A stretch of DNA of 64,000 nt from contig LADP01000042.1 of assembly GCA_000961575.1 (NCBI GenBank), positions 124,001 through 188,000 of the forward strand. The letters run 5' to 3'. The DNA comes from Peptococcaceae bacterium BRH_c8a. GTDB taxonomy: Bacteria; Bacillota; Desulfotomaculia; Desulfotomaculales; Desulfallaceae. Position 1 is the first letter of the stretch; every line of letters begins with the position of its first letter. The translations under genes and the position numbers were made by a program. The notes beneath the pieces are model-generated. The model did not search any database. It saw only the letters and a program-made list of their open reading frames with translations, and was not told where the DNA came from. Positions 1-64,000 of the stretch are shown one piece after another.

Positions 1-1666
1 AACGATATCTTTGCGGAAACCGGGGTGGCCCATGTGATGCCAGTGGTGGAATAGTGCAAGATTCCGAATTAGCATCTCCATTTTTACGATTGTTTGTGCC
101 ATTATTACCGGGTGTGCTATTACCGCCGCTCGGGGGATGGGAATTTAATTCTGGAATAATACATTCGATATCCAGGTGTATCGACCCGTCTTCTTTTGTA
201 TCAATCCATATTACCTTAACAAGTTTCATAAGGAATTCTCTTTTTTCTTTAAAGGGAGCATTTAATATATCATGTACGTTAATTCCTTGGTAACGTTCTA
301 TTAAGGTTTTTATTCCCTTAATCTTAGTGTCTTCCATTGCGATCTTTAGTTTTAGTTCTTCAGTTTGGCGTACCAAGTTCTGGTGGCGTTCTTTTATGCG
401 ATCCATCTCTTTGCCCAAGTCTTCTAATTCAATAAGCTCTTCACGGTAGGCCTTTAATATTCTCTCCTTCTCCTTGTCACAGCGGGATATTGCCTGCTCT
501 ATTTCTTTAAATTTTTGATTTAGTTCTTTTTTGGTATTTTCTAATGAGTTATCTTGAGAACAAACAGCTTCTTGCAGCCTGTCAGGATTGGACAATATGT
601 CGATCAAATGTTCTAATACTTTGTTTTCCAATTCGGCACCCTTTACCCATGTAGCACTGCATCTTTTAAGTTCACGTTCCGGGTAGTGGATGGCGGAGAT
701 GTTTTTACAACAACGGTAATAATGTTTTTCGCTACGGGGTTTCCCAATTTTTTTACCGCTTTTTCGCTTATACAAATATTGCGTGGTTCCGCCCATGTCC
801 CAGCCGCATTTTTTGCACTTGAGGATGCCACGAAGTAGGTATTGGCGCTTATTGGTGCGGTGTATCATGTTACGACGTTCTTTTAATAGTTCCTGGGCCT
901 TATTAAATGTCGTCTGGTTAATTATTGGGGGCACAAAAACTTTAACGGATGTTTTTCTGCTTTTATAAACCCATTCCCCAACGTAAACGGATTTAACCAA
1001 GATTGAATATACTCTTTCACCGTCCCATTTCCCGCCTTTTTTAGTTGGGCGCCCGAGCGCTTTTAGAATTTTTGCGATCGATATGGTGCTATTGTCAGGT
1101 TTTATATATTCGGAGAAAATTAGCCTAACGGTCTCTGCTTCTTGTTCATTAATCATTAACTGTCCGTTTTCTCGATCATAGTCGTAACCGAGCGGTGGGT
1201 TGGACAATACTACGTAACCTTCCTGGGCGCGTCGCAGCTTTCCCAATTGTGACCTTTCGATAAAGGTATCCCTTTCCAACTGCGCTATTGAGCCCAGCAA
1301 GGAAAGCATGAACTTGCCGATTGGGTTTGAAGTATCAAAGGGTTCAGTCACAGAACAAAAAGCTATTCCAAGCCGGTCCATGTGGTCAACAATTAGAAGA
1401 AGGTCTTTTACGCTTCGAAAAAATCGGTCTATTCTATAGACAATCACCAGTTTAAATTTACCTTCTGAAGCGTCTTTAAGTAGTCTTTGGAGTGCTGGCC
1501 GATTTTGAGTGGTGCCGGAATAACCGGGGTCCACATATTCACTATAAATCTTATATTGCATACTCCGGCAATAGTTTTTCAGGAGATCCAGTTGGGATGC
1601 AATGCTAAAGTTATCCGCTTGTTCTTCTGTTGATACACGCGCATAAATCGCTACCGGAATTGACAT
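1..1666 (-). CDS. Large serine recombinase (site-specific integrase), C-terminus cut by window edge
   Basis: This is the likely integrase/excisionase of the element. The reading frame is open from an ATG at 1664-1666 (with an AAGGAG ribosome site just upstream) to the window edge, about 555 codons without a stop. The N-terminus has the resolvase catalytic start IYARVSTEEQA with Ser12 as the nucleophile, followed by YRIDRFFRS with the conserved arginines. A Recombinase domain follows. Around residues 290-335 there is a zinc ribbon (LKCKKCGWDMGG, then further cysteines), then a coiled coil (about 370-450). This order is typical of large serine integrases of 450-600 residues, so the gene is nearly complete. 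Its last codons overlap, antisense, what looks like the 3' end of another gene (1-54). The domain assignment is firm; the integration target is inference. Confidence 0.95.
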   Translation of the reverse strand, partial: MSIPVAIYARVSTEEQADNFSIASQLDLLKNYCRSMQYKIYSEYVDPGYSGTTQNRPALQRLLKDASEGKFKLVIVYRIDRFFRSVKDLLLIVDHMDRLGIAFCSVTEPFDTSNPIGKFMLSLLGSIAQLERDTFIERSQLGKLRRAQEGYVVLSNPPLGYDYDRENGQLMINEQEAETVRLIFSEYIKPDNSTISIAKILKALGRPTKKGGKWDGERVYSILVKSVYVGEWVYKSRKTSVKVFVPPIINQTTFNKAQELLKERRNMIHRTNKRQYLLRGILKCKKCGWDMGGTTQYLYKRKSGKKIGKPRSEKHYYRCCKNISAIHYPERELKRCSATWVKGAELENKVLEHLIDILSNPDRLQEAVCSQDNSLENTKKELNQKFKEIEQAISRCDKEKERILKAYREELIELEDLGKEMDRIKERHQNLVRQTEELKLKIAMEDTKIKGIKTLIERYQGINVHDILNAPFKEKREFLMKLVKVIWIDTKEDGSIHLDIECIIPELNSHPPSGGNSTPGNNGTNNRKNGDANSESCTIPPLASHGPPRFPQRYR

Positions 1667-1681
1667 TGTTGGTTTTTCTCC

Positions 1682-2275
1682 TTGTAAAATAAGAAAATAG
1701 GCTCTCTTTGAACACTTGCGTAATTGTCTTATTATGGTTAAACCGTGAGATAAAAAAGGGGCGTCTTTCTATAAATAATGTTGGTTTTTCATCGCTGGCG
1801 GTCAGATCGAGCAGAGTAGTCGATATCCTGATACAACTTTAATCAGATCCAAACCCATGAACTTGGCCTGCAGTTCAAACTTTTCATTTATTGTTCCGGT
1901 GAAATAACGTCTTCAAGCTCTTTGGAAACACGTATTAAGCATATGCACGGCGCGGTAGTTAGTCATACTAACACCCTCTGAAGAAGTAACTACTCTATTA
2001 TAATAAATTTCTCCACGCTGGTCGTCGCGCTATAAAATTCGTAGTCACACTTTTCAAATTATCCTCTCCCGTAGAATAAAAACCTGGTGTTGCCAGGCAA
2101 TAAAAATATCATCTTGTTAAAATACTCTTTAGTTACTTGCAGTTGCTTCCTCAAAATTTGATCCCACATGTAACCGTTCACTTGTCCTGAGCCTCTAACA
2201 GGGATAGAAAACAAGAACGAGCTATCATCCACGGGTCAGCTATTGTGCTTTCTCATATCGGGATTCAATAATAGG
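1682..2275. other. Gene-poor stretch between recombinase and ImmA-like gene
   Basis: I find no convincing gene here. A short hairpin (CCTGG-TGTTG-CCAGG, about 2082-2096) is present. On the minus strand near 1925-1970 there is a ribosome site (GAGGGTG) followed by a peptide beginning MTNYRAV that stops after 17 codons. It could be a remnant of a longer gene, but I cannot identify it. Confidence 0.4.
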
Positions 2276-2800
2276 TTAATACAGTAAATTATTCTTTTTA
2301 TTGTAATTGCAAGGTGCCAAATTAACATTAAATATATCCCGGCTACGTACCTTAATATCTGTGTGCCGGAAACCAAGCTTTTTCCACATAAAAGGTTGTG
2401 TTACTTCGAAGTAGTCAGCCAACTCCCAACAACTACGAAATTTTAGCTTTGATACGGCATATGTAAGTTCTGCATCGTTTATAAGGTAATTGGTTGCCCA
2501 GCGCATGGCCTGAGTTTCGTCTTTTGCGACGGTAATTAGGTCCTGGTATGTATCTGTGTTCATGAAATTCCTGCGTATACCTGTAAAATGATGACCCAAC
2601 TCTTCCGCTAATGTGCATATATTTTTTCGATAATTATTTTTTAGGCCTTCATCTAGGAGTATGCAAGGTGCTATTGGATCCCAGATATAAAGTCCAATTA
2701 ATTTATTCAGTGAGATTTGTCTTAAATTACGATATAAAATTGAAAGGTTTTCTTTGTTGGCTAAATCTGACAGTAGCTCTAATTTAGTCAATGTATGCAA
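2276..2800 (-). CDS. ImmA/IrrE-family metalloprotease
   Basis: This 174-residue protein carries the motif AEELGHHFTG near residue 68. It matches the zinc-binding helix of the ImmA/IrrE (COG2856) family, with Glu in place of the usual first His; phage and ICE members of the family often have this change. It starts at TTG 2800 with GGAGG four bases upstream. It lies directly downstream of an Xre repressor in the same orientation. In ICEBs1-like elements such a pair works as repressor (ImmR) and repressor-cleaving protease (ImmA), which is the likely role here: relief of repression when the element is induced. The family call is strong; the substrate is inferred from gene order. Confidence 0.85.
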   Translation of the reverse strand: MHTLTKLELLSDLANKENLSILYRNLRQISLNKLIGLYIWDPIAPCILLDEGLKNNYRKNICTLAEELGHHFTGIRRNFMNTDTYQDLITVAKDETQAMRWATNYLINDAELTYAVSKLKFRSCWELADYFEVTQPFMWKKLGFRHTDIKVRSRDIFNVNLAPCNYNKKNNLLY

Positions 2801-2869
2801 TATGCCTCCTTATGTGTAATATAATGGGACTATAAAATCAAATAATTTGTCGAAAATATAATAAGGCCA

Positions 2870-3478
2870 CTACTCGTTGTCAGTAGTGGCCTTATTATTG
2901 CCTTCTTTATTTTTATGTTTAAGCTTAGCTTCCCGTTCTCGTTTGAGCTGTCTTGATTCTCGGATCCCGTTAATTATTATTTCTTCAAGTTCCGGTGTTA
3001 GTGGTATGCTCTCAGCATTTTCTAAGTGTGCTGCCATAGGTGTGGAACGGACGTCGATGTCTTCGTATGTTTCTGCTACAATATATAGTTTATTTTTTTC
3101 TTTGTCATGATACTCATAGCTTTTTTTGCTTAAGGTCCGTTTTTTAGGCTCCAAATTTTTTTCTCTTTCATTTCTTTCAACTAAAGCTTCACAAATATCA
3201 ATGAAAACCTCAATTTGATTTGGTTTTAATTGTTGGGAAAGCTTAAGTAAATACTTAAGATCAGGAGGTAATGGATTTCCTTTATTGGAAAAAAACTCTG
3301 ATAGAGTTAGTCCTAAAGCGTTACAAATACCCTCTAATTTATTTATAGAGGGAGTTTTTTTACCTTGTTCTATTTCACTTAAATATGAATGCGACATTTC
3401 AGTAAGTTTAGCTAGATCAACTACTTTTAATCCAAGTTTTTTTCGAATTTCTTTTAAGCGGTTTGCAATACTATTCAT
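2870..3478 (-). CDS. Xre-family repressor, probable element master regulator
   Basis: The protein is 202 residues long. Residues 5-60 form an HTH_3 domain (IRKKLGLKVVDLAKLTEMS, then SYLSEIEQGKKTPSINKLE). The C-terminal part is charged, with no enzyme motif. The start is ATG 3476-3478 with an AGGAG-like site upstream. It is transcribed divergently from a second small Xre gene and is followed by the ImmA-like protease, the arrangement of ImmR/ImmA modules. A palindrome TCGCTCCTAGCGA sits eight bases upstream of its start and probably allows autorepression. By analogy it would keep the conjugation genes off; that role is inference. Confidence 0.88.
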   Translation of the reverse strand: MNSIANRLKEIRKKLGLKVVDLAKLTEMSHSYLSEIEQGKKTPSINKLEGICNALGLTLSEFFSNKGNPLPPDLKYLLKLSQQLKPNQIEVFIDICEALVERNEREKNLEPKKRTLSKKSYEYHDKEKNKLYIVAETYEDIDVRSTPMAAHLENAESIPLTPELEEIIINGIRESRQLKREREAKLKHKNKEGNNKATTDNE

Positions 3479-3653
3479 AAGCAGGTCGCTCCTAGCGAAT
3501 TATGTATATATAGAATACCATGTAATGTTATGTTATTTCAAGAAAGCTGAAGGATTATCATGATAATTATTTAATACAATCGCTAACAGCGACGTTGGAT
3601 AGTTGCAATCAGTCGCTGACAGAGACATAATTATCTATAGAGAGGTGGTTATA
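3479..3653. promoter_or_regulatory. Divergent promoter region with three repressor operators
   Basis: Three related palindromes TCGCTnnnAGCGA lie at 3486-3498, 3580-3592 and 3613-3625 (the last with one mismatch). A rightward promoter fits TTGCAA at 3603-3608, a 17-base spacer and CATAAT at 3626-3631; the third palindrome fills the spacer. A leftward promoter fits TTTCAA/AGAATA (read as TTGAAA and TATTCT on the minus strand) at 3536-3541 and 3512-3517; the first palindrome lies just downstream of it. A separate perfect palindrome ATTATCATGATAAT is at 3554-3567. Confidence 0.75.
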
Positions 3654-3854
3654 ATGAAAATCATCAAAAACATTCGAAAGAAAAAAGGTTTTACTCAAAA
3701 AGCGTTAGCTTTAAAGGCTGGTATATCTCGTTCATATCTATGTGAAATTGAACAGGGATATAAACAACCTTCATTAGCTACATTATCAAAGATTGCTATG
3801 GCACTAGGCGTATCCGAGGCTACTTTGCTTATAAAGAAAAAAGAAGCGGTCTAG
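3654..3854 (+). CDS. Small Xre-family DNA-binding protein
   Basis: This 66-residue protein consists almost only of an HTH_3 domain (IRKKKGFTQKALALKAGIS, then RSYLCEIEQGYKQPSLATLS). I place the start at ATG 3654, preceded by GAGGTGG, rather than at the upstream in-frame ATG at 3603, which would lie inside the promoter. It is divergent from the longer Xre repressor, and an operator palindrome lies in its promoter spacer. A Cro- or Xis-like antagonist of the longer repressor is the natural reading. The HTH is certain; the role is inferred from position. Confidence 0.88.
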   Translation: MKIIKNIRKKKGFTQKALALKAGISRSYLCEIEQGYKQPSLATLSKIAMALGVSEATLLIKKKEAV

Positions 3855-4077
3855 ATAAACTAATTGCAAGCTTGGTAATCTCATGCAATAAGTTGTTGTT
3901 ATTTTTGCAATAACGATCCTGACGTTTTGAACTTCGATTAATTAATTGAAAGAAAAACACCATATATTTTATTTACCCAGCTAGAAAGTGATGGCAGCGA
4001 GTAGTTATATTAACTAGTTAGGCAAAATGGTACAAATTACCTTTAAAGTTTTCTAATTTTTTAAGGAGTCTTTGAAA

Positions 4078-4248
4078 ATGGGTAAAAAATGTAAGGAAAA
4101 AAAGTACATAATTACATCGCGGTTTGTTCAAACTTCCGATTGGCAAAAAGAATATAGGGATGGAATGGTAATTTTTATCAGAATGCTGGAACGAGCTGCA
4201 AAAGAATCTACTGATGAAGTTAAGAGGCGAACATCATTAAGTGGCTAA
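4078..4248 (+). CDS. Small basic hypothetical protein (56 aa)
   Basis: The frame opens at ATG 4078 with a good AAGGAG site nine bases upstream and stops at TAA 4246-4248. The product is short and basic (MGKKCKEKKYIITSRF at the N-terminus) with a charged helical C-terminus. I recognise no family. Its place after the small Xre regulator suggests an accessory protein of the regulatory or excision module. It is supported by the ribosome site and codon composition only. Confidence 0.55.
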   Translation: MGKKCKEKKYIITSRFVQTSDWQKEYRDGMVIFIRMLERAAKESTDEVKRRTSLSG

Positions 4249-4261
4249 TGACTTAAAAAGT

Positions 4262-4470
4262 TTATCGGAAAATATAATAAATTGTTAACGGGATGGGCGA
4301 GGGGGTAGGGGGAAAGTCCGAATTAGCGTATCTTGACGGTAGGTCCCCGGGCAGGGTAGCTGCCCGAAGGCGTGCCGTTATGCGGCGCAAATAAAACCGG
4401 AAATTTAGGCGGTTTAAACGGCAAAGTCGCAAGCCGTAAGCGATCCTTGATAATTGAATGATTATACCTC
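4262..4470. ncRNA. Candidate structured RNA (hairpin cluster)
   Basis: A GC-richer gene-free segment between 4249 and 4947 contains four consecutive hairpins within about 90 bases. They are GGGCAG/CTGCCC (4349-4365), GCCG/CGGC (4374-4386), AAACCG/CGGTTT (4394-4415) and ACGGC/GCCGT (4418-4437). The segment begins with GGGGGAAAGTCC (4310-4321), a string close to one in the larger structured region near 57310. No protein frame here looks real on either strand. It could be a non-coding RNA, a leader, or a DNA site such as an origin; the strand is not determined. Confidence 0.4.
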
Positions 4471-4947
4471 GCTTGTTTATGGTTAAAAAAGACATCTATA
4501 GGCGGGATGATGATTGTTTATAATCAGATTGGCAGATATCGGCAAAGAGAGCCGGGAATGAACGGCGAAGCAAATGGATGGTTGTTCACGTAGGTTTGAG
4601 GATACATCAGTTTAGAGCGGCTCTGAATTGTGTGTTTTCAAATACCACGTTAATAATAGCCAGGCGCCTAGATGCTAAGAGCTCCCCCAACCGTATAATT
4701 TACTCATATTTATAACACCGACTTGGTTGCCAGTGTTCGATTTATATTGCACGGGTTTATCACTAAAGGTGACGGCAAAGGGGCTAGCCGAGCTCCCCGA
4801 ATAGGGTCAAAAGATATTACCATGTTATGGACAATCATGTTTATTATGAAAAACAGCGTTATTTGTGCGCTGTCGTACGGAGCCGGACAGTTATGCCGGC
4901 TCCTTGGAGAGCGCATTGGTAAACAGATAATCTATGGAGGGCTGGTA

Positions 4948-5316
4948 TTGACTGAAATATTAGGTACTGAATCTGAAATTAAGTTAACATGGAGATGTAA
5001 GCCGGAATTGAGAATCAGGATGGTCAGATTAATGATTAAAAAATGTGGCCATCCCGGAGTAAGGGCTTTAGCTGAAGTATTAAGTATAAGTTACACTAAG
5101 TTATATGAAATTGGCGGATTGGAGGGGTGGATTAATAAGCGTAATTGCCAGCGAAGGCAGCGGCGCATACGGCAGAGAAATAAACTACATGAATATAGCA
5201 ATGAAATTAAATATGCGCAAGAACATGTTGCCAATGGTGGAGGAAAACGCGGTAAAGGCGGCGGTCTACAGGATGCTGGTAAACGCGCGATTATGCAATC
5301 AATATGTGGCCAATGA
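4948..5316 (+). CDS. Small hypothetical protein with HTH-like N-terminus; reading frame uncertain
   Basis: A frame starting at TTG 4948 (TATGGAGG upstream) encodes about 60 plausible residues including VRALAEVLSISYTKLYEIGG, which resembles a helix-turn-helix. After about 5130 this frame becomes unnaturally basic and glycine-rich. The +1-shifted frame, open to 5353, then reads like normal protein (MLPMVEENAVKAAVYRML). A GGAGGGGTGG string at 5120-5129 could be the ribosome site of a second gene starting at a non-ATG codon near 5130, or a frameshift may join the two halves. The first frame stops exactly at the terminator stem. Function unknown. Confidence 0.4.
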   Translation: MTEILGTESEIKLTWRCKPELRIRMVRLMIKKCGHPGVRALAEVLSISYTKLYEIGGLEGWINKRNCQRRQRRIRQRNKLHEYSNEIKYAQEHVANGGGKRGKGGGLQDAGKRAIMQSICGQ

Positions 5317-5350
5317 AAACTCCCGGGTTATTATAGCCCGGGAGTTTTCA
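5314..5350 (+). terminator. Rho-independent terminator-like palindrome
   Basis: A perfect inverted repeat TGAAAACTCCCGGG / CCCGGGAGTTTTCA flanks a nine-base loop directly after the 4948 gene. It is symmetric and could act on both strands. Confidence 0.75.
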
Positions 5351-5390
5351 TGACGGAATATAAGAAACTCTTAATTAGGGAGGTGTCTAT

Positions 5391-5564
5391 ATTAAAAAAA
5401 TTGTTCAAAAAATTGAACAGGCGCGTTTAAACTTAGGCACCATGAAAGGTTCGTTAACAAGCCCCGAGGTAGTGAAGGCCAGCCAGGAACTCGACAAGTA
5501 TATTGTGGCTTATTACAAAGAGCAGGGCCATCTGGTTCCGGGCGGAAAGGCGGCCGGTAGTTAA
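5391..5564 (+). CDS. Spo0E-family aspartyl-phosphate phosphatase (57 aa)
   Basis: The short product contains IEQARLNL near the N-terminus and LTSPEVVKASQELDKYIV. The SQELD signature and the two-helix layout are those of Spo0E/YnzD phosphatases, which dephosphorylate Spo0A~P and so restrain sporulation. A GGGAGGTG site at 5378-5385 lies five bases before an ATT codon at 5391, the only plausible in-frame start; an AUU start is rare. The length (57) fits the family. It sits two genes upstream of a Spo0F-like receiver. The family call is strong; host targeting is inferred. Confidence 0.85.
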   Translation: MKKIVQKIEQARLNLGTMKGSLTSPEVVKASQELDKYIVAYYKEQGHLVPGGKAAGS

Positions 5565-6008
5565 GCAATGTCATAAAATTCATCATTAAAGGCAATCACG
5601 GGGATAATAGTTTTCATCTATTTGACACTAAACCAACCTCATCTCCTTCCATATTAACTCGGGGTGTTTTCACTTCGAGTTTTCTTTTTTAAGAGGATGT
5701 AGCTATTGACAAGATCCAGCGGTGCCTCGATTTTGGTTAAAGCTAGCCTAAAACTTCTCTTATTGAGCTTTGAGGTAATATAAATAGAAAAATACAGCCC
5801 CCGGCCATCTAAATAGCAACCGGGGACTGCGCGCACAATGCTGCTCCGCGAGAACAGCATTTTTATTATGTCTCATAATTATGTTATTATACTAGCAATT
5901 CCGATTTTCCGCCAATATTACCAATAATAGTCTCTCTTTATTGGAAATATGGCGAAATTAGTTATAACAGAATTAATTTGATATTTCCCCAATAGGAGTG
6001 ATACTATA
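5565..6008. other. Non-coding stretch with stacked hairpins
   Basis: No gene is supported here. It holds a terminator (AACTCGGGGTG/CACTTCGAGTT, 5656-5681, then a T tract). A larger hairpin pairs CCCCCGG with CCGGGG (5795-5829). A second terminator-like stem AATGCTG/CAGCATT lies at 5837-5861, followed by Ts. Confidence 0.6.
5656..5690 (+). terminator. Rho-independent terminator
   Basis: An 11-bp stem (two G-U pairs) with a TTTT loop is followed by TTCTTTTTT. It probably ends the Spo0E-like transcript. Confidence 0.75.
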
Positions 6009-6185
6009 ATGAATAACGAACTGTTAAATTTTCTTAGTATTTTATTAGACAGAATAACAGTAATTAAGCTCTATCTGCAGATGGATTTAGAGAATAGTAA
6101 GGTTGATCATAAAATAGTTACTTTATTGGAGGTTGAGAAGGTAGAAAAAGAAATAAAAGAAATGGTGGATAAAATAATGAGGTAA
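6009..6185 (+). CDS. Small coiled-coil hypothetical protein (58 aa)
   Basis: ATG 6009 follows AGGAGTG with normal spacing, and the frame ends at TAA 6183-6185. The product is predicted to be helical: MNNELLNFLSILLDRI, then a charged heptad-like C-terminus (EVEKVEKEIKEMVDKI). It lies immediately before, and is probably co-transcribed with, the receiver gene. I recognise no family. A partner or anti-regulator of the receiver is possible, but nothing in the sequence shows it. Confidence 0.6.
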   Translation: MNNELLNFLSILLDRITVIKLYLQMDLENSKVDHKIVTLLEVEKVEKEIKEMVDKIMR

Positions 6186-6210
6186 ACTGTTGAAAAGGTT
6201 GGTGTTTATA

Positions 6211-6600
6211 TTGTCAGATTATATATTAATTGTGGATGACAATGAAAACATTCTTTATTTGTTGCATGAATTTTTAATAAAAGATGGGTATATTATAGAA
6301 TTAGCTGGTAGTGGAGTGGAAGCATTAAAAATTATTAATAATAGAATTCCATGTTTAGTTCTTTTAGATATTAAAATGCCCGAAATGAGTGGCTTAGAAA
6401 CATTAGCTAAAATTAGAATTATAAGTCCATGTATACCGGTGGTAGTGATTTCTGCTTATACTGAGCTGCATCTAGTTCAACAAGCAATAAAAGATAATTT
6501 AATCAAATACTACATAGAAAAGCCTTTCGATCTAGGTAAATTACGTAAACTGATTCAAGAAGTTTTACAAAGTCATAGTTATGTGCAAGAGGCGCTCTAA
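6211..6600 (+). CDS. Spo0F-like stand-alone response regulator
   Basis: This is a single receiver domain of about 129 residues with no output domain. The acidic pair is in ILIVDDNENIL, the phospho-acceptor Asp is in LLDIKMPEMSG (about residue 53), the conserved Ser is in VVISAYTE, and the Lys is in YIEKPFD (about 104). I prefer the TTG start at 6211, preceded by AAAAGGTTGGTG; an in-frame TTG at 6190 is the alternative. Stand-alone receivers of this type (Spo0F) pass phosphate in the sporulation phosphorelay. Together with the nearby Spo0E-like phosphatase it suggests that the element taps into host sporulation signalling. Confidence 0.88.
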   Translation: MSDYILIVDDNENILYLLHEFLIKDGYIIELAGSGVEALKIINNRIPCLVLLDIKMPEMSGLETLAKIRIISPCIPVVVISAYTELHLVQQAIKDNLIKYYIEKPFDLGKLRKLIQEVLQSHSYVQEAL

Positions 6601-7256
6601 TTAATCTTGCATACAGATCGCGGCCTGGACTAATAATAGTAAAAGTTCCTAATAAGAACGAAATTCGTGGATGTTAAATGTTTCAGACCTTGATCTGGGT
6701 GAAAGGTAGGAATTGCGTTACATTTTAAAGCGGTAAGGGGGGGCAAGTGGAGAGAAGTGCCGGTGCCGAACGCGACCAGAAAGGCGATCAAAGAGTGGTT
6801 GCCGGAGAGGAAAACAAAGTATTCGGGATATAACCCGTAGCTGTTTCCTAATAGAACAGGTGGGCATATCGTAATGATTGAGTACGCTTTCGTTTTTTAA
6901 CTTGCAAGCACAGGCGTTTAACAATAATTAAATATCAAGCTCCTGGTTAGAACAGATGCGAAATTAATTCCAGAGTACCACCAGTTTAACATAATGTTCA
7001 TGAGCCATTTTCAACCTGGACTACTCGACGGACATTAACTTACTCTCGCTTTCTGGACAGTTCATCAGGATTACTCATATCCATCGTCACCTTGCCGAAT
7101 CTTGGTTGAATAAATTTTAAGCTAAAACAATATATTATTTGCAAATTAAACAAAAAAATTACAACAAATGTTGACTTATAATGCCAATGCTGGTACCATT
7201 TACTTACATTAAAAATTTGTCTAATTGCGTCTACTTTATCAACGGGAGGGAAAGTA
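6601..7256. ncRNA. Gene-free region with several hairpins, possible RNA
   Basis: About 650 bases hold no credible gene. Stems include GTTC/GAAC (6645-6659), CGACCA/TGGTTG (about 6773-6801), CGGG/CCCG (about 6824-6837) and CTGTT/AACAG (6841-6859), followed by a T run near 6890-6897. A promoter-like TTGACT/TACCAT pair with a 17-base spacer (7171-7176, 7194-7199) precedes the AbrB gene. A small RNA at about 6660-6900 is possible but weakly supported. Confidence 0.25.
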
Positions 7257-7511
7257 TTGAAGGCAACAGGCATTGTAAGGAAAGTGGACGAGCTTGGCCG
7301 CGTAGTTATACCTATAGAGCTTCGCCGTACAATGGGTATTGATGAAAAAGACCCTCTGGAAATTTACATTGACAATGAGAAGATTATCCTCAAGAAATAC
7401 GAGCCTGCCTGCGTATTTTGCGGCATTGCCGCTGATGCGCGGCATTACCGGGGCAAACTGGTGTGCCGGAATTGCGCCGTGGCCATGTTCGAAAACATCA
7501 AGACCATGTAG
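7257..7511 (+). CDS. AbrB-family transition-state regulator with C-terminal cysteine cluster
   Basis: Residues 1-50 form a SpoVT/AbrB swapped-hairpin domain (GIVRKVDELGRVVIPIELRR). The C-terminal 30 residues hold two CxxC pairs (CVFCG and CRNC) and a His, likely a small zinc site. It starts at TTG 7257 with GGGAGGG upstream. AbrB proteins repress transition-state and sporulation genes. This copy may regulate the element or interfere with the host regulator, in line with the Spo0E-like and Spo0F-like neighbours. Its regulatory targets are unknown. Confidence 0.9.
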   Translation: MKATGIVRKVDELGRVVIPIELRRTMGIDEKDPLEIYIDNEKIILKKYEPACVFCGIAADARHYRGKLVCRNCAVAMFENIKTM

Positions 7512-7561
7512 CATGACGTTAAAGCTCGTTAATTAAGATACGTGTATTTTTTTGTATAATT

Positions 7562-7593
7562 CCCGTCCGGGTAGATCTCAGGCGGGCTTTTTT
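7562..7593 (+). terminator. Rho-independent terminator after abrB-like gene
   Basis: The stem CCCGTC/GGCGGG is followed by TTTTTT and lies 50 bases after the AbrB-type stop codon. Confidence 0.8.
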
Positions 7594-7599
7594 ATGGCC

Positions 7600-7790
7600 T
7601 CATTTGCAGACAGACCATCTTGCGTCAGCAGCCACAATATGTTCATCCAGCGGCATGGTGGCCAATATTTCGGCCTTTCTATAGCCTTCATCCCGGGCCG
7701 CCTTCGTCCCCGGGGTGGCTGCGCAGTAAAGTGCCCAATAAATCTGGACGGGGTGTCTCGTAGCAATTCTTCATGCGGCCTGGTCCGTTC
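7600..7790 (-). pseudogene. Possible 3' fragment of a decayed gene
   Basis: On the minus strand one frame reads as a natural C-terminus (DEGYRKAEILATMPLDEHIV, stop at 7600-7602). Upstream the coding-like signal moves between frames, and no start with a ribosome site is visible. This suggests a remnant rather than a live gene. I do not recognise the family. Confidence 0.3.
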
Positions 7791-7964
7791 ACTGGCGGCC
7801 AGGTCTGGGCACCGCTCAGGTTTTCCACCAGGTCTTCCAGAGTTATCAGAACCCCGGTTCGGCTTTAACATACTTGATGAAGAGAAAAGTTCCACCTAAC
7901 AACGATGGGAATATAAGTTTTATTTTAATTTGTAAATTATTGCATATAACCCAAAAAGTAAACT

Positions 7965-7987
7965 ACCGGGCAATGCCCGGTTTTTTT
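7965..7987 (+). terminator. Rho-independent terminator
   Basis: ACCGGGC-AAT-GCCCGGT is followed by seven Ts, immediately upstream of the conjugation operon. Confidence 0.85.
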
Positions 7988-8035
7988 ACTTTTAGCCCTT
8001 TTAAGGCTTCTAAAAAAATCAAAGGAGCTGTTTAA

Positions 8036-8272
8036 ATGCAAAAAAATCCAGGCATAGCGGCGGTTTTGAGTTTCTTAATTATTGGCCTGGGCCAGGTGTA
8101 CAACGGCCAGATTAGTAAAGGATTGCTGTTTTTTGGCGGCGCAATCGTAAGCGGATTTTTGACTATGATCATAATCGGTTTTATATTACTTCCTGTGATA
8201 TGGCTCTATGGTATTTATGACGCCTATAAGACCGCAAATAACTTGAACGAACAGTCCAGGCGGGTGGTGTGA
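8036..8272 (+). CDS. TM2-domain-like small membrane protein
   Basis: The 78-residue protein has two hydrophobic helices (about 6-28 and 34-62). The motif GLGQVYNGQISKGL, and later YGIYDAYKTAN, are typical of TM2/YozV-like small membrane proteins. The ribosome site is AAAGGAG. It opens the long T4SS operon just after a terminator. The role is unknown; it may be a membrane accessory of the secretion channel, and nothing catalytic is visible. Confidence 0.7.
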   Translation: MQKNPGIAAVLSFLIIGLGQVYNGQISKGLLFFGGAIVSGFLTMIIIGFILLPVIWLYGIYDAYKTANNLNEQSRRVV

Positions 8273-8279
8273 TGTGATA

Positions 8280-8633
8280 ATGGATGCCTTAAATGTATTA
8301 CGGGAGTTTACCGAAAAGAATCCGGCGCCATGGCGGGTTTGTTTATGGACCATCCCCGAAGACGGCAGCGATCCTCAGCAAAAAACAGCTGGTTATTACA
8401 GCATCCTGGCAACAGTAGCCTATTTTCCAGACCAGGATCACGGGATGATGGTGTTGCACCGAGGTGCCGAGGGGGAGTTATCGATAAACCCAAATGGAAT
8501 TACTAGTCTACCCTTTGAAATTCCCGGAGGTATATGCATACCCTACCAGGGCTTTATCGCTAACACTTCAGGCTTCATTAAAGAAACAATGATTACGATA
8601 ACTAAAGAATCAGTAGAGGATGATAGGCCATGA
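8280..8633 (+). CDS. Hypothetical soluble protein in T4SS operon
   Basis: About 117 residues, with no signal peptide or membrane segment. I choose ATG 8280 (GGTGGTG upstream) over the GTG two codons before it. The stop overlaps the next gene by ATGA-type coupling (8630-8633), so it belongs to the conjugation operon. The sequence (for example PAPWRVCLWTIPEDGSDP) matches no family I know. Confidence 0.65.
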   Translation: MDALNVLREFTEKNPAPWRVCLWTIPEDGSDPQQKTAGYYSILATVAYFPDQDHGMMVLHRGAEGELSINPNGITSLPFEIPGGICIPYQGFIANTSGFIKETMITITKESVEDDRP

Positions 8634-8983
8634 AAAAGGTCATCGTATTGGCGCTACTGGTTATTGTAGTAACCGCTGTTCCGGCCCTTGCGGTGGCAGA
8701 GGTAAGTGAAATTCAACCGATAAGCCCTGACGAGCTAATGGCCAAGGTTAATAGCTTGGCTACTGACATACATGATGCAGGAAAACCGTACATTAGGTTA
8801 CTTGGCGTCGCCGCTGTGGCTATGGCCGGTGTGCTGCTCATATTTAACCTGTTCACAAGACGTAACGCCATCGGCAACACCGTCAGCGTAATGGTACTTG
8901 TCCTTGTCGGACTAATGCTATACTTAAACGCTGATAAAATAGTCGGAATTTACCTTTGGATGTGTGACTATTTAGGAAAATAG
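8630..8983 (+). CDS. Small membrane protein with signal peptide, possible conjugative pilin-like subunit
   Basis: A signal peptide ending near ALAVAEV (about residue 23) is followed by a short hydrophilic region and two hydrophobic helices (about 60-78 and 86-108). Size and topology match VirB2/TrbC-type subunits. It directly precedes a second VirB2-like gene and overlaps its upstream neighbour by four bases. The VirB2-like role is inferred from topology and gene order, not from conserved residues. Confidence 0.6.
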   Translation: MKKVIVLALLVIVVTAVPALAVAEVSEIQPISPDELMAKVNSLATDIHDAGKPYIRLLGVAAVAMAGVLLIFNLFTRRNAIGNTVSVMVLVLVGLMLYLNADKIVGIYLWMCDYLGK

Positions 8984-9000
8984 GGAGGTTGGCTAATAAA

Positions 9001-9354
9001 ATGCTTAACAAGATTAAAAAAATCCTGGGCAGGACGGTAGTCACTGTAACAATGTGGTGCATCATGGCGCAGGCGGTGTTTGCTGACACGACATCAATTT
9101 CCGAGAAAACAGCAGATGACGTTTCCGGTAGCATTATCGGATTAGTCTCTTCCATTACTAAACCACTCGGCGCCGTAGTGATCTTTTGCGCTATCCTAAT
9201 TTGCGGATTTAAAATCGTTGCTACCGCAAATCAACCGCGTGAACGTGCCGAAGCACTCGGTGCTATGCCCTACATTCTTGGCGGCGGATTACTTATCGGT
9301 GGTGCACTTTTAGTGGCTGGTTTTGTGATGGGCATGTGGGATAACGTTCAATAA
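9001..9354 (+). CDS. VirB2/TrbC-like T4SS subunit
   Basis: A basic N-terminus and signal-like helix end at AVFADT. Two long hydrophobic helices follow, separated by a charged loop (ATANQPRERAEALG), as in Gram-positive TrbC/VirB2 homologues. I take ATG 9001 as start because the in-frame TTG at 8989 directly abuts the GGGAGG site. It lies two genes upstream of VirB4, with the VirB3-like PrgI gene in between. The product probably forms the extracellular pilus or channel of the mating apparatus. Confidence 0.75.
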   Translation: MLNKIKKILGRTVVTVTMWCIMAQAVFADTTSISEKTADDVSGSIIGLVSSITKPLGAVVIFCAILICGFKIVATANQPRERAEALGAMPYILGGGLLIGGALLVAGFVMGMWDNVQ

Positions 9355-9374
9355 ACTAAAAGTGAGGTACTATA

Positions 9375-9677
9375 ATGAGAGCATTCCCGGTTCCCGTTCA
9401 AATAAACGACGAGGAAAGGATCATGGGGGGGATATTTACCCTGCGACAAACCTTATACCTTTGCATGGGACTAGCCCTTGGTGGGGCTAGTTTTTCTTTT
9501 ACTTTCCTGCCAATACTGATCCGCTTTATCTTTTTTTTACTTATCCTGGGTGTTTGCGTAGTACTTGCTTTTTTTAAAATTTACGCTATGCGGGCCGACC
9601 AGTATCTTGTGTTGTACCTAAAATGGCGGTACAGGGTAAAAAAACACGGTCTAAAAGGGGTGCAGTTAATTGGGTGA
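9375..9677 (+). CDS. prgI: PrgI-family (VirB3-like) T4SS membrane protein
   Basis: The 100-residue protein starts with the PrgI-family pattern VPVQINDEERIMGG. It has two adjacent membrane helices (about 22-60), then a basic cytoplasmic tail (LKWRYRVKKHG). PrgI proteins are the Gram-positive counterpart of VirB3 and dock VirB4 at the membrane. It overlaps the next gene by eight bases. Confidence 0.88.
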   Translation: MRAFPVPVQINDEERIMGGIFTLRQTLYLCMGLALGGASFSFTFLPILIRFIFFLLILGVCVVLAFFKIYAMRADQYLVLYLKWRYRVKKHGLKGVQLIG

Positions 9678-10416
9678 ACTAATTATGTGGCTCTTTTTAA
9701 TGCTTTCATTGCTAGTGGCTATCGGCATCCCCATCGTGCTAAAAATGCAAAAAGAAAAGCAAACCGCAATAAACGATAAAGAGATTCCACAGAACCACGG
9801 CAAGGGTCAGACCCAGGGCCTAAAAGAACTGTGGGGCATAAAGGACATAAAAAAAGGTGTTATCATTCTCAATAATAACAAATACTGCATGGTGTCAAGA
9901 CTGGCTGCCGCAGATTTTTTCCTGCTTGGCGAGGGCGAACAGACTATGGTGGAAGATTCGCTGGCTGCTGTGCTGATGGGCCTCACATACGACATTCAAA
10001 CCCTGGTCACAGCCGAAGCGGTTGACGTGAGAAAGGCGGTTATGGACGTCAGAAACGGCCTCAGTGAGCTACATCCAGCAGTGCGGGATTATGCCAATAG
10101 CTACGCAACCGAACTAAACCGCCTGACTAATGAACGGAAGGTAGCGGTTAGAAACGCCTACGCCATCATTGCGTTCGAAACCGATATGGGGCTAGAGTAC
10201 GCACGAAGCGAACTATATGCCCGGGCCTCGTACCTGACCGAAGGCTTGCGTTCGGCAAAGATTAACTGTGAACTACTGGACACCCCGGCCCTGGCCGACC
10301 TGCTCTATCACCTACTTAATCGGGGTAAGCTGTTTAGGCCTTCTGAGGCGGACGGTGCTGGTATCATGAACGAATATCATGTAGCAGAAAGGCAGGTTAT
10401 CGAAGTTGCGATTTAA
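9670..10416 (+). CDS. VirB4-associated N-terminal-domain protein (TraC-like)
   Basis: An N-terminal membrane helix (about 6-25) is followed by a soluble domain of about 200 residues. The domain resembles the N-terminal region normally fused to VirB4/TraC ATPases (KELWGIKDIKKGVIILNNNK, then FFLLGEGEQ). The stop lies inside the VirB4 start region (11-base overlap). The two probably work as a split VirB4. No nucleotide-binding motif is present. Confidence 0.7.
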   Translation: MGELIMWLFLMLSLLVAIGIPIVLKMQKEKQTAINDKEIPQNHGKGQTQGLKELWGIKDIKKGVIILNNNKYCMVSRLAAADFFLLGEGEQTMVEDSLAAVLMGLTYDIQTLVTAEAVDVRKAVMDVRNGLSELHPAVRDYANSYATELNRLTNERKVAVRNAYAIIAFETDMGLEYARSELYARASYLTEGLRSAKINCELLDTPALADLLYHLLNRGKLFRPSEADGAGIMNEYHVAERQVIEVAI

Positions 10417-12241
10417 TTTATATCAAAAAAAAACCGACCCAAAAAAAACAGAACAACCTGACGATATCAACATATTCGAGCGCAACAAGTTGAACGTCAA
10501 AGATCTGTTCAGTTCGGACGCGCTGGTAGAATACGATGACCGCCTGAGCTTGGGTGGTAAGTGGTGCCGGATATATGCTATCCAGGGACTGCCCCGGAAG
10601 TTAACCATCGGATTTTTGGATGAGATATTCTACCGAGCTGGTGATGTAGACTTAAGCGTCCATATGTCACCGGCACCTGACAAAGAAGTTATGCGATCGC
10701 TGATAACTATAGAGACCAAATACCGATCACAGTATATGTTGGACATGAAATCCGATAACATCTCTCGCCTACCCGAACTTGAAGCGGCCATCGCAGATTA
10801 TAAAAGTATACGTGACCTAATCCAGCTAAACCAGGACAGGCTTTATTTTGTTACCATCTTAATCTCCGTACACGCCAATACCCAAGATGAACTGCACCGG
10901 CGCTGCGAGTCAGTCGAGGTGGTGCTGGCCCGTATGAATATATTGTCCCGTATCCTGGTATTTCGCCAGGTGGACGGCTTAAAGGCGGTTATGCCGACCT
11001 GTAAGATTAAAATTGATGATTACTGGCGCAACTTGACTACCGGCGCGGCGGCCTGCTGCATGCCCGCCAGCGCTACCGCTGTAGGGCACCCGTCGGGAAT
11101 ATTACTTGGCTTTAACACATCCACTCGGTCACCCATTTTTATTGATCGGTTTGCTGGTGAACGATTAATCAGTAATCAGCATTGGTTTATCTCTGGCGAA
11201 TCCGGTTCTGGTAAATCGGTAACCACCCGCCTGGCCACACTTCGTGAGTCCGCTATGGGTGTCCGACATGTGTTCGTGGATCCGGAAAACGAGTACGTCA
11301 AGATGGTCCGTGACATGGGTGGCCAGGTGCTACGGATTGTCCCAGGTTCGTTCTCAGGCATGAACCTGCTGGAAATCGAGCCGAGTATTGAAGAAAACGA
11401 AACCGGCGCGAAAAGGGAAGTGGTCAATATCCAGGACAAAATTTCCGAGGTACAATCCCTGATCGCTGCCGTTATAAAACAACAGACGGGTCAAAGCCTA
11501 GGGTCTCGGGAGATAGCCGCCCTGGAAGAGTGCTTACGTAACGATTACCTGGAACGCGATATCACCACCGACCCCAATAGCCTTTACCAAGACGGGGTCA
11601 AAAAGATGATGCCTACTCTGACATCCCTGCAGGCAAAGGTAGCAGAAAAAAATGATATCCTAGCCGATATCCTAAAGCCTATGCTAAAAGACGGCAGCAT
11701 GGGCATGTTTGATGGCCAAACTACGTTAAAACTATCCGATGCCCCAATGATCAGTTTTGGTTTAAAATCTATCAGCGTGGACTTTACCCGTTTTTTTGCC
11801 ATGTATACGGTGCTCGGTTGGATCTGGCAGAAGTTTGCCCAAAAAGGCGGCCGGGCAGCTAAAAAAAGCGTGCTGGTAGACGAAGCGTGGATGTTTATGC
11901 GCTACCCAGAAGCGGCATTTTACCTAGAAGTGTTGGCCCGGCGTGGTCGTAAACACGGTTGCGGGTTGATAGTGGCCACCCAGCGATTTGAGGAATTTGC
12001 TTCTACCGCGCCTGGCCGCAGCATTATCGAATCGTGTGCAACAGTGCTGACCCTGCGCCAGGAAGAACATGCCGCCGACGCGGCGGTGCAGTATTTCAGG
12101 CTGACCGGCGGCTGCCGGGACTTTCTGACCAATGCAAAACCCGGTATGGGAATATTGAGGTTATCGGGCGCGGTTACTGCGGTGCAGGTGTCACCGGCAC
12201 CGTTTGAGTGGCCCTATGTTGAAACAAACGTAAGTGCCTAA
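10406..12241 (+). CDS. virB4: VirB4-type T4SS ATPase
   Basis: The 611-residue protein has Walker A GESGSGKSVTT (about 263-273) and Walker B SVLVDEAWMF (about 488-497). Further on are the conserved RRGRKHGCGLIVATQRFEEF segment and a Gln-rich sensor. The N-terminal 200 residues belong to the CagE/TrbE/VirB family. It energises assembly of the secretion channel and substrate transfer at the cytoplasmic membrane. It starts at TTG 10406, overlapping its upstream partner. Confidence 0.95.
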   Translation: MRFNLYQKKTDPKKTEQPDDINIFERNKLNVKDLFSSDALVEYDDRLSLGGKWCRIYAIQGLPRKLTIGFLDEIFYRAGDVDLSVHMSPAPDKEVMRSLITIETKYRSQYMLDMKSDNISRLPELEAAIADYKSIRDLIQLNQDRLYFVTILISVHANTQDELHRRCESVEVVLARMNILSRILVFRQVDGLKAVMPTCKIKIDDYWRNLTTGAAACCMPASATAVGHPSGILLGFNTSTRSPIFIDRFAGERLISNQHWFISGESGSGKSVTTRLATLRESAMGVRHVFVDPENEYVKMVRDMGGQVLRIVPGSFSGMNLLEIEPSIEENETGAKREVVNIQDKISEVQSLIAAVIKQQTGQSLGSREIAALEECLRNDYLERDITTDPNSLYQDGVKKMMPTLTSLQAKVAEKNDILADILKPMLKDGSMGMFDGQTTLKLSDAPMISFGLKSISVDFTRFFAMYTVLGWIWQKFAQKGGRAAKKSVLVDEAWMFMRYPEAAFYLEVLARRGRKHGCGLIVATQRFEEFASTAPGRSIIESCATVLTLRQEEHAADAAVQYFRLTGGCRDFLTNAKPGMGILRLSGAVTAVQVSPAPFEWPYVETNVSA

Positions 12242-12258
12242 AAGAAGGGGGTGTACAT

Positions 12259-12480
12259 ATGAACCACAGGGAAGAAGATGGCGCAGCGGTTGTTTATCTT
12301 GCCCAAAACGGTGAGTTAGATCTGGACGGCGAAAGCCCACCGGAATTGATAGCACCGTTTATACGGTTCATCCTGGGGTTCTCTTTCGGGCTTGCACTGG
12401 GCCTGGCCAAGGCTCTTTTAATTATGCTGTGGCAGATCGGTTGTATACTATGTATCGCCGCCCGGAGGGGAAAACCATGA
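12259..12480 (+). CDS. Small T4SS membrane protein
   Basis: The 73-residue protein has an acidic N-terminus (about 35 residues) and one hydrophobic helix (FILGFSFGLALGLAKALLIM), then a short tail. It has its own AAGGGGGTG site and ends by ATGA overlap with the VirB6-like gene. It is probably a small channel accessory. I recognise no family. Confidence 0.65.
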   Translation: MNHREEDGAAVVYLAQNGELDLDGESPPELIAPFIRFILGFSFGLALGLAKALLIMLWQIGCILCIAARRGKP

Positions 12481-14606
12481 TACGGCTACGGATGTTGATA
12501 TTATTAGTGTTTATGCTGTTATTTGCGATACCGGCTTATGCACAGGTGCCCGAGGCACCACAAAATATCCAGGTAAGCGTACAAAACGATGATATCAAGG
12601 TCAAGTGGTCAGCGGTTAAAGGCGCTGATATGTACGCAATTTACCGGGATAACATTTTCATAACAACTCTCAACGCAACAACATATACCGATACGGGGGT
12701 TGAACTGGCCAAGATCCACACTTATAAGATTAGGGCCAGGAATAGTGACGGCTATTCTCTGGACAGCAGACTAGTTACATACCAGTCTGGCGGCACAGGA
12801 GCAACCAGCCCTGAAAATAACCCGGGCGGCGGTTACGGCGATCCATACGATGAAGAACCAGCCGAAGACGAATCTATCCCTGTGCCGGGCGATGAAGATC
12901 CGGTCGAAAGGGTACCCACCAGTCCGACAAGCGACGAGGGCGGTATGTTCGAGAGGGTAATCGCGACGGTGGTGGATGTTCCAATTAAAGTAATCAAATA
13001 CATCGGCAACGCCGCCGGCATGAAACCCATTGACGAGCTGGTTTTTTTAAACGGATTGTCTGAGGGCGAAAAGAAACTCGCCCCATGGACAGAAAAAGAG
13101 ATCGAGTTTGTTAAACTGTGGTACGCTGCTTTGGCCGGCATTATCATGCCCTTTATGCTGGTGATAATTATAATCACTGGTGTAAAGTTGACCACCGCCG
13201 GGATTAGTCCGGGCTTGCGAGCCGAGGCCATAAACAGCATTTGGCGCTGGTTCGGCGCAGTTGGGATAATACTGGTGGCACCGCTGCTGGTACAGACGCT
13301 CTTAACGCTCGTAAATATTGTTCTGGCCGGCATCCAAAACGCTTTTACTTTAGTATCGCAGGAGATTGGCTTTGAACGCACGGTTGGCGATTGGGCATCT
13401 ATTAATGGCGGCTATTTTGATAGCATTGTCACTGGCTCCGTGTTGGGTACATCCATCGTTAAGGCGATGCTGGTGTTCCTTTTTTTATGGCTTAATATTA
13501 TCTATCTCGTCCGCAAACTCACCGTAACAGTAATGCTCTGTTTCACCCCATTTATGGCAATATTTTGGGCGACTAACAAGAACGTTAACGCGGCCGGGGT
13601 ATGGCTTGGCGAAATTGCATCCAACGCCTTCATGCCAGTCGCCCACGCCCTGGTTCTTTGCCTTGTACTCGGGTTCTGTGACGTTAAAAACGTTTCCGAA
13701 GGAACCTGGTTTGCGATACTGGTATTCATGTACACACTTATGCCAATCGCTGAGGTGCTTCGTAACTCTTTTCAAAGCCTATTTACCCGGGCATCGGGTC
13801 TAAACGAAGCCATGACCGCAAGAAACATCATGGTATCTGCGGTTGGTCTGGGCAGCATTATGTCGCTCGGTCGCGCGGGAGGTGCGTTAATGGGCGCCGG
13901 CTCAGCAGCAGCTGCGGCTGGTATGTCTATCGGCGGCTCATGCGGCGGATTGGCCCCGGTGTCCGTGCCGACAAACGGCACAGTACCAGGTATTGGCGTA
14001 CCGCCAAATATCTACGGAAATTCGGTTGGGCAACCCGGTAACTATGGCTACGATACGACCGAGGGCCAGATGGCAAGCGTACCTTCAACAGACAGGTCAA
14101 CGATGCGTACCATCGGGTTTAGCGCACAGGATGTGCCCAGGGCCCAACCACAGGCGGCATTAACTGCACCTACCCCCTGGGTTGGCTACGCTATGACCGC
14201 GGCAAATGTGGCAACGGGAGCATTCGGCGGGTTGATGCAGGTAGCCTCCGGGGCGGTACCGGGCGGGTATCAGGTATCCAAAACCATGACCAGCGCGGCG
14301 CAGGGTGCAGCCCGGTTTACGGTTGGGGCTAGCACGGTGATGGGCCAGGCACTTCACCAGCGCATGACCGGGCAAAGCAATACCATAGGCCAGGCATTAC
14401 GCCAGGTGACCGGCGTTAAAGAAAACGGTCTTAAAGGCACCTTCATCGCAGCACAGCGGGCCGGTAACGTTGGGATATCAGCCGCCAAGTTTGGTAACCT
14501 ACAACAACTACAACAATACCAACACCAAGGCAAGGAACAGCAGGCTGAGATTATGCAACCAAAACGGGTAATCGGCTTTAGGCCGCCCACAAGAGGTCTA
14601 GAATGA
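12477..14606 (+). CDS. VirB6/TrbL-like channel protein with extracellular fibronectin III domain
   Basis: I place the start at ATG 12477 (GGAGGGG upstream), which gives a clean signal peptide (IRLRMLILLVFMLLFAIPAYA). Residues 25-105 form a fibronectin type III domain (PEAPQNIQVSV, then KVKWSAVKGADMYAIYR). An acidic proline-rich linker follows. At about 225-450 there are six or more membrane helices as in VirB6/TrbL, then a long Gly/Ala/Gln-rich cytoplasmic-type tail. VirB6 proteins form the inner-membrane part of the channel. A secreted FN3 domain on this family is unusual and could contact the recipient cell or the wall. Confidence 0.85.
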   Translation: MIRLRMLILLVFMLLFAIPAYAQVPEAPQNIQVSVQNDDIKVKWSAVKGADMYAIYRDNIFITTLNATTYTDTGVELAKIHTYKIRARNSDGYSLDSRLVTYQSGGTGATSPENNPGGGYGDPYDEEPAEDESIPVPGDEDPVERVPTSPTSDEGGMFERVIATVVDVPIKVIKYIGNAAGMKPIDELVFLNGLSEGEKKLAPWTEKEIEFVKLWYAALAGIIMPFMLVIIIITGVKLTTAGISPGLRAEAINSIWRWFGAVGIILVAPLLVQTLLTLVNIVLAGIQNAFTLVSQEIGFERTVGDWASINGGYFDSIVTGSVLGTSIVKAMLVFLFLWLNIIYLVRKLTVTVMLCFTPFMAIFWATNKNVNAAGVWLGEIASNAFMPVAHALVLCLVLGFCDVKNVSEGTWFAILVFMYTLMPIAEVLRNSFQSLFTRASGLNEAMTARNIMVSAVGLGSIMSLGRAGGALMGAGSAAAAAGMSIGGSCGGLAPVSVPTNGTVPGIGVPPNIYGNSVGQPGNYGYDTTEGQMASVPSTDRSTMRTIGFSAQDVPRAQPQAALTAPTPWVGYAMTAANVATGAFGGLMQVASGAVPGGYQVSKTMTSAAQGAARFTVGASTVMGQALHQRMTGQSNTIGQALRQVTGVKENGLKGTFIAAQRAGNVGISAAKFGNLQQLQQYQHQGKEQQAEIMQPKRVIGFRPPTRGLE

Positions 14607-16294
14607 AAGCTTTCCTCAACATGGCAAAACAGGTCGCAAGGCAAATCGTTAAAAAAATAGTTAAGGCAATTGTTAAAAAGATATTGTTAGCTCTTTCTCC
14701 TGTGGCCATTGGTTTATTGCTGGCCATATTTTTTATAGCGGCATTTTACAGTGCGATGCCCCAGGAGAAAACGTTTACAGGCGTGGAAGCGTCAGAGCAG
14801 GACACCAAAATACGCAAAAAAATCAAGACGGCCGTAAACGTACAGAACGTGGCCGATTATTATATCGTTCCGGGTGAAAAAAGCGAGGGAAGTTGGTACG
14901 AAAGCGGTGGGGCAGAGACGGAGAAAGTTGACTACCTGTTAAAGAACGGCGTTGTTCGGTATATGGATAACAATGGCCGGGATGCAGAGCTGGCCAACAC
15001 CTGGGGCGACGTATTTGCCATATTAATGTACGAAAACGCCCAAAAAAACCGGGCAGCTGAGTACTCACCGAATAAGATTGATAAACTTACAAAGGACCTG
15101 CACCCCTATTTTTACGTCAAGCGTTCAGAGATTATTAGGAAATACCCCGTCGAACAGGAAGACGGCAGCATCAAGATGGAGACGGATGTCAATAATATTT
15201 TCCTCCTGGTCGAGGCCAAGACTATAAGGGGTTGGTACCAGTATAATTACGATTGGAAAACCACGCATTACGATGACGGAGGCATCAAGAAATATGAAGC
15301 GATAAAACAAGTCATGACCCTAGAACCAAAGTGGGAATGGTTTTCTAACTATCTAATTGACTATTATAAATTTAAGCCAGATGAGAAGGCCGCTACACGC
15401 GAACTGGTGGTTAACGCCTCGGAAGCCTTTTCCGGCGAAAAAGAGTGGCTTGACTGGCTCCTGAGTTACCACGGCAATATGACCTGGGCGTCCAACACCA
15501 TGATACCGGGCGAATTAATGAATTTTTTCCAGGAAGCTGAATCTATATACGGTATCCCCTGGTGGTTTTTAGCCGCAGCTGCGTTTAGGGAATCGTCTTT
15601 TAACCCGCTGGCCGAAAACGAATCTAGCGGCTGTTACGGCCTGATGCAGGTATCGCCCTCAAACTGGGCGACACATGCCCCGCAGTTAGGTTTCGATGTT
15701 GCTGCAGATCGAGATAACCCCCGGGCTCAGATCATCGTCGGTACCTATATGCTCAACGAAGCGGGTTTAAAGAGGGTTGATTGGAATGGTGATTGGAAAG
15801 AGCCGACCTTGCCGGTACTTACATTTTACGGTGGTTTCCGTGGGCTGCTGGCTAAAGAGAGGTGCCGCGAGGAATATGCCAGCGATATCTGGGAACTGGC
15901 CGAAAGGTTCCAAAACGTCAAGACTGGCTGGCCGGTACAAGGCGAGATAACCTCTCCGTTTGGCTGGCGTATTATTCTGGGCGTGAGGGATTATCATGAA
16001 GGGATCGACATCGGGGCCGCGACAGGCACCCCTATAACGTCGGTTTCCGGCGGCGTGTTGACCACTGGCTACCAGGCAGACGGGGCCGGCAACTACATCT
16101 ATATCAGGGACGGCTATTACGAATACGCCTACTATCATCTTGCAGACTTTGCCGTTTCCGACGGTGACACAATACAACCGGGCCAGATTATTGGCTATGT
16201 AGGTAGCACCGGCAGATCCTCTGGCCCACATCTGCATTTCGGTGTACGAACCATAGGCGGAAGTTGGATCAACCCGTTAAATATATTGCCCTGA
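14603..16294 (+). CDS. Bifunctional cell-wall hydrolase: lytic transglycosylase plus M23 peptidase (VirB1-like)
   Basis: A strongly basic N-terminal helix (about 3-30) and a membrane anchor (about 31-50) lead to a stalk. At about 310-400 there is a soluble lytic transglycosylase domain with catalytic Glu in FRESSFNP (about 329) and CYGLMQVSPSNWA. At about 445-563 there is a LytM/M23 metallopeptidase domain with HEGIDIG and HLHFGV zinc ligands. Gram-positive T4SSs use such two-domain enzymes to open the peptidoglycan for the channel. It overlaps the VirB6-like gene by ATGA. Confidence 0.93.
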   Translation: MKAFLNMAKQVARQIVKKIVKAIVKKILLALSPVAIGLLLAIFFIAAFYSAMPQEKTFTGVEASEQDTKIRKKIKTAVNVQNVADYYIVPGEKSEGSWYESGGAETEKVDYLLKNGVVRYMDNNGRDAELANTWGDVFAILMYENAQKNRAAEYSPNKIDKLTKDLHPYFYVKRSEIIRKYPVEQEDGSIKMETDVNNIFLLVEAKTIRGWYQYNYDWKTTHYDDGGIKKYEAIKQVMTLEPKWEWFSNYLIDYYKFKPDEKAATRELVVNASEAFSGEKEWLDWLLSYHGNMTWASNTMIPGELMNFFQEAESIYGIPWWFLAAAAFRESSFNPLAENESSGCYGLMQVSPSNWATHAPQLGFDVAADRDNPRAQIIVGTYMLNEAGLKRVDWNGDWKEPTLPVLTFYGGFRGLLAKERCREEYASDIWELAERFQNVKTGWPVQGEITSPFGWRIILGVRDYHEGIDIGAATGTPITSVSGGVLTTGYQADGAGNYIYIRDGYYEYAYYHLADFAVSDGDTIQPGQIIGYVGSTGRSSGPHLHFGVRTIGGSWINPLNILP

Positions 16295-16311
16295 AAAGGA
16301 GTAAAAATCTA

Positions 16312-18381
16312 TTGAAAGTGTTGATTGTATCCAGTAACCCTGATAACACCGTTCAGTACCTAAATCAAGCAGGTTACGAGGCCCTGCCGGTTTACGCCAA
16401 CGACATGGTAGTAATGCTAGCACAGCAAAAAAACGTCAAGGTCGCTGTATATTTTCAACCATTTGCTGTGCCTGAGAGCCATGAAAAGGTACTTAAAGAG
16501 ATGTTAGAGGCTCGCATACGGGTGATACTTGTCGCACCAAGAGAAGAAAGAATCGTACCCTACGCGGCAGCATTAGGGGTCTACGATTTACTATCCTTAC
16601 CAGTAAACAACGAGGACTTGATCAATGCCATTGAAAACCCGGGCGATAATTTTAAAGCTGCTGAATGGGTAAATGGGGGCGATTATAATATCAAAGCTGA
16701 TGTTGAAGAGGAAAACCATGAAAAAAAGGGGCTGATAGAACGCCTCCTGCCAAAAGGTAAAATAAGTGATAAAGAGCAACCTGCAAAAAGCAGATTCAGG
16801 TTGCCCGTGTGTGCAAAACCAAAAGCTTGCATAGAAACAAGTTTACCCAAAACAGTGAGTAAAGATGACAAGGACACCATAAGCACCATACTAAAATCAG
16901 CAAGCCAAAACCTAAAATTAAGTTTAATAACTAACAATGAGTTAGATAGAGCATTTGTAGTCTCTGTTATATCACCCTGGATACCAAACATCGGAACAAC
17001 ACGTCTGGCTATAAACTTGGCCAAATACATAAACGCCAACCTTTTTGACGCAGACTTCCATGGCCGTGGTCTTGGGGTGCGTTTGGGCATATCACCAGCG
17101 GATATGTGGGAGTACGACTGGCGGGACGGTGCTAACCCGGTTATTTTTAATAACGAAAAGTTAGCATGGACACTAGACCCCCACGTTGTAAACAGCGATA
17201 ACGAGTTATCACAAAGGATGCAAGAAATTATCCGGCAGTCTGCTGGCAGTAACCTGGTTATAGATGCCGGTAGCGACCCCTTGGCCTGGTACGCAAAGTC
17301 TGCTATAGAACAATCAGATATCGTTTGCATACCTCTGGTGGCCGACCCTTTACTGATGGCCCGCGCAATCCCCCGTTGGCGCAAAAAGTTCGCCATAAAT
17401 AAGCCTGCAGTAATAGCTCTAATTGGGGATGGTGATGCGGCAGAAATATCGGGAATGTTTGGTTTACCCGCTATTAAACTACCAGGGGTAACGGGAAACT
17501 TATCCAAGCTAATTAATGAGCTGATAAGTTTTGCTAACGCAGGAACGGTCAAACCACAAATAACCGTATATCTGGCCGGTCATTTTGAGCCCATTGACGT
17601 AAACGGAATACACTGCGGGGTTTACCCCGACAGTTTCGGCCTATGGAAAGCCGTGGAAGCTAACGGCATGCCTGACGCTTTGATATTCCAATCATCATCG
17701 GGTATCGAGCAGCTGATCGGAGAATTACGCCGAGATAACTATCAGCTGCCGATAGCTATAATCGGGAGCACAGATGAAAAGTATTATAACGCCGGTGCCG
17801 ACGCCTGTTATGAAAACTTAACACCGGACTGCATACGCGACTTATTTACCCGGTCGGAGCACACAAGAAGGACAAACGAAATGGCCCAAACCGACGAACT
17901 AACCGGCTGTTATCGTAAAGCAATGCTGGCAACTTTCATTGAGAAAGAAGCCCGCCGCAATCGTATGACAGGTGAAACTTTTTCGATATTAATATGCGAC
18001 CTGGATAATTTCAAGCAGGTTAACGACCAATACGGGCATCCAGTTGGCGACCTGGTGCTGAAAAGATTTGGTAGCTTTTTACGTTCTAACACTCGTCATT
18101 CGGATAAGGTGGTCAGATACGGTGGCGAAGAATTCGCGGTTATTCTTCCGAAATGTGATATCGGATCAGCCTTTGGGGTGGCCGGGAAACTGCGCCAGGG
18201 ATGGGAAGAAAATTGTCCTATTGATGTGGGGAATGGAAAGAGTATAACCGTTACCTTTAGCGGTGGTATAGCAGATGTCAACAACTGTATGGATGCACCT
18301 ATTGATATTATTGATATCGCTGACCGTGCATTGTATAAGGCAAAGGCTGCGGGGCGTAACCTTATTATGAAAGCAAAATGA
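16312..18381 (+). CDS. CpaE-like protein with C-terminal GGDEF diguanylate cyclase
   Basis: About 690 residues from TTG 16312 (AAAAGGAG upstream). Residues 1-110 resemble a receiver without a clear Asp site. Residues 215-400 resemble CpaE/TadZ/MinD ATPases, but the P-loop is degenerate (WIPNIGTTRLAI instead of KGGVGKTT). A second receiver-like part lies at about 415-520. Residues 530-690 form a full GGDEF domain with DLDNFKQVND and the intact RYGGEEF active site, so it should make c-di-GMP. CpaE proteins localise Tad pili. Lying between the T4SS and Tad genes, the gene may couple c-di-GMP to pilus assembly. Confidence 0.85.
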   Translation: MKVLIVSSNPDNTVQYLNQAGYEALPVYANDMVVMLAQQKNVKVAVYFQPFAVPESHEKVLKEMLEARIRVILVAPREERIVPYAAALGVYDLLSLPVNNEDLINAIENPGDNFKAAEWVNGGDYNIKADVEEENHEKKGLIERLLPKGKISDKEQPAKSRFRLPVCAKPKACIETSLPKTVSKDDKDTISTILKSASQNLKLSLITNNELDRAFVVSVISPWIPNIGTTRLAINLAKYINANLFDADFHGRGLGVRLGISPADMWEYDWRDGANPVIFNNEKLAWTLDPHVVNSDNELSQRMQEIIRQSAGSNLVIDAGSDPLAWYAKSAIEQSDIVCIPLVADPLLMARAIPRWRKKFAINKPAVIALIGDGDAAEISGMFGLPAIKLPGVTGNLSKLINELISFANAGTVKPQITVYLAGHFEPIDVNGIHCGVYPDSFGLWKAVEANGMPDALIFQSSSGIEQLIGELRRDNYQLPIAIIGSTDEKYYNAGADACYENLTPDCIRDLFTRSEHTRRTNEMAQTDELTGCYRKAMLATFIEKEARRNRMTGETFSILICDLDNFKQVNDQYGHPVGDLVLKRFGSFLRSNTRHSDKVVRYGGEEFAVILPKCDIGSAFGVAGKLRQGWEENCPIDVGNGKSITVTFSGGIADVNNCMDAPIDIIDIADRALYKAKAAGRNLIMKAK

Positions 18382-18653
18382 TTTTAATAAAAGCATACGC
18401 TCTACAGCAAGAACACTAACAGTTATTGTGTAAATAAAAGAGGAAGTTATAATGCTAATTATATTAAAAGTTTTAAATAAACAACCATAAAAATAAAAAA
18501 AGATGTTTTTTTAGTTTAGAAAATGCAACATATATACAAATGACAAATAATAGTTAATTGGGTAGATGCAACATACAGCTTATTGTATAATAAAGGTAGG
18601 CTAGGTAATAGATTAGTTGCAAGTGAATTAACACAAAAAGGAGTGATTTATTA

Positions 18654-19244
18654 ATGAAAAAATTTTTTTGTCTGGTGATAATTTTTGCGCTAATCACTAT
18701 CTTTTTGCCGACCGCACATGCTGGTTTGGACTATAAAGTAAACGTCAAAGTCAATGGTGAAATGATTGATTTCCCCGACCAAAAGCCTTTCATGGATACC
18801 AGTGCACAACGCACCTTTGTTCCGCTACGATTCGTATCCGAAGCTCTTGGGTGCGAGGTTGAATGGGATGGTAAAAGCCAAACCGCCATCGTTGATCGGG
18901 CGGGCACCTTCATCGAAATGAAAATTGATTCCAGCAAGCCAATAGTTAACAATGAAAGCAAAACCCTGGACGCGCCGGCCAGGCTAATGAACGGCAGGAC
19001 GATGGTTCCGCTACGGTTCGTGAGTGAGGCGATTGGGGCATACGTAGATTGGGACAGCAAAACCCGGACGGTAATCATCACCGATTTAGATGTAACCGGG
19101 GAAGTGACCGATCCCGCAAACGATGATAACAGCAGGGGCAACAATAACATCACCGGAGGAACTATCATTAAAGTCGAAGACGGCGGCGGTGGAACTAGCA
19201 CTAAACCAGCGGATGATACTCCACCCACACCATGGGGCATCTAA
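18654..19244 (+). CDS. Secreted protein with copper-amine-oxidase N-terminal-like domain pair
   Basis: A signal peptide (about 1-23, ending TAHA) is followed by two copper_amine_oxidN1-type repeats. Each contains TFVPLRFVSEALG or TMVPLRFVSEAIG and a following V-W-D/DWDSKT stretch (about 50-85 and 115-145). The tail is Gly/Asn/Pro-rich and low complexity. These domains are common cell-surface modules in Firmicutes and are not enzymes. The ribosome site is AAAGGAG. It is probably a wall-associated part of the surface apparatus. Confidence 0.9.
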   Translation: MKKFFCLVIIFALITIFLPTAHAGLDYKVNVKVNGEMIDFPDQKPFMDTSAQRTFVPLRFVSEALGCEVEWDGKSQTAIVDRAGTFIEMKIDSSKPIVNNESKTLDAPARLMNGRTMVPLRFVSEAIGAYVDWDSKTRTVIITDLDVTGEVTDPANDDNSRGNNNITGGTIIKVEDGGGGTSTKPADDTPPTPWGI

Positions 19245-19336
19245 ATACAAAATAAATCTTAGATAGTGGCGGTTGCGGTTGAGACAAACCTCAGCCGTCT
19301 TTATATTTGCAAATACTTTTACGAGGGAGGTTCAGC

Positions 19337-21490
19337 ATGAAAAAATTATTATTTATAATGCTGGTAACGATGCTTTTTGCAACACCTGCTTTCGCCCAAA
19401 GCACCCCGGTGAACGAGATAAGCACATTCGGATTTACTAATGAAAGGCACAGACATTCAGTGATCCACGGCCCTGTACTCCATGGGATCATGGAACATTT
19501 GAAAGGCCCCAGCTATTCTCAACCGCTGATTTTAGACGGTAACAAGTGGGGAGGGAGATTAACAGACCACTGGGTGGCCGTTACCGTCGAAAACAACGTC
19601 ATGTACGGGCTGCTTCTGCCCTCGACAATGGAAGCCCCACCGGCCCACATTATTGAACCCGAAGAACTCTGGCGCATGCCTTTACACGGCAGTAAGCCAA
19701 CCAAAAGCCACCCAACTTTTTATGAAAACGACAAGGGCGAAAAATTCATTATTGTAGGTACCTACTCAAAATATATAGACATAATTAATGTAACGGACTT
19801 TAAAAACGTGACACAAGACGATTTGATATTACTTGAAAGCCCCCACGCAACAGACATAACATCCGCGCCACTAATACTAAACTGGAGTGGTCATGAAATA
19901 CTTGTATGCACCAGCGGTAACACTGGTAAGGTGTTTATTACCGTTGACCCGTTCAATCAGAACCCTAAAGGATATTATATCAACGTGGGCCCGGGCCGCA
20001 CATCCTCGTCGCCAGCACCCATAGACGGGGGTAAAGGCTTTGCCGTGGGTTTGGATGGAGGAGCAAACTACGGTGAGTTCCAATTATACTACCTGAACGA
20101 AATACTTGAAGAAAAAAACGGGGGAGTATTTCAAAAGAGCTACGAACCACATTTTAAAAAGAAACTCCAGAGCGGTTTATGTGCCAGTTTCAGCGTTAGC
20201 GCCGACCTTGTTTATTTCGGTGATCAGAAAAGTCGTATCTATGTGTTTAACACCGATACCGGTGAATTAAAGATGAATAATACACACCCGGCCGTGGGCA
20301 TATTCTCCAATCGTTCACCGGCCCTAGACCTAAAAAACAATTTGTTAATATTCCCGGCTGTGGCAAGAGAAGAAGGCGGTAAAATCGTTGCTGTTGACAG
20401 CAATACCGGTAAAACAAAATGGGCGCATAGTTTTACATCCCGGGCCCAGACAGCCCCTATTGTAGTTACCCATTATGCCGGTACGGAGATATGGGCAGGT
20501 ACCAGCAGCGGATACCTGGTCTCAATTAACCCTGCTGACGGGAAACGGAACTGGATCAAGCAAATGAGCGAATTCTTCCGTATGGACGATTATGCCTGGG
20601 GCATTTCCGGTGAAGTATCGGCCGCCGTTCCCTTCTACCTGGTATCAACGGAAGAAGGCGTAAGGGGCGGCTGGCTGGCTGATTACGTTGAATATGAAGC
20701 CGTGAATCTTGACCCGGGCATCCCCAAGGGTGAGAAGGCCATCCCCGGCAAAACTTATAACGGCACCGCGACATTCAAGTATGCCGACGGGTTTTGGGAC
20801 TTCATGTTTGCCAACGTTGGCGTATTTTACGGTGATCAATATCTAAAACTCACTTATCCGGATGGCCGAGAGTTAGAAAAATTCGATTGGGCTAATGCCG
20901 GGTTGGCCGAATGGGGTACGGTCTATGAACTGCCGATGGCCAAAGGCGATAACATTACACTTAATTTTACCTGGACCGCCAGCGACAGTGATACCATGAC
21001 CGCACTGGTAAACCTGGACCAAAAGCCAGTGAAAAAGTCCCGGGATGAAGTAAACCTTGATAATAATAAGATTGAAAAAACAGTTAATGTAGAAGTTCCC
21101 TGCACCGATATCTCAGTTACTTTAACCAGCCCGGACGCCAGTGACATATTCGCAGGCTATGATTTTGAGCTGGTAGCCACCGTCAAACGTGCCAACAACG
21201 GCCCCGATGTCCCGGTCAAAGTGAAAGTCGATCTAAGCGGCAGTGGCATAGATTCAGATAACCCGGTGTACGTAACCTTAAACCGTGGCGAATCACAGAA
21301 AGTTCCCTTCTTCGCCATACTAAACTCAGGCGGTTCGCATACCTACACGGTGACGGTGACACCCGTAGAGCCGGCAGGTATAGTGGATTGTGCACCAGGA
21401 AATAACAAGTCAAGCTATACCGTAAAAGCACAGGTGATAGAAGATGTGCCAGTAACAGACGATAAAACCAGGGCGGAAATAGTTTGGTAG
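19337..21490 (+). CDS. Secreted beta-propeller protein with CARDB-like domain
   Basis: ATG 19337 (GGGAGG upstream) begins a signal peptide ending TPAFAQS. Residues 50-430 are PQQ/YVTN-type propeller blades (LVSINPADGKRNWIKQ and IVAVDSNTGKTKWAHS are typical strands). The C-terminal 130 residues look like a CARDB adhesion domain (CTDISVTLTSPDASDI, then GGSHTYTVTV). No anchor motif is visible. It is likely an extracellular adhesin or scaffold linked to the pilus. A terminator follows it at 21497. Confidence 0.8.
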   Translation: MKKLLFIMLVTMLFATPAFAQSTPVNEISTFGFTNERHRHSVIHGPVLHGIMEHLKGPSYSQPLILDGNKWGGRLTDHWVAVTVENNVMYGLLLPSTMEAPPAHIIEPEELWRMPLHGSKPTKSHPTFYENDKGEKFIIVGTYSKYIDIINVTDFKNVTQDDLILLESPHATDITSAPLILNWSGHEILVCTSGNTGKVFITVDPFNQNPKGYYINVGPGRTSSSPAPIDGGKGFAVGLDGGANYGEFQLYYLNEILEEKNGGVFQKSYEPHFKKKLQSGLCASFSVSADLVYFGDQKSRIYVFNTDTGELKMNNTHPAVGIFSNRSPALDLKNNLLIFPAVAREEGGKIVAVDSNTGKTKWAHSFTSRAQTAPIVVTHYAGTEIWAGTSSGYLVSINPADGKRNWIKQMSEFFRMDDYAWGISGEVSAAVPFYLVSTEEGVRGGWLADYVEYEAVNLDPGIPKGEKAIPGKTYNGTATFKYADGFWDFMFANVGVFYGDQYLKLTYPDGRELEKFDWANAGLAEWGTVYELPMAKGDNITLNFTWTASDSDTMTALVNLDQKPVKKSRDEVNLDNNKIEKTVNVEVPCTDISVTLTSPDASDIFAGYDFELVATVKRANNGPDVPVKVKVDLSGSGIDSDNPVYVTLNRGESQKVPFFAILNSGGSHTYTVTVTPVEPAGIVDCAPGNNKSSYTVKAQVIEDVPVTDDKTRAEIVW

Positions 21491-21496
21491 CTATAG

Positions 21497-21533
21497 AAAA
21501 GCAGGCCGGGGTAATCCCTGGCCTGCTTTTTTT
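21497..21533 (+). terminator. Rho-independent terminator
   Basis: The perfect stem AAAAGCAGGCC/GGCCTGCTTTT is followed by Ts, seven bases after the propeller gene stop. It separates that transcript from the pseudopilin genes. Confidence 0.9.
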
Positions 21534-21546
21534 AGGGGGTGGTTTA

Positions 21547-21951
21547 TTGAAAAAAATCTACCGGGACGAACGCGGTAACGCAATGTTAGAGTTTGTTATG
21601 ATCTTTCCACTTTTCATCGGCTTGATTCTAGGTACAATAAACGTCGCTGTTCTCCTGAACAACGATATCCTTGCATCCTCTGCCGCTAGGGTAGCAGGGA
21701 GAACTGCCGCAGTGACAGGCAACCGTTTGGATGGCGAAAACAGGGGTAAAGAGCTATTTAGAAAAGCTGGCCTTGTGCAACTTGACGGTCAGGTAAGAAT
21801 AACCGGCAAAGACTATGTAACCGCCGAAGTAACCTACCAGGTGCCGGTATTGGTACCCGGTTTTGCGTGCCTGTTTGGCGGCAAACCATGGGATGATGAA
21901 ATCAAACTAAAGAAAAGGAATAGTTACTATGTAGAATACAGACATCGCTAA
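21547..21951 (+). CDS. TadE-like pseudopilin
   Basis: From TTG 21547 (AGGGGGTGG upstream) the product begins with KKIYRDERG followed by NAMLEFVMIFPLFIGL. This is a class III prepilin signal (basic leader, Gly at the cleavage site, Glu at +5) leading into one membrane helix. The remaining domain (about 110 residues) matches TadE-like proteins. It is probably processed by a prepilin peptidase encoded downstream and takes part in Tad pilus assembly. Confidence 0.85.
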   Translation: MKKIYRDERGNAMLEFVMIFPLFIGLILGTINVAVLLNNDILASSAARVAGRTAAVTGNRLDGENRGKELFRKAGLVQLDGQVRITGKDYVTAEVTYQVPVLVPGFACLFGGKPWDDEIKLKKRNSYYVEYRHR

Positions 21952-21972
21952 ATATGGGGGTAAGGTAATATT

Positions 21973-22383
21973 CTGAACCAGATAAATAAAGACAATCGCG
22001 GCAGCGTTATGTTGGAGTTTTGCATAGCATGTATGCTGATCCTGTTAATCTGGGCGGGGTTATGTAACACAGCGTTAATCTTAAAAGACCGGCTGGTGGT
22101 GATTGCTGCCGCAAGAGAAACCGGTAGATACTACGCCGCCATCAGCCAGAATGAATCACAAGCACAAAAAAAAGGGTATGAAATACTCGCCAACGGGAAC
22201 ATAGCAAAAAACCGGGCAACTATAAAAATTTATAGGAATAATCCCAGTAGCAACCTGGTACGCTGCGAAGTAACTTGCGACGTGCCGGTGGCAATACCCG
22301 GCGCTGGGGCTTTGTTTGGAGGTGACGCATGGAAGAATCAAATCACCGTCAAGGAATCGGTCGTGTTCCGTCTGGAGACCTAA
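21973..22383 (+). CDS. TadE-like pseudopilin, non-ATG start
   Basis: The hydrophobic helix MLEFCIACMLILLIWAGL is preceded in frame by NQINKDNRGSV, which supplies the basic leader and Gly cleavage site. The true start must therefore lie upstream of ATG 22009. CTG 21973 (or ATT 21970), after GGGGGTAAGG, fits. The C-terminal domain (ATIKIYRNNP, then CEVTCDVPVAIPGAGALFGG) parallels the preceding TadE gene, so the two are likely duplicates. Confidence 0.78.
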   Translation: MNQINKDNRGSVMLEFCIACMLILLIWAGLCNTALILKDRLVVIAAARETGRYYAAISQNESQAQKKGYEILANGNIAKNRATIKIYRNNPSSNLVRCEVTCDVPVAIPGAGALFGGDAWKNQITVKESVVFRLET

Positions 22384-23054
22384 TCCGTGACGAACGAGGC
22401 GTAATTTTGCTTATGACTGTCATCCTTTTGGTAATGTTATTGGTTCTGGCGGGTATTGGCGCCGATCTGGCCCGGTGGTACGTGGCAAACGAACAAAACC
22501 AGACCGCTGTAGACGCTGCATCACTGGCCGGAGCACTTAGCGGTGAAAGGTATGTCACAATTGAGGTACAGTATGCACATACCGAGAAAAGATGTAGCAC
22601 AAGAGCTGATGGCACTAAAAGATGCCGCACGGTTTGCATATCAGATCCCCCGGTAACACGAACTGGAAAGGAAAAAACGCTGGTTGACGAAGGCGGGTGG
22701 CGACGGGGAACGTGCCGGGATCGCTTCCTGGGCTTTAGGGAAAGATGGATTGAATTCCCGGGTGATACAGAGTCTATTGCAAGTGCCGTGTTCAGTTATA
22801 ACAGGCCGCAACTACTTAAAAGTTCTCATGGCGGCCAATTGGATAACACCCAGTTTAACGCTTACGATAACGGCAGGTATGCACCATCGGTAGTCGCACA
22901 ATCAGAAGGGAAACTAGATACCTTTCTATTGCATTTAATCGGTATCAAAAACTTACCTGTTGGTAACTGCGGTCAGTCAAGCACCTTTTACGAAGTGATT
23001 AGCGGCGGGGTAAACCAGAGCAGAAACGGCGCACCGGAAAACGGTTGCCCATAA
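22329..23054 (+). CDS. TadG-like protein
   Basis: ATG 22329 has a near-perfect GGAGGTGA site, although it lies inside the end of the preceding gene (55-base overlap). After about 19 residues comes IRDERGVILLMTVILLVMLL, a prepilin-like signal and helix. Then follows LARWYVANEQNQTAVDAASLAGA, the typical TadG/Flp-assembly (TadE-like Tad domain) pattern. The rest is extracellular and cysteine-containing. The role is stabilisation or assembly of the Tad pilus. Confidence 0.85.
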   Translation: MEESNHRQGIGRVPSGDLIRDERGVILLMTVILLVMLLVLAGIGADLARWYVANEQNQTAVDAASLAGALSGERYVTIEVQYAHTEKRCSTRADGTKRCRTVCISDPPVTRTGKEKTLVDEGGWRRGTCRDRFLGFRERWIEFPGDTESIASAVFSYNRPQLLKSSHGGQLDNTQFNAYDNGRYAPSVVAQSEGKLDTFLLHLIGIKNLPVGNCGQSSTFYEVISGGVNQSRNGAPENGCP

Positions 23055-23070
23055 AACTAAGGGGTAAAAA

Positions 23071-23274
23071 ATGTTTGTTAGTCTAAACCACATTGCCAAA
23101 GTATGGCATAATGTAGTGTGCATCGCGGGTGCCGCTATATTTTTTGCCTGGCTGATGATAAACGCTAACATCTTCAAGACGCTTTCTACTGTCGTTGTTA
23201 TATCTTATCTATTTTATTTAATCTATCAAAACCAAAATATAATGCTGAAAGGGGTACTGAAATTTGGATTTTAA
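23071..23274 (+). CDS. Small membrane protein in Tad operon
   Basis: The 67-residue protein has two hydrophobic helices (about 14-31 and 36-56). It has its own AAGGGG site and overlaps the start of the CpaB gene by 11 bases. I recognise no family. Operon position suggests an accessory of pilus assembly. Confidence 0.55.
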   Translation: MFVSLNHIAKVWHNVVCIAGAAIFFAWLMINANIFKTLSTVVVISYLFYLIYQNQNIMLKGVLKFGF

Positions 23275-24001
23275 GAATATGCGTGCTAGCTCGCTCCGGA
23301 CAAGCTCGCCCGGCGCGATTTTTATTTTTGTGGCGGTTGCATGTGCCATCATAGCAGGGGTATTGGTTGTAAACACACTCAGAATGGCCGTCCCCACCGT
23401 ACCCGTTATCATCGCCAGCGCGGATATCGAGCCGGGGCAAACAATTACCGAAAATGTGTTGGATATAAAGAACTACCCACGGGCAGTGCTCCCGGATGAC
23501 CGCATAACTGATAAAAACTTCGATGACATGATTGGCCGGCACGCTAGAACCATTATCGCCGCAGGCGACCCCGTACGCATGCGCCATATTGCTGAATTTA
23601 CCCCTGAAGGAGGCACAGTGGCCGCACGGCTAACACTAATTGAGAATACTGATATGCGGGCAGTCACACTACCGGTTGAGGCCAGCGAAGGGCTATACGT
23701 TGAAACTGGTGACAGAGTAGATATTATCGGTACATTAGACGTTTTAGACACTGACGGACAAATAACAACTTCAAAGGTGTTAGTGTGGGCAGCACCGGTA
23801 ATCTATACTCCCCCAAACACGGAGGAAACCGATAAGGGCGGCATCGTGGTGGCCCTTTCACCATCTGACACAGAGCGCGTTTCCCTGGCTATAGCGGAAG
23901 GTAAGCTATTGGCGGCGCTAAACCCGCTGGGCGAAGTATCAGGGCAAAAAAGTGCAGGGATCACTATTCATGAAATATTTAACCCGGGACAGGGGGAGTA
24001 A
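23264..24001 (+). CDS. cpaB: CpaB/RcpC-like SAF-domain protein (first copy)
   Basis: The 245-residue protein has an N-terminal membrane anchor (about 17-40). A SAF domain follows (VIIASADIEPGQTITENVLDI, then RHARTIIAAGDPVRMRHI), and then the RcpC/CpaB domain (AVTLPVEASEGLYVETGDRVDII). CpaB proteins are periplasmic or extracytoplasmic parts of Tad systems. It starts at TTG 23264 after GAAAGGGG. A diverged second copy is at 30926. Confidence 0.88.
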   Translation: MDFKNMRASSLRTSSPGAIFIFVAVACAIIAGVLVVNTLRMAVPTVPVIIASADIEPGQTITENVLDIKNYPRAVLPDDRITDKNFDDMIGRHARTIIAAGDPVRMRHIAEFTPEGGTVAARLTLIENTDMRAVTLPVEASEGLYVETGDRVDIIGTLDVLDTDGQITTSKVLVWAAPVIYTPPNTEETDKGGIVVALSPSDTERVSLAIAEGKLLAALNPLGEVSGQKSAGITIHEIFNPGQGE

Positions 24002-24004
24002 ATA

Positions 24005-25348
24005 ATGTGGATGGAAAACGACCAAACCATACGCATGATGGTGGTAGACGATGACCCGGACTATCGTGGGAAAATGCGTGCCGCTTTCGAGGGCCATCAC
24101 CGGATTAGGGTAATAGCCTTAGCGCAGGGTGGGCGCGACGCCGTTGGGCTAGCCAGGGATAACGCACCTGATGCGGCGATCATCGACCTGGGTCTGGCCG
24201 ATATGAGTGGTCTTGACGCAGCAGAGCAGATCGCCCGGGTATCACCGGGAACCGTAATATTTATTGCCACCGATACCCCGTCGATGGATTTGTATCGCCG
24301 AGCGACAGCCTTAGGTGTGAAACAGGTATTCACTAAAACCATGACCGCCAATGATATCGCTGGCATGATCGAGCAAGAAGTAGACGCGGTACGTGAAGAT
24401 ATGCGCCGGCAGTCGGAAACAATGCCGTTGGTAACGCCCGGTGCCGGCCCGGCGGGCCTGCGTAACGGCTCGGTGGCCAAACACATACCCCGGCAAATGC
24501 AGACATACAAGAAAACAGTAATAGCTGTAACATCCGGTATCAAAGGCGGCGTCGGTAAAACTACCACTTCTGTTGCTATATCTTGTGCTGCCGCTACGCA
24601 GGCTGATGTCGGGGTCAGGGTGGCATTGGCCGATTTCAACGAGTCGGGCAACATAACTGTTCAGCTAAACATGGGTACGCCAAAGAATTTGGCTGGCCGT
24701 AGTGTATTGAACTGGCAGTACATGAACGATAGTGCAACGGAAGATGAACTGCAAGAATTCATGGTCAAACACAGTCCCAGCGGAGTATGGGTGCTTCCGG
24801 CAGTGCCTACACCGGACAGGATAGTGGAATTGAACGAGGAGCTAATCAAGAAAGTCATTAATATATTGCGCCAAAACTTTGACCTGGTGATATGTGACCT
24901 ACCGCCTTCAATCACCTTTGATGCTTCCTGGGCAACGATAATGCTGGCGGACTATGTACTGGTGGTAGTCTGCCCGGACGACCAGGAAATTGCAGGTATT
25001 GAACAGTTTAACGATACGATAAACCAATTAAACTGTGCTAATAAGTGTTACCGAGTAATCAATAAATATAACGAGCCTGAAAGTCTGAGCATTGCTGATA
25101 TGAACAAGTACCAACCGTTTCCCATGCTGTCCAAATTTCCGTACGAACCGGGTGTTCGTCGGGGTAGAAAACTTGGGCACCCGTTTGTATTAAGCGATCC
25201 CAATAGTGAATACGCATGCTCGATTAGGGATGCGTTAAATAAGCTTTTCCCCGTATTCGGCGAAAGTTTCACGGGTCACGAAAAAAAGAAAAGCCGGGGA
25301 TTGCTTAGCTCACTGTTTAGTATATTCGGTAAGAAAAGTGCTATCTAG
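24005..25348 (+). CDS. cpaE: CpaE/TadZ-type pilus-localisation ATPase with N-terminal receiver
   Basis: Residues 9-125 form a receiver domain (MVVDDDPDYRGKM, IIDLGLADMSGLD, TKT). Residues 170-410 form a MinD/ParA-like ATPase with deviant Walker A IKGGVGKTTTSVA (about 178-190) and LVICDLPPS. The same layout is found in CpaE/TadZ, which marks the site of Tad pilus assembly. Unlike the 16312 protein it has an intact P-loop and no GGDEF domain. The next gene, the CpaF ATPase, starts nine bases later. Confidence 0.92.
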   Translation: MWMENDQTIRMMVVDDDPDYRGKMRAAFEGHHRIRVIALAQGGRDAVGLARDNAPDAAIIDLGLADMSGLDAAEQIARVSPGTVIFIATDTPSMDLYRRATALGVKQVFTKTMTANDIAGMIEQEVDAVREDMRRQSETMPLVTPGAGPAGLRNGSVAKHIPRQMQTYKKTVIAVTSGIKGGVGKTTTSVAISCAAATQADVGVRVALADFNESGNITVQLNMGTPKNLAGRSVLNWQYMNDSATEDELQEFMVKHSPSGVWVLPAVPTPDRIVELNEELIKKVINILRQNFDLVICDLPPSITFDASWATIMLADYVLVVVCPDDQEIAGIEQFNDTINQLNCANKCYRVINKYNEPESLSIADMNKYQPFPMLSKFPYEPGVRRGRKLGHPFVLSDPNSEYACSIRDALNKLFPVFGESFTGHEKKKSRGLLSSLFSIFGKKSAI

Positions 25349-25357
25349 GAGGGCAGA

Positions 25358-26737
25358 ATGTTTAACAATAAACGTTCATCAATTAGCGGGTTACAAAACA
25401 AATTAGATCGAATGCGGGGTGACGGACACCAGGACGCCCAAACTGAGCAAGCAATGGATCGGCTGGAGCTGTTTAACAAAGTCCGTCCGCTGGCGCAGAA
25501 AAGAATCCGAGAAAGGATAACAACGCAGGAGTTGGCAGATAGGTTTGCGCCAGCGCTTAGAACGAAAGTAAAAAAGGAAATCCTTGAAATCGTAGAACAG
25601 GAGGCACCCGGGCTACCTAAACCCGCCCAGGTTGGTATAACAGAAGAACTGGTTAACGACCTGCTGGGTTATGGCCCACTCGAACCTTATTTTAGCGGGT
25701 TACTTGCAGATCAAGTAACTGAGATTAAGGTTGACAACCCGAGAATTATTTGGGTTGAAATTGATGGTAAAGAAACCCTTGCCACTGACGACAATGGAAA
25801 GCCCGTCACCTTCAGAGATGATCAGCATTGCCGTGATGTGCTGGATCGGATGCTGGCCCCCACCGGCAGGCGGGTGGATATCTCCAGCCCACGGGTTAAA
25901 GCGCGGCTACCGGACGGTTCCAGGCTGATGGCCCATATCCCGCCGGTGGCTGTTGACGGTACCACGTTCAGTATCAGGCGCTTCAAGAAAGGCTTGACCT
26001 TGGCCAACTTGGTAGAGAAAGGGGCGATGAACGAAGAAATTATGCAGTTTATATCTGCCTGCGTAAAGGGCAGGTTAAATGCAATTGTATCTGGTGGCAC
26101 ATCATCTGGCAAAACCACCATTTTAAACGCCCTGGCTTCAGTTATACCAGAGGATGAAAGTATCATCACGATAGAAGATCCCGCCGAACTGCAATTGCAA
26201 CACAGACATGTAAGACGCCTGGAAGCAAAACCTAATAACGTTGAGGGCGAAGGAGAAGTATCCCAACGAGATCTGGTAGCAGACGCCCTGCGCATGGCCC
26301 CGAAAAGGATAGTGGTGGGTGAGTGCCGGGAAGGTGAAGCGTTTGATATGATGCAGGCCATGAACACTGGTCATGACGGCTCACTTACAACCGGGCACGC
26401 CAATAACGCTCATGAAATGCTAAACAGCAGGCTAGTTAACATGATCCAGATGGCCGATATGGGACTGCCACGCGAAGCTATCGTCGGTCAAATAGCTGGT
26501 GCTGTGGACCTTGTTATTCACATATGTAAGGATCGTACTGGCAGAAGACGTGTAGATCATATCTGCGAAACCACGGGCATTGTGGTAAGCGGGCAGCATG
26601 TAAATGTTGGGCTGCATGAGCTTTACCGGTTTGAGCAAGAAAATGATAACTGGGTAAGAACTGAGCATCCTTTCAGCCGTTACGAAAAGCTAAAATGGGC
26701 AGGCATAGAGCTTTCGCCGGAGGTGGTCAAGTGCTAG
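25358..26737 (+). CDS. tadA: CpaF/TadA-type secretion ATPase (first copy)
   Basis: The 459-residue ATPase belongs to the VirB11/CpaF family. Residues 60-215 form the N-terminal domain (LLGYGPLEPYF). Walker A is SGGTSSGKTTIL (about 244-255), then IITIEDPAELQL (Asp box) and GECREGEAFDMMQAMNTGHDG, with the His box GSLTTGHANN. It powers Tad pilus polymerisation together with the TadB/TadC proteins. Its stop overlaps the start of the TadB-like gene. Confidence 0.94.
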   Translation: MFNNKRSSISGLQNKLDRMRGDGHQDAQTEQAMDRLELFNKVRPLAQKRIRERITTQELADRFAPALRTKVKKEILEIVEQEAPGLPKPAQVGITEELVNDLLGYGPLEPYFSGLLADQVTEIKVDNPRIIWVEIDGKETLATDDNGKPVTFRDDQHCRDVLDRMLAPTGRRVDISSPRVKARLPDGSRLMAHIPPVAVDGTTFSIRRFKKGLTLANLVEKGAMNEEIMQFISACVKGRLNAIVSGGTSSGKTTILNALASVIPEDESIITIEDPAELQLQHRHVRRLEAKPNNVEGEGEVSQRDLVADALRMAPKRIVVGECREGEAFDMMQAMNTGHDGSLTTGHANNAHEMLNSRLVNMIQMADMGLPREAIVGQIAGAVDLVIHICKDRTGRRRVDHICETTGIVVSGQHVNVGLHELYRFEQENDNWVRTEHPFSRYEKLKWAGIELSPEVVKC

Positions 26738-27618
26738 ACCTTGGTTTACTTACCTTGCTTGCCGGCGTTCTGGTTGGACTTACGATATTGCTTTTGGGTA
26801 CCGGGATACGTATCCACCGAATGCAGACCCACTGGCTTTATGTACGAGGGTCGATGAACGAACCAAAACCCAGCCGGTTATCCAAGTTGCAGCGAGAAGC
26901 CCTGGCGGCTGGCTTGGAAGTGTCCCCGTTGCATCTAGCTATCGCTGCTATTATTGGTGCTGCAATCGGTGTAGCAGTGGTAGGCGCAATAACCGGGATG
27001 GCTATTTTAGCTCCAATTGGTGCTGTATTCGGGCTTGTTGTGCCCGGTATTTGGGTCAAAAGAAGGGTAGCCGGTCGTGCCGCTACCTTTGAAGCGCAAC
27101 TGGAAGTGGTCCTGGGCCAGATGGCCTCGGCTATACGGGCGGGACTGTCGACGCAACAAGCACTGGAGCAGGCAGCGCTATCAGCCATGCCGCCAGCTAA
27201 AGATGTTTTAGGCAAAACACTACACCTGGTGCGAACGGGCAGCCCACTGGTCAAGGCTTTGGAAGAATCAAGCCAGCTAATAAAATCTCGTGACCTGGAA
27301 ATGGTAGCAGCAGCAACTGGCCTGCACATGCAAACCGGTGGTGACCTGGCCATGATTTTCGACCAGATAGCCGACGGTATTCGTGACAGGCGTACTTTTA
27401 GCGCTCAATTGGGTTCAGCCACATCAGAAGGTAGATTAACGACAAACTTTCTATTGGCCATGCCTTTTATTGCGGTTGGCGGCATGAGGGTATTAAGCCC
27501 GGAGTATATGGCACCGCTGTTTAATACGGTAGGCGGCCTGCAGGTGCTAGGCATATGCACGGGCCTGATACTATTCGGCTGGCTATTAATTAGGCGCATC
27601 GTTGACGTTGATTATTAA
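26731..27618 (+). CDS. tadB: TadB-like pilus assembly platform protein (first copy)
   Basis: I use the GTG at 26731, which follows GGAGGTGG and overlaps the CpaF stop, and not an in-frame ATG 36 bases upstream. The product has N-terminal membrane helices (about 1-25), a pair at about 65-105, and a T2SSF domain (LEVVLGQMASAIRAGLSTQQ, then AAATGLHMQTGGDLAMIF). Two C-terminal helices follow. It forms the inner-membrane platform with TadC. Confidence 0.9.
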   Translation: MLDLGLLTLLAGVLVGLTILLLGTGIRIHRMQTHWLYVRGSMNEPKPSRLSKLQREALAAGLEVSPLHLAIAAIIGAAIGVAVVGAITGMAILAPIGAVFGLVVPGIWVKRRVAGRAATFEAQLEVVLGQMASAIRAGLSTQQALEQAALSAMPPAKDVLGKTLHLVRTGSPLVKALEESSQLIKSRDLEMVAAATGLHMQTGGDLAMIFDQIADGIRDRRTFSAQLGSATSEGRLTTNFLLAMPFIAVGGMRVLSPEYMAPLFNTVGGLQVLGICTGLILFGWLLIRRIVDVDY

Positions 27619-27631
27619 GGGGCGGGTTTAG

Positions 27632-28501
27632 ATGACTTTCAATGTAATGCCGATTGCTATATTCGTGGCCATGGCAGTCTTTCTCGGGTTTATAGGGTTA
27701 AATTTAAAAAGGCGTGGCAAGTTCTCGCCGACGGCAAAAATCGTTAAGCAGAACCCGGTCGCTGAAAGCGGCAAGATAGTGAATCAGGGCTTGCTAAGCA
27801 TATTACCGGTAGTAATGGTTGTCTACCCGGAGGACGTAAGATTTCAGACCGAGCGCAAGCTCAAGTGGGGCGGTATTGAAAGTATTACTGCTGGTGAATT
27901 TTTAGCTTATAAATTAACAACTGCCGCTGGTATACCCATTGCCGGGGCACTCGCGGGGGCTTTTCTGGGGATACCGTACATCTGGTTTTTGTTATTGGCC
28001 GGTGCCGGTTACCTGTTACCCGATATGTGGTTATCCTCAAAAGTGTCGGCACGCCAGAAGCAAATACGCCGGGACATGATGGAATTCGCGACGCTGTTTG
28101 CCGTAGTGCTCCGGGCGGGCGGTGACCTTTACGGTGCGCTTAATCGGGTGGGTAAATGGTTCGGTGGGGAAATGGGTAAGGAGGTGATGCAGGCCGCGCA
28201 TGACATTGCGACTGGTAAACGGCGGACGGAGGCGCTCATGGATATGGCCGACCGCTGTGGTGTAGACGAATTGACCCAACTGGTACAGGTGATACTACAG
28301 GCCGAACGGTTTGGTACCAAAATAGCGGACGCCGTGCAACAACACGCAGCACAGGTAAGAATTATGAGACGTTATGCAGCTGAAAAAGTAGCGAACGAAG
28401 CAGCGGTGAAAATGACTTTCCCGATGCTTTTATTTTTTATTGGACCGCTAATGGTTTTATTAGCTTACCCAGCGTTCCAGCAGTTTGGCAAAATATTTTA
28501 A
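27632..28501 (+). CDS. tadC: TadC-like pilus assembly platform protein (first copy)
   Basis: The 289-residue protein has an N-terminal helix (about 6-24), two central helices (about 90-130) and the T2SSF domain (EFATLFAVVLRAGGDLYGAL, then ELTQLVQVILQAERFGTKIA). A C-terminal helix pair follows. Order and spacing after TadB match Tad loci. The ribosome site is AAGGGGCGGG. Confidence 0.9.
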   Translation: MTFNVMPIAIFVAMAVFLGFIGLNLKRRGKFSPTAKIVKQNPVAESGKIVNQGLLSILPVVMVVYPEDVRFQTERKLKWGGIESITAGEFLAYKLTTAAGIPIAGALAGAFLGIPYIWFLLLAGAGYLLPDMWLSSKVSARQKQIRRDMMEFATLFAVVLRAGGDLYGALNRVGKWFGGEMGKEVMQAAHDIATGKRRTEALMDMADRCGVDELTQLVQVILQAERFGTKIADAVQQHAAQVRIMRRYAAEKVANEAAVKMTFPMLLFFIGPLMVLLAYPAFQQFGKIF

Positions 28502-28521
28502 TGGAAGGGGTTAAAGTAAAA

Positions 28522-28686
28522 ATGACTGAAATAAAAAAAATTATCAATGATGAAAGAGGGGCCACGCTCCTTGAATATGCCGGCCTGGCCGTCCTGATAC
28601 TGGTTGGTATTTGGGTGGCGGCAACGCAGTTGGCCGGTGGCGTAAATGAAAGATTCGAAGATATTCAAGATAGGATAGAACCTTAA
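28522..28686 (+). CDS. flp: Flp-like class III prepilin
   Basis: The 54-residue product from ATG 28522 (GGAAGGGG upstream) has the leader TEIKKIINDERG, cleavage after Gly, then ATLLEYAGLAVLILVGIW with Glu at +5 and Tyr at +6. This Glu-Tyr pair is characteristic of Flp major pilins. It lies at the end of the first Tad gene set and is followed by a strong terminator, as expected for a highly expressed pilin. Best candidate for major pilin of set one. Confidence 0.88.
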   Translation: MTEIKKIINDERGATLLEYAGLAVLILVGIWVAATQLAGGVNERFEDIQDRIEP

Positions 28687-28720
28687 CATAAGGCGGGCGA
28701 ATAGCCCGCCTTATGTTTTT
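28685..28720 (+). terminator. Rho-independent terminator
   Basis: A 14-bp perfect stem AACATAAGGCGGGC/GCCCGCCTTATGTT with a five-base loop and trailing Ts lies directly after the Flp gene. Confidence 0.93.
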
Positions 28721-28736
28721 AATAAGGGGTGATGAT

Positions 28737-29264
28737 ATGGATTATATCTTTTATTCCGGCTTACTGGCACCGGTGACAATCTGCGGAATAACGGACTTGC
28801 GAAAGGGAGTTATAAAAAATCAGGTTGTTTTTGTTACAGCGGTTATGGGGTTGATATACCACATGGCTTTGGGTCAGGGACTGGTGTATTCATTAACCGG
28901 CGCGTTAATCGGGTTCATAGCCGGGTATATCGGTTATCGCGTCAAAGGCGTCGCTGCCGGCGATTTGAAACTGCTTGTTGCTATGGGCGTCTGGTTGGGC
29001 GTTTTTGATCTATACTGGGTGTTATTTACCGGTTCGGTAATCGGTGTGATATGGGGCACCGTCAAACTATTAATGCACAAGGATTTTATGGCGACCATAA
29101 AAGAGACCGCTAACATTCGTTACGGAGTAGCTTGTCTAAGGAGGATACCTGAAGATTTGGACGCGCCGCTACCCAAAGATGCTATTCCTTTCGGTACCTG
29201 CCTGGCCCTGGCCTCATGGATGGTTTTAATTCTCAAACCAGTGATGGGGGGATTCTTTTGGTAG
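28737..29264 (+). CDS. tadV: Prepilin peptidase, TadV/CpaA type
   Basis: The 175-residue multi-helix membrane protein has the two aspartates of A24 peptidases in GITDLRKGVI and in GVAAGDLKLL (GxGD-like, here AGD). It lacks the N-terminal methylase domain, as in CpaA/TadV. ATG 28737 follows AAGGGGTGATG. It should cleave the class III leaders of the Flp-like and TadE-like proteins here. A second, two-gene peptidase lies at 30078-30904. Confidence 0.85.
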   Translation: MDYIFYSGLLAPVTICGITDLRKGVIKNQVVFVTAVMGLIYHMALGQGLVYSLTGALIGFIAGYIGYRVKGVAAGDLKLLVAMGVWLGVFDLYWVLFTGSVIGVIWGTVKLLMHKDFMATIKETANIRYGVACLRRIPEDLDAPLPKDAIPFGTCLALASWMVLILKPVMGGFFW

Positions 29265-30085
29265 GTCTGTTCTATGCTGTTATATCGCTTGTAGCGTTAG
29301 CCTTTGGGTTTATGTATCCAACCTGTCTATCCAACGCGTGTGTGCAACTGTCCGGCGTTTTCGGTCGTTCCTGGTTCCTGTGGGGGGCTTTGTTCTATGC
29401 CTTGGCCGCTGCTCTTTGTCTTAAAAATGTGCAACGCAAACGTTATGTGATCGCTTTTCTGGCCGGCGGCGCTACGCTGCACACAGCGCTGATAGCATAC
29501 AGTTACGTGGTATATGGTAGCATTTGCCCTGTGTGCTGGAAATTTGCCGTGCTGGGTATCATGTTACCCATTGTCTACTTGTGGATGCCTTACGCTGGTG
29601 CGATAACACAAAAAATATGGGTGCCCGCCAGGGTGCTGCCTGTGGTAATGGTTGCCATACTTGTAATTAACCCCATCGCGGGCATCGGTGAAAGCTCTAT
29701 GACCAGGGTGACAGATCGCGGGGATGTTAAAGCCTTTGACCAGGACAAGGAGCATATTATAACTGTTTCAACAGCTAAAGGGCAGGTCATTAAACTTAAT
29801 ATTAGCCAAAAGCCGGTTTTATTTTTCGCTGTCTGGTGCCCGCACTGCGATGATGCATTGCGTGAGATTGCGGCACTACCTCGGCATGAGCGTCCTGATA
29901 TCGTTGTTACGTACCTTGAAGCGGGCGACCATGCCAAGGTACCGGGTAAGCTGGCCAAGAACGGTTTGGGGGGTGAAAGATATTATCTTTCCGAATCGCC
30001 GCCACAATGGCTAAATTTGGTGCCAACGATTGCGGTATGGAGGAACAGTAAACTTGAACTGAATGAAGGTGGTTATGATGACTGA
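29258..30085 (+). CDS. VKOR-family disulfide-forming protein fused to thioredoxin-like domain
   Basis: From TTG 29258 (GGGGGG seven bases upstream) the protein has four to five membrane helices. They carry the VKOR loop cysteines (CLSNAC, about 23-28) and active site CPVC (about 90-93). A thioredoxin-like domain with FFAVWCPHCDDAL follows in the C-terminal half. Such fusions oxidise cysteines of exported proteins with quinone as electron acceptor. In the pilus locus it probably folds secreted cysteine-containing pseudopilins and channel proteins. Confidence 0.85.
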   Translation: MVGLFYAVISLVALAFGFMYPTCLSNACVQLSGVFGRSWFLWGALFYALAAALCLKNVQRKRYVIAFLAGGATLHTALIAYSYVVYGSICPVCWKFAVLGIMLPIVYLWMPYAGAITQKIWVPARVLPVVMVAILVINPIAGIGESSMTRVTDRGDVKAFDQDKEHIITVSTAKGQVIKLNISQKPVLFFAVWCPHCDDALREIAALPRHERPDIVVTYLEAGDHAKVPGKLAKNGLGGERYYLSESPPQWLNLVPTIAVWRNSKLELNEGGYDD

Positions 30086-30395
30086 AAAACAGCTCATGTT
30101 AATTATAATCGTGCTATCGTTTATGTATGGAGCGATGACCGGCAGTTTTTTTAACATGCTGGCTTATCGCCTAAAAAACAGACTTTCGGTATTAACGCCG
30201 ACCAGGTCGTTTTGTGACCATTGCGGAAGGGTTATTTCCTTCATAGACCTGATCCCGGTGTTTGGTTATGTATTACGGCGCGGCAAATCAAGTTGTTGCG
30301 GACAGTCCATTAATCCCGTATACCCGGCTATAGAATTATTCACGGGCGTCGTATGCGCTTTCACCATACCCGCAATGTTAAGGGGGTTATTGTAA
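30078..30395 (+). CDS. Prepilin peptidase N-terminal (methylase-like) domain protein, stand-alone
   Basis: About 105 residues: a first helix (YGAMTGSFFNMLAYRLKNRL) and two cysteine pairs, CDHC and CC, as in the N-terminal domain of PilD-type A24 enzymes (DiS_P_DiS), then a second helix. It stops at the ATG of the separate catalytic-domain gene (TAATG overlap). The two genes therefore look like one PilD split in two. ATG 30078 is preferred over 30075 because of the distance from AAGGTGG. Confidence 0.8.
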   Translation: MTEKQLMLIIIVLSFMYGAMTGSFFNMLAYRLKNRLSVLTPTRSFCDHCGRVISFIDLIPVFGYVLRRGKSSCCGQSINPVYPAIELFTGVVCAFTIPAMLRGLL

Positions 30396-30904
30396 TGGAA
30401 ACCGCATGGGTTGGTGTCTTAATACCGGCCACCATAAATTTTTATACCGACCTGCGCTGGCGAAAAATTTATAATGTAATAACCCTACCGGCCACAGTGG
30501 CCGGTATTCTGTATAATCTAATTTACGGTTCCGGAATCATTTTCAGCTTACTCGGTTTTGCTGTCATGTTTGGGATTGGCATTACCGGCTTTGCCGCAAA
30601 TGGCTGGGGAGGCGGAGACGCCAAAATGTTGATCATGGTTGGCGCATGGGTGGGTTGGCATACGGCACTGTTGGTGGTGCTGGCCGGGGCGGTAATAGCG
30701 CTGCTTTGTTTTATCGCCAGACAACCGATAGAAAGCATGCAAGCGATAAGGGATCAGCTGATACGCATTTGGTTGACTGTGTTTTGGAAAGCAAAAGGCG
30801 CCTGGAAGGGTTTTAAAGGCATAGACCAGGCACCTGGTACAGTGCCATTCGGAGCCTGTCTTGCGGTGGGTTCCTGGTTGCTCATGTTGATTCATAAAAT
30901 TTAA
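30395..30904 (+). CDS. Prepilin peptidase catalytic domain, second copy
   Basis: ATG 30395 overlaps the stop of the N-terminal-domain gene. The product has about six helices and both catalytic aspartates: one in NFYTDLRWRKI, the other in the GGGDAKMLIM (GxGD) motif. It likely processes the second set of prepilins (35008-35719). The arrangement parallels the TadV copy at 28737. Confidence 0.85.
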   Translation: METAWVGVLIPATINFYTDLRWRKIYNVITLPATVAGILYNLIYGSGIIFSLLGFAVMFGIGITGFAANGWGGGDAKMLIMVGAWVGWHTALLVVLAGAVIALLCFIARQPIESMQAIRDQLIRIWLTVFWKAKGAWKGFKGIDQAPGTVPFGACLAVGSWLLMLIHKI

Positions 30905-30925
30905 AAGACCAGGGGGTGAAAGTAG

Positions 30926-31696
30926 TTGCGAAGAATCAATTGGCCTTTAATTATAACCATTATATTGGGGCTGGGTGTATTTGCCGGCGCGTCCTGGTAC
31001 GTTTTCCAGTATTCAATCAAAAACAGGCCTGTGGAAAAGGTGCTGGTCGCGACTAGAGATATACCGGCCTATCAGGTAATCGGGGATGATGACCTGCAAT
31101 ACCGCACCATACCCGCCGGCGGTGCGGAACCCGGGTCGGTGTTGGATCCTAATTACGCGATAAATAAAATGACCACGGTGTCACTGTATGCAAACAGGCA
31201 AATACCTAAGCAAACGCTTACCGAGGATATACTGGTCATAAGACCAGGCGAACGGGCGATAGCGGTTAATGTTGACATTGTCGGCACAGTGGGCAATAAC
31301 CTGCAACCCGGTGACCTAGTGGACGTGTACTGGGTGCCGTCCAAAGACTTTCCCGGGTACAACATTGCCCAGCAAGCCCGGATCCTAAAAATTGAGGACC
31401 AAAACGGAAATCCGGTGATGCTTGGTAGACAGGAACAGCAATCCGGCGGGCTGGCCCAGGCCACTGAATTAAAACCGAACAATAGTTTGCCGGCCGTGGC
31501 TGTTTTGATAGTAAAAAACGAATACGTGCCTGAAATTACCCGTACTGTGGTCGAGGGGACCGTAGTGCTAGCCAAAAAAAATCCGACTGATATCTCATCA
31601 TCTCATAAAGAAAGCAACAAAACCGGTGAGACAAAAGACGAGGTGAACAACAATAGCCTTTCAACTACTGAAAAAGGACAACCATCAGAACAATAA
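30926..31696 (+). CDS. cpaB: CpaB/RcpC-like SAF-domain protein (second copy)
   Basis: The 256-residue protein has a membrane anchor (about 6-27), a SAF domain (VATRDIPAYQVIGDDDL) and a CpaB domain (AIAVNVDIVGTVGNNLQPGD). The tail is a charged, Ser/Thr/Asn-rich stretch of about 35 residues. TTG 30926 follows AGGGGGTG. With the next three genes it opens a second Tad assembly set, clearly diverged from the first (23264). Confidence 0.85.
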   Translation: MRRINWPLIITIILGLGVFAGASWYVFQYSIKNRPVEKVLVATRDIPAYQVIGDDDLQYRTIPAGGAEPGSVLDPNYAINKMTTVSLYANRQIPKQTLTEDILVIRPGERAIAVNVDIVGTVGNNLQPGDLVDVYWVPSKDFPGYNIAQQARILKIEDQNGNPVMLGRQEQQSGGLAQATELKPNNSLPAVAVLIVKNEYVPEITRTVVEGTVVLAKKNPTDISSSHKESNKTGETKDEVNNNSLSTTEKGQPSEQ

Positions 31697-31706
31697 AATT
31701 AGAGCT

Positions 31707-33005
31707 GTGGGTGAGCTTGACACAAAGGAAGCTACCCAAATGATTCAGGAGATTTTGGGCGACCGGGAGAGCTTCGACCCAGAGGAAATTAAAATGCGTG
31801 ATGAAGTGATGGACAGTGCCATGGCCGGGGCACCCGGCGCGAACACAATGGCTGTGAAGTATATTCAGTCGGTTATGGAACGGTACTCAATTTCGGTAAC
31901 CGGGATGAATATGGTCGACGCGGCGTACGAAATATATAAATATGTCTGGGGACTGGATGTCCTGGAGGAGCTGTATAACAATCCCAACGTAGATGAAATT
32001 AGGGTCAACGGTACCATTGTTACCATCCAGTACCGGGCTAAAAATATGGAAACTGAAGTACGACTCAAGGATGCGTATCATGTGATGAAGATCATTTTAC
32101 GGTTGATCCGGCACGACCGGGGGGTGGCCCTTACCGACTCCACGCCCCGCGTGGAGTCGATGCGCCGGGACGGAACGAGGATTACCGCAACCTGCCCGCC
32201 TTTTTCCAGGAAGCCCACTCTGGTTTTAAGGAAACCCACATTCAAGATGACACTGGATAACCTAACTCGGGCGGGCACACTAAATGATAGTATCTATAAT
32301 TACATCAAATTGCTAGTTCAGGGCCGGGCCAATATCCTGATTTCCGGTGGTTGCGGTTCTGGAAAAACTAGTTTGCTCCGCCACCTGGTTAGTTTCATGC
32401 ACCCGCGTTTACGCATTGTAGTTCTGGAAAACGACATGGAACTGAACCTAGGCGATCATTACCCTGATAGAGAGGATATTGTCGAGTTTGAGGAACACCC
32501 CGAACTGGGGCTAACACTTAAAGAAGCGTTTCGTACAGTGCTGCGTTATTCGCCGGACGTAATCATCGTCGGTGAGATGCGTGGGGTGGGCGAAGCTGAT
32601 GAGGCAATAAAGGCTTGCACACGTGGCCACGACGGATCCCTGGCCACAGGTCATTTTACCAGCGTGGAAGAATCGATCGAGGGCACAGCTCTTATGCTTA
32701 TTGAGGAGGGTAAGAACCTGCCTCTTTCTCTTGCCAAATTACAGGTGGCAAGGGCGTTTAACATCGTGATTCAGCTCTACACCTCTCCTGTGTATGGGGT
32801 GAAAAAAATAACTCGTATAGCGGAAATATGGCCCGAAGGGGACAAAGTGGTTATCCGTGACTTAGTGGTATGGCAGTCTCAACCGGATGACTTTTTATCA
32901 GGCGAATGGAGAATCATGAACCCACCCTCCGAGCGCCTAACCCAAAAAATGCACCAGTACGGGATCACGTCGGTAGATTTCCGGGAAGCGGGGGTGTTCG
33001 TATAG
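31707..33005 (+). CDS. CpaF/TadA-type secretion ATPase (second copy)
   Basis: The 432-residue ATPase belongs to the CpaF/VirB11 family. Walker A is SGGCGSGKTSLL (about 212-223), then IVVLENDMELNL, VGEMRGVGEADE and TRGHDGSLATGHF. It differs from the first CpaF throughout, so it is not a recent duplicate. It starts at GTG 31707; no strong ribosome site is visible. It should drive the second pilus assembly line or act in heteromeric fashion with the first. Confidence 0.9.
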   Translation: MGELDTKEATQMIQEILGDRESFDPEEIKMRDEVMDSAMAGAPGANTMAVKYIQSVMERYSISVTGMNMVDAAYEIYKYVWGLDVLEELYNNPNVDEIRVNGTIVTIQYRAKNMETEVRLKDAYHVMKIILRLIRHDRGVALTDSTPRVESMRRDGTRITATCPPFSRKPTLVLRKPTFKMTLDNLTRAGTLNDSIYNYIKLLVQGRANILISGGCGSGKTSLLRHLVSFMHPRLRIVVLENDMELNLGDHYPDREDIVEFEEHPELGLTLKEAFRTVLRYSPDVIIVGEMRGVGEADEAIKACTRGHDGSLATGHFTSVEESIEGTALMLIEEGKNLPLSLAKLQVARAFNIVIQLYTSPVYGVKKITRIAEIWPEGDKVVIRDLVVWQSQPDDFLSGEWRIMNPPSERLTQKMHQYGITSVDFREAGVFV

Positions 33006-33007
33006 TT

Positions 33008-33985
33008 GTGCACATAACTCATTATATACCTGCCGGGCTTTCGCTATTGGCCGGGTTAGGTTTAAGTGTTGCTTTTGCGGCCGTTATTCTACCGCTAGTG
33101 CGCCGTGTAGTGGGAAAACTTGAACAATACATTTCGGACATTCGCGCCCAAAAAGCATACATGGCGGCCCCGAAGGCCATAAGAAAGAGGTTTTCTTCCC
33201 GAACCAAAACCCGGAACCGAAACTTACCGGGGTGGTTTGTTGGTTGGGAAGAACAACTTGAACACAAATTGACAGATGCCGGCCTGGCCATGCATGCCGT
33301 GCGCTACATACTGTTTATCATAGCCGGTGGTTTTATCGGTTTTTTGCTCGGCGTAGTGGTACTGAAAAACGTACCTGCTGCATTAATAATTGCAGCGTCA
33401 GCATTTTTACTACCAGAACAATATTTGGCTAGCAAGATTACAAAGAAACGGGAAAAGATTATCAACCAGTTAGCTCCGGCGGTGCGCATATTTTACGCAG
33501 AATATAACGACACACCGCAGGCTGAAAGGGCTCTTCTCATCACAGGAGAAAGAGTTAGAGCGCCTCTTGGGCCAATATTATATCAGACCGGGAGAAGGCT
33601 TGCGTCTAACCATAACCCGGACGAAGCTTTCGCTGAACTTGCCAAAAAGTTAGACTTCTATCATGGTAGAATGTTCGCCCAGTTGCTTAGGCAGGCTTAT
33701 GATGACTCGGCGGTGGCACCCCTGTTTTCCAGGTTGGCAACCAAAATAGCGTCTTATCAGCAACTGTCAAAAAAGAACCGTTCCAGTCTTGCTTCCGAGG
33801 GGGTGGTCGCAAGACTGTTGAATGTGATGGTATTGCCTGTTTTCTTGTTTATGCAGTATATAGTACCGGAAACAACATCGTTTTTAGTTGGGCATCCAGT
33901 AGGACGTATTATTGTTACATTATGCTTTGCATCGATCCTGGTCGGGATAATACTGGATAGAATGTTATCGGAGGTTAAACTTTAA
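33008..33985 (+). CDS. TadB-like platform protein (second copy)
   Basis: A GTG at 33008 following GGGGGTG starts the frame just after the CpaF stop. The product has an N-terminal helix (about 8-28), a basic linker, central helices (about 100-140), a divergent T2SSF region (QLAPAVRIFYAEYNDTPQAE) and C-terminal helices. Gene order (CpaB-CpaF-TadB-TadC) supports the call more than sequence does. Its stop overlaps the next ATG. Confidence 0.78.
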   Translation: MHITHYIPAGLSLLAGLGLSVAFAAVILPLVRRVVGKLEQYISDIRAQKAYMAAPKAIRKRFSSRTKTRNRNLPGWFVGWEEQLEHKLTDAGLAMHAVRYILFIIAGGFIGFLLGVVVLKNVPAALIIAASAFLLPEQYLASKITKKREKIINQLAPAVRIFYAEYNDTPQAERALLITGERVRAPLGPILYQTGRRLASNHNPDEAFAELAKKLDFYHGRMFAQLLRQAYDDSAVAPLFSRLATKIASYQQLSKKNRSSLASEGVVARLLNVMVLPVFLFMQYIVPETTSFLVGHPVGRIIVTLCFASILVGIILDRMLSEVKL

Positions 33986-34782
33986 TGATTGACTGGGTGA
34001 CATTGGCATCAATCGGTTTAGCTGCTGTTGCGGGCCTGGGGCTGACTGTATCCCTAATTGCTATAATTTGGACGGTGATAAACGCGACACCCTGGGGGCA
34101 TGTTCGGCAGAGGCTGAACCGGCTAACAAGATTCGAAAAAAAAAGCAAAATCAATATTAAGTTTAATCTTGACCGGCGGGATATTTACAGCTCACTCGCC
34201 GGTTTATTAATTGCCGTCACATTGTTGTGGGGTACTCCGGTGCTCCATCTGGGCGCCGGCCTCGGAATTTTACTTAGCCCTGTGGTTGTACGTCTTTACA
34301 GCTGGACACAGCGGGGCAGGTTGAAACAAATCAAGTTGCGTGAATGCGCGATCCTGTATGAGGCCATCGACCTGTATACCCATGCCGGATACACAGTTGA
34401 GCAGGCGCTAAAAATGGGAGCGGCGTTGACGCCATCCATCAGGCCTGCCGTTGAACGGTGCCTGGCCTACTGGCCCCAGGGTCCGTTGAGGGCATTAGAA
34501 AGAATGGGAGGTGATATCGGACTGGAAGAAGCGGAAATATTGATATCGGTTTTAATGCAGGCGGTTAAGGCCGGTCCGGAACGGGTTGCCGGACTACTGG
34601 GCGAGGAAAGCGTCAAGCTGGAAGAATTACGCCAAACCATGGCGGAAATAAAGATCGCCGCCAAACCTATATACATGACGGCCTATTACATACTGCCTTT
34701 GGCGGCGAACATGGGCATTGTGCTTTCCACTTTGGGCTACAGAATATTATTTACGCTGGATGGAATGAAAGCTGGAATGTGA
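33985..34782 (+). CDS. TadC-like platform protein (second copy)
   Basis: The 265-residue protein has an N-terminal helix (about 10-32), central helices (about 70-105) and a T2SSF-like segment (AIDLYTHAGYTVEQALKMG, then LISVLMQAVKAGPERVAG). A C-terminal helix follows. It is coupled to the preceding TadB-like gene by a one-base overlap. It probably completes the second platform. Confidence 0.78.
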   Translation: MIDWVTLASIGLAAVAGLGLTVSLIAIIWTVINATPWGHVRQRLNRLTRFEKKSKINIKFNLDRRDIYSSLAGLLIAVTLLWGTPVLHLGAGLGILLSPVVVRLYSWTQRGRLKQIKLRECAILYEAIDLYTHAGYTVEQALKMGAALTPSIRPAVERCLAYWPQGPLRALERMGGDIGLEEAEILISVLMQAVKAGPERVAGLLGEESVKLEELRQTMAEIKIAAKPIYMTAYYILPLAANMGIVLSTLGYRILFTLDGMKAGM

Positions 34783-35007
34783 AAAACTTTTGAAAGGTGC
34801 ACTATTTATCATCATGAAAACATCTTAAAACCCAAACACGTTATAAAGGGAGGGTGAGAACGAATTAAATGAAGAACATTTTAATTTGCGTACTATTGTA
34901 GGTTGTTGAAGCCGGCCATGGATATTGTCTTTCCGGCCTAGTTTATAGACTGATGTTACTTGACGGAATGAAAACAAATTAAAAAATTATAGGAGGAATA
35001 TTCTGTA

Positions 35008-35274
35008 ATGAAAAACACTGTCAAGAAATTATGGAATGATGAGAATGGATTGACAACGATGGAAATTATCATAGGCACCGTTTTGCTAGGCGGCGCGGCT
35101 ACCCTAGTCGGGTTCGCGTTGACATCCGGTTTCAGCGGAAAAACTGGAGATTTCGTCGGTGATTTGGAGGATCTCACAGCAATAAACGATGCGATAGACG
35201 ATGGCAGCGCATATACCTATACTTCCGGAACCACCGGCGCCACCGGTATAATGACCGACGCGACCGGAAACTAA
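35008..35274 (+). CDS. Flp/prepilin-like protein with extended Thr/Gly-rich tail
   Basis: The leader KNTVKKLWNDENG, then LTTMEIIIGTVLLGGAATLVG with Glu at +5, is a class III prepilin signal. The C-terminus (about 45 residues) is acidic, then Thr/Gly-rich (TYTSGTTGATG). ATG 35008 follows TAGGAGGAA. It is followed by a strong terminator. It is probably a pilin of the second assembly set. Confidence 0.82.
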   Translation: MKNTVKKLWNDENGLTTMEIIIGTVLLGGAATLVGFALTSGFSGKTGDFVGDLEDLTAINDAIDDGSAYTYTSGTTGATGIMTDATGN

Positions 35275-35277
35275 TAA

Positions 35278-35318
35278 ATATAAAAGGGAGAAGGGGAAAA
35301 CCTTCTCCCTTTTATATT
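35278..35318 (+). terminator. Rho-independent terminator between pilin genes
   Basis: A long perfect stem ATATAAAAGGGAGAAGG / CCTTCTCCCTTTTATAT surrounds a short loop. It lies within the prepilin cluster and may give the first pilin higher expression than those after it. Confidence 0.88.
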
Positions 35319-35333
35319 TATGGAGGTGTTTTC

Positions 35334-35516
35334 ATGAAAAAGTTGCTTTTAAGATTAATTAACGATGAGAAAGGACTGACTACGATGGAAGTCATCATAC
35401 TTACAGTATTATTGGCCGGGGCAGCCAGTCTAGTCGGTTACGCCATGACCGCCGGGTCGAGAGGGCTGGCTGGTAAAACATTGCAGGTGATCGAGGACGC
35501 TGACCCGACGTTGTAA
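35334..35516 (+). CDS. Flp-like prepilin
   Basis: The 60-residue product has leader KKLLLRLINDEKG and helix LTTMEVIILTVLLAGAASLVG, closely resembling the preceding pilin. It has a short C-terminal tail. The ribosome site is GGAGGTG. It is a tandem paralogue. Confidence 0.85.
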   Translation: MKKLLLRLINDEKGLTTMEVIILTVLLAGAASLVGYAMTAGSRGLAGKTLQVIEDADPTL

Positions 35517-35533
35517 AAAAAGGAGGATGTAAC

Positions 35534-35719
35534 ATGTTTAAACTATTCAAGAGGCTTATCCATGACGAAAGGGGGCTCACCACAATAGAGTGGTTGATTA
35601 TAACATTCCTGGGCGCATCCAGTGCGGCTTTAGTAGTGTCCGCCTTAAAACCGAAGTTAGCAGATACCCACAACAATGTGATCAACAACATCACAGATGT
35701 GACGTCAAGCGGATATTAA
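35534..35719 (+). CDS. Flp-like prepilin
   Basis: The 61-residue product has leader FKLFKRLIHDERG and helix LTTIEWLIITFLGASSAALVV with Glu at +5. The ribosome site is AAGGAGG. It is the third prepilin in a row. The downstream TadE-like gene begins at its very end in another frame. Confidence 0.85.
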   Translation: MFKLFKRLIHDERGLTTIEWLIITFLGASSAALVVSALKPKLADTHNNVINNITDVTSSGY

Positions 35720-36147
35720 GGGATCAGCGAGGAGCTACAGCTATACAGTTTTTGATCGTCTTTACTATTGCAACCTTTATGACCTTCGGAGCGCTAGATT
35801 ATTGGATACTAATGATAAAACACCAGCAAGCAGAACATCTCATGCACATGAATCTGCAGCGGATGCAGGTTGAAGGGTACCTTACAGCGGCGGATGAAAC
35901 AGCCATGATTCAAGCGTATAATGATATCGGCTGCCCGGTGGTATCAATTGAAGGCCCCCGGGAATTAGAGGGCGACCCTCGGGTTACAAGAAATCTTTCA
36001 ACAAATGCTTATATAAACTTAAAAGTGATTACTAAACCCACACCAACACCGCTTTTTGCCGGTGTGCTGATCGGTGGCAGTACAGGTGATGATGCGTTTA
36101 GAATCGTTGTTGGAGGGAGGATGCTGTCTGAAAGAGTTAACCCGTAG
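35713..36147 (+). CDS. TadE-like pseudopilin, start uncertain
   Basis: The protein-like part begins ILRDQRG followed by ATAIQFLIVFTIATFMTFGAL, a prepilin-type leader and helix. The extracellular domain of about 110 residues resembles the TadE-like genes at 21.5-22.4 kb. No ATG, GTG or TTG lies at the right distance; an ATA at 35713, overlapping the previous stop, is the best guess. The only ATG upstream would give a 130-base overlap with the pilin gene, which is unlikely. Translational coupling is probable. Confidence 0.65.
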   Translation: MLRDQRGATAIQFLIVFTIATFMTFGALDYWILMIKHQQAEHLMHMNLQRMQVEGYLTAADETAMIQAYNDIGCPVVSIEGPRELEGDPRVTRNLSTNAYINLKVITKPTPTPLFAGVLIGGSTGDDAFRIVVGGRMLSERVNP

Positions 36148-36778
36148 ATTGATAAATAATAATAGCGGATGGTCCGTTATATGGTTGCTGATACTTGTTC
36201 CCTTGTTTTTACTGACTGTTTCAACGTCCCTCGGAGTAGTGCAATCCGTTACCGGATCAGATATTGACTTGCAGCGCGCGGTTGAACTGGCTTCCAAAGC
36301 GGCCACCATGCAGGTAACGGAAGAAAGTCAGGCGGCGGGAGAACCTTTTATAAACACTTCTGCCGCTCACATGGCGTTTCGTAATATACTGGCCGAGAAC
36401 ATTGGTCTAAACGCCGACATGACACCAAAAACAGGCTCCATGGCTGGCACGACTCCCGATTACGTGCTCGTTGTTTATAACGGCTATGACACTTACGCGT
36501 ATGAAGCACCAGGGGGGCATAAATATTCATTTGTCGGCGGCACTCTAACTGAACAACCAATAACAGGTATCGGTTTCCCGGCCACGTTTTCCGTTGACAG
36601 ACAGTCTATATTGGCTGGCGCCGGCGGACCGGTAGAGGTCAAACTAAACAGTCCGGGCGCTATTGCTGTGGTGAATTACGAAACTGTCGAGATTGTGGGA
36701 AACGAGACAGTAGAGCCTGTGCGCTGGGCGGCATCACGAGTTTTGTGCCCCGGGGGTGGGTGCAGGTGGGGGAGTTAA
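36128..36778 (+). CDS. TadG/TadE-like secreted protein, CTG start
   Basis: The N-terminus KELTRRLINNNSGWSVIWLLILVPLFLL is a basic leader, Gly and hydrophobic helix, like a prepilin signal. CTG 36128 follows GGAGGGAGG and overlaps the preceding gene. The remaining 190 residues are extracellular (for example TTPDYVLVVYNGYDTYAYEA) with two cysteines near the C-terminus. It is probably a pseudopilin of the second Tad set; assignment is by position and topology. Confidence 0.65.
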   Translation: MKELTRRLINNNSGWSVIWLLILVPLFLLTVSTSLGVVQSVTGSDIDLQRAVELASKAATMQVTEESQAAGEPFINTSAAHMAFRNILAENIGLNADMTPKTGSMAGTTPDYVLVVYNGYDTYAYEAPGGHKYSFVGGTLTEQPITGIGFPATFSVDRQSILAGAGGPVEVKLNSPGAIAVVNYETVEIVGNETVEPVRWAASRVLCPGGGCRWGS

Positions 36779-36882
36779 TAAAGAGAATTAGCCTCCATCT
36801 CTTTATTGCTGACTACATTTATATATCGCAATACGTCATTCGAAAAGCCCGCATTACTTTGAGATAAAGGGTAAGCGGGCTT
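36777..36882. terminator. Two terminator hairpins between convergent genes
   Basis: AATAAAGAGA/TCTCTTTATT (36777-36808) ends the pilus operon. AAGCCCGC/GCGGGCTT (36845-36882) lies closer to the end of the minus-strand genes. The rest of 36883-37003 shows nothing else I can support. Confidence 0.75.
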
Positions 36883-37003
36883 AACACTATGATGAACAGT
36901 ATGTTTATGATGTTCATAACTAAAGCATAAAAAATTTGGGGTATATTAATGAGGAAGCTATTTAGGCTTATCATTTTTTTATTAACCTCTTGTAATCCAA
37001 ATT

Positions 37004-37597
37004 TTAAACATTTATTTCTTGTTTATCTTTGCGTACCATTAATCCTACACCAATGGCAACAAAAAAACCGATGATAGCGTCTATTATAACTATGTGCATA
37101 TAAAACGAGTCGCTTAACGGCCCTAAATGTTCACGGAGCCAAATGCATATGTCATTACCAGGTTGAAAGATAAGTATCATTATCTGGCATATTAGAAACC
37201 CAAGGGTAGTCATAAACAATAAATTTTTTCTTTCAATCTTTTCGTCGAGTAACTGTCTGAAAAAGAAACCGACCAAAAAACCGGGCAAAATTAATAGTGC
37301 ATAAAAGAATTGGTTAAGTATAAGTGCCGGAAACAAGATGCCCAGTGCGAAAGCGCCTGTACCTGCCAACCACAATTTGCGGAAAGGATAATGCCTCCGA
37401 AGTAAGAAAGCCAAAACAGCCATACCAATGGCAGCCTCCACTAAAAAGCCAAACCAGATAACTATAAAATTTAGCAAGAAACTTTCGGAAAATATCAAGT
37501 AGATCCCCAGTGTTTTAAGAAGACCACCAATCATAAAAGCAAATCCAGTTAGAATCGATATCACAGGAAGGTTAAATTTTTGGATAGGCTCATTCAT
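37004..37597 (-). CDS. Polytopic membrane protein of unknown function
   Basis: The 197-residue protein has about six hydrophobic helices (at about 13-33, 40-62, 72-90, 96-115, 127-146 and 165-188) separated by short charged loops. I recognise no family. It is the first of three membrane-protein genes on the minus strand inside a + strand element, so it may be cargo or a surface/entry-exclusion function. That idea rests on location only. Confidence 0.6.
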   Translation of the reverse strand: MNEPIQKFNLPVISILTGFAFMIGGLLKTLGIYLIFSESFLLNFIVIWFGFLVEAAIGMAVLAFLLRRHYPFRKLWLAGTGAFALGILFPALILNQFFYALLILPGFLVGFFFRQLLDEKIERKNLLFMTTLGFLICQIMILIFQPGNDICIWLREHLGPLSDSFYMHIVIIDAIIGFFVAIGVGLMVRKDKQEINV

Positions 37598-37756
37598 AGA
37601 ATTTACACCTTTCTCTTTATATACTATATATACATATGTCGCTTCTTGTTTAATATATGAAACAGCAGTTTATATATAAATCTATTGCTGCTGCTCTTCC
37701 ACAATACGAACTAGTTTATCTATAATAACAATCTCCAGGCCATAGATTTATAAAGT

Positions 37757-38158
37757 TTATATAGCAGCCCTGAAAAGCAAGTGTATTAAAAATGTAATAA
37801 CAAAAACTAAAACAACATCAAAACACCTTATGGGGGACTGCTTTTGGTCTTCGTTGTCTTTATTAGCCAGGAAATATGGATTGGGTCTCTTGTTTAAAGT
37901 ATAGATTTCCATTAAAACAGTAGTGAAAGGCATTATTATTGGGTATATGAAGACTCTTATATCCTGAGATATAAGAAAACATGTCATGGAAGAGACCAAA
38001 TACGAAAGAACAGCGGGGATACCGACTTTAATCCATTGATTATCAAATTTACTCTTATATTTTGCGTAAAAAAAACCCCATAAAACCCAATAAAAAACCA
38101 TTATTCCCATACCTATCCCGCCATTTTTAAAGCTAAAAAAAGCTATAATAGCTTCCAT
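37757..38158 (-). CDS. Membrane protein of unknown function
   Basis: The ATG at 38158 follows GGAGGTG with good spacing; the in-frame upstream TTG overlaps that site. The product (about 133 residues) has four hydrophobic helices (for example GIGMGIMVFYWVLWGFFYAKY is split across the first two) and a charged C-terminal segment before the last. It is probably co-transcribed with the flanking minus-strand membrane genes. No family recognised. Confidence 0.6.
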   Translation of the reverse strand: MEAIIAFFSFKNGGIGMGIMVFYWVLWGFFYAKYKSKFDNQWIKVGIPAVLSYLVSSMTCFLISQDIRVFIYPIIMPFTTVLMEIYTLNKRPNPYFLANKDNEDQKQSPIRCFDVVLVFVITFLIHLLFRAAI

Positions 38159-38226
38159 TTGGTACACCTCCAAAGCCTGTTTGTGATGTGCATTAGCTAA
38201 AGAATGCGAACATGTGAGAAATCCAA

Positions 38227-38397
38227 TTACTTCGGTTGATTGTTCAGGGTCTTAGCGATTTCTTTTGTGGAATTAGCAAGGGACTCGAAAGCTTTTGCGA
38301 TTTTCCATATTGAACCAACTGCAATTACTGCAAGAATAACACCAACTACTGGAATTACAAACTTTACAATGAACATAAGGGTTATTGAAGAGTCCAT
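38227..38397 (-). CDS. Small single-pass membrane protein (56 aa)
   Basis: An ATG at 38397 preceded by AAAGGAG opens a 57-codon frame. The product has a hydrophobic helix (about 7-30, FIVKFVIPVVGVILAVIAVG), then a Lys/Asn-rich helical tail. It lies upstream of the other two minus-strand membrane genes and is probably the first gene of that transcript. Function unknown. Confidence 0.6.
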   Translation of the reverse strand: MDSSITLMFIVKFVIPVVGVILAVIAVGSIWKIAKAFESLANSTKEIAKTLNNQPK

Positions 38398-38728
38398 TAA
38401 ACTATTCTCCTTTCTTTTTTTTTAAAACCCTTCGCTAGAAAGTGAAGACAACCTCTATATAAATATAGACACGGCACGACATGTAAGAGTCTAATTAAGG
38501 ATTAGCTCTCATGCACAGTTCAAAGACAATTAAACTTTTAATCTCCGTAGATATACGGAGTTTTTCTTTTTAAGGAGGCGATGCCAATGGTATTGTAAGC
38601 TACATTTATATGAGGCATAAAACAATAAACTCACTGCTGGGGGGTGGCCAGATTTCTATGCTCTGGCTGGTGGGTGTAGATGGAATAATTAATAGTTTTG
38701 AAAGTGAATAAAAAAGGGGGTTAAAGAA
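38398..38728. other. Intergenic region with terminator-like hairpin
   Basis: CTCCGT-AGATAT-ACGGAG (38543-38560) followed by TTTTTCTTTTT is a clear terminator-like hairpin. Being upstream of the secreted-protein operon it may act as an attenuator. An AAGGAGG site at 38571-38577 precedes only a five-codon frame. No other gene is visible. Confidence 0.6.
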
Positions 38729-41700
38729 GTGTTTAAGATAATAAGATTGATTATTCTATATGTAATTTTACTTACCGTAAGCGTTGGTCAGGCCCACGCT
38801 GGCAGCTGGTCGGCTATTAATACCTTTTCGACAGCTGATAATATAGTTTATGCGGCAGCAGAGGATAAAAACGGGGATTTACTGGTTGCCACAAGTAACG
38901 GGATTATGAATAATAGTACCGGCGCACAACTATTGCCTTACACCAACGTTAAAAACATGATTCGCCTATCAAACGGTAACGTCTTTTTTATGGACTCTAG
39001 TTATAATTTTCATATTTGGAACGGTTCTACCGACACAACATACGCAAAGCCTAGCTATATCAGTTCCAATAATCCTCACTACTTCGAGGCCAGTCCTGAC
39101 CCAGGTGGACGTGCCTGGTTTTCAACCGGCTCAACCATTTACGAGTGGACCGGCAGCAGTTGGACCTCAAGAGGTAGCCCGGGGACGATAACCGGTCTTG
39201 GAGTCGGCCCGGGAAACATTTGTTATGCCTCGGTTGATAATAAAGTTTTCAAATGGGCAGGTGGCACCAGTTGGGTAGACTACGGGATCACAGATTACGA
39301 GCGTTATTTAGGAAATGGTAATACACTTGAATACATTGAAAACTTTAGCATTATAGTCGACCGCAACAACGTCTTATATGTGGCGGCCGAAGCTCGTACC
39401 GAAGACAATGATGGAGATGACAGTGATAGGGTATGGCTATTTAGAAAAGCGCCAACAGATAGTAGTTATACCAAAGTAGGTGATTATTCAAATAGCGGTG
39501 GTAAAATAATTGACATGCAAATCGATCCTGCAGGTAGTATTTATATCATCTTCCACGACATGTATAGTGATGATACGCCGGAGGCATACAGTTACGGCGG
39601 CCCAAATCCGCCCAGGCCCTGGGAAAGAAGAGATGAAAATGCTGTGCCAAATGGTTCATATATGCTGTCTAGTGGTCACTGGTTAACATACGGCCGTTAC
39701 GATGTAGATAATGGTTACGTTGGACCATATTATTATGGCACATTGAGGAAATGGGACGGCACCGGACTTCGCATGTATGCAACCCCTGCCGGTGCTAATG
39801 GATTAACTAACCTAAATTTTAAATGGTTAGATTATAATATAAGACAAACCAATATTCAACTTAGATACAGTTCCGGCCCGGTTATTGAAGAGTTTACCAC
39901 CGGGGCCAATATGAATAATGTTGATATGCTGCTTTTAGCCAACGCCCTGGAAAATAACAATATGCAGGGTTGGACCAACTACACCTCCGGTGCCTCCGGA
40001 GCCAGTATCTCCAACGTAAGCACCTCATACGGGCCAGGAGTAAGGTTAAAAGCTAATAGTGGCGATGTAGGTAAAAAAATAACCTGTTTAACTAACCTGT
40101 ACGAAAACCAGGCCACGTTGAGAGTGCGTTTTAAGGTCAATAAAAACAGTGGTTATCTGGTACCTAAATGGGACGCAAAGCTCAGTAATGGATCAACCCA
40201 AAGTGGAGCCTTTAGTAGCCAGAAGATCGATCTTAGCAATTATACTGTTGGTACCTGGTATACCTATTATTTTCATACCACATCGCCATCCGGTACCACA
40301 TATATCGACGGCGGCACGTTGTACCTGCACGGTCAGGGCGATATAGATGTTGAGATTGCCGAACCTGCCCTGGTGCCCAGCCCGCTAAAACTATATGCCC
40401 GCAGTCACTGGAGCAGTACTTACAGTTGGGATATGTATTCAGGGTGGAGTAACGCTCTTACTTTCCCTTCGTATGCTCCAAATGTAGCCTTCATCAGCAC
40501 GCCAGTCAGCTGGAGTACCACACGCGGAAAATCGTCGCTTCAGTTAAGTTGGCCGTCTGTACCCGGTGCTTCCGGTTATAAGTTGTATCTTTTTGACGGT
40601 AACACCTACCGGGTTAATGACTTGGGCAACGTAACCAGTTGGGACAGCCGCACAGCGAAAGTATTCCCATATGCCTCCGACCTTCCGGAAAATAACACCA
40701 TCAGCACTGATCCGTTCCGCTGGGACGGTAGTGGCACCGACTTTGATGATAAGGGCTATTACCTGTACCGTAGTACGGTTGGCACCAATTATGACACCAA
40801 TACAAATTACTGGTTCAAAGTAACTGCATATAATGCAGATATGGAGACAGGGGCAAGTTATTGGCAATATAATGCTCACAGCAACGATCTGGCCAACGCA
40901 ACCGACACTGCAAACCCCACTGGCACCATAGATGTCATCGGTCAGGAAGGGTTGGAGAAAACCTTTAACCCCACAGTGACAGTTACTGTAAACGCCAATG
41001 ATTCGGATTCAGGCATTCAGCGTATCGAGTTATCCAACAACGGCACAGGCTATACAACCATGTACTCAGTTGCTATAAACGGTGATGGTAGTACCAATAT
41101 CAAAAATTATACTAATTCTTGGTCCTGGGATTTACCGTTAGGTGCGGGCACCAAGACAGTTTACGCCCGGATCACCGACGCGCTAGGTCGTCAAAAAGTG
41201 ATCACCGATTCCATTGCCCTTGCCGACGACATGTTACCGCCTTCAATTACTCTAACAATCAATGACGGTGCCACTGCAACCACTTCCAATAATGTAACGC
41301 TTACCATAAGCGTTGCTGATAACGCCAGTACCGAATCACAAATGCAAATGGCCTTTTCTAACAACGGCAACTTGTGGTCCCCCTGGGAATCGTTTGAACA
41401 GACTAAAACATGGGATATTACCCACGGCACCTATGGTGGGACATCAGACGCAGGAAAAAAGAAGGTTTACTGTCGTATTTATGACACCGCCCAAAACACT
41501 GGTTTAGCCAGCGCCGAGATTGGCTACAACCCGAACCCGCCCACGGGCTCATTTTCTATTACCGGTGGTATCACCGGAACGTATAACGGTAAGTCAGTGA
41601 TGTTTGTTTCCGCCGACACACCGACTATGAACATCAACGCGACCGGAGCATCAAAAATTCGCTTTGATTCTGGAATTGGTATGTGGAGTGACTGGGAGGA

Positions 41701-42088
41701 CTATACGGACGCGAAAGAAATAGTTCTCGCCAAATCAAGTGGGGTATGCCTGGTCAGAATCCAGGTTAAAGACAATTATGGCGTAACATCGGAACCGGAA
41801 AAAGTACTTGTGGTTATTGACGGTCAAGCACCGGTTATTAATTCTTTAAAAACACTTTCGGGTGCCACAGCAACATCAGAAAGTACAATAGACCTAATTA
41901 TTAGCGTACAGGACAACATCAGTAAAAATCTTCAATACGACATAAACGGCGGGATAATACAAGGCCTTCCGGTTGATAGTATCATAACGGCTCCGGTTAG
42001 CGGTAGCGGTCTTGTACAGGTTAAGGCAAATGTATATGACGAGGCTGGAAATAAATCATTTAAAAGCATCCCTATCTGGAAACTTTAA
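38729..42088 (+). CDS. Large secreted protein with propeller and Ig-like repeats
   Basis: The 1119-residue protein has a signal peptide (about 1-24, ending GQAHAG). The N-terminal part (about 30-380) has propeller-type repeats (DKNGDLLVATSNGIM, then FSIIVDRNNVLYVAA). A central jelly-roll-like domain follows, then an FN3-like segment (SLQLSWPSVPGASGYKLYLF) at about 590-730. The C-terminal half has Big/Ig-like repeats (VTVTVNANDSDSGIQRIELS, then VTLTISVADNAS). GTG 38729 follows AAAAGGGGG. No sortase motif. It is likely a surface adhesin working with the pilus. Confidence 0.75.
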   Translation: MFKIIRLIILYVILLTVSVGQAHAGSWSAINTFSTADNIVYAAAEDKNGDLLVATSNGIMNNSTGAQLLPYTNVKNMIRLSNGNVFFMDSSYNFHIWNGSTDTTYAKPSYISSNNPHYFEASPDPGGRAWFSTGSTIYEWTGSSWTSRGSPGTITGLGVGPGNICYASVDNKVFKWAGGTSWVDYGITDYERYLGNGNTLEYIENFSIIVDRNNVLYVAAEARTEDNDGDDSDRVWLFRKAPTDSSYTKVGDYSNSGGKIIDMQIDPAGSIYIIFHDMYSDDTPEAYSYGGPNPPRPWERRDENAVPNGSYMLSSGHWLTYGRYDVDNGYVGPYYYGTLRKWDGTGLRMYATPAGANGLTNLNFKWLDYNIRQTNIQLRYSSGPVIEEFTTGANMNNVDMLLLANALENNNMQGWTNYTSGASGASISNVSTSYGPGVRLKANSGDVGKKITCLTNLYENQATLRVRFKVNKNSGYLVPKWDAKLSNGSTQSGAFSSQKIDLSNYTVGTWYTYYFHTTSPSGTTYIDGGTLYLHGQGDIDVEIAEPALVPSPLKLYARSHWSSTYSWDMYSGWSNALTFPSYAPNVAFISTPVSWSTTRGKSSLQLSWPSVPGASGYKLYLFDGNTYRVNDLGNVTSWDSRTAKVFPYASDLPENNTISTDPFRWDGSGTDFDDKGYYLYRSTVGTNYDTNTNYWFKVTAYNADMETGASYWQYNAHSNDLANATDTANPTGTIDVIGQEGLEKTFNPTVTVTVNANDSDSGIQRIELSNNGTGYTTMYSVAINGDGSTNIKNYTNSWSWDLPLGAGTKTVYARITDALGRQKVITDSIALADDMLPPSITLTINDGATATTSNNVTLTISVADNASTESQMQMAFSNNGNLWSPWESFEQTKTWDITHGTYGGTSDAGKKKVYCRIYDTAQNTGLASAEIGYNPNPPTGSFSITGGITGTYNGKSVMFVSADTPTMNINATGASKIRFDSGIGMWSDWEDYTDAKEIVLAKSSGVCLVRIQVKDNYGVTSEPEKVLVVIDGQAPVINSLKTLSGATATSESTIDLIISVQDNISKNLQYDINGGIIQGLPVDSIITAPVSGSGLVQVKANVYDEAGNKSFKSIPIWKL

Positions 42089-42106
42089 ACTTCACACCAA
42101 CTAAAG

Positions 42107-42132
42107 GCTCTGATTTAATCAGAGCTTTTTTA
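42107..42132 (+). terminator. Rho-independent terminator
   Basis: GCTCTGA-TTTAA-TCAGAGC followed by TTTTTT lies 19 bases after the large secreted protein gene. Confidence 0.85.
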
Positions 42133-42165
42133 TTTAATATAAAGCCAATGTAGGGGGGGATAAAT

Positions 42166-42927
42166 TTGAAAAAATTCTACTTGCCGATATTTATAGGTTT
42201 ACTAGTTGTATCCACGGCCATCGCCTGGTTGCTTATAAGTTCTCAGAACAGTAAAAAAGATATTGTTTCCGTCGTTGAGCAATTCGTGCAATACCTATGC
42301 AATAAGGAGATAGAGCAGGCCATAGCATTATCCACAGGAGAAGTAAACCATGCCCTGGGAAGTCGGGGCGGTGACCCGGTATTGACTGCTACGTTAAGAA
42401 GGTTAGACACGGAAGTCACTGCGCATAGCAAAAATATTGCTCTAGTAAACGTTACTGCTGATATACAACAAGTCGACGGAACATATAACACCACATGGTA
42501 CCAGATATTATTAATAAACAAACAGGATAACTGGAAGGTGGCGAGGATACAACCTTTTAATTTTATGGGCGGCGTTATAGGAGGCAAAACCGGAAATTTA
42601 GAGTCTGCTCAAGTTGAGTATTTAAAAACGTCGTTTTTGGCATATACCGAAGCAATGGCCGGCGGCAACTGGGAAGAAGCCGGAAAGTATCTTGTAGGCC
42701 CGGCTAAAACAGCGCATAACGCATCAAATACTATCCTCAGTAAAGGACAGATAATCCAGGACATTAACTCTTTAGAACTTAAGCCGGCCTGGGCGAGTAA
42801 AACCGACATTATCAGCCGGGCAACCTACAAAATGATCAACAGGGATATCGAAGTTATCATTCATTTCCATCTTACAGACGGGGGGTGGAAAATAGCCGAG
42901 ATTAGCAACATCGGGGGCGGTAAATAA
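42166..42927 (+). CDS. Membrane-anchored extracellular protein, NTF2-like repeats suspected
   Basis: It starts at TTG 42166 after GGGGGGAT. Residues 5-25 are a membrane anchor (YLPIFIGLLVVSTAIAWLL). Two similar halves follow, each beginning with a helix of the type VVEQFVQYLCNKEIEQAIAL or FLAYTEAMAGGNWEEAGKYL and ending with strands like DNWKVARIQPF or GGWKIAEISNI. This is the layout of NTF2-like/DUF4878 domains, seen also in T4SS proteins such as VirB8/TcpC. A VirB8-like role is possible but unproven. Confidence 0.65.
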   Translation: MKKFYLPIFIGLLVVSTAIAWLLISSQNSKKDIVSVVEQFVQYLCNKEIEQAIALSTGEVNHALGSRGGDPVLTATLRRLDTEVTAHSKNIALVNVTADIQQVDGTYNTTWYQILLINKQDNWKVARIQPFNFMGGVIGGKTGNLESAQVEYLKTSFLAYTEAMAGGNWEEAGKYLVGPAKTAHNASNTILSKGQIIQDINSLELKPAWASKTDIISRATYKMINRDIEVIIHFHLTDGGWKIAEISNIGGGK

Positions 42928-45104
42928 TGAAGAAAATTATATTAATAACAGTCCTTTTATTATGTTTTTTATCGGCACCGTTACAAAGCCAAGCCGCCGG
43001 CATTTGGGAATATTACATCACTGATGCTGATACGCCAGTCACCATTGACACCGGAGCTACCACAGCCGCAGTTGATATAGTCAACCACGAGATTACATTA
43101 GAAAAGAACTTGACGCCAAATGTAGTCTCCTTCTGGCCGGATGGCATGCTTGCCTATACAGTTTTAAAGAGCAACTCCGTAGGGTTTTATATGTTCGACG
43201 GCACTCAAATGGTCGAAGCATCATCCCTGGAAATACCGCTGGGCAAAAACCCACTGGCTCTAGCAACTTACTCAACTCTACCCGATATTGCCGTAGCCAC
43301 GCCAACAGAACTGCGTAGTTATGTGTTTGACGGCAATGGCATGTCCAGAAATCCGGCCCTCGAAACTTCGGGATTGACAAATGCCGTCTCAATTGGCACT
43401 CGTGGTTATGACGTGGCCGGCCTTGTTGACAACAATGTGAAATACTTCAACTTTGATGGTAGCGGTATGACTGAAAATACAATATTGGAGCCATGCGAAG
43501 CGTTAAATAACCCCTTGCAACTGGCCCTGGTGGAGGATAGCTACGACATGGCTATTCTTGAACGAAACCAGGTGCGCTATTTCAATTTTGACGGGGCCGG
43601 GATGGCTGAAAACCCAACCCTAGCGGTAACGGGATTGACAAACCCAAAGGCGTTTGCAGTAAAAGAAACCGGCGAGGTCACCGTAATCGAAGGCAGCGAG
43701 GCGAAACACTATCAGTTTGACGGTGCCGGGATGGTATATAACTCTGCCTTATCCGTATCCGGCCTAACCGATCTTACAGCGGTCGCGTTCCGACCGGGTA
43801 CCTGGGATCGGGTAATCGTTGACGGCACGCAGTTAAAATACTACGCCTTTAACGGATCCGAAATGGTGTATATACCTGAGTTATCGGTGACGGTTAACGA
43901 CCTGCTTATTGGCGGATCATATACACCCCAAGGTATCGCTCAATCGTTGGGTTATAGTGGCGGTGTAACCAACCGTGTAAGGGTGCGGGCCAGACACAAC
44001 CTACCAATCAACACGTCGGTAACCTGGTGGGTTACCGCAGACGGCACTAACTGGACGCAAAGTTGGCGGGTGAGAAACGATGGTGTTAACGATTATTGCG
44101 AGGTCTACAATGGCGGCACCTGGACATTAATAGGCGACGCTGGCATGGCCCTACCGGAAAACGATGCGACGGAATTGTGGGTCGAATTATCACCTGGTAT
44201 CAACGTCAGGTGGCAGGCTGTACTCGAAACCGCAGATACCAGCGTAACGCCCAAAATCATCGGCGGCGTTATTCCGGCGGTGGTCATAGAAACTGACCAC
44301 ACACCTGAAAAGCCTACTGTAGACCCTGGTCCTGTCGGTTGCTATGCAAAAACGACCCCAACAATTACCTGGACGTTCAGCGACCCGGACGCGGGGGATA
44401 CCCAGTTAGCTTACCAGGTGAATATACACCGGCAAAGCGATGGAGCTCTAATCTACGACTCCGGCAAGTTATACGGTTCTGATCAGGAGTTCACGCTCCC
44501 GGGCTCAAACCAACCAGACATGCCCAGTGCTTTATGGAGCTCCGGCGACTACCAGTACACGGCCAGAGTAAGATCCTGGGATAGTTTCGACCAGGAAAGC
44601 GAATGGTCCGGCCCAGCAGACTTTTGTGTGATAGCCCTGGAACGGTTACGAGTTTCAAAAATAGTGAGCCCGCCGCTAGGACAAACCGAACCGGATCCGG
44701 CAGACCCGGCAACACACATCATGGTGCCTGATAGTTTACCGGTTGACCAGCTACCACGTATCAAGGCCGGCTCCGAGGTGCAGATTCTCGTTGATAGCAT
44801 CGGTCCAGTAGATAGCTTGATAGCACGCTTTCCTTACCTGACATACGAGGCGACAATAAAGGACGGCGCACAGGTGTCTGATAACCCGTCGGGCTCACAC
44901 GTAAACCGATGGTTGGCAGAATTCTGGACCAGCCCGGATAAAAGCGAGGTGCCTGATGGAACTATAGTTCAGGCGTACCTCGAAGGAGACACGGCGGCAA
45001 ACTCAGCATATTTAAAAACCGCGGCGCCTTACGAAATTAATCTGGCTCGTATTGAGGGAAGTGTTTTTGAAGACTGGATGGTTATCATTCAGGGGCGAGA
45101 CTGA
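42927..45104 (+). CDS. Large secreted repeat protein
   Basis: The 725-residue protein has a signal peptide ending QSQAAG. From about residue 85 to 320 at least six repeats of about 40 residues share the core FDGxGM (YMFDGTQM, YVFDGNGM, YFNFDGSGM, YFNFDGAGM, YQFDGAGM, YAFNGSEM) and an L-x-V/T-x-GLT segment, probably blades of one propeller. The C-terminal part has FN3/Big-like stretches (TPTITWTFSDPDAGDTQLAY). It overlaps the preceding gene by one base. It is likely a ligand-binding surface protein. Confidence 0.75.
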   Translation: MKKIILITVLLLCFLSAPLQSQAAGIWEYYITDADTPVTIDTGATTAAVDIVNHEITLEKNLTPNVVSFWPDGMLAYTVLKSNSVGFYMFDGTQMVEASSLEIPLGKNPLALATYSTLPDIAVATPTELRSYVFDGNGMSRNPALETSGLTNAVSIGTRGYDVAGLVDNNVKYFNFDGSGMTENTILEPCEALNNPLQLALVEDSYDMAILERNQVRYFNFDGAGMAENPTLAVTGLTNPKAFAVKETGEVTVIEGSEAKHYQFDGAGMVYNSALSVSGLTDLTAVAFRPGTWDRVIVDGTQLKYYAFNGSEMVYIPELSVTVNDLLIGGSYTPQGIAQSLGYSGGVTNRVRVRARHNLPINTSVTWWVTADGTNWTQSWRVRNDGVNDYCEVYNGGTWTLIGDAGMALPENDATELWVELSPGINVRWQAVLETADTSVTPKIIGGVIPAVVIETDHTPEKPTVDPGPVGCYAKTTPTITWTFSDPDAGDTQLAYQVNIHRQSDGALIYDSGKLYGSDQEFTLPGSNQPDMPSALWSSGDYQYTARVRSWDSFDQESEWSGPADFCVIALERLRVSKIVSPPLGQTEPDPADPATHIMVPDSLPVDQLPRIKAGSEVQILVDSIGPVDSLIARFPYLTYEATIKDGAQVSDNPSGSHVNRWLAEFWTSPDKSEVPDGTIVQAYLEGDTAANSAYLKTAAPYEINLARIEGSVFEDWMVIIQGRD

Positions 45105-45183
45105 ATTGATAAAAAAAATAGCGATAAGAAAACTTTAACCAACACAAAGCTGTTTATTTTAACGATAGTATTGTAAGCTGCTA

Positions 45184-45222
45184 AGCGCACCTCCTATATA
45201 AGGTGCGTTCTTTATTTTTTAG
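45184..45222 (+). terminator. Rho-independent terminator
   Basis: GCGCACCT/AGGTGCGT with an intervening loop, followed by TTTATTTTTT, ends the secreted-protein operon. Confidence 0.8.
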
Positions 45223-45234
45223 GGAGGTGAAATC

Positions 45235-45333
45235 GTGAATCAACAAAATTGCAGTAAATGCCCGGCATATAAACTATGCGCTGAGAATCCGCAATGGCGT
45301 TGTGATTTATGGAAAGCAAAAACGCCCAAATAA
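45235..45333 (+). CDS. Tiny four-cysteine protein (32 aa)
   Basis: GTG 45235 follows AGGGAGGTG and the frame ends at TAA 45331-45333. The peptide contains CSKCPAYKLCAENPQWRC, four cysteines with spacing suitable for one zinc ion. It lies 12 bases upstream of the HD-GYP gene and is probably co-transcribed. No family recognised. The ribosome site and cysteine pattern argue that it is real. Confidence 0.6.
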   Translation: MNQQNCSKCPAYKLCAENPQWRCDLWKAKTPK

Positions 45334-45345
45334 AAAGGAGTCGAT

Positions 45346-45918
45346 ATGCTCGTACATGCAATAGAAACATTATCGGGTCTATCAGATTTAAAGGATTCGT
45401 ATCTAACAAAACACCAGCAAAATGTTTGTCTTTATAGTGCGGTGCTATTAAAAACACTGCACTTACCAGGTGATTTATTTGAAACAATCCGGCAATCAGC
45501 TTTACTACATGATATTGGCAAGATCGGAATCCCAAACAGTATATTATTTAGACCTGGTAGGTTAACCCACAATGAGTGGGAGATAATGAGGTTGCACCCG
45601 GTGACCGGTGCAGAGCTACTATCAAATAGAAACGGGAATTTGAATCCGTTTGTAAACAATGAAGTGATTAACGGAGTAAAATCCCACCACGAAAGATGGG
45701 ATGGAGCCGGCTACCCGGACGGATTAAAAGGGGAGGACATCCCCCTGGTGGCAAGGATAATAGCCGTAGCTGACGCTTACGACGCCATGACATCTAACCG
45801 GCCATACAGAAAAGCTTTGCCAAAGGAAGAGGCAGCCAAAGAAATTATCAGGTGTTCGGGAAAGCAGTTTGATCCCAGGGTGGTAGCGTTATTCTTAAAT
45901 ACTAATGTTACTTTTTAG
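45346..45918 (+). CDS. HD-GYP c-di-GMP phosphodiesterase
   Basis: The 190-residue protein is a bare HD-GYP domain. It has the HD pair in ALLHDIGKIGIPN (about 55-60), LHPVTGAELL, and HHERWDGAGYPDGLKGEDIP (about 112-131) with the GYP motif. The ribosome site is AAAAAGGAG. Such enzymes degrade c-di-GMP to GMP. With the GGDEF protein at 16312 the element carries both synthesis and breakdown of the messenger. There is no sensor domain, so activity may be set by expression or partners. Confidence 0.92.
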   Translation: MLVHAIETLSGLSDLKDSYLTKHQQNVCLYSAVLLKTLHLPGDLFETIRQSALLHDIGKIGIPNSILFRPGRLTHNEWEIMRLHPVTGAELLSNRNGNLNPFVNNEVINGVKSHHERWDGAGYPDGLKGEDIPLVARIIAVADAYDAMTSNRPYRKALPKEEAAKEIIRCSGKQFDPRVVALFLNTNVTF

Positions 45919-45942
45919 CACGGTGAAAGCCGTGCTTTTTTT
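45917..45942 (+). terminator. Rho-independent terminator
   Basis: AGCACGG-TGAAAG-CCGTGCT is followed by TTTTTT immediately after the HD-GYP stop codon. Confidence 0.9.
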
Positions 45943-45984
45943 ATGTATTTTATAAAATCCAAAATAAGAAAGGTGGAGGATTAA

Positions 45985-47040
45985 ATGAATTCACAAGAAG
46001 CACAAATTTGTCATTTTCCACAAAAGGAGCATGTTTTGGCGGTTGATGTTGGTTACGGTTACACCAAGGCGGTTTCTGCCCAGGGTAAAAGAATTTGCTT
46101 TCCATCAATATTTAGTTCAGCTAGAGACTTGCCCCTGGCTGAACTTTCGGATGGCCGTACCGGTCACACTGTTACCATTCAAAGGGAAGGATTGCAGACT
46201 GAACACTACTTTGTCGGTGACCTGGCTGTCAAAGAAGGCCGTTCCGTTCAATATACCCTGGATGACGTAAAGCATAAACACCCCGTACATGATGTGGTAC
46301 TCCTAACAGCCGTGGCCCTTTTAGAACCCAAGGCGAACGGCAAGTTGATGGTTGGCCTTCCGGTTGATTACTATCGGGAACAGGGCCAAAGCCTTACCCA
46401 TCATATTCAAAACTTGTCCGCCATGGTCTCCGTCAATGGAGGTCCGGAAACAAAAATTCATTTCGATGACGTAATGGTATACCCGCAAGGTGCAGGAGCA
46501 TTGCTGGTTGCAACGGATATGCCTGTAGAGGGTATAGCTGCTCTGGTAGACGTTGGCCACAAGACCACAGATTGTGTAGCTCTGGAATTGGGAAACGGCA
46601 CAAGCAGGCCGGTACAGTCCATGTGTATTAGTGTAGAAGCAGGTATTGTGCATTTACACCAGGCTTTGGCTGAAGAATTTATAAAACTAACCGGTACTCG
46701 CCTACCGGCAGTTTATACCGAGCAAGTACTGCGTACCGGTCGGGTATGGTTCAGGGGACGGGAACTAGATCTAAGCCTTTTTTTGACTGAGGCGCGCAAG
46801 GTGATAGCCAGATCCATTGCCGATAGAATACTTGCCGCCTGGGGTGACCGGGCAGATTTTGTGTGCCGGGTATACCTGGCCGGCGGCGGTGTCCTGGAAT
46901 TACCGGAACTGCATAAGATGCTTCCTGGCGCTGTAGTTATCACCGACCCTCAATTCTCCAATGCTTTGGGATTTCTAAAAGCCGGTGTAATTAAATGGTG
47001 TGACGATGCGAACTCAATATTAGCAAGGCATAAGCTCTAA
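45985..47040 (+). CDS. parM: ParM/Alp-like actin-family partition protein
   Basis: The 351-residue protein has actin-fold phosphate loops: LAVDVGYGYTKAVSAQGK at the N-terminus and ALVDVGHKTTDCVALELG near residue 190. A later adenosine motif is VYLAGGGVLELPEL. Plasmid ParM/StbA proteins form filaments that push replicon copies apart. It is followed directly by centromere-like repeats and, 1.3 kb later, a small ParR-like gene, the normal type II partition layout. The ribosome site is AGGTGGAGG. An element with its own partition locus can probably persist as a plasmid-like circle. Confidence 0.88.
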   Translation: MNSQEAQICHFPQKEHVLAVDVGYGYTKAVSAQGKRICFPSIFSSARDLPLAELSDGRTGHTVTIQREGLQTEHYFVGDLAVKEGRSVQYTLDDVKHKHPVHDVVLLTAVALLEPKANGKLMVGLPVDYYREQGQSLTHHIQNLSAMVSVNGGPETKIHFDDVMVYPQGAGALLVATDMPVEGIAALVDVGHKTTDCVALELGNGTSRPVQSMCISVEAGIVHLHQALAEEFIKLTGTRLPAVYTEQVLRTGRVWFRGRELDLSLFLTEARKVIARSIADRILAAWGDRADFVCRVYLAGGGVLELPELHKMLPGAVVITDPQFSNALGFLKAGVIKWCDDANSILARHKL

Positions 47041-47049
47041 TTTTAAGTC

Positions 47050-47290
47050 AAGACGTCACACCGATTTAGTGTCTTTAGAAAGATTGGTGTGACGTATGGC
47101 TCTGAAAGCTAATTCAATCCTTACTGACTGTAGAGAATCCCCGGTCGCACCTATTACAAAACAACGGTGTGACCAAGTAGTTAGTAAAACGAATAAAAGG
47201 CAGGCCGGAGTAAGGCTAAAGGCGGTCGCACCAAATCAATGCATATAAAACTACCTGCAACCACCCGGTGTTATCGCTGTCAGAAGGTGA
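47050..47290 (+). repeat. Centromere-like repeat region, copy 1 (with dead gene start)
   Basis: Five GGTGTGAC/GTCACACC/GTCGCACC elements occur at 47055-47062, 47086-47093 (facing pair), 47144-47151, 47166-47173 and 47225-47232. The whole block aligns with 48207-48450. Where copy 2 contains the start of a gene (48351), this copy has the same sequence (AGGCTAAAGGCGGTCGCACC) but no intact frame, so it is a decayed duplicate. It probably acts as, or derives from, the parC site bound by the partition adaptor. Confidence 0.7.
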
Positions 47291-47396
47291 AAAAGTGAAA
47301 GCAAGTTAGGCAGCCGGCACAGGAAGGAGAAAAACTGGTTGCTTATGTTTTAACAAGTTTATTCTGCCCAAAACCAGAAAGGAGGTCCAGCTATCA

Positions 47397-47921
47397 TTGC
47401 GTGATCTTTTAAATAGGATCCTGCCGGTGGGCCGCAGGAGTGTTCTTTTCGGCACACACCAATTCCTATGGCACCCGCTGACGGTGTATATAGCATGGTG
47501 GTGGCTTTACGGCTGGCCGGACTGGAAGGAAACAGTTTGTATCTTCGTCCACGATTGGGGCTATTGGTCTATGCCTAACATGGACGGTCAAGAGGGAGGA
47601 CGCCACCCGGAGCTTGGCGCTAACCTAGCTGGCCGCTGGTTTGGCCCCGAGTACCAAGAACTATGCTTGTACCATTCAAGGCACTATGCCAAAACAGCCG
47701 GCAGGCAGCCATCTAAACTGTGCTGGGCCGACAAATTTAGTATTGGGTATGAACCGCGCTGGTTTTACCTGCTTCGGGCAGTGGCCAGCGGCGAGATCAA
47801 GGAGTACCGTCAAAATGCCACCAGGTTTATTCCTGCGAATGAGTCACACCAAAAGTGGTTTGACTGGGTTCAGAAGTACCTAATTCTCGCCGCAGAACAG
47901 AATTATTCCCAAATTATATAA
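47397..47921 (+). CDS. HD-domain-like protein
   Basis: The 174-residue protein has His/Asp clusters in FVHDWGYWSMPNMDG, GGRHPELGANLAGRWFG and LYHSRHYAKTAG, the pattern of a metal-dependent HD phosphohydrolase domain. TTG 47397 follows AAAGGAGGT. It lies between the two centromere-like copies and may have been inserted or trapped by the duplication. The substrate is unknown; similar small HD proteins occur in Firmicute genomes. Confidence 0.6.
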   Translation: MRDLLNRILPVGRRSVLFGTHQFLWHPLTVYIAWWWLYGWPDWKETVCIFVHDWGYWSMPNMDGQEGGRHPELGANLAGRWFGPEYQELCLYHSRHYAKTAGRQPSKLCWADKFSIGYEPRWFYLLRAVASGEIKEYRQNATRFIPANESHQKWFDWVQKYLILAAEQNYSQII

Positions 47922-47940
47922 GAAGAAAGAGAGGTTTTTA

Positions 47941-48120
47941 ATGAAAAACTGGATGAACGTAAGGGAGAAGTTGGGCGGCCAGATTAACGAGGGCGCCGAC
48001 CGCAAGAAAATGGCCAGTATTCTAGGTATGACGCCCAAGAAGTTGACCAGGTTGCTGTTGGGGGTAAAGAAACCGTCGCCGGCGGAAACCGAGAAAATGA
48101 CCATGCTAGCCAAACTATAG
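47941..48120 (+). CDS. Small HTH-like protein (59 aa)
   Basis: ATG 47941 follows GAGAGG and the frame stops at TAG 48118-48120. The product is basic, and ADRKKMASILGMTPKKLTRLLLG resembles the recognition region of Xre-type helix-turn-helix proteins, though shorter than usual. It is followed by copy 2 of the repeats. It may regulate the partition or replication genes. Function is inferred only from this resemblance. Confidence 0.55.
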   Translation: MKNWMNVREKLGGQINEGADRKKMASILGMTPKKLTRLLLGVKKPSPAETEKMTMLAKL

Positions 48121-48150
48121 AGTAAGGGGGTTATAGAACAACAACTAAAG

Positions 48151-48450
48151 AAGGTGTGACCGGGGCAATGCAGGTATCACAAGGCATAAACCTTAAATTT
48201 AAATTAAAACGTCACACCGTTTTAATAACGCAAAATTATACGGTGTGACGTTAGGCTCTGAAAAACTGAACCAAACCTTACACCAGTAGGGATACCCCGG
48301 TCGCACCTATTACAAAAAAACGGTGTGACGAAGAAGGTGGTAAAACACATATGAAAGCAGGCCGGAATATGGCTAAAGGCGGTCGCACCAAATCACTGCA
48401 TATAAAACTACCCGCTGACCACCCGGTGTTTTCCATCCCCGACGGGGAGC
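48151..48450 (+). repeat. Centromere-like repeat region, copy 2
   Basis: Six related octamers occur at 48153-48160, 48211-48218, 48242-48249 (facing pair), 48300-48307, 48322-48329 and 48382-48389. The last lies inside the coding start of the 48351 gene. The order and spacing mirror copy 1 at 47050-47290. This copy is adjacent to intact genes and is the better candidate for a functional parC and for autoregulation of the adaptor gene. Confidence 0.7.
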
Positions 48451-48650
48451 GCAGCCGTGTGGCCCGGGAGTGGATGGAGCAGGGGCGCCAAGTGCTGGCA
48501 ACTGTGGAAGAGATTAAGCGGGACATTGCAGTCATTAAAGAAAATTTGAGTGGGAGTGAGCAGCGTGGACATTCGGATAAAACTACAGAAAAGAACAATC
48601 GTAACAGCCAAACAAACCCCATTGACCCAGCAGTATTCTTGGATATGTAG
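48351..48650 (+). CDS. Small DNA-binding protein, candidate ParR-like partition adaptor
   Basis: The 99-residue protein has a basic N-terminus (KAGRNMAKGGRTKSLHIKLP) that could form a ribbon-helix-helix, then RVAREWMEQGRQVLATVEEIK and a polar tail. ATG 48351 follows AAGGTGG. It sits immediately downstream of octamer repeats and near the ParM gene, as ParR genes do. The ParR assignment is by size, charge and position; sequence identity to a known ParR is not evident. Confidence 0.55.
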   Translation: MKAGRNMAKGGRTKSLHIKLPADHPVFSIPDGERSRVAREWMEQGRQVLATVEEIKRDIAVIKENLSGSEQRGHSDKTTEKNNRNSQTNPIDPAVFLDM

Positions 48651-48664
48651 CTTTTATTCTGGAG

Positions 48665-49537
48665 GTGATAGCCACGTCCACTGGTAACGGACCTCAGCAA
48701 AAAACACTAATTATAAAAGACCCCACACTGCGCAAAGGTTTCACGACCATACCGAATGCTGTAATGTCTGCCAAAGGCCTTAGTATGTCGGCCAAATATT
48801 TATACGGCCTACTGCTATCGTTTGCCTGGCAGGATGAAGAATGCTGGCCGGGGCAGAATAAACTGGCCGAAGCCGCTGACTGTTCCGTAAAAACAATCGA
48901 AAAATACCTGAAGGAATTGAGGTCGTACGAGTTAATAAGCTGGAAGCGCCAGGGATTAAACAGACCCAACATTTACTATATAAACGACCTGGGTACCGTG
49001 GATCGCTTGATAAATCCGGATTTAACCGGGTGTTCCAATCCGGAATGGAAAGGGTGTTCCAATCCGGAATTAACCACGTGTTCCAATCAAGAATGGAAGA
49101 CGGGTTCCATTCAAGAATGGAAAGGGTGTTCCAATAAAGAATACTCAGTAGAAGAATACTCAGTTAATAAAAATAGTTGTATTACCCTTTCGGGTAATAC
49201 AACGGGGCAAAGCCCCGCAGCAGCCCAAAACCAGGAAGTGACAATTCCGTCCAACAAGAACCATATTGCTAATTTGACAAACGAATACCGTAACACCGGT
49301 GTGGTTCCTAAAGACGGAGACTATGCATTTATCGGCAGGTTGTATCGACGTTACGGTTATGCCAGCGTACTGGAAGGTATCAGTGAGCTTGGCATGGCCA
49401 TGGCTGTGGAAAAAATTGATAAGCCGCTATTGTACCTGAAGGCTATTGTGGAAGGTAAAAGCAATAAAAAAGTTAAGGATAGCGATCCCGCCCGGGAAAG
49501 CAAAAAAGAGTTAATTAAATCCCTGTATAGGTCATGA
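48665..49537 (+). CDS. Replication initiator-like protein with N-terminal winged helix
   Basis: About 290 residues. Residues 25-115 form a winged helix (FTTIPNAVMSAKGLSMSAKY, then CWPGQNKLAEAADCSVKTIEK) as in RepA_N/DnaD-like replication proteins of Firmicutes. Residues 117-160 hold four or five repeats of a C/S-S-N-P/Q-E-W/L-K unit. A C-terminal helical domain follows. A clear GGAGGTG site (48661-48667) lacks an ATG, TTG or GTG at normal spacing. The GTG at 48665 is part of that site, so the true start may be ATA 48668 or ACG 48674. It lies just upstream of topoisomerase III. Confidence 0.7.
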   Translation: MIATSTGNGPQQKTLIIKDPTLRKGFTTIPNAVMSAKGLSMSAKYLYGLLLSFAWQDEECWPGQNKLAEAADCSVKTIEKYLKELRSYELISWKRQGLNRPNIYYINDLGTVDRLINPDLTGCSNPEWKGCSNPELTTCSNQEWKTGSIQEWKGCSNKEYSVEEYSVNKNSCITLSGNTTGQSPAAAQNQEVTIPSNKNHIANLTNEYRNTGVVPKDGDYAFIGRLYRRYGYASVLEGISELGMAMAVEKIDKPLLYLKAIVEGKSNKKVKDSDPARESKKELIKSLYRS

Positions 49538-49585
49538 TACCGGAGTTGGTCAAAAATAGCTTAGCAGTGGCAAAAGGAGATTGTA

Positions 49586-51955
49586 ATGGATTCTGAAAAA
49601 AAGATGGTTATCGCAGAAAAACCTTCGGTTGCCCGGGACCTGGCCGGAGTGTTGGGCCGGTTTACGAGTAAAGAAGGCTACCTGGAAAACGATGAGTATG
49701 TAATCACCTGGGCCATTGGTCATTTGGTGGAGCTCGCGGCACCGGAAGATTACAACCCGCAATTCAAAAAATGGTCTTTTGAAACACTCCCCATACTGCC
49801 CGAGACATTTAAACTTAAAGCAAATCAGGGAACAAGAAAGCAATTCAAAGTAGTTAAAGAACTTATTAAACGTTCGGATATAGGGCAGCTCATATGCGCC
49901 ACGGACGCCGGCCGTGAAGGAGAACTTATATTCCGCTATATTTACCGTCTCTCCGGCTGCAAGAAACCGTTTGTGCGGCTCTGGCTGTCTGAAACAACCC
50001 CGGCTGCCGTAAAAAAAGGTTTTGCAAACTTAAGACCCGGTACCGAATTTGACCGGCTGGGCTATGCAGCCCAGGCCCGCAGCCAGGCTGATTGGCTAAT
50101 CGGTATCAATGCAACTCGTTCGTTTACTGTCAAGCACAATAATTTATTATCTGTCGGCCGGGTGCAAACACCTACACTGGCTTTAATTGTCAATCGCGAA
50201 CAGGAAATAAACAATTTTATGACCGAGCTCTACTGGGAACTATACGCTGAATTTACCAAAAACAATGGTGAAACATACACCGCCAGGTGGTTTAAAGGGG
50301 AACAAAACCGTTTTCATGATCCGCATGCGGCCAGGGCGTTACTAGACAGGGTTGACGGGCAGCCGGCTACCGTCCAGAAAGTGGAGGAAAAGGACATAAC
50401 TGAACTTCCGCCGCTGCTGTTCAACCTTAACGATTTACAAAAGGAAGCCAATAAAAAATACGGACTGGCGGCAGCCAAAACGCTGGAACTAGCCCAGTCT
50501 CTGTACGAGACCAGGAAACTGCTTACCTACCCCCGTACAGACAGCAGACACATAACGAGGGAGCTGGCAAAAACCATTCCCGGCCGCTTAAATGCCCTGA
50601 CCAACGCGGTTGATTACATGCCATATACCGCCACTGCAATGGCCGCCGGCACCCCGGGTAAACGTTATGTGGATGATGGTAAGGTGAGTGATCATACCGC
50701 GCTAATACCCACTGAAATTAAGCCGGTTTTAAACAACCTGCCTACGGATGAGCGCAAGATATACGATCTGGTGGTACGCCGTTTTCTGGCCATATTCTTC
50801 CCACCAGCCAGGTATAAGCAGACAAGAGTTGTAACCAAAGCCGCCGATGAAACATTTCTCATAACCGGCCGGGTGGAACTGGAGAAAGGCTGGAAAACGG
50901 TGTATGTAACTGTGGGAAATGACCCCAAGGAAGACGAAGATACGGGTGATATACCAGAACTAAGCCAGGGCGAAGCAGTACAAACCACCAAAACGGAAAT
51001 CCAAGAAAAGAAAACCAAACCACCTAAGCATTATACCGAAGCAAGCTTACTGGCGGTGATGGAAGGAGTCGGACGGTTACTGGATGACAAGGATTTGAAA
51101 GAGGCCATGAAGGGGCATGGTCTGGGTACCCCGGCAACTAGGGCGGCCATTATTGAGCGCTTGATCAAAGTGGGCTATATTGAGCGCCAGAAAAAATCTT
51201 TGGTGCCCACCGCCAAAGGCGAAACATTGATCAACCTGGTTCCGGATATAATCAAAAATCCGGAGCTTACCGGTCAGTGGGAAAAAACATTGGCTGATAT
51301 TGAAGCCGGCGCAGCTGATCCGGAAGAGTTTATGGCTGGGATTAAAAAGCTAACCTGCGAGATTGTTGACCTGGCCCGCAACCAGACGGCCAGCAAAGTG
51401 TTACAGTCTGAACGGGAAGCATTAGGTAAATGCCCGTTATGCGGCAAAGACGTAATCGAAGGCAACAAAGGTTACGGCTGCAGCGGTTACAAGGAAGGGT
51501 GCAAATTTGTAATCTGGAATAAGATAGCCGGTAAAAAGCTTACCCCGGTACAAGTTAAAGCTCTGCTGGAAAAAGGTAAAACCAGTATCATCAAAGGCTT
51601 CAAATCAAGGAAAGGCAATAAATTTGACGCAGTATTGCAGATAAAAGACGGCAAAGTGGAATTCCTGTTTAACAGCGAATCCGAAAAACAACCTTATGGC
51701 AAATGTCCGTTATGTGGCCAGGGCGTTATCGAATCTGCAAAAGGTTATAGTTGCAGTGGCTATAAAGAAGGCTGTAAATTCGTGATCTGGAAAGAAATTT
51801 CCGGGAAAAAGGTCACCGTGAAACAAGTTCAGGATTTATTGCAAAAAGGCAAAACCGTCTTAATTAAAGACTTTAAATCTAAAACAGGTAAAAACTTTGA
51901 CGCAATTTTAGTGTTGCAGGATGGGAAGGTTGGATTTGAATTCAATAGGGGGTAG
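49586..51955 (+). CDS. topB: DNA topoisomerase III
   Basis: The 789-residue type IA topoisomerase has TOPRIM motifs MVIAEKPSVARDLAGVL at the start and TDAGREGELIFRYIY (about 106). The catalytic Tyr is in LLTYPRTDSRHI (about 314). At the C-terminus there are two near-identical units (about 615-695 and 706-785). Each has a four-cysteine finger (CPLCGK/Q, YGCSGYKEGCKFVIW) and a K-rich follow-on domain. Conjugative Gram-positive plasmids and ICEs commonly carry TopB for processing of replication or transfer intermediates. The ribosome site is AAAGGAG. Confidence 0.97.
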   Translation: MDSEKKMVIAEKPSVARDLAGVLGRFTSKEGYLENDEYVITWAIGHLVELAAPEDYNPQFKKWSFETLPILPETFKLKANQGTRKQFKVVKELIKRSDIGQLICATDAGREGELIFRYIYRLSGCKKPFVRLWLSETTPAAVKKGFANLRPGTEFDRLGYAAQARSQADWLIGINATRSFTVKHNNLLSVGRVQTPTLALIVNREQEINNFMTELYWELYAEFTKNNGETYTARWFKGEQNRFHDPHAARALLDRVDGQPATVQKVEEKDITELPPLLFNLNDLQKEANKKYGLAAAKTLELAQSLYETRKLLTYPRTDSRHITRELAKTIPGRLNALTNAVDYMPYTATAMAAGTPGKRYVDDGKVSDHTALIPTEIKPVLNNLPTDERKIYDLVVRRFLAIFFPPARYKQTRVVTKAADETFLITGRVELEKGWKTVYVTVGNDPKEDEDTGDIPELSQGEAVQTTKTEIQEKKTKPPKHYTEASLLAVMEGVGRLLDDKDLKEAMKGHGLGTPATRAAIIERLIKVGYIERQKKSLVPTAKGETLINLVPDIIKNPELTGQWEKTLADIEAGAADPEEFMAGIKKLTCEIVDLARNQTASKVLQSEREALGKCPLCGKDVIEGNKGYGCSGYKEGCKFVIWNKIAGKKLTPVQVKALLEKGKTSIIKGFKSRKGNKFDAVLQIKDGKVEFLFNSESEKQPYGKCPLCGQGVIESAKGYSCSGYKEGCKFVIWKEISGKKVTVKQVQDLLQKGKTVLIKDFKSKTGKNFDAILVLQDGKVGFEFNRG

Positions 51956-51957
51956 TG

Positions 51958-52338
51958 ATGGTGAAGGTAATGGAGTTCACAATGCGGCTAAAAAAAACAA
52001 CTAAGTGCAAAGCCTGTTACAAAGAAAACATGGACCGTATCGGCAGGATATACCTGCCTATCCCGTTGCTGGAAAAAATGGACATCGATGATGAGTTGCT
52101 GGTGCAACTGGCACCTGATAAAAATCTTCTACCACAGGGCGGGTATATGGCCAGGTTTGTGTACGACAAAGAGACAGCCAAAAAAATCAGGTATATCGAG
52201 GATATCACGGAAAAAGGAGATTTGGGAATTATATACATCAGCAAAAACATATTAGAAAGTATGGGTGTGCAGGACGAAATAGCCGTGCGTGTCGTGCCGC
52301 CTGGCGAAACCGGGGGTGCCTCAATTGCTGAGGGGTAA
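51958..52338 (+). CDS. AbrB-like small protein
   Basis: About 126 residues. Two half-repeats, ENMDRIGRIYLPIPLLEKMDI and LGIIYISKNILESMGVQDEI, resemble the swapped-hairpin AbrB/MazE motif (D-x-x-G-R-I-x-I-P). CKACYK near the N-terminus could bind metal. ATG 51958 overlaps the topB stop, so it is translationally coupled. A regulator or accessory of the replication/coupling genes is possible; the fold call is moderate. Confidence 0.55.
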   Translation: MVKVMEFTMRLKKTTKCKACYKENMDRIGRIYLPIPLLEKMDIDDELLVQLAPDKNLLPQGGYMARFVYDKETAKKIRYIEDITEKGDLGIIYISKNILESMGVQDEIAVRVVPPGETGGASIAEG

Positions 52339-54682
52339 AACCCGAATACCTTTCGATGTAGGGCTGCCACTATATAACACCCTAGGTGAAAAAACAAAAA
52401 AATGTATTAAAAAGCACAAAAAAGTTGCGCTGCTACTGGGAAGTATACCAGTTACCGTGCCGCTTTTTTATTTTGCTGATGTTTGGGTATTAGGTAGCGC
52501 CGCAGCTGCCGTATCTGATATTCAATCATGGTGGTCCGGGGTGAATATATTTTCTACTTCGGAGCAGAAGGCTGCAGCTGCTGAATATGTCAACTTATGG
52601 CCGTGGTATCTATCCCATCCTTTTCAGGCCGGCCGAGCCTGGCTGACAAGGCCGTCGGAGACATTAACCTATCCTGGAATAAAGCACATATGGCAATGGC
52701 TAAACGCACTACTTGCCGTAGGCTCCATTACAGGTTACCTGGGGTGGCGTATAACAGGTCGGCAAAATAAAGAGAACAGTTCAACCCGCGTGCATGGGCT
52801 AAAAGTTGTAAACAACCCGGCATACGGCACCTCCCGCTGGGCCGGGTTAAAAGATCTGGTTAACTTTTGCGAGTTGGGGCCGCCGGTACCTTTAGAGAAA
52901 AACGCAGGTAATCGAGTTAGGTTCCCCGGAGGCAACTTAATCGGTGAACTGGATGGCAAAAATATCAGAGTAAATTTTGAAAAGATGCCGGATGACACCC
53001 CCAAGACAGCACCGCATATGCTTGTGTTTGGCGGTACTGGTTCCGGTAAATCATTTAGCATTGTGATTGGCAATATTATCGCTGCTGTTTCCGAAGGGCA
53101 GAGCATCGTGGTCATCGACCCCAAAGGAGAGCTATTCTCTACTACCGGCAACTGGCTTAAGCAACAGGGTTATGAAAATGTATGGGTACTAAACTTTATG
53201 CAACCGGAACACAGCCATCGTTGGGACCCGGTAATCGAGTGTCTTGACGATGCTGAAATTTCGGAAATGATAGACACCCTTTCAAAAAATGCTTCTAGTG
53301 GAAGTGACTCTTACTTCATGTTAAAAGCAATGGAACTGATGGAGTCAATGATCGGGCTATTAAAGGGCGACTTTCCGGTTGAACAACAGCATATGCGGTC
53401 CATAATGACCCTAGCTGCATGGCCGGAAGAAAAGCTGGACGAGCGATTCCGGGAAGCTTACAAATCCGGTAAAATCAGCCCGACAATTTACGAACGCTGG
53501 CGTGGAGTAGTAAAGAAAAATTACGAGTACGCCGTTTCCAACTTAACAGCGGTTTTGAAAAACCTCACTACAGCATCACTGGCGGCCATGATGTCCGAGC
53601 AGGAAATAGACCTAAACCAAATAGGGCAGAAAAAGACGGCATTGTTTCTCATTATTCCGACCGGCGGGGAGGGGGTTTACCTCAAGCCGATTTTGTCCAT
53701 CTTTTATAAGTTTTTATTTAAAAGATTGGACAAGCTGGCCTTTAAAAGCCCTGGCCAAAAACTACCGGTGAAGGTTAGAAACATCTGGGACGAAATGGCT
53801 AACGTGGGCATGATTCCAGGCCTGCCGGAGATCATATCCACCGCCAGAAGTAAGGGTATCCATATTCAAATGATTTTACAAACCATTAAGCAATTAGAGT
53901 CCGTTTACGGTGTTAACGAGGCAAGTACGATACTGGGTAACTGCCCGACCGTTATGCTCATTGGTATTGCACCCGCCGACCGGGATTTGGCCCGGATGTT
54001 CAGTGAGTTATTGGGCACGGCGGCGGTGGAAGCGAAAAAAGTAAGCGAAGATTTGACCGTACCAGGAAAACATTTGTTTGAGTTAAAGAAAAAAACTCGA
54101 ACAGTTATCGAAAGACCACTAATGTCCACGGATGAAGTAATGCGGATTGGCCCCAAGGACTCTGTTGCTATTTTGCAATGGTTTAGGCCTTTGTATCTCC
54201 GCAAAGTTGGCTGGATAAAACTCCCCCAGGCGAAGGAAATCAAAAATTGCGGCATGTTACCGGTGGAGCAAATGATTCCGGCCAGAAGCTTTGAAATAAG
54301 CCTGCCGGAAATTGAGACTGACATGGAAACGCATAAAGATCCTGAATCTGCACTTTGGATGCAATTAAAAAGACGCTCAATGGTTGAAAACGAAGATAAC
54401 CAGCCGGCAACTGAACTTGGTTTATTGAAAAACAACATCCATGAAAACCAAAAACACGGAGGCAATACACCCAAACAACCCCAATCCCCTGATTTAACTA
54501 ATGATAACGGTTACAAAATGAACAGTTATAACCAATTAAATCCGGCTAATGATTATTTAGGGGAAATTGAACCCCAAAAGAATCATGAGGCAACGGAAGA
54601 ACTTGAGCCAACACAAAACAATGAAAATGTGGCGGAAAATGTAGATGCTCAAGGCTTTAATGTTAAATCACCATTATTTTAA
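52325..54682 (+). CDS. traG: VirD4/TraG-type T4SS coupling protein
   Basis: The protein has N-terminal helices (KVALLLGSIPVTVPLFYFADV and a second at about 130-150). It has TraG motifs TSRWAGLKDL, Walker A GGTGSGKSFS (about 235-244), Walker B SIVVIDPKGELF (about 259-270) and the IWDEMANVGMIPGLPEI box. The tail is Asn/Gln-rich. It brings the relaxase-DNA substrate to the channel. I choose TTG 52325 after GGGGGTG, overlapping the preceding gene by 14 bases, over the GTG at 52289. It is 36 kb from the other T4SS genes. Confidence 0.95.
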   Translation: MLRGKTRIPFDVGLPLYNTLGEKTKKCIKKHKKVALLLGSIPVTVPLFYFADVWVLGSAAAAVSDIQSWWSGVNIFSTSEQKAAAAEYVNLWPWYLSHPFQAGRAWLTRPSETLTYPGIKHIWQWLNALLAVGSITGYLGWRITGRQNKENSSTRVHGLKVVNNPAYGTSRWAGLKDLVNFCELGPPVPLEKNAGNRVRFPGGNLIGELDGKNIRVNFEKMPDDTPKTAPHMLVFGGTGSGKSFSIVIGNIIAAVSEGQSIVVIDPKGELFSTTGNWLKQQGYENVWVLNFMQPEHSHRWDPVIECLDDAEISEMIDTLSKNASSGSDSYFMLKAMELMESMIGLLKGDFPVEQQHMRSIMTLAAWPEEKLDERFREAYKSGKISPTIYERWRGVVKKNYEYAVSNLTAVLKNLTTASLAAMMSEQEIDLNQIGQKKTALFLIIPTGGEGVYLKPILSIFYKFLFKRLDKLAFKSPGQKLPVKVRNIWDEMANVGMIPGLPEIISTARSKGIHIQMILQTIKQLESVYGVNEASTILGNCPTVMLIGIAPADRDLARMFSELLGTAAVEAKKVSEDLTVPGKHLFELKKKTRTVIERPLMSTDEVMRIGPKDSVAILQWFRPLYLRKVGWIKLPQAKEIKNCGMLPVEQMIPARSFEISLPEIETDMETHKDPESALWMQLKRRSMVENEDNQPATELGLLKNNIHENQKHGGNTPKQPQSPDLTNDNGYKMNSYNQLNPANDYLGEIEPQKNHEATEELEPTQNNENVAENVDAQGFNVKSPLF

Positions 54683-54710
54683 AAATGCTTTAAACGAAAG
54701 GATGGTAGAC

Positions 54711-55721
54711 ATGGAATTCAAGATTGCACCGGAAGGAATCAAATTGAGGGACATTGATGTATGGGGGGACCTGTACGAAGCTATGGAAAGAGGCACTGCA
54801 GTTGAATCGGTGATAACAGGTGTAAGGCGTCCAAACGGAGATAATGGGGACGTTGAATGTTGGGAACTGGCTTTTGATAATAAGCCTGGAATAACCGGTT
54901 TTTGTAGTGCATTCGAATCCGGCCTGCCGGCGGGTACCCCGATAAATAATTTCGTGGGTCAAAGAATTGCCGGTAAGATCAGGCGAATTGAAAAGAAAAA
55001 TTCTTCAGTGGTGCTCAGCAGAAAGGATGCGGTTGAGGGCTCTATCAATAGGTTGATTGGCCAACTAAAGCTGGATGAAGAAATAAATGCAATGGTGCGG
55101 GTGGTCAACAGATACCTTTACGTTGATATTGGCGGTGGTGTACTTATAAGAATCATGCAGGAGAAGGCCAGGCAGTCCAATGGAGTACCCCTGCATGTGC
55201 AGTATGAAGTGGGCGCGATAATTAAGGTTAAGGTTACTGCACTGGATAGGGATAAAAAATCTATTGAGGTTGAACCCGTTGATCCGTGGAAAGATCACGA
55301 CTACAAACGGGGTGAAGTGCTCGCCGGCCAGGTTGCCAGTATAAAGGACAATCTGGCCTTTGTAACAGTCAAGCCTGGCATTATCGGCCGGGTTTATTAC
55401 AAAAAAACAGATAGATACGATTTAGGCGACTATATCAAACTGCAAGTAACGGATTTCAACGCAGAAAAGCGCCTACTTCACCTGATCGTATACGATGCCG
55501 GCAGGATTAATGACAGAAGGCGCAACCGGGCTAAAGCCAGATCAAAAGGACTTCGGCGTCAGAAAGGGGGTAATGAAATAAGGACAACAGGTGGCTTTGA
55601 TAGTATGCTCCAGGATCAAGCCGGTCAATCGCTTAAAATAAATGACCCAAAGGGTGAGATAGTGGAAAAACAGGGCTATGAGAGTGAGGACATCGGCAGC
55701 GTGGTGAATAAGGATGAGTAG
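54711..55721 (+). CDS. S1-domain RNA-binding-like protein
   Basis: About 336 residues from ATG 54711 (AAAGGAT upstream). The middle and C-terminal parts contain OB-fold S1-like segments (INAMVRVVNRYLYVDIGGG, then KRGEVLAGQVASIKDNLAFV with IIGRVYYK). A first segment (NFVGQRIAGKIRRIEKKNSS) looks like the end of another S1 unit. A basic stretch RRRNRAKARSKG precedes an acidic tail. Function on the element is unknown; S1 proteins bind single-stranded nucleic acid, so a role in DNA transfer or translation of hairpin leaders is conceivable. Confidence 0.75.
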   Translation: MEFKIAPEGIKLRDIDVWGDLYEAMERGTAVESVITGVRRPNGDNGDVECWELAFDNKPGITGFCSAFESGLPAGTPINNFVGQRIAGKIRRIEKKNSSVVLSRKDAVEGSINRLIGQLKLDEEINAMVRVVNRYLYVDIGGGVLIRIMQEKARQSNGVPLHVQYEVGAIIKVKVTALDRDKKSIEVEPVDPWKDHDYKRGEVLAGQVASIKDNLAFVTVKPGIIGRVYYKKTDRYDLGDYIKLQVTDFNAEKRLLHLIVYDAGRINDRRRNRAKARSKGLRRQKGGNEIRTTGGFDSMLQDQAGQSLKINDPKGEIVEKQGYESEDIGSVVNKDE

Positions 55722-56364
55722 GGATAGTGCATTTGCGTTAGGAACAGCTGTCAAATATTTAAAATACCCAGTTGATATAAGGAATTTTGAATATAACAAT
55801 AGAATATACGAGACACTCAGCTATTTAAAAGAAGCAGAATATCTTCCAGTATCAACAATTGCCATACTTCTAGGTTGCTCCAGGGGTATTGCGCAAAAAT
55901 TGATGGCTAAAATGTGGAAAGCCCGCCTGGTAAAATGTATAGAAACTGTAACTTATTCCACACCCAGTATGACATTCAAATTATGGATAAATTCAGTTTC
56001 TGGATTGCCTAAAAATGCAAACGAATCCTGCAGGCTGGCTGTATTGGGTGCTTTCTACGGCAGAATTAAGAAAGAGCAATCTGAGCTGGAATGGAATCTT
56101 CTCAAGTCCAGACGTGGCAAAACCCAAAAACATGTTTTCGCTGAAATGGTATATTTAACTGGAGAAAAAAAAGACAAAACCATCCTCCTTATCGATGCAC
56201 CAAGACGTGGCGAGAAACCAAACCCGGAGGCGGATATATTTATATTTCCGACCCTGGAAGAAGCTAAGGTGCTTACACCAAAAGGAAAAAGATTTACAAC
56301 AGATATAGTTTTAATGAACAAAAATATAAACTACTCAAATCTAGTTTCTGACCCGCTAGAATAG
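55714..56364 (+). CDS. Winged-helix protein, possible replication-relaxation type
   Basis: The 216-residue protein overlaps the S1 gene by eight bases. Residues 25-90 form a winged helix (IYETLSYLKEAEYLPVSTIA, then LGCSRGIAQKLMAKMWKA). The rest resembles the alpha/beta region of replication-relaxation family proteins found on Firmicute conjugative plasmids (KTILLIDAPRRGEKPNPEAD). The assignment is tentative. Its location after the coupling protein suggests a role at the transfer origin. Confidence 0.5.
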   Translation: MSRDSAFALGTAVKYLKYPVDIRNFEYNNRIYETLSYLKEAEYLPVSTIAILLGCSRGIAQKLMAKMWKARLVKCIETVTYSTPSMTFKLWINSVSGLPKNANESCRLAVLGAFYGRIKKEQSELEWNLLKSRRGKTQKHVFAEMVYLTGEKKDKTILLIDAPRRGEKPNPEADIFIFPTLEEAKVLTPKGKRFTTDIVLMNKNINYSNLVSDPLE

Positions 56365-56370
56365 TAGCTA

Positions 56371-56417
56371 GGAGGTGACGGGCAGCAGGTTTTAGTTAAA
56401 CCTGCTGCCTATTACAT
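56371..56417 (+). promoter_or_regulatory. Leader with hairpin between ribosome site and start codon (unrelated in sequence to the later four)
   Basis: GGAGG at 56371-56375 is followed by the stem GGCAGCAGG (56381-56389) / CCTGCTGCC (56401-56409). ATG 56418 lies eight bases beyond. If the stem is skipped, the spacing falls into the usable range. Confidence 0.6.
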
Positions 56418-57119
56418 ATGGAACTAACTAGAAATTATGAAACAATCTATTTTTGCCAGCAGTTAACCGGAGTAAAAAGTAGAAGATATAACATCAGGCC
56501 GGATTTGGATGAAGGAATGGAACCCGAAGTCAAGGGATATGTTTACAAAGAAACGATGGCCGGCTTTTTTCGCGCTTGGGCGCTAAATGAAATACATTTG
56601 GGACTAACGGCAAAGGTAAATGAAATGTTGGTGGCAGAGAGAAGCCAAATAATAAAAAAAGTAGGTCTGGACGAAAAAGAATGTTTAAAAATTATTGATG
56701 AATGCGTAGTAATGGGACTTCTTTGTGAAAATCGGATATTATTCAAGGATGAAGATGATATATATCTGTACATGATAGATACAGGTGGGATATTTGCATT
56801 AGAAGAATCTGGCACCCCTTATAACAAAGTAAACTTCACTATTAGTTTAGATCAGAGGTTGAAAATATATAGAAAAAATATATACTTGGTGGAAAATAAC
56901 CTATCAGAAATAAAATCTGCAAACCTACACTTATTCGAAGATATATTGGGCCTTCCACAGCATGAAAAATTCATTGGAGCGACATTGTTGGTTGACATGA
57001 GCATTGCAACAAAAATAGGCATAACCGGACAGGTCACGGCTGAAATTAATCGTATAGTAAAACAAAACAATGCTAAAATTTACGACACCGCGAAGAAAAA
57101 ATATATTGACATAAAATAA
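56418..57119 (+). CDS. Hypothetical protein, conjugation-region
   Basis: The 233-residue protein is mixed alpha/beta. It includes a possible winged-helix stretch (TAKVNEMLVAERSQIIKKVG) and no membrane segment. The ATG lies eight bases downstream of a hairpin that separates it from the GGAGG site. It is more A/T-rich in codon use than the T4SS block. I recognise no family. It is followed by the 57.2-57.7 kb structured region. Confidence 0.65.
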   Translation: MELTRNYETIYFCQQLTGVKSRRYNIRPDLDEGMEPEVKGYVYKETMAGFFRAWALNEIHLGLTAKVNEMLVAERSQIIKKVGLDEKECLKIIDECVVMGLLCENRILFKDEDDIYLYMIDTGGIFALEESGTPYNKVNFTISLDQRLKIYRKNIYLVENNLSEIKSANLHLFEDILGLPQHEKFIGATLLVDMSIATKIGITGQVTAEINRIVKQNNAKIYDTAKKKYIDIK

Positions 57120-57219
57120 CTGTCGTTTTATTATATCAACCAAGAAGCATTATACACTTTACAAGTTTAAATATTTTATTTTTTTACCTAAAATCTAAAT
57201 ATGTTAATCAGTAAGGTTT

Positions 57220-57700
57220 TTCAATCAAGCAACTCCAGCTTGGTTCGGATGGAAGCTCCGGGATGATGCAATGGCGAAAAGCTTGCATTCAATCGAAAGA
57301 CCAGGGTTTGCGGAAAGTCCAGGCGAAAAGCAGGTGCACCGTAAATCAGCAGGGCGCTTATGTGAAAAGCGGCGTCATTATCCTTAACCAGGCGAAAAGC
57401 ATTTAAGGGCGTACACGACCCGCACGCAGGAAGACGGGCAAAATGGCACATCAAAGCGAAAAGCTAGTATGTAGCCTTGTCTGGTTCCACTAGAACGGGA
57501 CTCTCCGGTTTAAAGAAAAGCGTGTGCAGGCTGGACTCCTGCGGGAGACACGTGACCGGTAAACATGAAATGTCCCAAGCAGCGCTACAGGCTAGCCGGG
57601 CGGCCTGGCGTTTGCCCACTCGTAAGGAATCCGGTTGACCTCGAAAAAGGTAGTTTAATGCCAAGCTCACACAAGATTCATGAGTAGTGAGGTGGCTAAA
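57220..57700 (+). ncRNA. Candidate large structured RNA with repeated GCGAAAAGC loops
   Basis: Between genes ending at 57119 and starting at 57867 no protein frame is credible. At least seven stems are visible: 57266-57288 (ATGCAA/TTGCAT), 57355-57371 (CGCTT/AAGCG), 57382-57408 (CCTTAA/TTAAGG) and 57445-57476 (GGCACAT/ATGTAGCC). A nested long hairpin lies at 57505-57559 (CCGGT/ACCGG, CGTGT/ACACG, GCAGG/CCTGC), then 57563-57573 and 57588-57607. A GNGAAAAGC string recurs at 57274, 57323, 57362, 57392, 57456 and (partial) 57513, mostly in the loops of different stems. The + strand is assumed from the loop sequence and flanking genes. An origin or iteron array is the main alternative. Confidence 0.6.
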
Positions 57701-57787
57701 TTTTAAGAGCGTTATATGTCCAAATAATAGCTGTTGGTCAATAAGAATTCCTGTAAGAATTAACATAATTTGAAAGCTAAGAAATGT

Positions 57788-57810
57788 AAAACACCAGGGT
57801 GTTTTGTTTA
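57788..57810 (+). terminator. Terminator-like hairpin upstream of ssb
   Basis: AAAACACC-AGG-GTGTTTT followed by GTTT could end the structured RNA. A second T-rich inverted repeat (AATACAAAA/TTTTGTATT) extends to about 57843. Confidence 0.55.
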
Positions 57811-57866
57811 ATACAAAATACTTCTAAGGTGTTTTTTGTATTTTAAAAAAGAAAGGGGTAGTAAAG

Positions 57867-58211
57867 ATGATGAACGAAGTATGGCTCATTGGAAGGCTTA
57901 CAAAGGATCCGGAGGAAAGACAAACCCCCGGTGGCAAGACGGTAACAAAAATGACTTTGGCCGTTGACCGTGACTATGAGAATTCAGAGGGAGAAAGGGA
58001 AACTGATTTTGTTGATGTTATTGCCTGGGAGAAGCTTGCTGAGAATTGCGTGAAATACCTTGGTAAGGGCCGCCTGGTTTCCGTCAGGGGGCGGTTGCAA
58101 ATTCGCTCCTATGACGACAGCCAGGGCATTCGCCGCAAGGCAGCTGAAGTGGTTGCCGAAAAAGTAAAATTCCTGGATAAGGCAAAGGAATCCAATAATG
58201 AGCACAAGTAA
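57867..58211 (+). CDS. ssb: Single-stranded DNA-binding protein (short, no acidic tip)
   Basis: The 114-residue OB-fold protein begins MNEVWLIGRLTKDPEERQTP and contains DFVDVIAWEKLAENCVKYLG and GRLQIRSYDD, all typical of SSB. It lacks the acidic DDIPF-type C-terminal tip used to recruit partner proteins (it ends SNNEHK), so it may serve only for coating transferred DNA. ATG 57867 or 57870 can serve as start, after AAAGGGG. Confidence 0.95.
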   Translation: MMNEVWLIGRLTKDPEERQTPGGKTVTKMTLAVDRDYENSEGERETDFVDVIAWEKLAENCVKYLGKGRLVSVRGRLQIRSYDDSQGIRRKAAEVVAEKVKFLDKAKESNNEHK

Positions 58212-58227
58212 AAAAGAGGTGATTTGC

Positions 58228-58518
58228 ATGCCACACCTGAGTTATAATAACCTTGAGGTGGTTGCTGTGGCCGTGCAAAAAGAACACTTAAAGGCTCTTA
58301 TTGACCGTTTAAACCAAGAGCAGTTACAGGCACTTTGGGTAATATTAAATTCCATGACCTGGCCAAAAGATGAGTTGGCTTTAAAAGCATTCGAAGAATC
58401 CTTGGAAGAAGAGGAATTAAGCCCGGAAGAGGAAGCTTGTCTACTGGAAAGTGAAAAACAAATACGAAAAGGTATGGGGATAAAAGCATCAGATGTCTGG
58501 GATGAAAATGGAATATGA
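58228..58518 (+). CDS. Antitoxin-like protein paired with RelE/ParE toxin
   Basis: ATG 58228 follows AGAGGTG, and I prefer it over the ATG at 58198. The product (about 96 residues) is acidic: ALWVILNSMTWPKDELALKA, EEELSPEEEACLLESEKQIR. It ends inside the start region of a RelE-type gene, the usual operon order (antitoxin first). The N-terminus probably forms the DNA-binding or dimer part. The family is not recognised in detail. Confidence 0.75.
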   Translation: MPHLSYNNLEVVAVAVQKEHLKALIDRLNQEQLQALWVILNSMTWPKDELALKAFEESLEEEELSPEEEACLLESEKQIRKGMGIKASDVWDENGI

Positions 58519-58765
58519 GATCATTTTCTCTCCCCGGGCGCGGAAAGACTTCAAAAAAATCGACAGAGAAACGAAAACCAAGGTCAAGGAAGCATTAAAA
58601 GGAATCTTGGCAGTTCCACCCAAAGGCGATATTAAAAAGTTAAAGGGATTTCAAGGACGGTTTCGTCTTAGAGTGGGTTACTGGCGAATACTATATTCCC
58701 TTGATAGAAAAATTGGGGAATTAATCGTCTTGGAAATCCTGCCAAGGAAAGATGCATATAAATAA
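58502..58765 (+). CDS. RelE/ParE-type toxin
   Basis: About 87 residues: MEYEIIFSPRARKDFKKIDR, then LKGFQGRFRLRVGYWRILYS and VLEILPRKDAYK, the classic RelE/ParE superfamily pattern with the basic C-terminal motif. ATG 58502 (or 58508) overlaps the antitoxin end. RelE-like toxins cleave mRNA on the ribosome. On a mobile element the pair stabilises inheritance. A terminator follows at 58790. Confidence 0.92.
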   Translation: MKMEYEIIFSPRARKDFKKIDRETKTKVKEALKGILAVPPKGDIKKLKGFQGRFRLRVGYWRILYSLDRKIGELIVLEILPRKDAYK

Positions 58766-58789
58766 AGCACTTAAAATGTGCAAGAAAGC

Positions 58790-58832
58790 AAGGGCGAAAA
58801 GGTTATGGTAAATAACTTTTTTGCCCTTTTTA
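58790..58832 (+). terminator. Rho-independent terminator after toxin-antitoxin operon
   Basis: AAGGGCGAAAAGGTTA / TAACTTTTTTGCCCTT, with a short loop and Ts, lies 25 bases after the toxin gene. Confidence 0.8.
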
Positions 58833-58876
58833 TTTTAGCAATGATTGTCAATAAATAATAAAAGGTGGTTTTTGAT

Positions 58877-59656
58877 GTGTATAGACCTTTGACGGATGAG
58901 CAACTTTACAAGTTTGCGCCTAGCATATTTGCAGAAGAAAAACATGGTTCCCGTTCAAATAAATACACCTATATTCCTACCATTGAAGTCGTCAACGGGC
59001 TGAGGAAGGAAGGATTCCAGCCATTTTTGGCTGCCCAATCCAGAGCGCGAGATGAGATCAAGAGAAATTTTACAAAGCATATGATTCGTTTGCGTCATGC
59101 GAATCAACTTGCGGATAAAGAAGCATGTGAAATTGTGCTTATCAACTCCCACGATGGCACATCATCATACCAGATGATGTGCGGTATCTTCCGATTCGTA
59201 TGCCAAAACGGTATGGTCTTAGGAGATACTGTGGAAGATATCCGCATCCCGCATAGAGGGGACATTATTGGCGGTGTTATTGATGCCGCTTATAGCATAG
59301 TCGATGATTTTGATACGGCCCAAGAGTCAATGGAAACGATGAAATCAACCCAACTGGCACTCCCAGAGGCTGAAGCATTTGCAACAGCAGCCTTGACTTT
59401 AAAATACGACGACATAGAAAAGGCGCCAATTTCCCCTGTTCAGGCACTTTCGTCCCGCCGTCTGGCTGACAAAGGAGAAGATCTCTGGACTACCTTTAGC
59501 CGGATACAGGAAAACGTAATCAAGGGAGGACAGCGCGGTAGATCAGTCACTGGAAGAAGGGTGTCGACACGGCCAGTAAAGTCAATTGACAACAATATAA
59601 AGCTTAATAAAGCCCTTTGGGTATTAGCGACCCAGATGGCTGCTCTAAAGAATTAG
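58877..59656 (+). CDS. DUF932-family plasmid/phage protein
   Basis: GTG 58877 follows AAAGGTGG; an upstream GTG at 58865 is inside that site. The 259-residue protein has the DUF932 pattern: YTYIPTIEVVNGLRKEGFQP, then AQSRARDE, HMIRLRHANQLADKEACEIV, NSHDGTSSYQMMCGIFRFVC and QNGMVLGDTVEDIRIPHRGD. The family is frequent on plasmids, phages and ICEs. Its biochemical function is not established to my knowledge. Confidence 0.88.
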   Translation: MYRPLTDEQLYKFAPSIFAEEKHGSRSNKYTYIPTIEVVNGLRKEGFQPFLAAQSRARDEIKRNFTKHMIRLRHANQLADKEACEIVLINSHDGTSSYQMMCGIFRFVCQNGMVLGDTVEDIRIPHRGDIIGGVIDAAYSIVDDFDTAQESMETMKSTQLALPEAEAFATAALTLKYDDIEKAPISPVQALSSRRLADKGEDLWTTFSRIQENVIKGGQRGRSVTGRRVSTRPVKSIDNNIKLNKALWVLATQMAALKN

Positions 59657-59783
59657 GATGAAATCTCAACCATTTTAAGTCTTTCCCGGGGACAAGAAAA
59701 AACGGGTGGTCTGCAATTGGGGCCACCCGACCCTGACAAACCAAGCGGTGGCAAAAAGAGCAAAAGTGGGGGGGGATAAAAAG

Positions 59784-60056
59784 ATGAACATTTCAAAGAT
59801 ACTGGAAAACTGCATGGGAATAGAAAACGCTGATATAGAGAAAGTATTTAAAAACTGCAACTGGGAGAAAAAACTTGAAGTACCTTGCCCTGACTACGAT
59901 GTTACAGAGGTATTTCGAATTGGGGATGGGGAAAAACTGCAAAAGTATTTGGAAGCTCACGCTGAAAACACTTCTGAAGTAACTCGGACACTGTTCCTCT
60001 TTAATGATTCCATTGGGTCCGGGGTTGCTGTAATTGAACAGCCTTGGACAACTTGA
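59784..60056 (+). CDS. Small hypothetical protein (90 aa)
   Basis: ATG 59784 follows GGGGGG; the upstream in-frame start at 59706 lies in a hairpin (GGGTGG/CCACCC) and is unlikely. The product is acidic and mixed alpha/beta (NISKILENCMGIENADIEKV) with several cysteines. No family recognised. It stands just before the run of genes with hairpin leaders. Confidence 0.55.
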   Translation: MNISKILENCMGIENADIEKVFKNCNWEKKLEVPCPDYDVTEVFRIGDGEKLQKYLEAHAENTSEVTRTLFLFNDSIGSGVAVIEQPWTT

Positions 60057-60102
60057 GATGAATATCGGTGAGATATAAGCAAGAAGCAATAAGCAATAAG
60101 CA

Positions 60103-60173
60103 GGGTTATGCCCGTTATCCTAACACATTCTATGGGAGGTGGATGGATACGGGCAATGCCCGTATCCGGTAAC
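60103..60173 (+). promoter_or_regulatory. Hairpin leader copy A (SD-hairpin-ATG)
   Basis: An upstream half GGGTTATGCCCGTTATCC (60103-60120) precedes GGGAGGTGG (60134-60142). The stem GGATACGGGC-AAT-GCCCGTATCC (60145-60167) and ATG 60174 follow. An ATG at 60143 directly after the ribosome site opens a nine-codon frame (MDTGNARIR) that stops at 60170-60172, two bases before the real start. Confidence 0.75.
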
Positions 60174-60554
60174 ATGGAAGAATTGCGGATAGAAGCAAAA
60201 GAAAGTGACGAACAATACTTAATTGAAAAATGGTTGAAAATAGGTAAGCGTAATCCTTGGATTAGGAATGCCTGTGATCCGCCTTTTACAAAAGAATCCT
60301 TTTACCGTTGCGAGACATTGGAAGATCTGTATTATGAGTTAATTAAGGGTAATTGGTGTTTAGCACAAGCATTTTACTTTGGGAATATAGCTTTTATTAA
60401 CCAGGTTGATGGCGGTGATGAATGGTTGGTTATCCGTAATGAGTTGCCGTTTGAAAGCATCACGGTAAAATATTTTAATTTTGATAAGTTTGTAGATTTT
60501 CACAACAGAATTAGAAAAGCAAATGATAAAACGTTAAAGAAATTGGAGTATTAA
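60174..60554 (+). CDS. Hypothetical protein behind hairpin leader A
   Basis: The 126-residue protein from ATG 60174 has no membrane segment or known motif; it includes WCLAQAFYFGNIAFINQVDG and ITVKYFNFDKFVDFHNRIR. The start is chosen because it lies six bases after the leader stem, and the codon composition becomes protein-like there. I recognise the general look of small plasmid-borne proteins (possibly an antirestriction or DNA-mimic role given the net acidity) but no family. Confidence 0.6.
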   Translation: MEELRIEAKESDEQYLIEKWLKIGKRNPWIRNACDPPFTKESFYRCETLEDLYYELIKGNWCLAQAFYFGNIAFINQVDGGDEWLVIRNELPFESITVKYFNFDKFVDFHNRIRKANDKTLKKLEY

Positions 60555-60583
60555 AAAACTATGAACGTAATTTTAGATAACTA

Positions 60584-60647
60584 GGGCTTATGCCCGTATC
60601 CAACACTAAGGAGGTGAATGGATGCGGGCGTGGCCCGTATCCGAAAA
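60584..60647 (+). promoter_or_regulatory. Hairpin leader copy B
   Basis: GGGCTTATGCCCGTATCC (60584-60601), AAGGAGGTG (60608-60616), stem GGATGCGGGC-GTG-GCCCGTATCC (60620-60642), then five bases and ATG 60648. In this copy the ATG at 60618 is in frame with the gene, which would add ten residues (MDAGVARIRK). The G-T change in the stem (GCGGGC vs GCCCGT) keeps pairing. Confidence 0.75.
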
Positions 60648-61106
60648 ATGGCTAAATTATGTCCGTTCAGAAAGAGAAGAATTATTGTAGCAGAGAATGA
60701 ATGGGAAGAACATTTTATGGAATGCCATCAAAAAGAATGTGCTATGTGGGTTGAGAATGGTTGCGGTCTGGGCCAGAATAATACGATAACTGACATGTCT
60801 ACCAGCCAGGAAGCGACAGCAGCAGAAGAGATTGAGCAAAACGGTGATGGCAGTGATGGAGAAATTAAGCCAAACGATAAACTACTTGAAACCTCTATCA
60901 AAGTTTTGGAAGTAAAAGAGACCAACACTCCCGGTACGGTAAGGGCTTGGTGTCAGTATACGGATAACGGCAAAAAAGAAGCCTTTTTTGCAAAAAACGG
61001 CGCCGGCCAGGTTTTGCTGGAGTTAATTGGCAAGCAGGTAACAACAAAGTACCGCCGCATGGATAACGGTAGCGCATTTGCGGTATTTGTAAAGGCGGAA
61101 GAGTAA
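60648..61106 (+). CDS. Hypothetical protein with cysteine-rich N-terminus behind leader B
   Basis: About 152 residues from ATG 60648 (or 162 from 60618). The N-terminus has a potential metal site (LCPFRKR, then MECHQKECAMWVENGCG). A Glu/Asp-rich linker follows. The C-terminal domain is strand-rich (TPGTVRAWCQYTDNGKKEAF, then TTKYRRMDNGSAFAVFV), possibly an OB-like fold. Family not recognised. Confidence 0.6.
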   Translation: MAKLCPFRKRRIIVAENEWEEHFMECHQKECAMWVENGCGLGQNNTITDMSTSQEATAAEEIEQNGDGSDGEIKPNDKLLETSIKVLEVKETNTPGTVRAWCQYTDNGKKEAFFAKNGAGQVLLELIGKQVTTKYRRMDNGSAFAVFVKAEE

Positions 61107-61132
61107 GCAAGGCCATACAGCCAGGAACTTTA

Positions 61133-61177
61133 AGGAGAACGATTTTGGGATAAATAATCCCTTGCGTTCTCCTTTTG
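61133..61177 (+). terminator. Rho-independent terminator
   Basis: GGAGAACG/CGTTCTCC encloses an inner GGGAT/ATCCC stem and is followed by TTTTGTTTTTTT. Confidence 0.88.
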
Positions 61178-61217
61178 TTTTTTTACATGTATTTCAAAAA
61201 GCAAAGAGGGGTAGGAA

Positions 61218-62234
61218 ATGCGATCATATGAGAAGTTTATCAAAGCCAAGCCATCGAATCCCTGCCCCATCTGCGGTGTGGGTGCTTGGTGTGGTTTTAA
61301 TAGCTATTTAGCAAGCTGCATGAGGATAAAGGAAGGTTCCTTCAAAGAAGTAACCATGAGCAACGGCCAGATTGCGTACCTCCATTGGCTTGATCCGGGC
61401 ATGGTAAACCTGCCGGCGCCCACGAGGGATGGTTTAATAATCGCTGAGCAAACTGCACCAGTTGAAGTTCGTGACCGTGTGTATAGAGAATTTTTAAGGC
61501 TGTTATCGCTTAACGCGCGCCATAAGGACGACCTTCTGCGGCGTGGACTTAGTGAAAAGGACATAGAAGAAAAATGCTTTAAGTCAGTCCCGGAAGCCGT
61601 CCCAGTAGGTAATAAACCATGGAAGATATGCCGCAGGCTCATTGAAAGTGGTTATAGCCTGACCGGTATTCCCGGGTATTACAAAGCCTATGGCCCATAT
61701 GGTGGCACATACTGGACCTTCGATCGGCAGCCCGGCTATTTCATCCCGGTACTTGACAACAAAGGCCGTATCCAGGCACTGCAGAGAAGGATGGATGACC
61801 CAAACCGGGGAGGCAAGTATAAGCTATTTAGCGGCCATAAACATCAGGGCGGTTGTACCTGCGGTACGCCGGCCCATATAGCCAGGCCGGAAAACCTAAG
61901 AGACCAACGGCTATGGATCACTGAAGGACCGTTAAAAGCTGATATTGCCTCTAAGTACCTGGGTGCAACATTAGTAGGTGCGCTTAGCGCGACTACATGG
62001 AAACCGGTTCTTGATGCAGTACTGGAATTGGGTGCAAAAGAAATTGTAATGGCTTACGACATGGACGCAGCAACCAACCCGATAGTGGCACGGTCGGAAA
62101 AGGCATTAAAATGCGAGCTGCTAAAGCACGGGTTAAAAGTACAACGGGCGGTTTGGGAAAACGGCAAGGGTATTGATGATGTGCTTGTGGCCATGCATAA
62201 AAGCAAAACGCTTAATAGCGCCGGGAGGTTTTAG
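61218..62234 (+). CDS. TOPRIM/DUF3854 primase-like protein
   Basis: The 338-residue protein has an N-terminal zinc-ribbon (NPCPICGVGAWC, then a later Cys). A DUF3854-type TOPRIM region has IPVLDNKGRIQALQRRMDD, LWITEGPLKADIASKYLG (acidic Glu about 235) and EIVMAYDMDAATNPIVARS (Asp pair). These are hallmarks of plasmid and ICE primase-like proteins. No helicase motif is present, so it may prime replication of the transferred strand together with SSB and TopB. The ribosome site is GAGGGG. Confidence 0.88.
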   Translation: MRSYEKFIKAKPSNPCPICGVGAWCGFNSYLASCMRIKEGSFKEVTMSNGQIAYLHWLDPGMVNLPAPTRDGLIIAEQTAPVEVRDRVYREFLRLLSLNARHKDDLLRRGLSEKDIEEKCFKSVPEAVPVGNKPWKICRRLIESGYSLTGIPGYYKAYGPYGGTYWTFDRQPGYFIPVLDNKGRIQALQRRMDDPNRGGKYKLFSGHKHQGGCTCGTPAHIARPENLRDQRLWITEGPLKADIASKYLGATLVGALSATTWKPVLDAVLELGAKEIVMAYDMDAATNPIVARSEKALKCELLKHGLKVQRAVWENGKGIDDVLVAMHKSKTLNSAGRF

Positions 62235-62237
62235 TAA

Positions 62238-62726
62238 ATGAAAATAATTTTAGAAAACGAAATGGAAAAGCAGGTTTGGGAAATTATGATGTCGGCTCAT
62301 TTTAAATGGGAAAGAAATCATGGAGCCCAATTGCAGGATTTCATAAGTTTTTATGTTAATGAGCTGTACATAGAAGAAGTAATGGAAATTCTTGACAAAG
62401 AGGTTGAGACAAGGTTGAAGGACTTATATGGAAATGAGTACTTTTGTAGTGAAGATGAATATATCTTAAACGGGATAGATAACAACATTAAGTATTGGAA
62501 TGATGATAGTTACTATGAGCCATATGAATTTCAAGAAATAGCTGATGAAATTAGTGATTGGATTAAAGATTATAGAGAAGTAAGAGAAGAAATAAAAGAT
62601 AACAGAGAGGACATAAAAGATGAGGTTGAGGATGAACTAAGATCATTTTATTATACTTTTTTCAATGCACCGGAAGAGCTGATCGTTATATACAATGGTG
62701 AGGTAATCCCAAGGTGCAAAAGATAG
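62238..62726 (+). CDS. Acidic hypothetical protein
   Basis: The 162-residue protein is very acidic with many Glu/Asp/Tyr residues (YWNDDSYYEPYEFQEIADEI, then EVREEIKDNREDIKDEVEDE). ATG 62238 follows GGGAGG at the end of the primase gene. It has no recognised family. Its charge would suit a DNA mimic or antirestriction protein, but that is speculation from composition. Confidence 0.6.
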   Translation: MKIILENEMEKQVWEIMMSAHFKWERNHGAQLQDFISFYVNELYIEEVMEILDKEVETRLKDLYGNEYFCSEDEYILNGIDNNIKYWNDDSYYEPYEFQEIADEISDWIKDYREVREEIKDNREDIKDEVEDELRSFYYTFFNAPEELIVIYNGEVIPRCKR

Positions 62727-62773
62727 TAATAATACACAGTTGTAGAGATGTAACCTAAATAATCGTGTAAATG

Positions 62774-62854
62774 GGACGGGCCATATGGGCCTGTAACCAA
62801 TCACTCGAAAGGGGGGTTGGATACCGGGCTCGGAAGGCCACGGTGTCCTAAAAA
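62774..62854 (+). promoter_or_regulatory. Hairpin leader copy C
   Basis: ACGGGCCATATGGGCCTGTAACC (about 62776-62798) is followed by GGGGGG (62811-62816). The stem pairs GGATACCG with CGGTGTCC (62819-62848), then six bases and ATG 62855. The stem differs from the other copies but still pairs, and the 5' half differs too. A TTG-initiated short frame begins at 62817-62819. Confidence 0.65.
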
Positions 62855-63112
62855 ATGGGAAAGAGAAGAAGGTTAACGCTTGAGAAAAAGTGCAATTTAG
62901 TGAGGGAATTTGCTGAGAAGCTGATCAATGAATTTGAAGAGAAGGGAAAATCTGAGAAAGATGTGTTATGTTCAATGGCTCAATGGGCTAAGGAAATGAA
63001 ATTCCGGGAATACTGGTTTGCCATTGATACGAAACTACAAAGGCGATATGAATGTGCCAGTTGGTTCTGGATGGTGCGTAGACTGAGAAACTACCCGGAT
63101 TATTGGAAATAG
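62855..63112 (+). CDS. Small basic hypothetical protein behind leader C
   Basis: The 85-residue protein is Lys/Arg/Glu-rich and helical (GKRRRLTLEKKCNLVREFAE, then WAKEMKFREYWFAIDTKLQR). ATG 62855 is six bases after the leader stem. No family recognised. It could be a small nucleic-acid-binding protein. Confidence 0.6.
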   Translation: MGKRRRLTLEKKCNLVREFAEKLINEFEEKGKSEKDVLCSMAQWAKEMKFREYWFAIDTKLQRRYECASWFWMVRRLRNYPDYWK

Positions 63113-63162
63113 CTGATCGGTATTATAAGAGCTGCAACATAATAAAGTGGCATAAATAAACC

Positions 63163-63233
63163 GGGCACGCGCCCGTAATCCAATCATCTTTAAGGAGGTG
63201 AATGGATACGGGCGGCAGCCCGTATCCGTGAAC
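63163..63233 (+). promoter_or_regulatory. Hairpin leader copy D
   Basis: GGGCACGCGCCCGTAATCC (63163-63181), AAGGAGGTG (63192-63200), stem GGATACGGGC-GGCA-GCCCGTATCC (63204-63227), then six bases and ATG 63234. An ATG at 63202 after the ribosome site opens a nine-codon frame (MDTGGSPYP) ending at TGA 63229-63231. Confidence 0.75.
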
Positions 63234-63932
63234 ATGTTATGGAGTGAGGAATATTTAAAACAGTATACAGTACAGGACCAATTCAAAGGACAAAGGACAC
63301 TGGCCTCGGTGGCCAAGGAAGAGGTCATGTGTTATGGAGTTGGGACGTCGGAATTAACGGGCGTACTCGTTTCAATTCTGGGTGAAGTGCCCGATGAAAC
63401 CTTGAATTATTTGATGAAACAAGGAATTCGAGCAATTTCGGAAATGACGCTCGAAGAATTAATGAATTTGTCGGGTATTGGAAAGGAAAAAGGGCTACGC
63501 TTGGCTGCTGCTTTTGAGCTGGCCCGGCGCTTGGCGCGGATCATGCCGGAGGATAAACCAGTAATTAGATCCCCGGAAAATGCCGTAGCCTTAGTAATGG
63601 AAGAGATGCGCCACCTGGACCGGGAGCATTTCTGGGCACTTTTGCTTAACGCCAAAAATCAGGTGCTGGCCCGTGAAGTGATTTCCATCGGGACGCTGAA
63701 CTTTTCAGCTATTCATCCCCGGGAACTGTTCAAGGCGGCCATCAGGCGCAGCGCAGCAGGGGTAATCATGGTGCACAACCATCCCAGCGGAGATCCCACG
63801 CCTAGCCGGCAGGATATTGAGGCCACCACGCGTCTGGTGGATGCGGGGAATATTGTAGGAATCGACGTGCTGGATCACCTGGTGATCGGTGACAATAAAT
63901 TTACGAGCTTCAAGGCCAAAGGATTGATTTGA
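63234..63932 (+). CDS. radC: RadC/YeeS-family JAB-domain protein
   Basis: About 232 residues. The N-terminal part has a helix-hairpin-helix (MNLSGIGKEKGLRLAAAFEL). The JAB/MPN part has HFWALLLNAKNQVL, ELFKAAIRRSAAGVIMVHNH and the metal motif HNHPSGDPTPS (about 180-190) followed by D. This is the normal RadC layout. RadC homologues are very common on mobile elements, often near antirestriction genes; their role is unclear. It is translated from behind hairpin leader D. Confidence 0.93.
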   Translation: MLWSEEYLKQYTVQDQFKGQRTLASVAKEEVMCYGVGTSELTGVLVSILGEVPDETLNYLMKQGIRAISEMTLEELMNLSGIGKEKGLRLAAAFELARRLARIMPEDKPVIRSPENAVALVMEEMRHLDREHFWALLLNAKNQVLAREVISIGTLNFSAIHPRELFKAAIRRSAAGVIMVHNHPSGDPTPSRQDIEATTRLVDAGNIVGIDVLDHLVIGDNKFTSFKAKGLI

Positions 63933-63946
63933 GGAGGTTTATATTC

Positions 63947-64000
63947 ATGAATATAACTTCAGAAGAGTTTAGGGAATATGTGGTTAGAGCATTAGGCAGA
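63947..64000 (+). CDS. Start of next gene, cut by window edge
   Basis: ATG 63947 follows GAGGAGG with a good spacing, and 18 codons (MNITSEEFREYVVRALGR) run to the window edge without a stop. Too short for a family call. Confidence 0.6.
   Translation, partial: MNITSEEFREYVVRALGR

Follow-up and report, generated by a model that had tools for sequence, protein, structure and literature searches.

The window (the whole 64-kb stretch of DNA that was analysed) carries two divergent genes encoding Xre regulators separated by a gap of 175 bp (positions 3479-3653). The gene on the minus strand (2870-3478) encodes a predicted repressor of 202 aa, the large Xre (HTH_3, E 1.7e-14), in which the HTH domain is followed by a helical middle part and a C-terminal tail with MAAHLENAESIPLTPELEE. 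The fold matches of its predicted structure are SinR and DdrO, its closest solved relative by sequence is DdrO (E 1.1e-7), and a LexA-like self-cleaving domain was not found in the protein. The gene on the plus strand (3654-3854) encodes the small Xre of 66 aa (HTH_3, E 1.3e-17), which would be Cro-like judging by its position and size. The recognition helix reads SRSYLCEIEQG in the small Xre and SHSYLSEIEQG in the large Xre. The locus therefore has the pair of divergent HTH regulators, one large and one small, that is expected of a CI/Cro-type region.

Downstream of the large Xre gene and on the same strand lie a gene for an IrrE/ImmA-like M78 metallopeptidase homologue with the motif AEELGH (2276-2800, minus strand; PF06114 and a fold match) and a gene for a large serine recombinase (2-1666, minus strand; Pfam PF00239, E 6.5e-41, and PF07508, E 7.3e-17) that extends to the left edge of the window. 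Rightward of the Xre genes, genes of the type IV secretion kind start at 10 kb, among them those for a VirB4/TraG-like ATPase (10406-12241) and an M23/SLT protein (14582-16294). Past the secretion-type genes, a protein with a GGDEF diguanylate cyclase domain is encoded at 16207-18381. As a site-specific recombinase on the left and genes of the type IV secretion kind on the right are both present in the window, the setting is that of a conjugative-type integrative element.

The gap contains three palindromes, at the places where the initial annotation had described them. O1 (TCGCTCCTAGCGA, 3486-3498; 15-bp form 3485-3499) lies in the leader of the large Xre gene. O2 (TCGCTAACAGCGA, 3580-3592; 15-bp form 3579-3593) is exact like O1, and O3 (TCGCTGACAGAGA, 3613-3625; 15-bp form 3612-3626) has one mismatch. 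O2 and O3 are 33 bp apart from centre to centre, and O1 is 94 bp away from this pair. When the 175-bp gap was submitted to 20,000 dinucleotide shuffles and up to one mismatch was allowed, at least one site was obtained 108 times, at least two sites once and three sites never. The three palindromes are real and did not arise by chance. Across the 64-kb window, 6 matches with at most one mismatch were found compared to 0.94 expected, and the three remaining ones, each with one mismatch (27759, 28951 and 29285), are scattered within ORFs of at least 80 codons. Beyond the window, the 4.17-Mb genome assembly was scanned for the exact 13-mer pattern, which is present at only 3 places, two of them in the gap. 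The sole other exact TCGCTnnnAGCGA (L003; contig 28 of G000, 26650-26662) is located in the 5' part of an ORF that by eye resembles an ankyrin-repeat protein, and this match is probably fortuitous. It might be argued that the palindromes of the gap are themselves chance occurrences or the sites of a host regulator, as they have just 10 defined bases and single matches are scattered elsewhere in the window. The shuffle tests, the absence of a second pair of close exact sites in the genome assembly and a layout that is kept in relatives while the sequence changes make this explanation exceedingly improbable.

A relative whose recognition helix is similar suggested a wider consensus of 15 bp, GTCGCTnnnAGCGAC. 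To this consensus O1, O2 and O3 each carry exactly one mismatch, so that O3 is not the odd one out. The initial annotation had suggested that further sites be looked for across the element; when this was done in the window with the 13-mer and the 15-mer, no second promoter site was apparent. Other 15-mer matches in the window (1 with one, 2 with two and 17 with three mismatches) all fall within mechanical ORFs, and outside ORFs of at least 80 codons O2 itself was the only match with up to three mismatches. A wider regulon in the window was rejected on these grounds, with the qualification that such ORFs cover 92% of the window and the location of the other matches within them is consequently weak evidence.

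Divergent pairs of large and small Xre genes were then collected using the large Xre as query. Thirty loci were kept from a search of 100 related genomes, the best 80 of 96 from a search of genome contigs, and 8 loci from a search of viral contigs. The loci kept include 44 distinct divergent large/small pairs, counting that of the window, and seven of these pairs are on viral contigs. For each gap, the best palindrome present in three copies was determined by script and compared with 100 shuffles of the same gap. One pair with a gap of -76 (L114) was excluded from the operator search, leaving 43 testable gaps. The palindrome beat all 100 shuffles in 29 of these 43 and at least 95 of them in 36; among the 32 non-redundant pairs the figures are 22 and 26, respectively. 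The window scored 57.2, compared to 26.7 ± 3.0 in its shuffles. Seven of the 43 regions were not significant, more than 5 of 100 shuffles being as good (L059, L021, L053, L054, L050 and one pair each of L043 and L017). In a set of 13 further pairs, some of which are near-duplicates and some from genomes already used, at most 1 of 100 shuffles was as good in 12. The palindrome itself varies from pair to pair, for example TTAGCTnnnAGCTAA in L008, ATTAACCnnnnGGTTAAT in L019 and AACGCnnnnGCGTT in L116.

The layout is common to the pairs, with one site in the leader of the large gene and two near the small gene. In 30 of 43 pairs, the first site has its centre 10-40 bp upstream of the large gene's mechanical start. 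In 23 of the 32 non-redundant pairs, a distance of 22-24 or 32-34 bp separates the two sites that are closest to the small gene, where the shuffles gave an expectation of 3.5 (22 of 31 without the window). These two spacing classes were picked after the first set had been seen; 9 of the 13 further pairs fall into the same classes (p 3e-6). Outside them are 9 of the 32 non-redundant and 4 of the 13 further pairs, together with two loci discussed below (L195 and L196). When sites reaching at least 8 bits were counted, 16 of the 23 significant non-redundant regions had three sites, 4 had two and 3 had four; for the 13 further regions the corresponding numbers were 7, 4 and 2. Given this range from two to four, the number of operators is usually three but not fixed. 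Combined, these comparisons indicate that the three palindromes of the window are very probably operators. At six loci (L122, L123, L124, L125, L128 and L131), several divergent Xre pairs with different recognition helices are clustered, and in L125 the clustered pairs adjoin secretion genes homologous to those of the window.

The initial annotation had also proposed that the palindromes are placed so as to block both divergent promoters. Promoter-like sites are not enriched in the region by themselves (5 in a consensus scan, 4.4 in shuffles). For the large Xre gene, the consensus scan alone gave a candidate leftward promoter, TTGAAA-18-TATTCT (3512-3541, minus strand), which is a weak consensus match, and a second candidate, ATTACA-16-CATAAT (3526-3499, minus strand). 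The rightward promoter of the small Xre gene, TTGCAA-17-CATAAT (3603-3631, plus strand), has 9 of 12 consensus letters, which taken alone is no better than chance; it is supported because its placement relative to O3 recurs in relatives. In 11 of the 32 non-redundant pairs of the first set, window included (1.34 expected), the small gene has a 9-of-12 promoter with O3 within 2.5 bp of the spacer centre, and O3 is likewise centred on the promoter spacer in 8 of the 13 further pairs (0.70 expected). The comparison thus supports the proposed placement, which is not seen in every pair. O3 was also said to fill the 17-base spacer exactly, and this had to be corrected: O3 covers 13 of the 17 bases (3613-3625 of 3609-3625) and abuts the -10 box, its 15-bp form reaching one base into it. 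O2 is situated 10 bp upstream of the rightward -35 box. Repeated palindromic operators are accordingly found at both promoters, as in CI/Cro-type regions, the leftward promoter being the weak consensus match mentioned above.

The likely Shine-Dalgarno sequence of the large Xre gene, TAGGAG (3489-3494, minus strand), read from the letters and not mentioned in the initial annotation, sits within O1, 10 nt ahead of the ATG. O1 could in principle act mainly as an RNA hairpin (UCGCU-AGG-AGCGA) hiding this Shine-Dalgarno sequence, its likeness to O2 and O3 being secondary, and the AGG would indeed fall in the loop of the minus-strand transcript as read from the letters. The same palindrome is present at the small-gene promoter here and in relatives, where it changes along with the recognition helices, and we consider the hairpin explanation very unlikely.

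The initial annotation had envisaged that different affinities of the three sites could give a lambda-like bistable switch. Such a difference in affinity found no support: O1, O2 and O3 all depart by a single base from the 15-bp consensus, and which site is weakest follows no rule common to both sets. The weakest site is O1, O2 or O3 in 10, 11 and 2 of the 23 significant pairs of the first set, respectively, and in 2, 6 and 5 of the 13 further pairs; the first set alone would make O3 seldom the weakest. An affinity ladder deduced from the O3 mismatch was rejected because of the equal mismatches and of this inconsistency between the sets.

Over 11 positions of the recognition helix (n=32), identity was 0.427 between partners compared to 0.269 between non-partners (z 7.3). 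The rest of the HTH domain, taken as a scaffold, was only slightly raised (0.338 compared to 0.312, n=32, z 3.2), and the difference was not significant for helices 4-5 alone (p 0.14). The further pairs gave 0.441 and 0.293 for the recognition helix (p 5e-5). In the 23 non-redundant pairs with significant operators, pairs with more similar helices in both partners also had more similar operators (Mantel r 0.36, p 0.0002), with r 0.32 for the large protein and r 0.29 (p 0.0006) for the small one, both at p <0.001. The correlation of operators with scaffold similarity was weak for the large protein (r 0.18, p 0.012) and r 0.05 (p 0.27) for the small protein. The closest case to the window comes from an Ammonifex MAG, where it is the second such pair (L012, identical in position to L036), and has the operator GTCGCTnnnAGCGAC. 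Its recognition helices are 91% (large) and 64% (small) identical to those of the window and its operators are spaced 92/32 compared to 94/33, and blastn of the first 30 kb of the window against L036 found no DNA match.

The covariation of partner helices and the tracking of helices by operators are indirect evidence that the two Xre proteins probably share their binding sites, like CI and Cro. An alternative is that the large Xre alone uses the sites in an autoregulated manner, like ImmR of ICEBs1, the small Xre acting elsewhere or through protein contact, like MOR of TP901-1. There is precedent for both parts: the two ICEBs1 promoters have regulatory regions in which six sites are bound by ImmR (PMC8960796), and in TP901-1 the second protein acts through a complex with CI (PMC7250872). 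The strong covariation of partner recognition helices and the fact that operators also track the helix of the small protein argue against it, and we regard this alternative as unlikely.

Comparison with an element of another genome (L126, in G010) revealed how specificity may have changed. Its M78 gene and repressor tail match the window at 79-81% DNA identity and parts of 4296 to 5548 match at 72-80%; between about 3182 and 4295, blastn of L126 against the window gave no match at E <= 1e-5. This unmatched stretch holds the HTH domain of the repressor, the operators and the small Xre. In L126 the operators belong to the ATAACCnnnnGGTTAT type, and 64, 32 and 33 bp separate the four candidate sites. 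In L005/L126, about three small genes, one of them PIN-domain-like by eye, lie between the repressor and M78 genes, which are adjacent in the window. For two other loci, matches within the first 16 kb of the window begin only at a nearby position and continue rightwards: L195 (contig 5 of G010) from 4301 to about 5.5 kb and L196 (contig 63 of G008) from 4292 to about 5.3 kb. The palindromes in their divergent HTH pairs differ again, being AACGnnnnnnCGTT and AGACACnnnnnGTGTCT-like, respectively, and each beat all 100 shuffles, with spacings of 52/20 and 27/30. From these alignments, immunity specificity looks as if it had been exchanged as one cassette against a fixed right boundary.

At the constant right edge of the exchanged cassette lies a conserved and strongly folding segment (4290-4945, plus strand; fold z -4.1, none of 20 shuffles as good). 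Among 60 genomes, including that of the window, DNA matches to it were found at two places in G010 and one in G008; it is therefore kept in three other elements beside unrelated switch cassettes. The segment is possibly a structured RNA. No Rfam match was obtained inside 4290-4945 at E <= 1, and a known RNA family in 3300-6000 was rejected, the one match being a weak His_leader (5311-5386, minus strand; 24.8 bits for a gathering score of 49).

The M78-fold protein is encoded beside the repressor, as in the ImmR-ImmA and DdrO-IrrE systems. Its own match to PF06114 (E 0.0011, 19.1 bits) is below the Pfam cut-off of 22; all nine aligned relatives match this family at E <= 0.01, the best at 1.7e-11. 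A search for a solved relative by sequence gave chance-level matches only; the fold search did better. With a model of mean pLDDT 81, the top PDB fold matches were IrrE/PprI (probability 1.00, E 2.4e-3, TM about 0.5), and no match was obtained in the PDB at E <= 0.001. Instead of the HEXXH zinc motif the protein reads EELGH, lacking the first His. All 9 aligned sequences have E66, E67 and H70, and in the M78 proteins encoded next to these repressors the place of HEXXH is taken by EELGH, EEIGH or EEVGH; HELGH was found in one weak match only (L039), and three short or cut matches are without the motif.

Of the long-tailed repressors, 6 of 11 are followed downstream by an M78 gene within 2.5 kb, compared to 1 of 67 short-tailed ones (Fisher p 1.2e-5), in a table that omits cupin tails and copies with less than 600 bases downstream; in a version with cupin-type tails mixed in and one overlapping gene missed, p was 0.069. 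The motif filter of the table also misses four long repressors with an adjoining M78 gene (L007, L031, L130 and L131). Among the five long-tailed repressors without an M78 gene within 2.5 kb, three share one contig (L123), on which the two M78 genes lie over 3 kb downstream, one (L129) is separated by other genes from an M78 gene 3.9 kb off, and one (L121) has a different tail. Release of the switch through cleavage of the large Xre by the M78 protein, as the initial annotation had it, is plausible by analogy, given the IrrE-like fold and the linkage of the gene to the repressor's tail, with a zinc motif that departs from HEXXH. Cleavage by the peptidase in ImmR/ImmA (PMC8960796) and DdrO/IrrE (PMC10233336) provides the analogues for this pair.

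We conclude, with a probability of about 0.78, that the locus serves as a control region of the CI/Cro type in an integrative element of conjugative type. We infer that the switch would work as follows. The divergently read large and small Xre, with their matched recognition helices, would both bind the palindrome GTCGCTnnnAGCGAC. A dimer on O3, within the -35/-10 spacer, and another on O2, just upstream, would shut off the small Xre and the genes beyond. A dimer on O1 would cover the start region and the Shine-Dalgarno sequence of the large Xre gene and limit or shut off the repressor. The element would be silent when the large Xre dominates, and the repressor would be off when the small Xre dominates. 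The neighbouring IrrE/ImmA-like protein may inactivate the large Xre on a signal, whereupon the switch would flip.

At least 40 predicted trios, each consisting of a repressor, a Cro-like partner and operators, result from this analysis (36 of 43 and 12 of 13 regions, some of them near-duplicates). Their specificities differ, and they allow operator letters to be set against residues of the recognition helix. The question of how two proteins and several sites of a switch can alter their specificity together is thereby opened to direct test, and a likely cause can be named for the heteroimmunity of conjugative-type elements that are related to each other. The trios are also candidates for use as parts of insulated genetic switches. 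A broader interpretation, which we advance as a speculation and hold to be rather doubtful, is that the pairs are CI/Cro-type modules, insulated from one another, of a large family that is exchanged horizontally. These would have a fixed layout and an interchangeable specificity in which operators change jointly with the recognition helices of the two partners; entire cassettes would be swapped at a fixed right boundary beside the possible structured RNA, and arrays in one locus would document the immunity (or exclusion) accumulated against related elements. Among the matches listed in literature searches, titles and abstract openings gave no description of this family, either for helix-operator covariation in divergent repressor pairs or for Xre switches in conjugative elements or Desulfotomaculum.

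In lambda and P22, CI and Cro are a divergent large repressor and small Cro-like protein acting on common palindromic operators, and in lambda imm434 the whole specificity cassette is exchanged. The window resembles these phages in its divergent large/small pair, in the operators that both proteins probably share and in the cassette exchange, the joint replacement of HTH domain, operators and small Xre in L126 being likened to the lambda/434 immunity swap. It differs in that the candidate promoters do not overlap, their -35 boxes being about 60 bp apart, in the 94 bp between O1 and the O2/O3 pair, and in a SinR/DdrO-like repressor, without a LexA-like domain found, on an element of conjugative type. 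Deinococcus DdrO/IrrE are the closest solved relatives, DdrO by sequence and IrrE/PprI by fold for the peptidase; IrrE has a zinc-motif His where the M78 proteins here have Glu. Unlike the repressor of the window, DdrO controls host DNA-repair genes (PMC10233336). In ICEBs1, the repressor ImmR covers both divergent promoters (PMC8960796). The window shares with ImmR/ImmA an Xre repressor, an M78-type peptidase and a recombinase on one strand of an integrative element; ImmR has 127 residues and six sites, whereas here a longer repressor tail, three sites and a small Xre with a matched helix are found. TP901-1 CI/MOR is a bi-stable divergent repressor pair with three CI operators (PMC7250872), which is like the window in the pair and in the number of operators; MOR works as a complex with CI, whereas the proteins of the window appear from their helices to read one palindrome. 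Combined, these comparisons give good support to the assignment of the switch to the familiar lambda-like class and not to a new kind of system; its unusual feature is the view of a family in which the layout recurs and specificity changes jointly in two proteins and several sites.

Follow-up and report, generated by a model that had tools for sequence, protein, structure and literature searches.

The leaders described here belong to an apparently undescribed RNA family, and each of them is probably a two-state translational switch, about 75 nt long and acting in cis, which precedes one gene of the accessory set (establishment or anti-restriction type) of a conjugative element, with a rod-like fold as the OFF state and two separate hairpins (H1 and H2) as the ON state. 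In the OFF state, the 3' arm of H1 and the bases following it would pair with the 5' arm of H2 to give a single rod; the Shine-Dalgarno sequence (SD) would then lie in or near the rod tip, still about 35 nt from the AUG, and the bridge would be lost. In the ON state, H1 and H2 would fold separately, and the SD would be at most in a weak hairpin. About 25 nt would be looped out by H2, and the ribosome would meet a spacing of about 9-11 nt, that is, a split ribosome-binding site in which H2 is a required bridge and not a block. The two folds exclude each other and both appear to be under selection; most simply, they would form a translational switch whose default state is closed. What the sequence analysis shows directly is the two pairings and how well they are conserved, together with the geometry and the genes that follow. 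From these we infer how the folds may act in the cell, with the rod as the OFF state and a trans-factor that would shift the balance between rod and H2. The mechanism would apparently join two known principles.

The window, which means the whole analysed stretch of 64,000 nt from Peptococcaceae bacterium BRH_c8a (LADP01000042.1:124001-188000), contains four such leaders (60103, 60584, 62774 and 63163), each with the order H1, SD, H2, 5-6 nt and ATG. Their parts, and the genes behind them, are as follows.

60103-60113, plus strand: leader 1 H1 (GGGT-TAT-GCCC)
60110-60120: leader 1 upstream rod strand (H1 3' arm and following bases), GCCCGTTATCC
60134-60139, plus strand: leader 1 SD, GGGAGG
60145-60167, plus strand: leader 1 H2, 10 bp, between the SD and ATG 60174; linear spacing 34, excised 11
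60174-60554, plus strand: leader 1 gene, 126 aa, without Pfam match
60584-60595, plus strand: leader 2 H1
60592-60602: leader 2 upstream rod strand, GCCCGTATCCA, which pairs with 60619-60629
60609-60614, plus strand: leader 2 SD, AGGAGG
60620-60642, plus strand: leader 2 H2, 10 bp including one G-U; ATG 60648; linear spacing 33, excised 10
60648-61106, plus strand: leader 2 gene, 152 aa, CPF-type cysteine N-terminus and predicted C-terminal OB fold
62776-62794, plus strand: leader 3 H1
62819-62848, plus strand: leader 3 H2, 12 bp and one bulge, GGATACCG.GGC / GCC.A.CGGTGTCC; SD end 62815, ATG 62855; linear spacing 39, excised 9
62855-63112, plus strand: leader 3 gene, 85 aa, without Pfam match, with relatives behind the leader in 2 other elements
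63162-63175, plus strand: leader 4 H1 (CGGGC/GCCCG); upstream rod strand 63171-63181
63193-63198, plus strand: leader 4 SD, AGGAGG
63204-63227, plus strand: leader 4 H2, perfect 10 bp; ATG 63234; linear spacing 35, excised 11
63234-63932, plus strand: leader 4 gene, radC (PF04002, 3e-47)

The original prediction had described these four leaders in this order of hairpin, SD, stem and ATG, and all were found where it had placed them. It had also estimated an SD-to-ATG spacing of about 10-11 nt with the stem excised, and the values measured for leaders 1-4 were 11, 10, 9 and 11 (that of leader 4 refers to its 10-bp core). The exact 10-bp inverted repeat GGATACGGGC-N-GCCCGTATCC has two copies in the window, and none was expected from 100 shuffles. 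The changes between the stems had been read as compensating. In the four window copies this does not hold, since the H2 stems differ by G-U wobbles and, in the copy at 62819, by a single insertion that leaves a bulge, without true compensations; because of this, the four copies alone would not reveal compensation. Compensation was found in the wider family, as given below.

A covariance-model search for further homologues, which had been proposed with the prediction, recovered many with covariation. The same leader was found in 7 of 113 genomes of the order by a pattern search, in 34 by the covariance model R1 (built from nine of the pattern-search leaders), and in 42, representing 31 of 55 genera, by the model R2 (built from 109 leaders). 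In a sample of the phylum, R2 detected the leader in 24 of 398 genomes, 19 of which are outside the order. The carriers include Desulfofundulus, Desulfovirgula, Ammonifex, a Syntrophomonadaceae MAG and a Thermoanaerobacterales MAG. Most of the carriers have several leaders (maximum 18), usually clustered and with one leader per gene. Altogether 161 distinct leaders were analysed, or 91 when made non-redundant. The start codon lies exactly at the model end in 156 of the 161 and is ATG in 153; every match from the R2 cmsearch of the loci that was looked at further is on the same strand as the gene behind it. Rfam gave only chance matches for the window (at gathering), the leader region (E up to 5) and the other loci, in agreement with the earlier statement that no named RNA family has this layout. 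A plasmid search with leader 4 returned a single weak, chance-like match in Streptomyces, and no description of the leader was found in the open-licence literature.

The genes behind the leaders are unrelated to each other, as the original prediction had stated for the four leaders, and this is true across the family. Two downstream clusters are the largest, each with 22 members: one comprises CPF-cysteine or coiled-coil proteins that carry an OB fold at the C-terminus (assigned by predicted fold and weak SSB-like matches), the other ArdC-like proteins (with PF08401 in the representative). Other clusters include RadC (17 members), PD-(D/E)XK (5), DUF6573 (5) and the DUF6094 methyltransferase (2), besides many singletons. 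By analogy, this gene content resembles the establishment or leading-region sets of conjugative elements (PMC11541004, PMC8708921). The element in the window also carries a VirD4-like coupling protein and a topoisomerase amid conjugation-type genes.

H2 is 8-14 bp long in nearly all leaders. Over the 161 leaders the linear SD-to-AUG distance has a mean of 35.1 nt; with H2 excised the mean is 9.3 nt, with modes of 10-11 and most values within 9-11; for ordinary genes of the window the median spacing is 7, judged on the eleven in which an SD can be recognised. The original prediction compared the stem with the hairpin of T4 gene 38, which is bridged by the ribosome, and the geometry agrees with both T4 genes 25 and 38: an over-long spacing is made workable by a hairpin, as far as geometry goes. 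H2 is thus comparable to the bridge of these genes by its geometry. On an alignment of 150 rows, which was fitted to the structure of the model and is biased towards it, 97.5% of the H1 and H2 cells are paired, and double-sided changes occur in 303 cells, against 115 +/- 7 in shuffles. The covariation score on the same alignment is 0.51, against 0.19 in shuffles, and slid control structures collapse. These results support the claim that the stem pairing is under selection.

The paired positions contain 115 G-U pairs and 6 A-C pairs, which indicates that the sense-strand RNA is what selection acts on; this would be unexpected for a DNA palindrome. The asymmetry bears on an explanation at the DNA level, by which the hairpins would form a Frpo-like single-stranded promoter or origin hairpin at entry into the recipient, or a palindromic repressor site in double-stranded DNA. 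The gene content is like that of plasmid leading regions, where such hairpins are at home (PMC11541004). However, the palindrome lies at a fixed distance between SD and AUG, the pairing is strand-specific and of RNA type, and the 40 nt upstream are without conserved bases or promoter boxes, so a DNA-level element is extremely improbable. The double-stranded palindromic operator was ruled out by the G-U to A-C asymmetry. In the 40 nt upstream of the leader no positional conservation was found, and a promoter just upstream of H1 was rejected.

Whole-leader folding revealed a competing structure in which the H1 3' arm and the following bases pair with the H2 5' arm; this complementarity (11 bp in the copy at 60584) was absent from the original prediction. 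The predicted rod commonly includes a second pairing, between the H1 5' arm and the H2 3' arm. It encloses the SD at its tip, where a separate small stem often surrounds the SD. Energy minimisation favours the rod in 132 of 161 leaders (82%), and in 74 of the 91 non-redundant ones. When upstream halves were swapped between leaders, the rod remained the minimum in 32% (non-redundant 29%), and after shuffling of the upstream half in 9% (non-redundant 7%). Nearest-neighbour energies, which take no account of proteins or ribosomes, give a median E(rod)-E(H2 state) of -4.1 kcal/mol in native leaders and about +4 kcal/mol in swapped ones. The leaders' own rod duplexes are also stronger than permuted ones, with z of -10 overall, -7.8 in the most diverse stratum and only about -2 in two homogeneous strata, where it should be considered that the permutations leave some shared ancestry. 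An independent set of 30 leaders, from 15 loci in other families outside model building, gave 22 that fold as the rod. The rod result is not circular, because neither covariance model contains the rod.

With the swap and shuffle controls, two exclusive and conserved pairings were thus found, one of which hides the SD. The predictions are not uniform: 17 of the 91 leaders are predicted to favour H2, and neither predicted state leaves the SD wholly unpaired. A co-transcriptional prefix test favoured the rod in 91 of 91 native and in 423 of 455 (93%) swapped leaders, giving no discrimination; it was set aside as evidence because the swapped controls behave almost equally.

The rod could also be a by-product of sequence shared between H1 and H2, with H2 serving only as a bridge in a constitutive split ribosome-binding site that does not switch. 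In favour of this, no other helix comes near H2 in conservation, and the spacing left when H2 is excised agrees with that of T4 gene 25 (11 nt). However, upstream halves match their own H2 in the swap comparison, and H1 would be superfluous for a plain bridge. Moreover, the rod pairing reaches outside H1, with a mean of 5.9 pairs per leader on bases beyond it, and with duplexes such as those at L073:5581 (16 bp) and L056:8458 (11 bp). The match is therefore more than a consequence of the likeness between H1 and H2. A constitutive bridge is therefore considered unlikely. The bridged reading of the original prediction stands as to geometry and is incomplete in one respect, since H1 is also a strand of the competing, SD-hiding rod.

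Three other kinds of RNA element were considered, namely an RNA thermometer, a metabolite riboswitch and an RNase III processing site. The SD-enclosing rod resembles thermometers, and a long imperfect duplex could serve as an RNase III substrate; both points are resemblances only. For the thermometer, the predicted balance of rod and H2 is flat between 20 and 70 C, with the rod as minimum in 71-79 of 91 leaders, and by this prediction it was rejected. For the riboswitch, an aptamer-like conserved unpaired core was not noticed and Rfam gave no match; the conserved positions in the alignments A4 and A5 are the SD and stem bases, with no other conserved unpaired core. This group of explanations is very unlikely.

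For the two-state switch, the question follows which factor might open the rod. The stem sequences of H2 vary within single elements (for example L059 and L087), and a sequence-specific factor is disfavoured because the H2 stems of one element differ in sequence. The same variation stands against a hairpin operator, in which the two hairpins would bind a structure-specific RNA-binding repressor or activator of the element, such as the OB-fold protein of leader 2. Each leader does have two similar hairpins and each element several leaders, and this OB-fold protein, of a nucleic-acid-binding type, has relatives that are themselves placed behind a leader in more than 20 elements. Against an operator, H1 is short and variable, and apart from the SD no unpaired bases stood out as strongly conserved. 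The operator is likewise improbable as the explanation of the leaders. An operator of this kind could coexist with a switch.

The leading candidate for a trans-acting RNA chaperone would be an S1-domain protein borne by the element itself, because the differing stem sequences among the leaders of one element favour a structure-directed or general RNA chaperone. In the window its gene is as follows.

54645-55721, plus strand: protein of 358 aa with three predicted S1/OB repeats, directly after the VirD4-like coupling-protein gene

The best structural match of the three-repeat protein is bS1 in a 30S mRNA delivery complex. The protein was found in 35 of 113 genomes, of which 32 are among the 35 genomes with a strong leader and 3 among the other 78 (hypergeometric 2.6e-21); this co-occurrence follows the neighbouring VirD4-like gene and is thus confounded by the lineage of the element. 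Of these 3 other genomes, two have a weak leader or a leader-like match near the S1 gene, and the third is a 7.6-kb contig. Structured mRNA on the 30S subunit can be melted by just the first three OB domains of E. coli S1; the S1 of B. subtilis is non-essential and is thought to be of little importance there (PMC3858243). We tentatively propose that the conjugative elements of these Firmicutes possess a rod-locked regulon together with their own S1-domain protein, which would open the rods into H1 and H2 on the host ribosome. This proposal is given a rather low probability because of the confounded co-occurrence. If true, it would describe a private RNA-chaperone system through which anti-restriction genes would depend, for their expression, on the presence of a translation factor that the element itself encodes.

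If the switch reading is right, the leaders are a large unnamed family of cis-regulatory RNAs in which a bridging hairpin between SD and AUG is united with an alternative, SD-hiding fold; elsewhere, each of these mechanisms is known without the other. Both the accessibility of the SD and its distance from the AUG would then change in one refolding step. The leaders precede anti-restriction (ArdC-like), RadC and related genes of conjugative elements, and the rapid, transient expression of establishment genes in Gram-positive recipients is an open question, the mechanism of EGeRS1 also being unknown (PMC8708921). The analysis yields a covariance model that is ready for use and numerous natural variants, besides a candidate trans-factor in bacteria where S1 has been thought minor.

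Several known systems are comparable to the leaders. The radC RNA motif RF01754 is also a cis-regulatory RNA candidate, was named from radC and is listed for Proteobacteria (Weinberg 2010; PMC2864571); its model has 149 positions. It gave no match in the window, in the leader region (E up to 5) or at the other loci, and the leaders were rejected as members of this motif. The whole genome of the window gave no match to it either, which is a weak result since control genomes likewise gave none.

The repeated conserved sequences EGeRS1 and EGeRS2 of the pLS20-family Bacillus plasmids stand before ardC and other establishment genes, and are thus, like the leaders, repeated before establishment-type genes of Gram-positive conjugative elements (PMC8708921). 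EGeRS1 is 420-750 bp long, rich in inverted repeats and upstream of the ribosome-binding site, and EGeRS2 contains strong promoters under a repressor (PMC8708921); whereas the leaders are about 75 nt, include the ribosome-binding site and have no upstream conservation, so that they do not qualify as EGeRS. The Frpo/ssi single-stranded promoters are hairpins repeated before anti-defence genes of leading regions (PMC11541004). They are promoters at the DNA level with -35 and -10 elements; in contrast, the leaders have RNA-type pairing around the SD, and the 40 nt upstream of them show no conserved promoter boxes.

The nearest likeness for the bridge is found in T4 genes 25 and 38, where a hairpin between SD and AUG cuts the spacing from 27 to 11 and from 22 to 5 nt, respectively (PMC3014915). 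As in the leaders, the hairpin brings an over-long spacing to a workable value. The T4 cases are individual phage genes, and no competing, SD-hiding rod has been described for them; here one architecture occurs in more than 150 leaders before unrelated genes, and H1 is complementary to H2.

A start codon (ATG or GTG) is present in some H1 loops, inconsistently, and by inspection a conserved leader peptide was not noticed. In bistable leaders of the erm or attenuator type, access to the SD is controlled by four-segment pairing (1:2 and 3:4 against 2:3), and the SD is hidden by 3:4. In the leaders described here the roles are exchanged: 3:4 would be the bridge, whereas 2:3 would hide the SD.

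Survey of the 113 genomes of the order showed a three-repeat S1-domain protein in 35 of them, almost always alongside the leaders. The corresponding gene of the window, together with others in and around its leader cluster, is listed here:

54645-55721, three-repeat S1-domain protein, immediately 3' of the VirD4-like coupling-protein gene
58198-58765, RelB/RelE-like pair, flanked by the ssb and DUF932 genes
60648-61106, leader 2 protein (gene behind the leader at 60584), with a cysteine-rich N-terminus and a predicted C-terminal OB fold
61218-62234, DUF3854 protein, within the leader cluster and without a leader of its own

The commonest leader-controlled families are those of the leader 2 protein and the ArdC-like proteins. 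Among the 59 loci compared, homologues of the DUF3854 protein were close to leaders in 26, and those of the RelB/RelE-like pair, a name that we assigned from the sequence and not by family search, in 14-15.

A GC-rich, terminator-like hairpin followed by a T-rich stretch was also observed directly 5' of some leaders (loci L067, L070, L085, L086 and others). These hairpins lie 10-40 nt upstream of the first leader hairpin, H1 (for example, GGACGGTCCTGTAAAGAGACCGTCCTTGCCATT); it is as though transcription would have to pass a terminator between genes.

In genome G061 (L066, L070 and L071) the leaders number 18 and fall into three or more distinct clusters, which apparently represent several related elements. 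Leaders of the same family, along with radC and a DUF932-like gene, were also found on IMGVR_UViG_2599185230_000001 (L004/L005), a 108-kb contig listed as viral; this contig is equal in length to the genome contig G016:C5 and may be a conjugative element instead of a virus.
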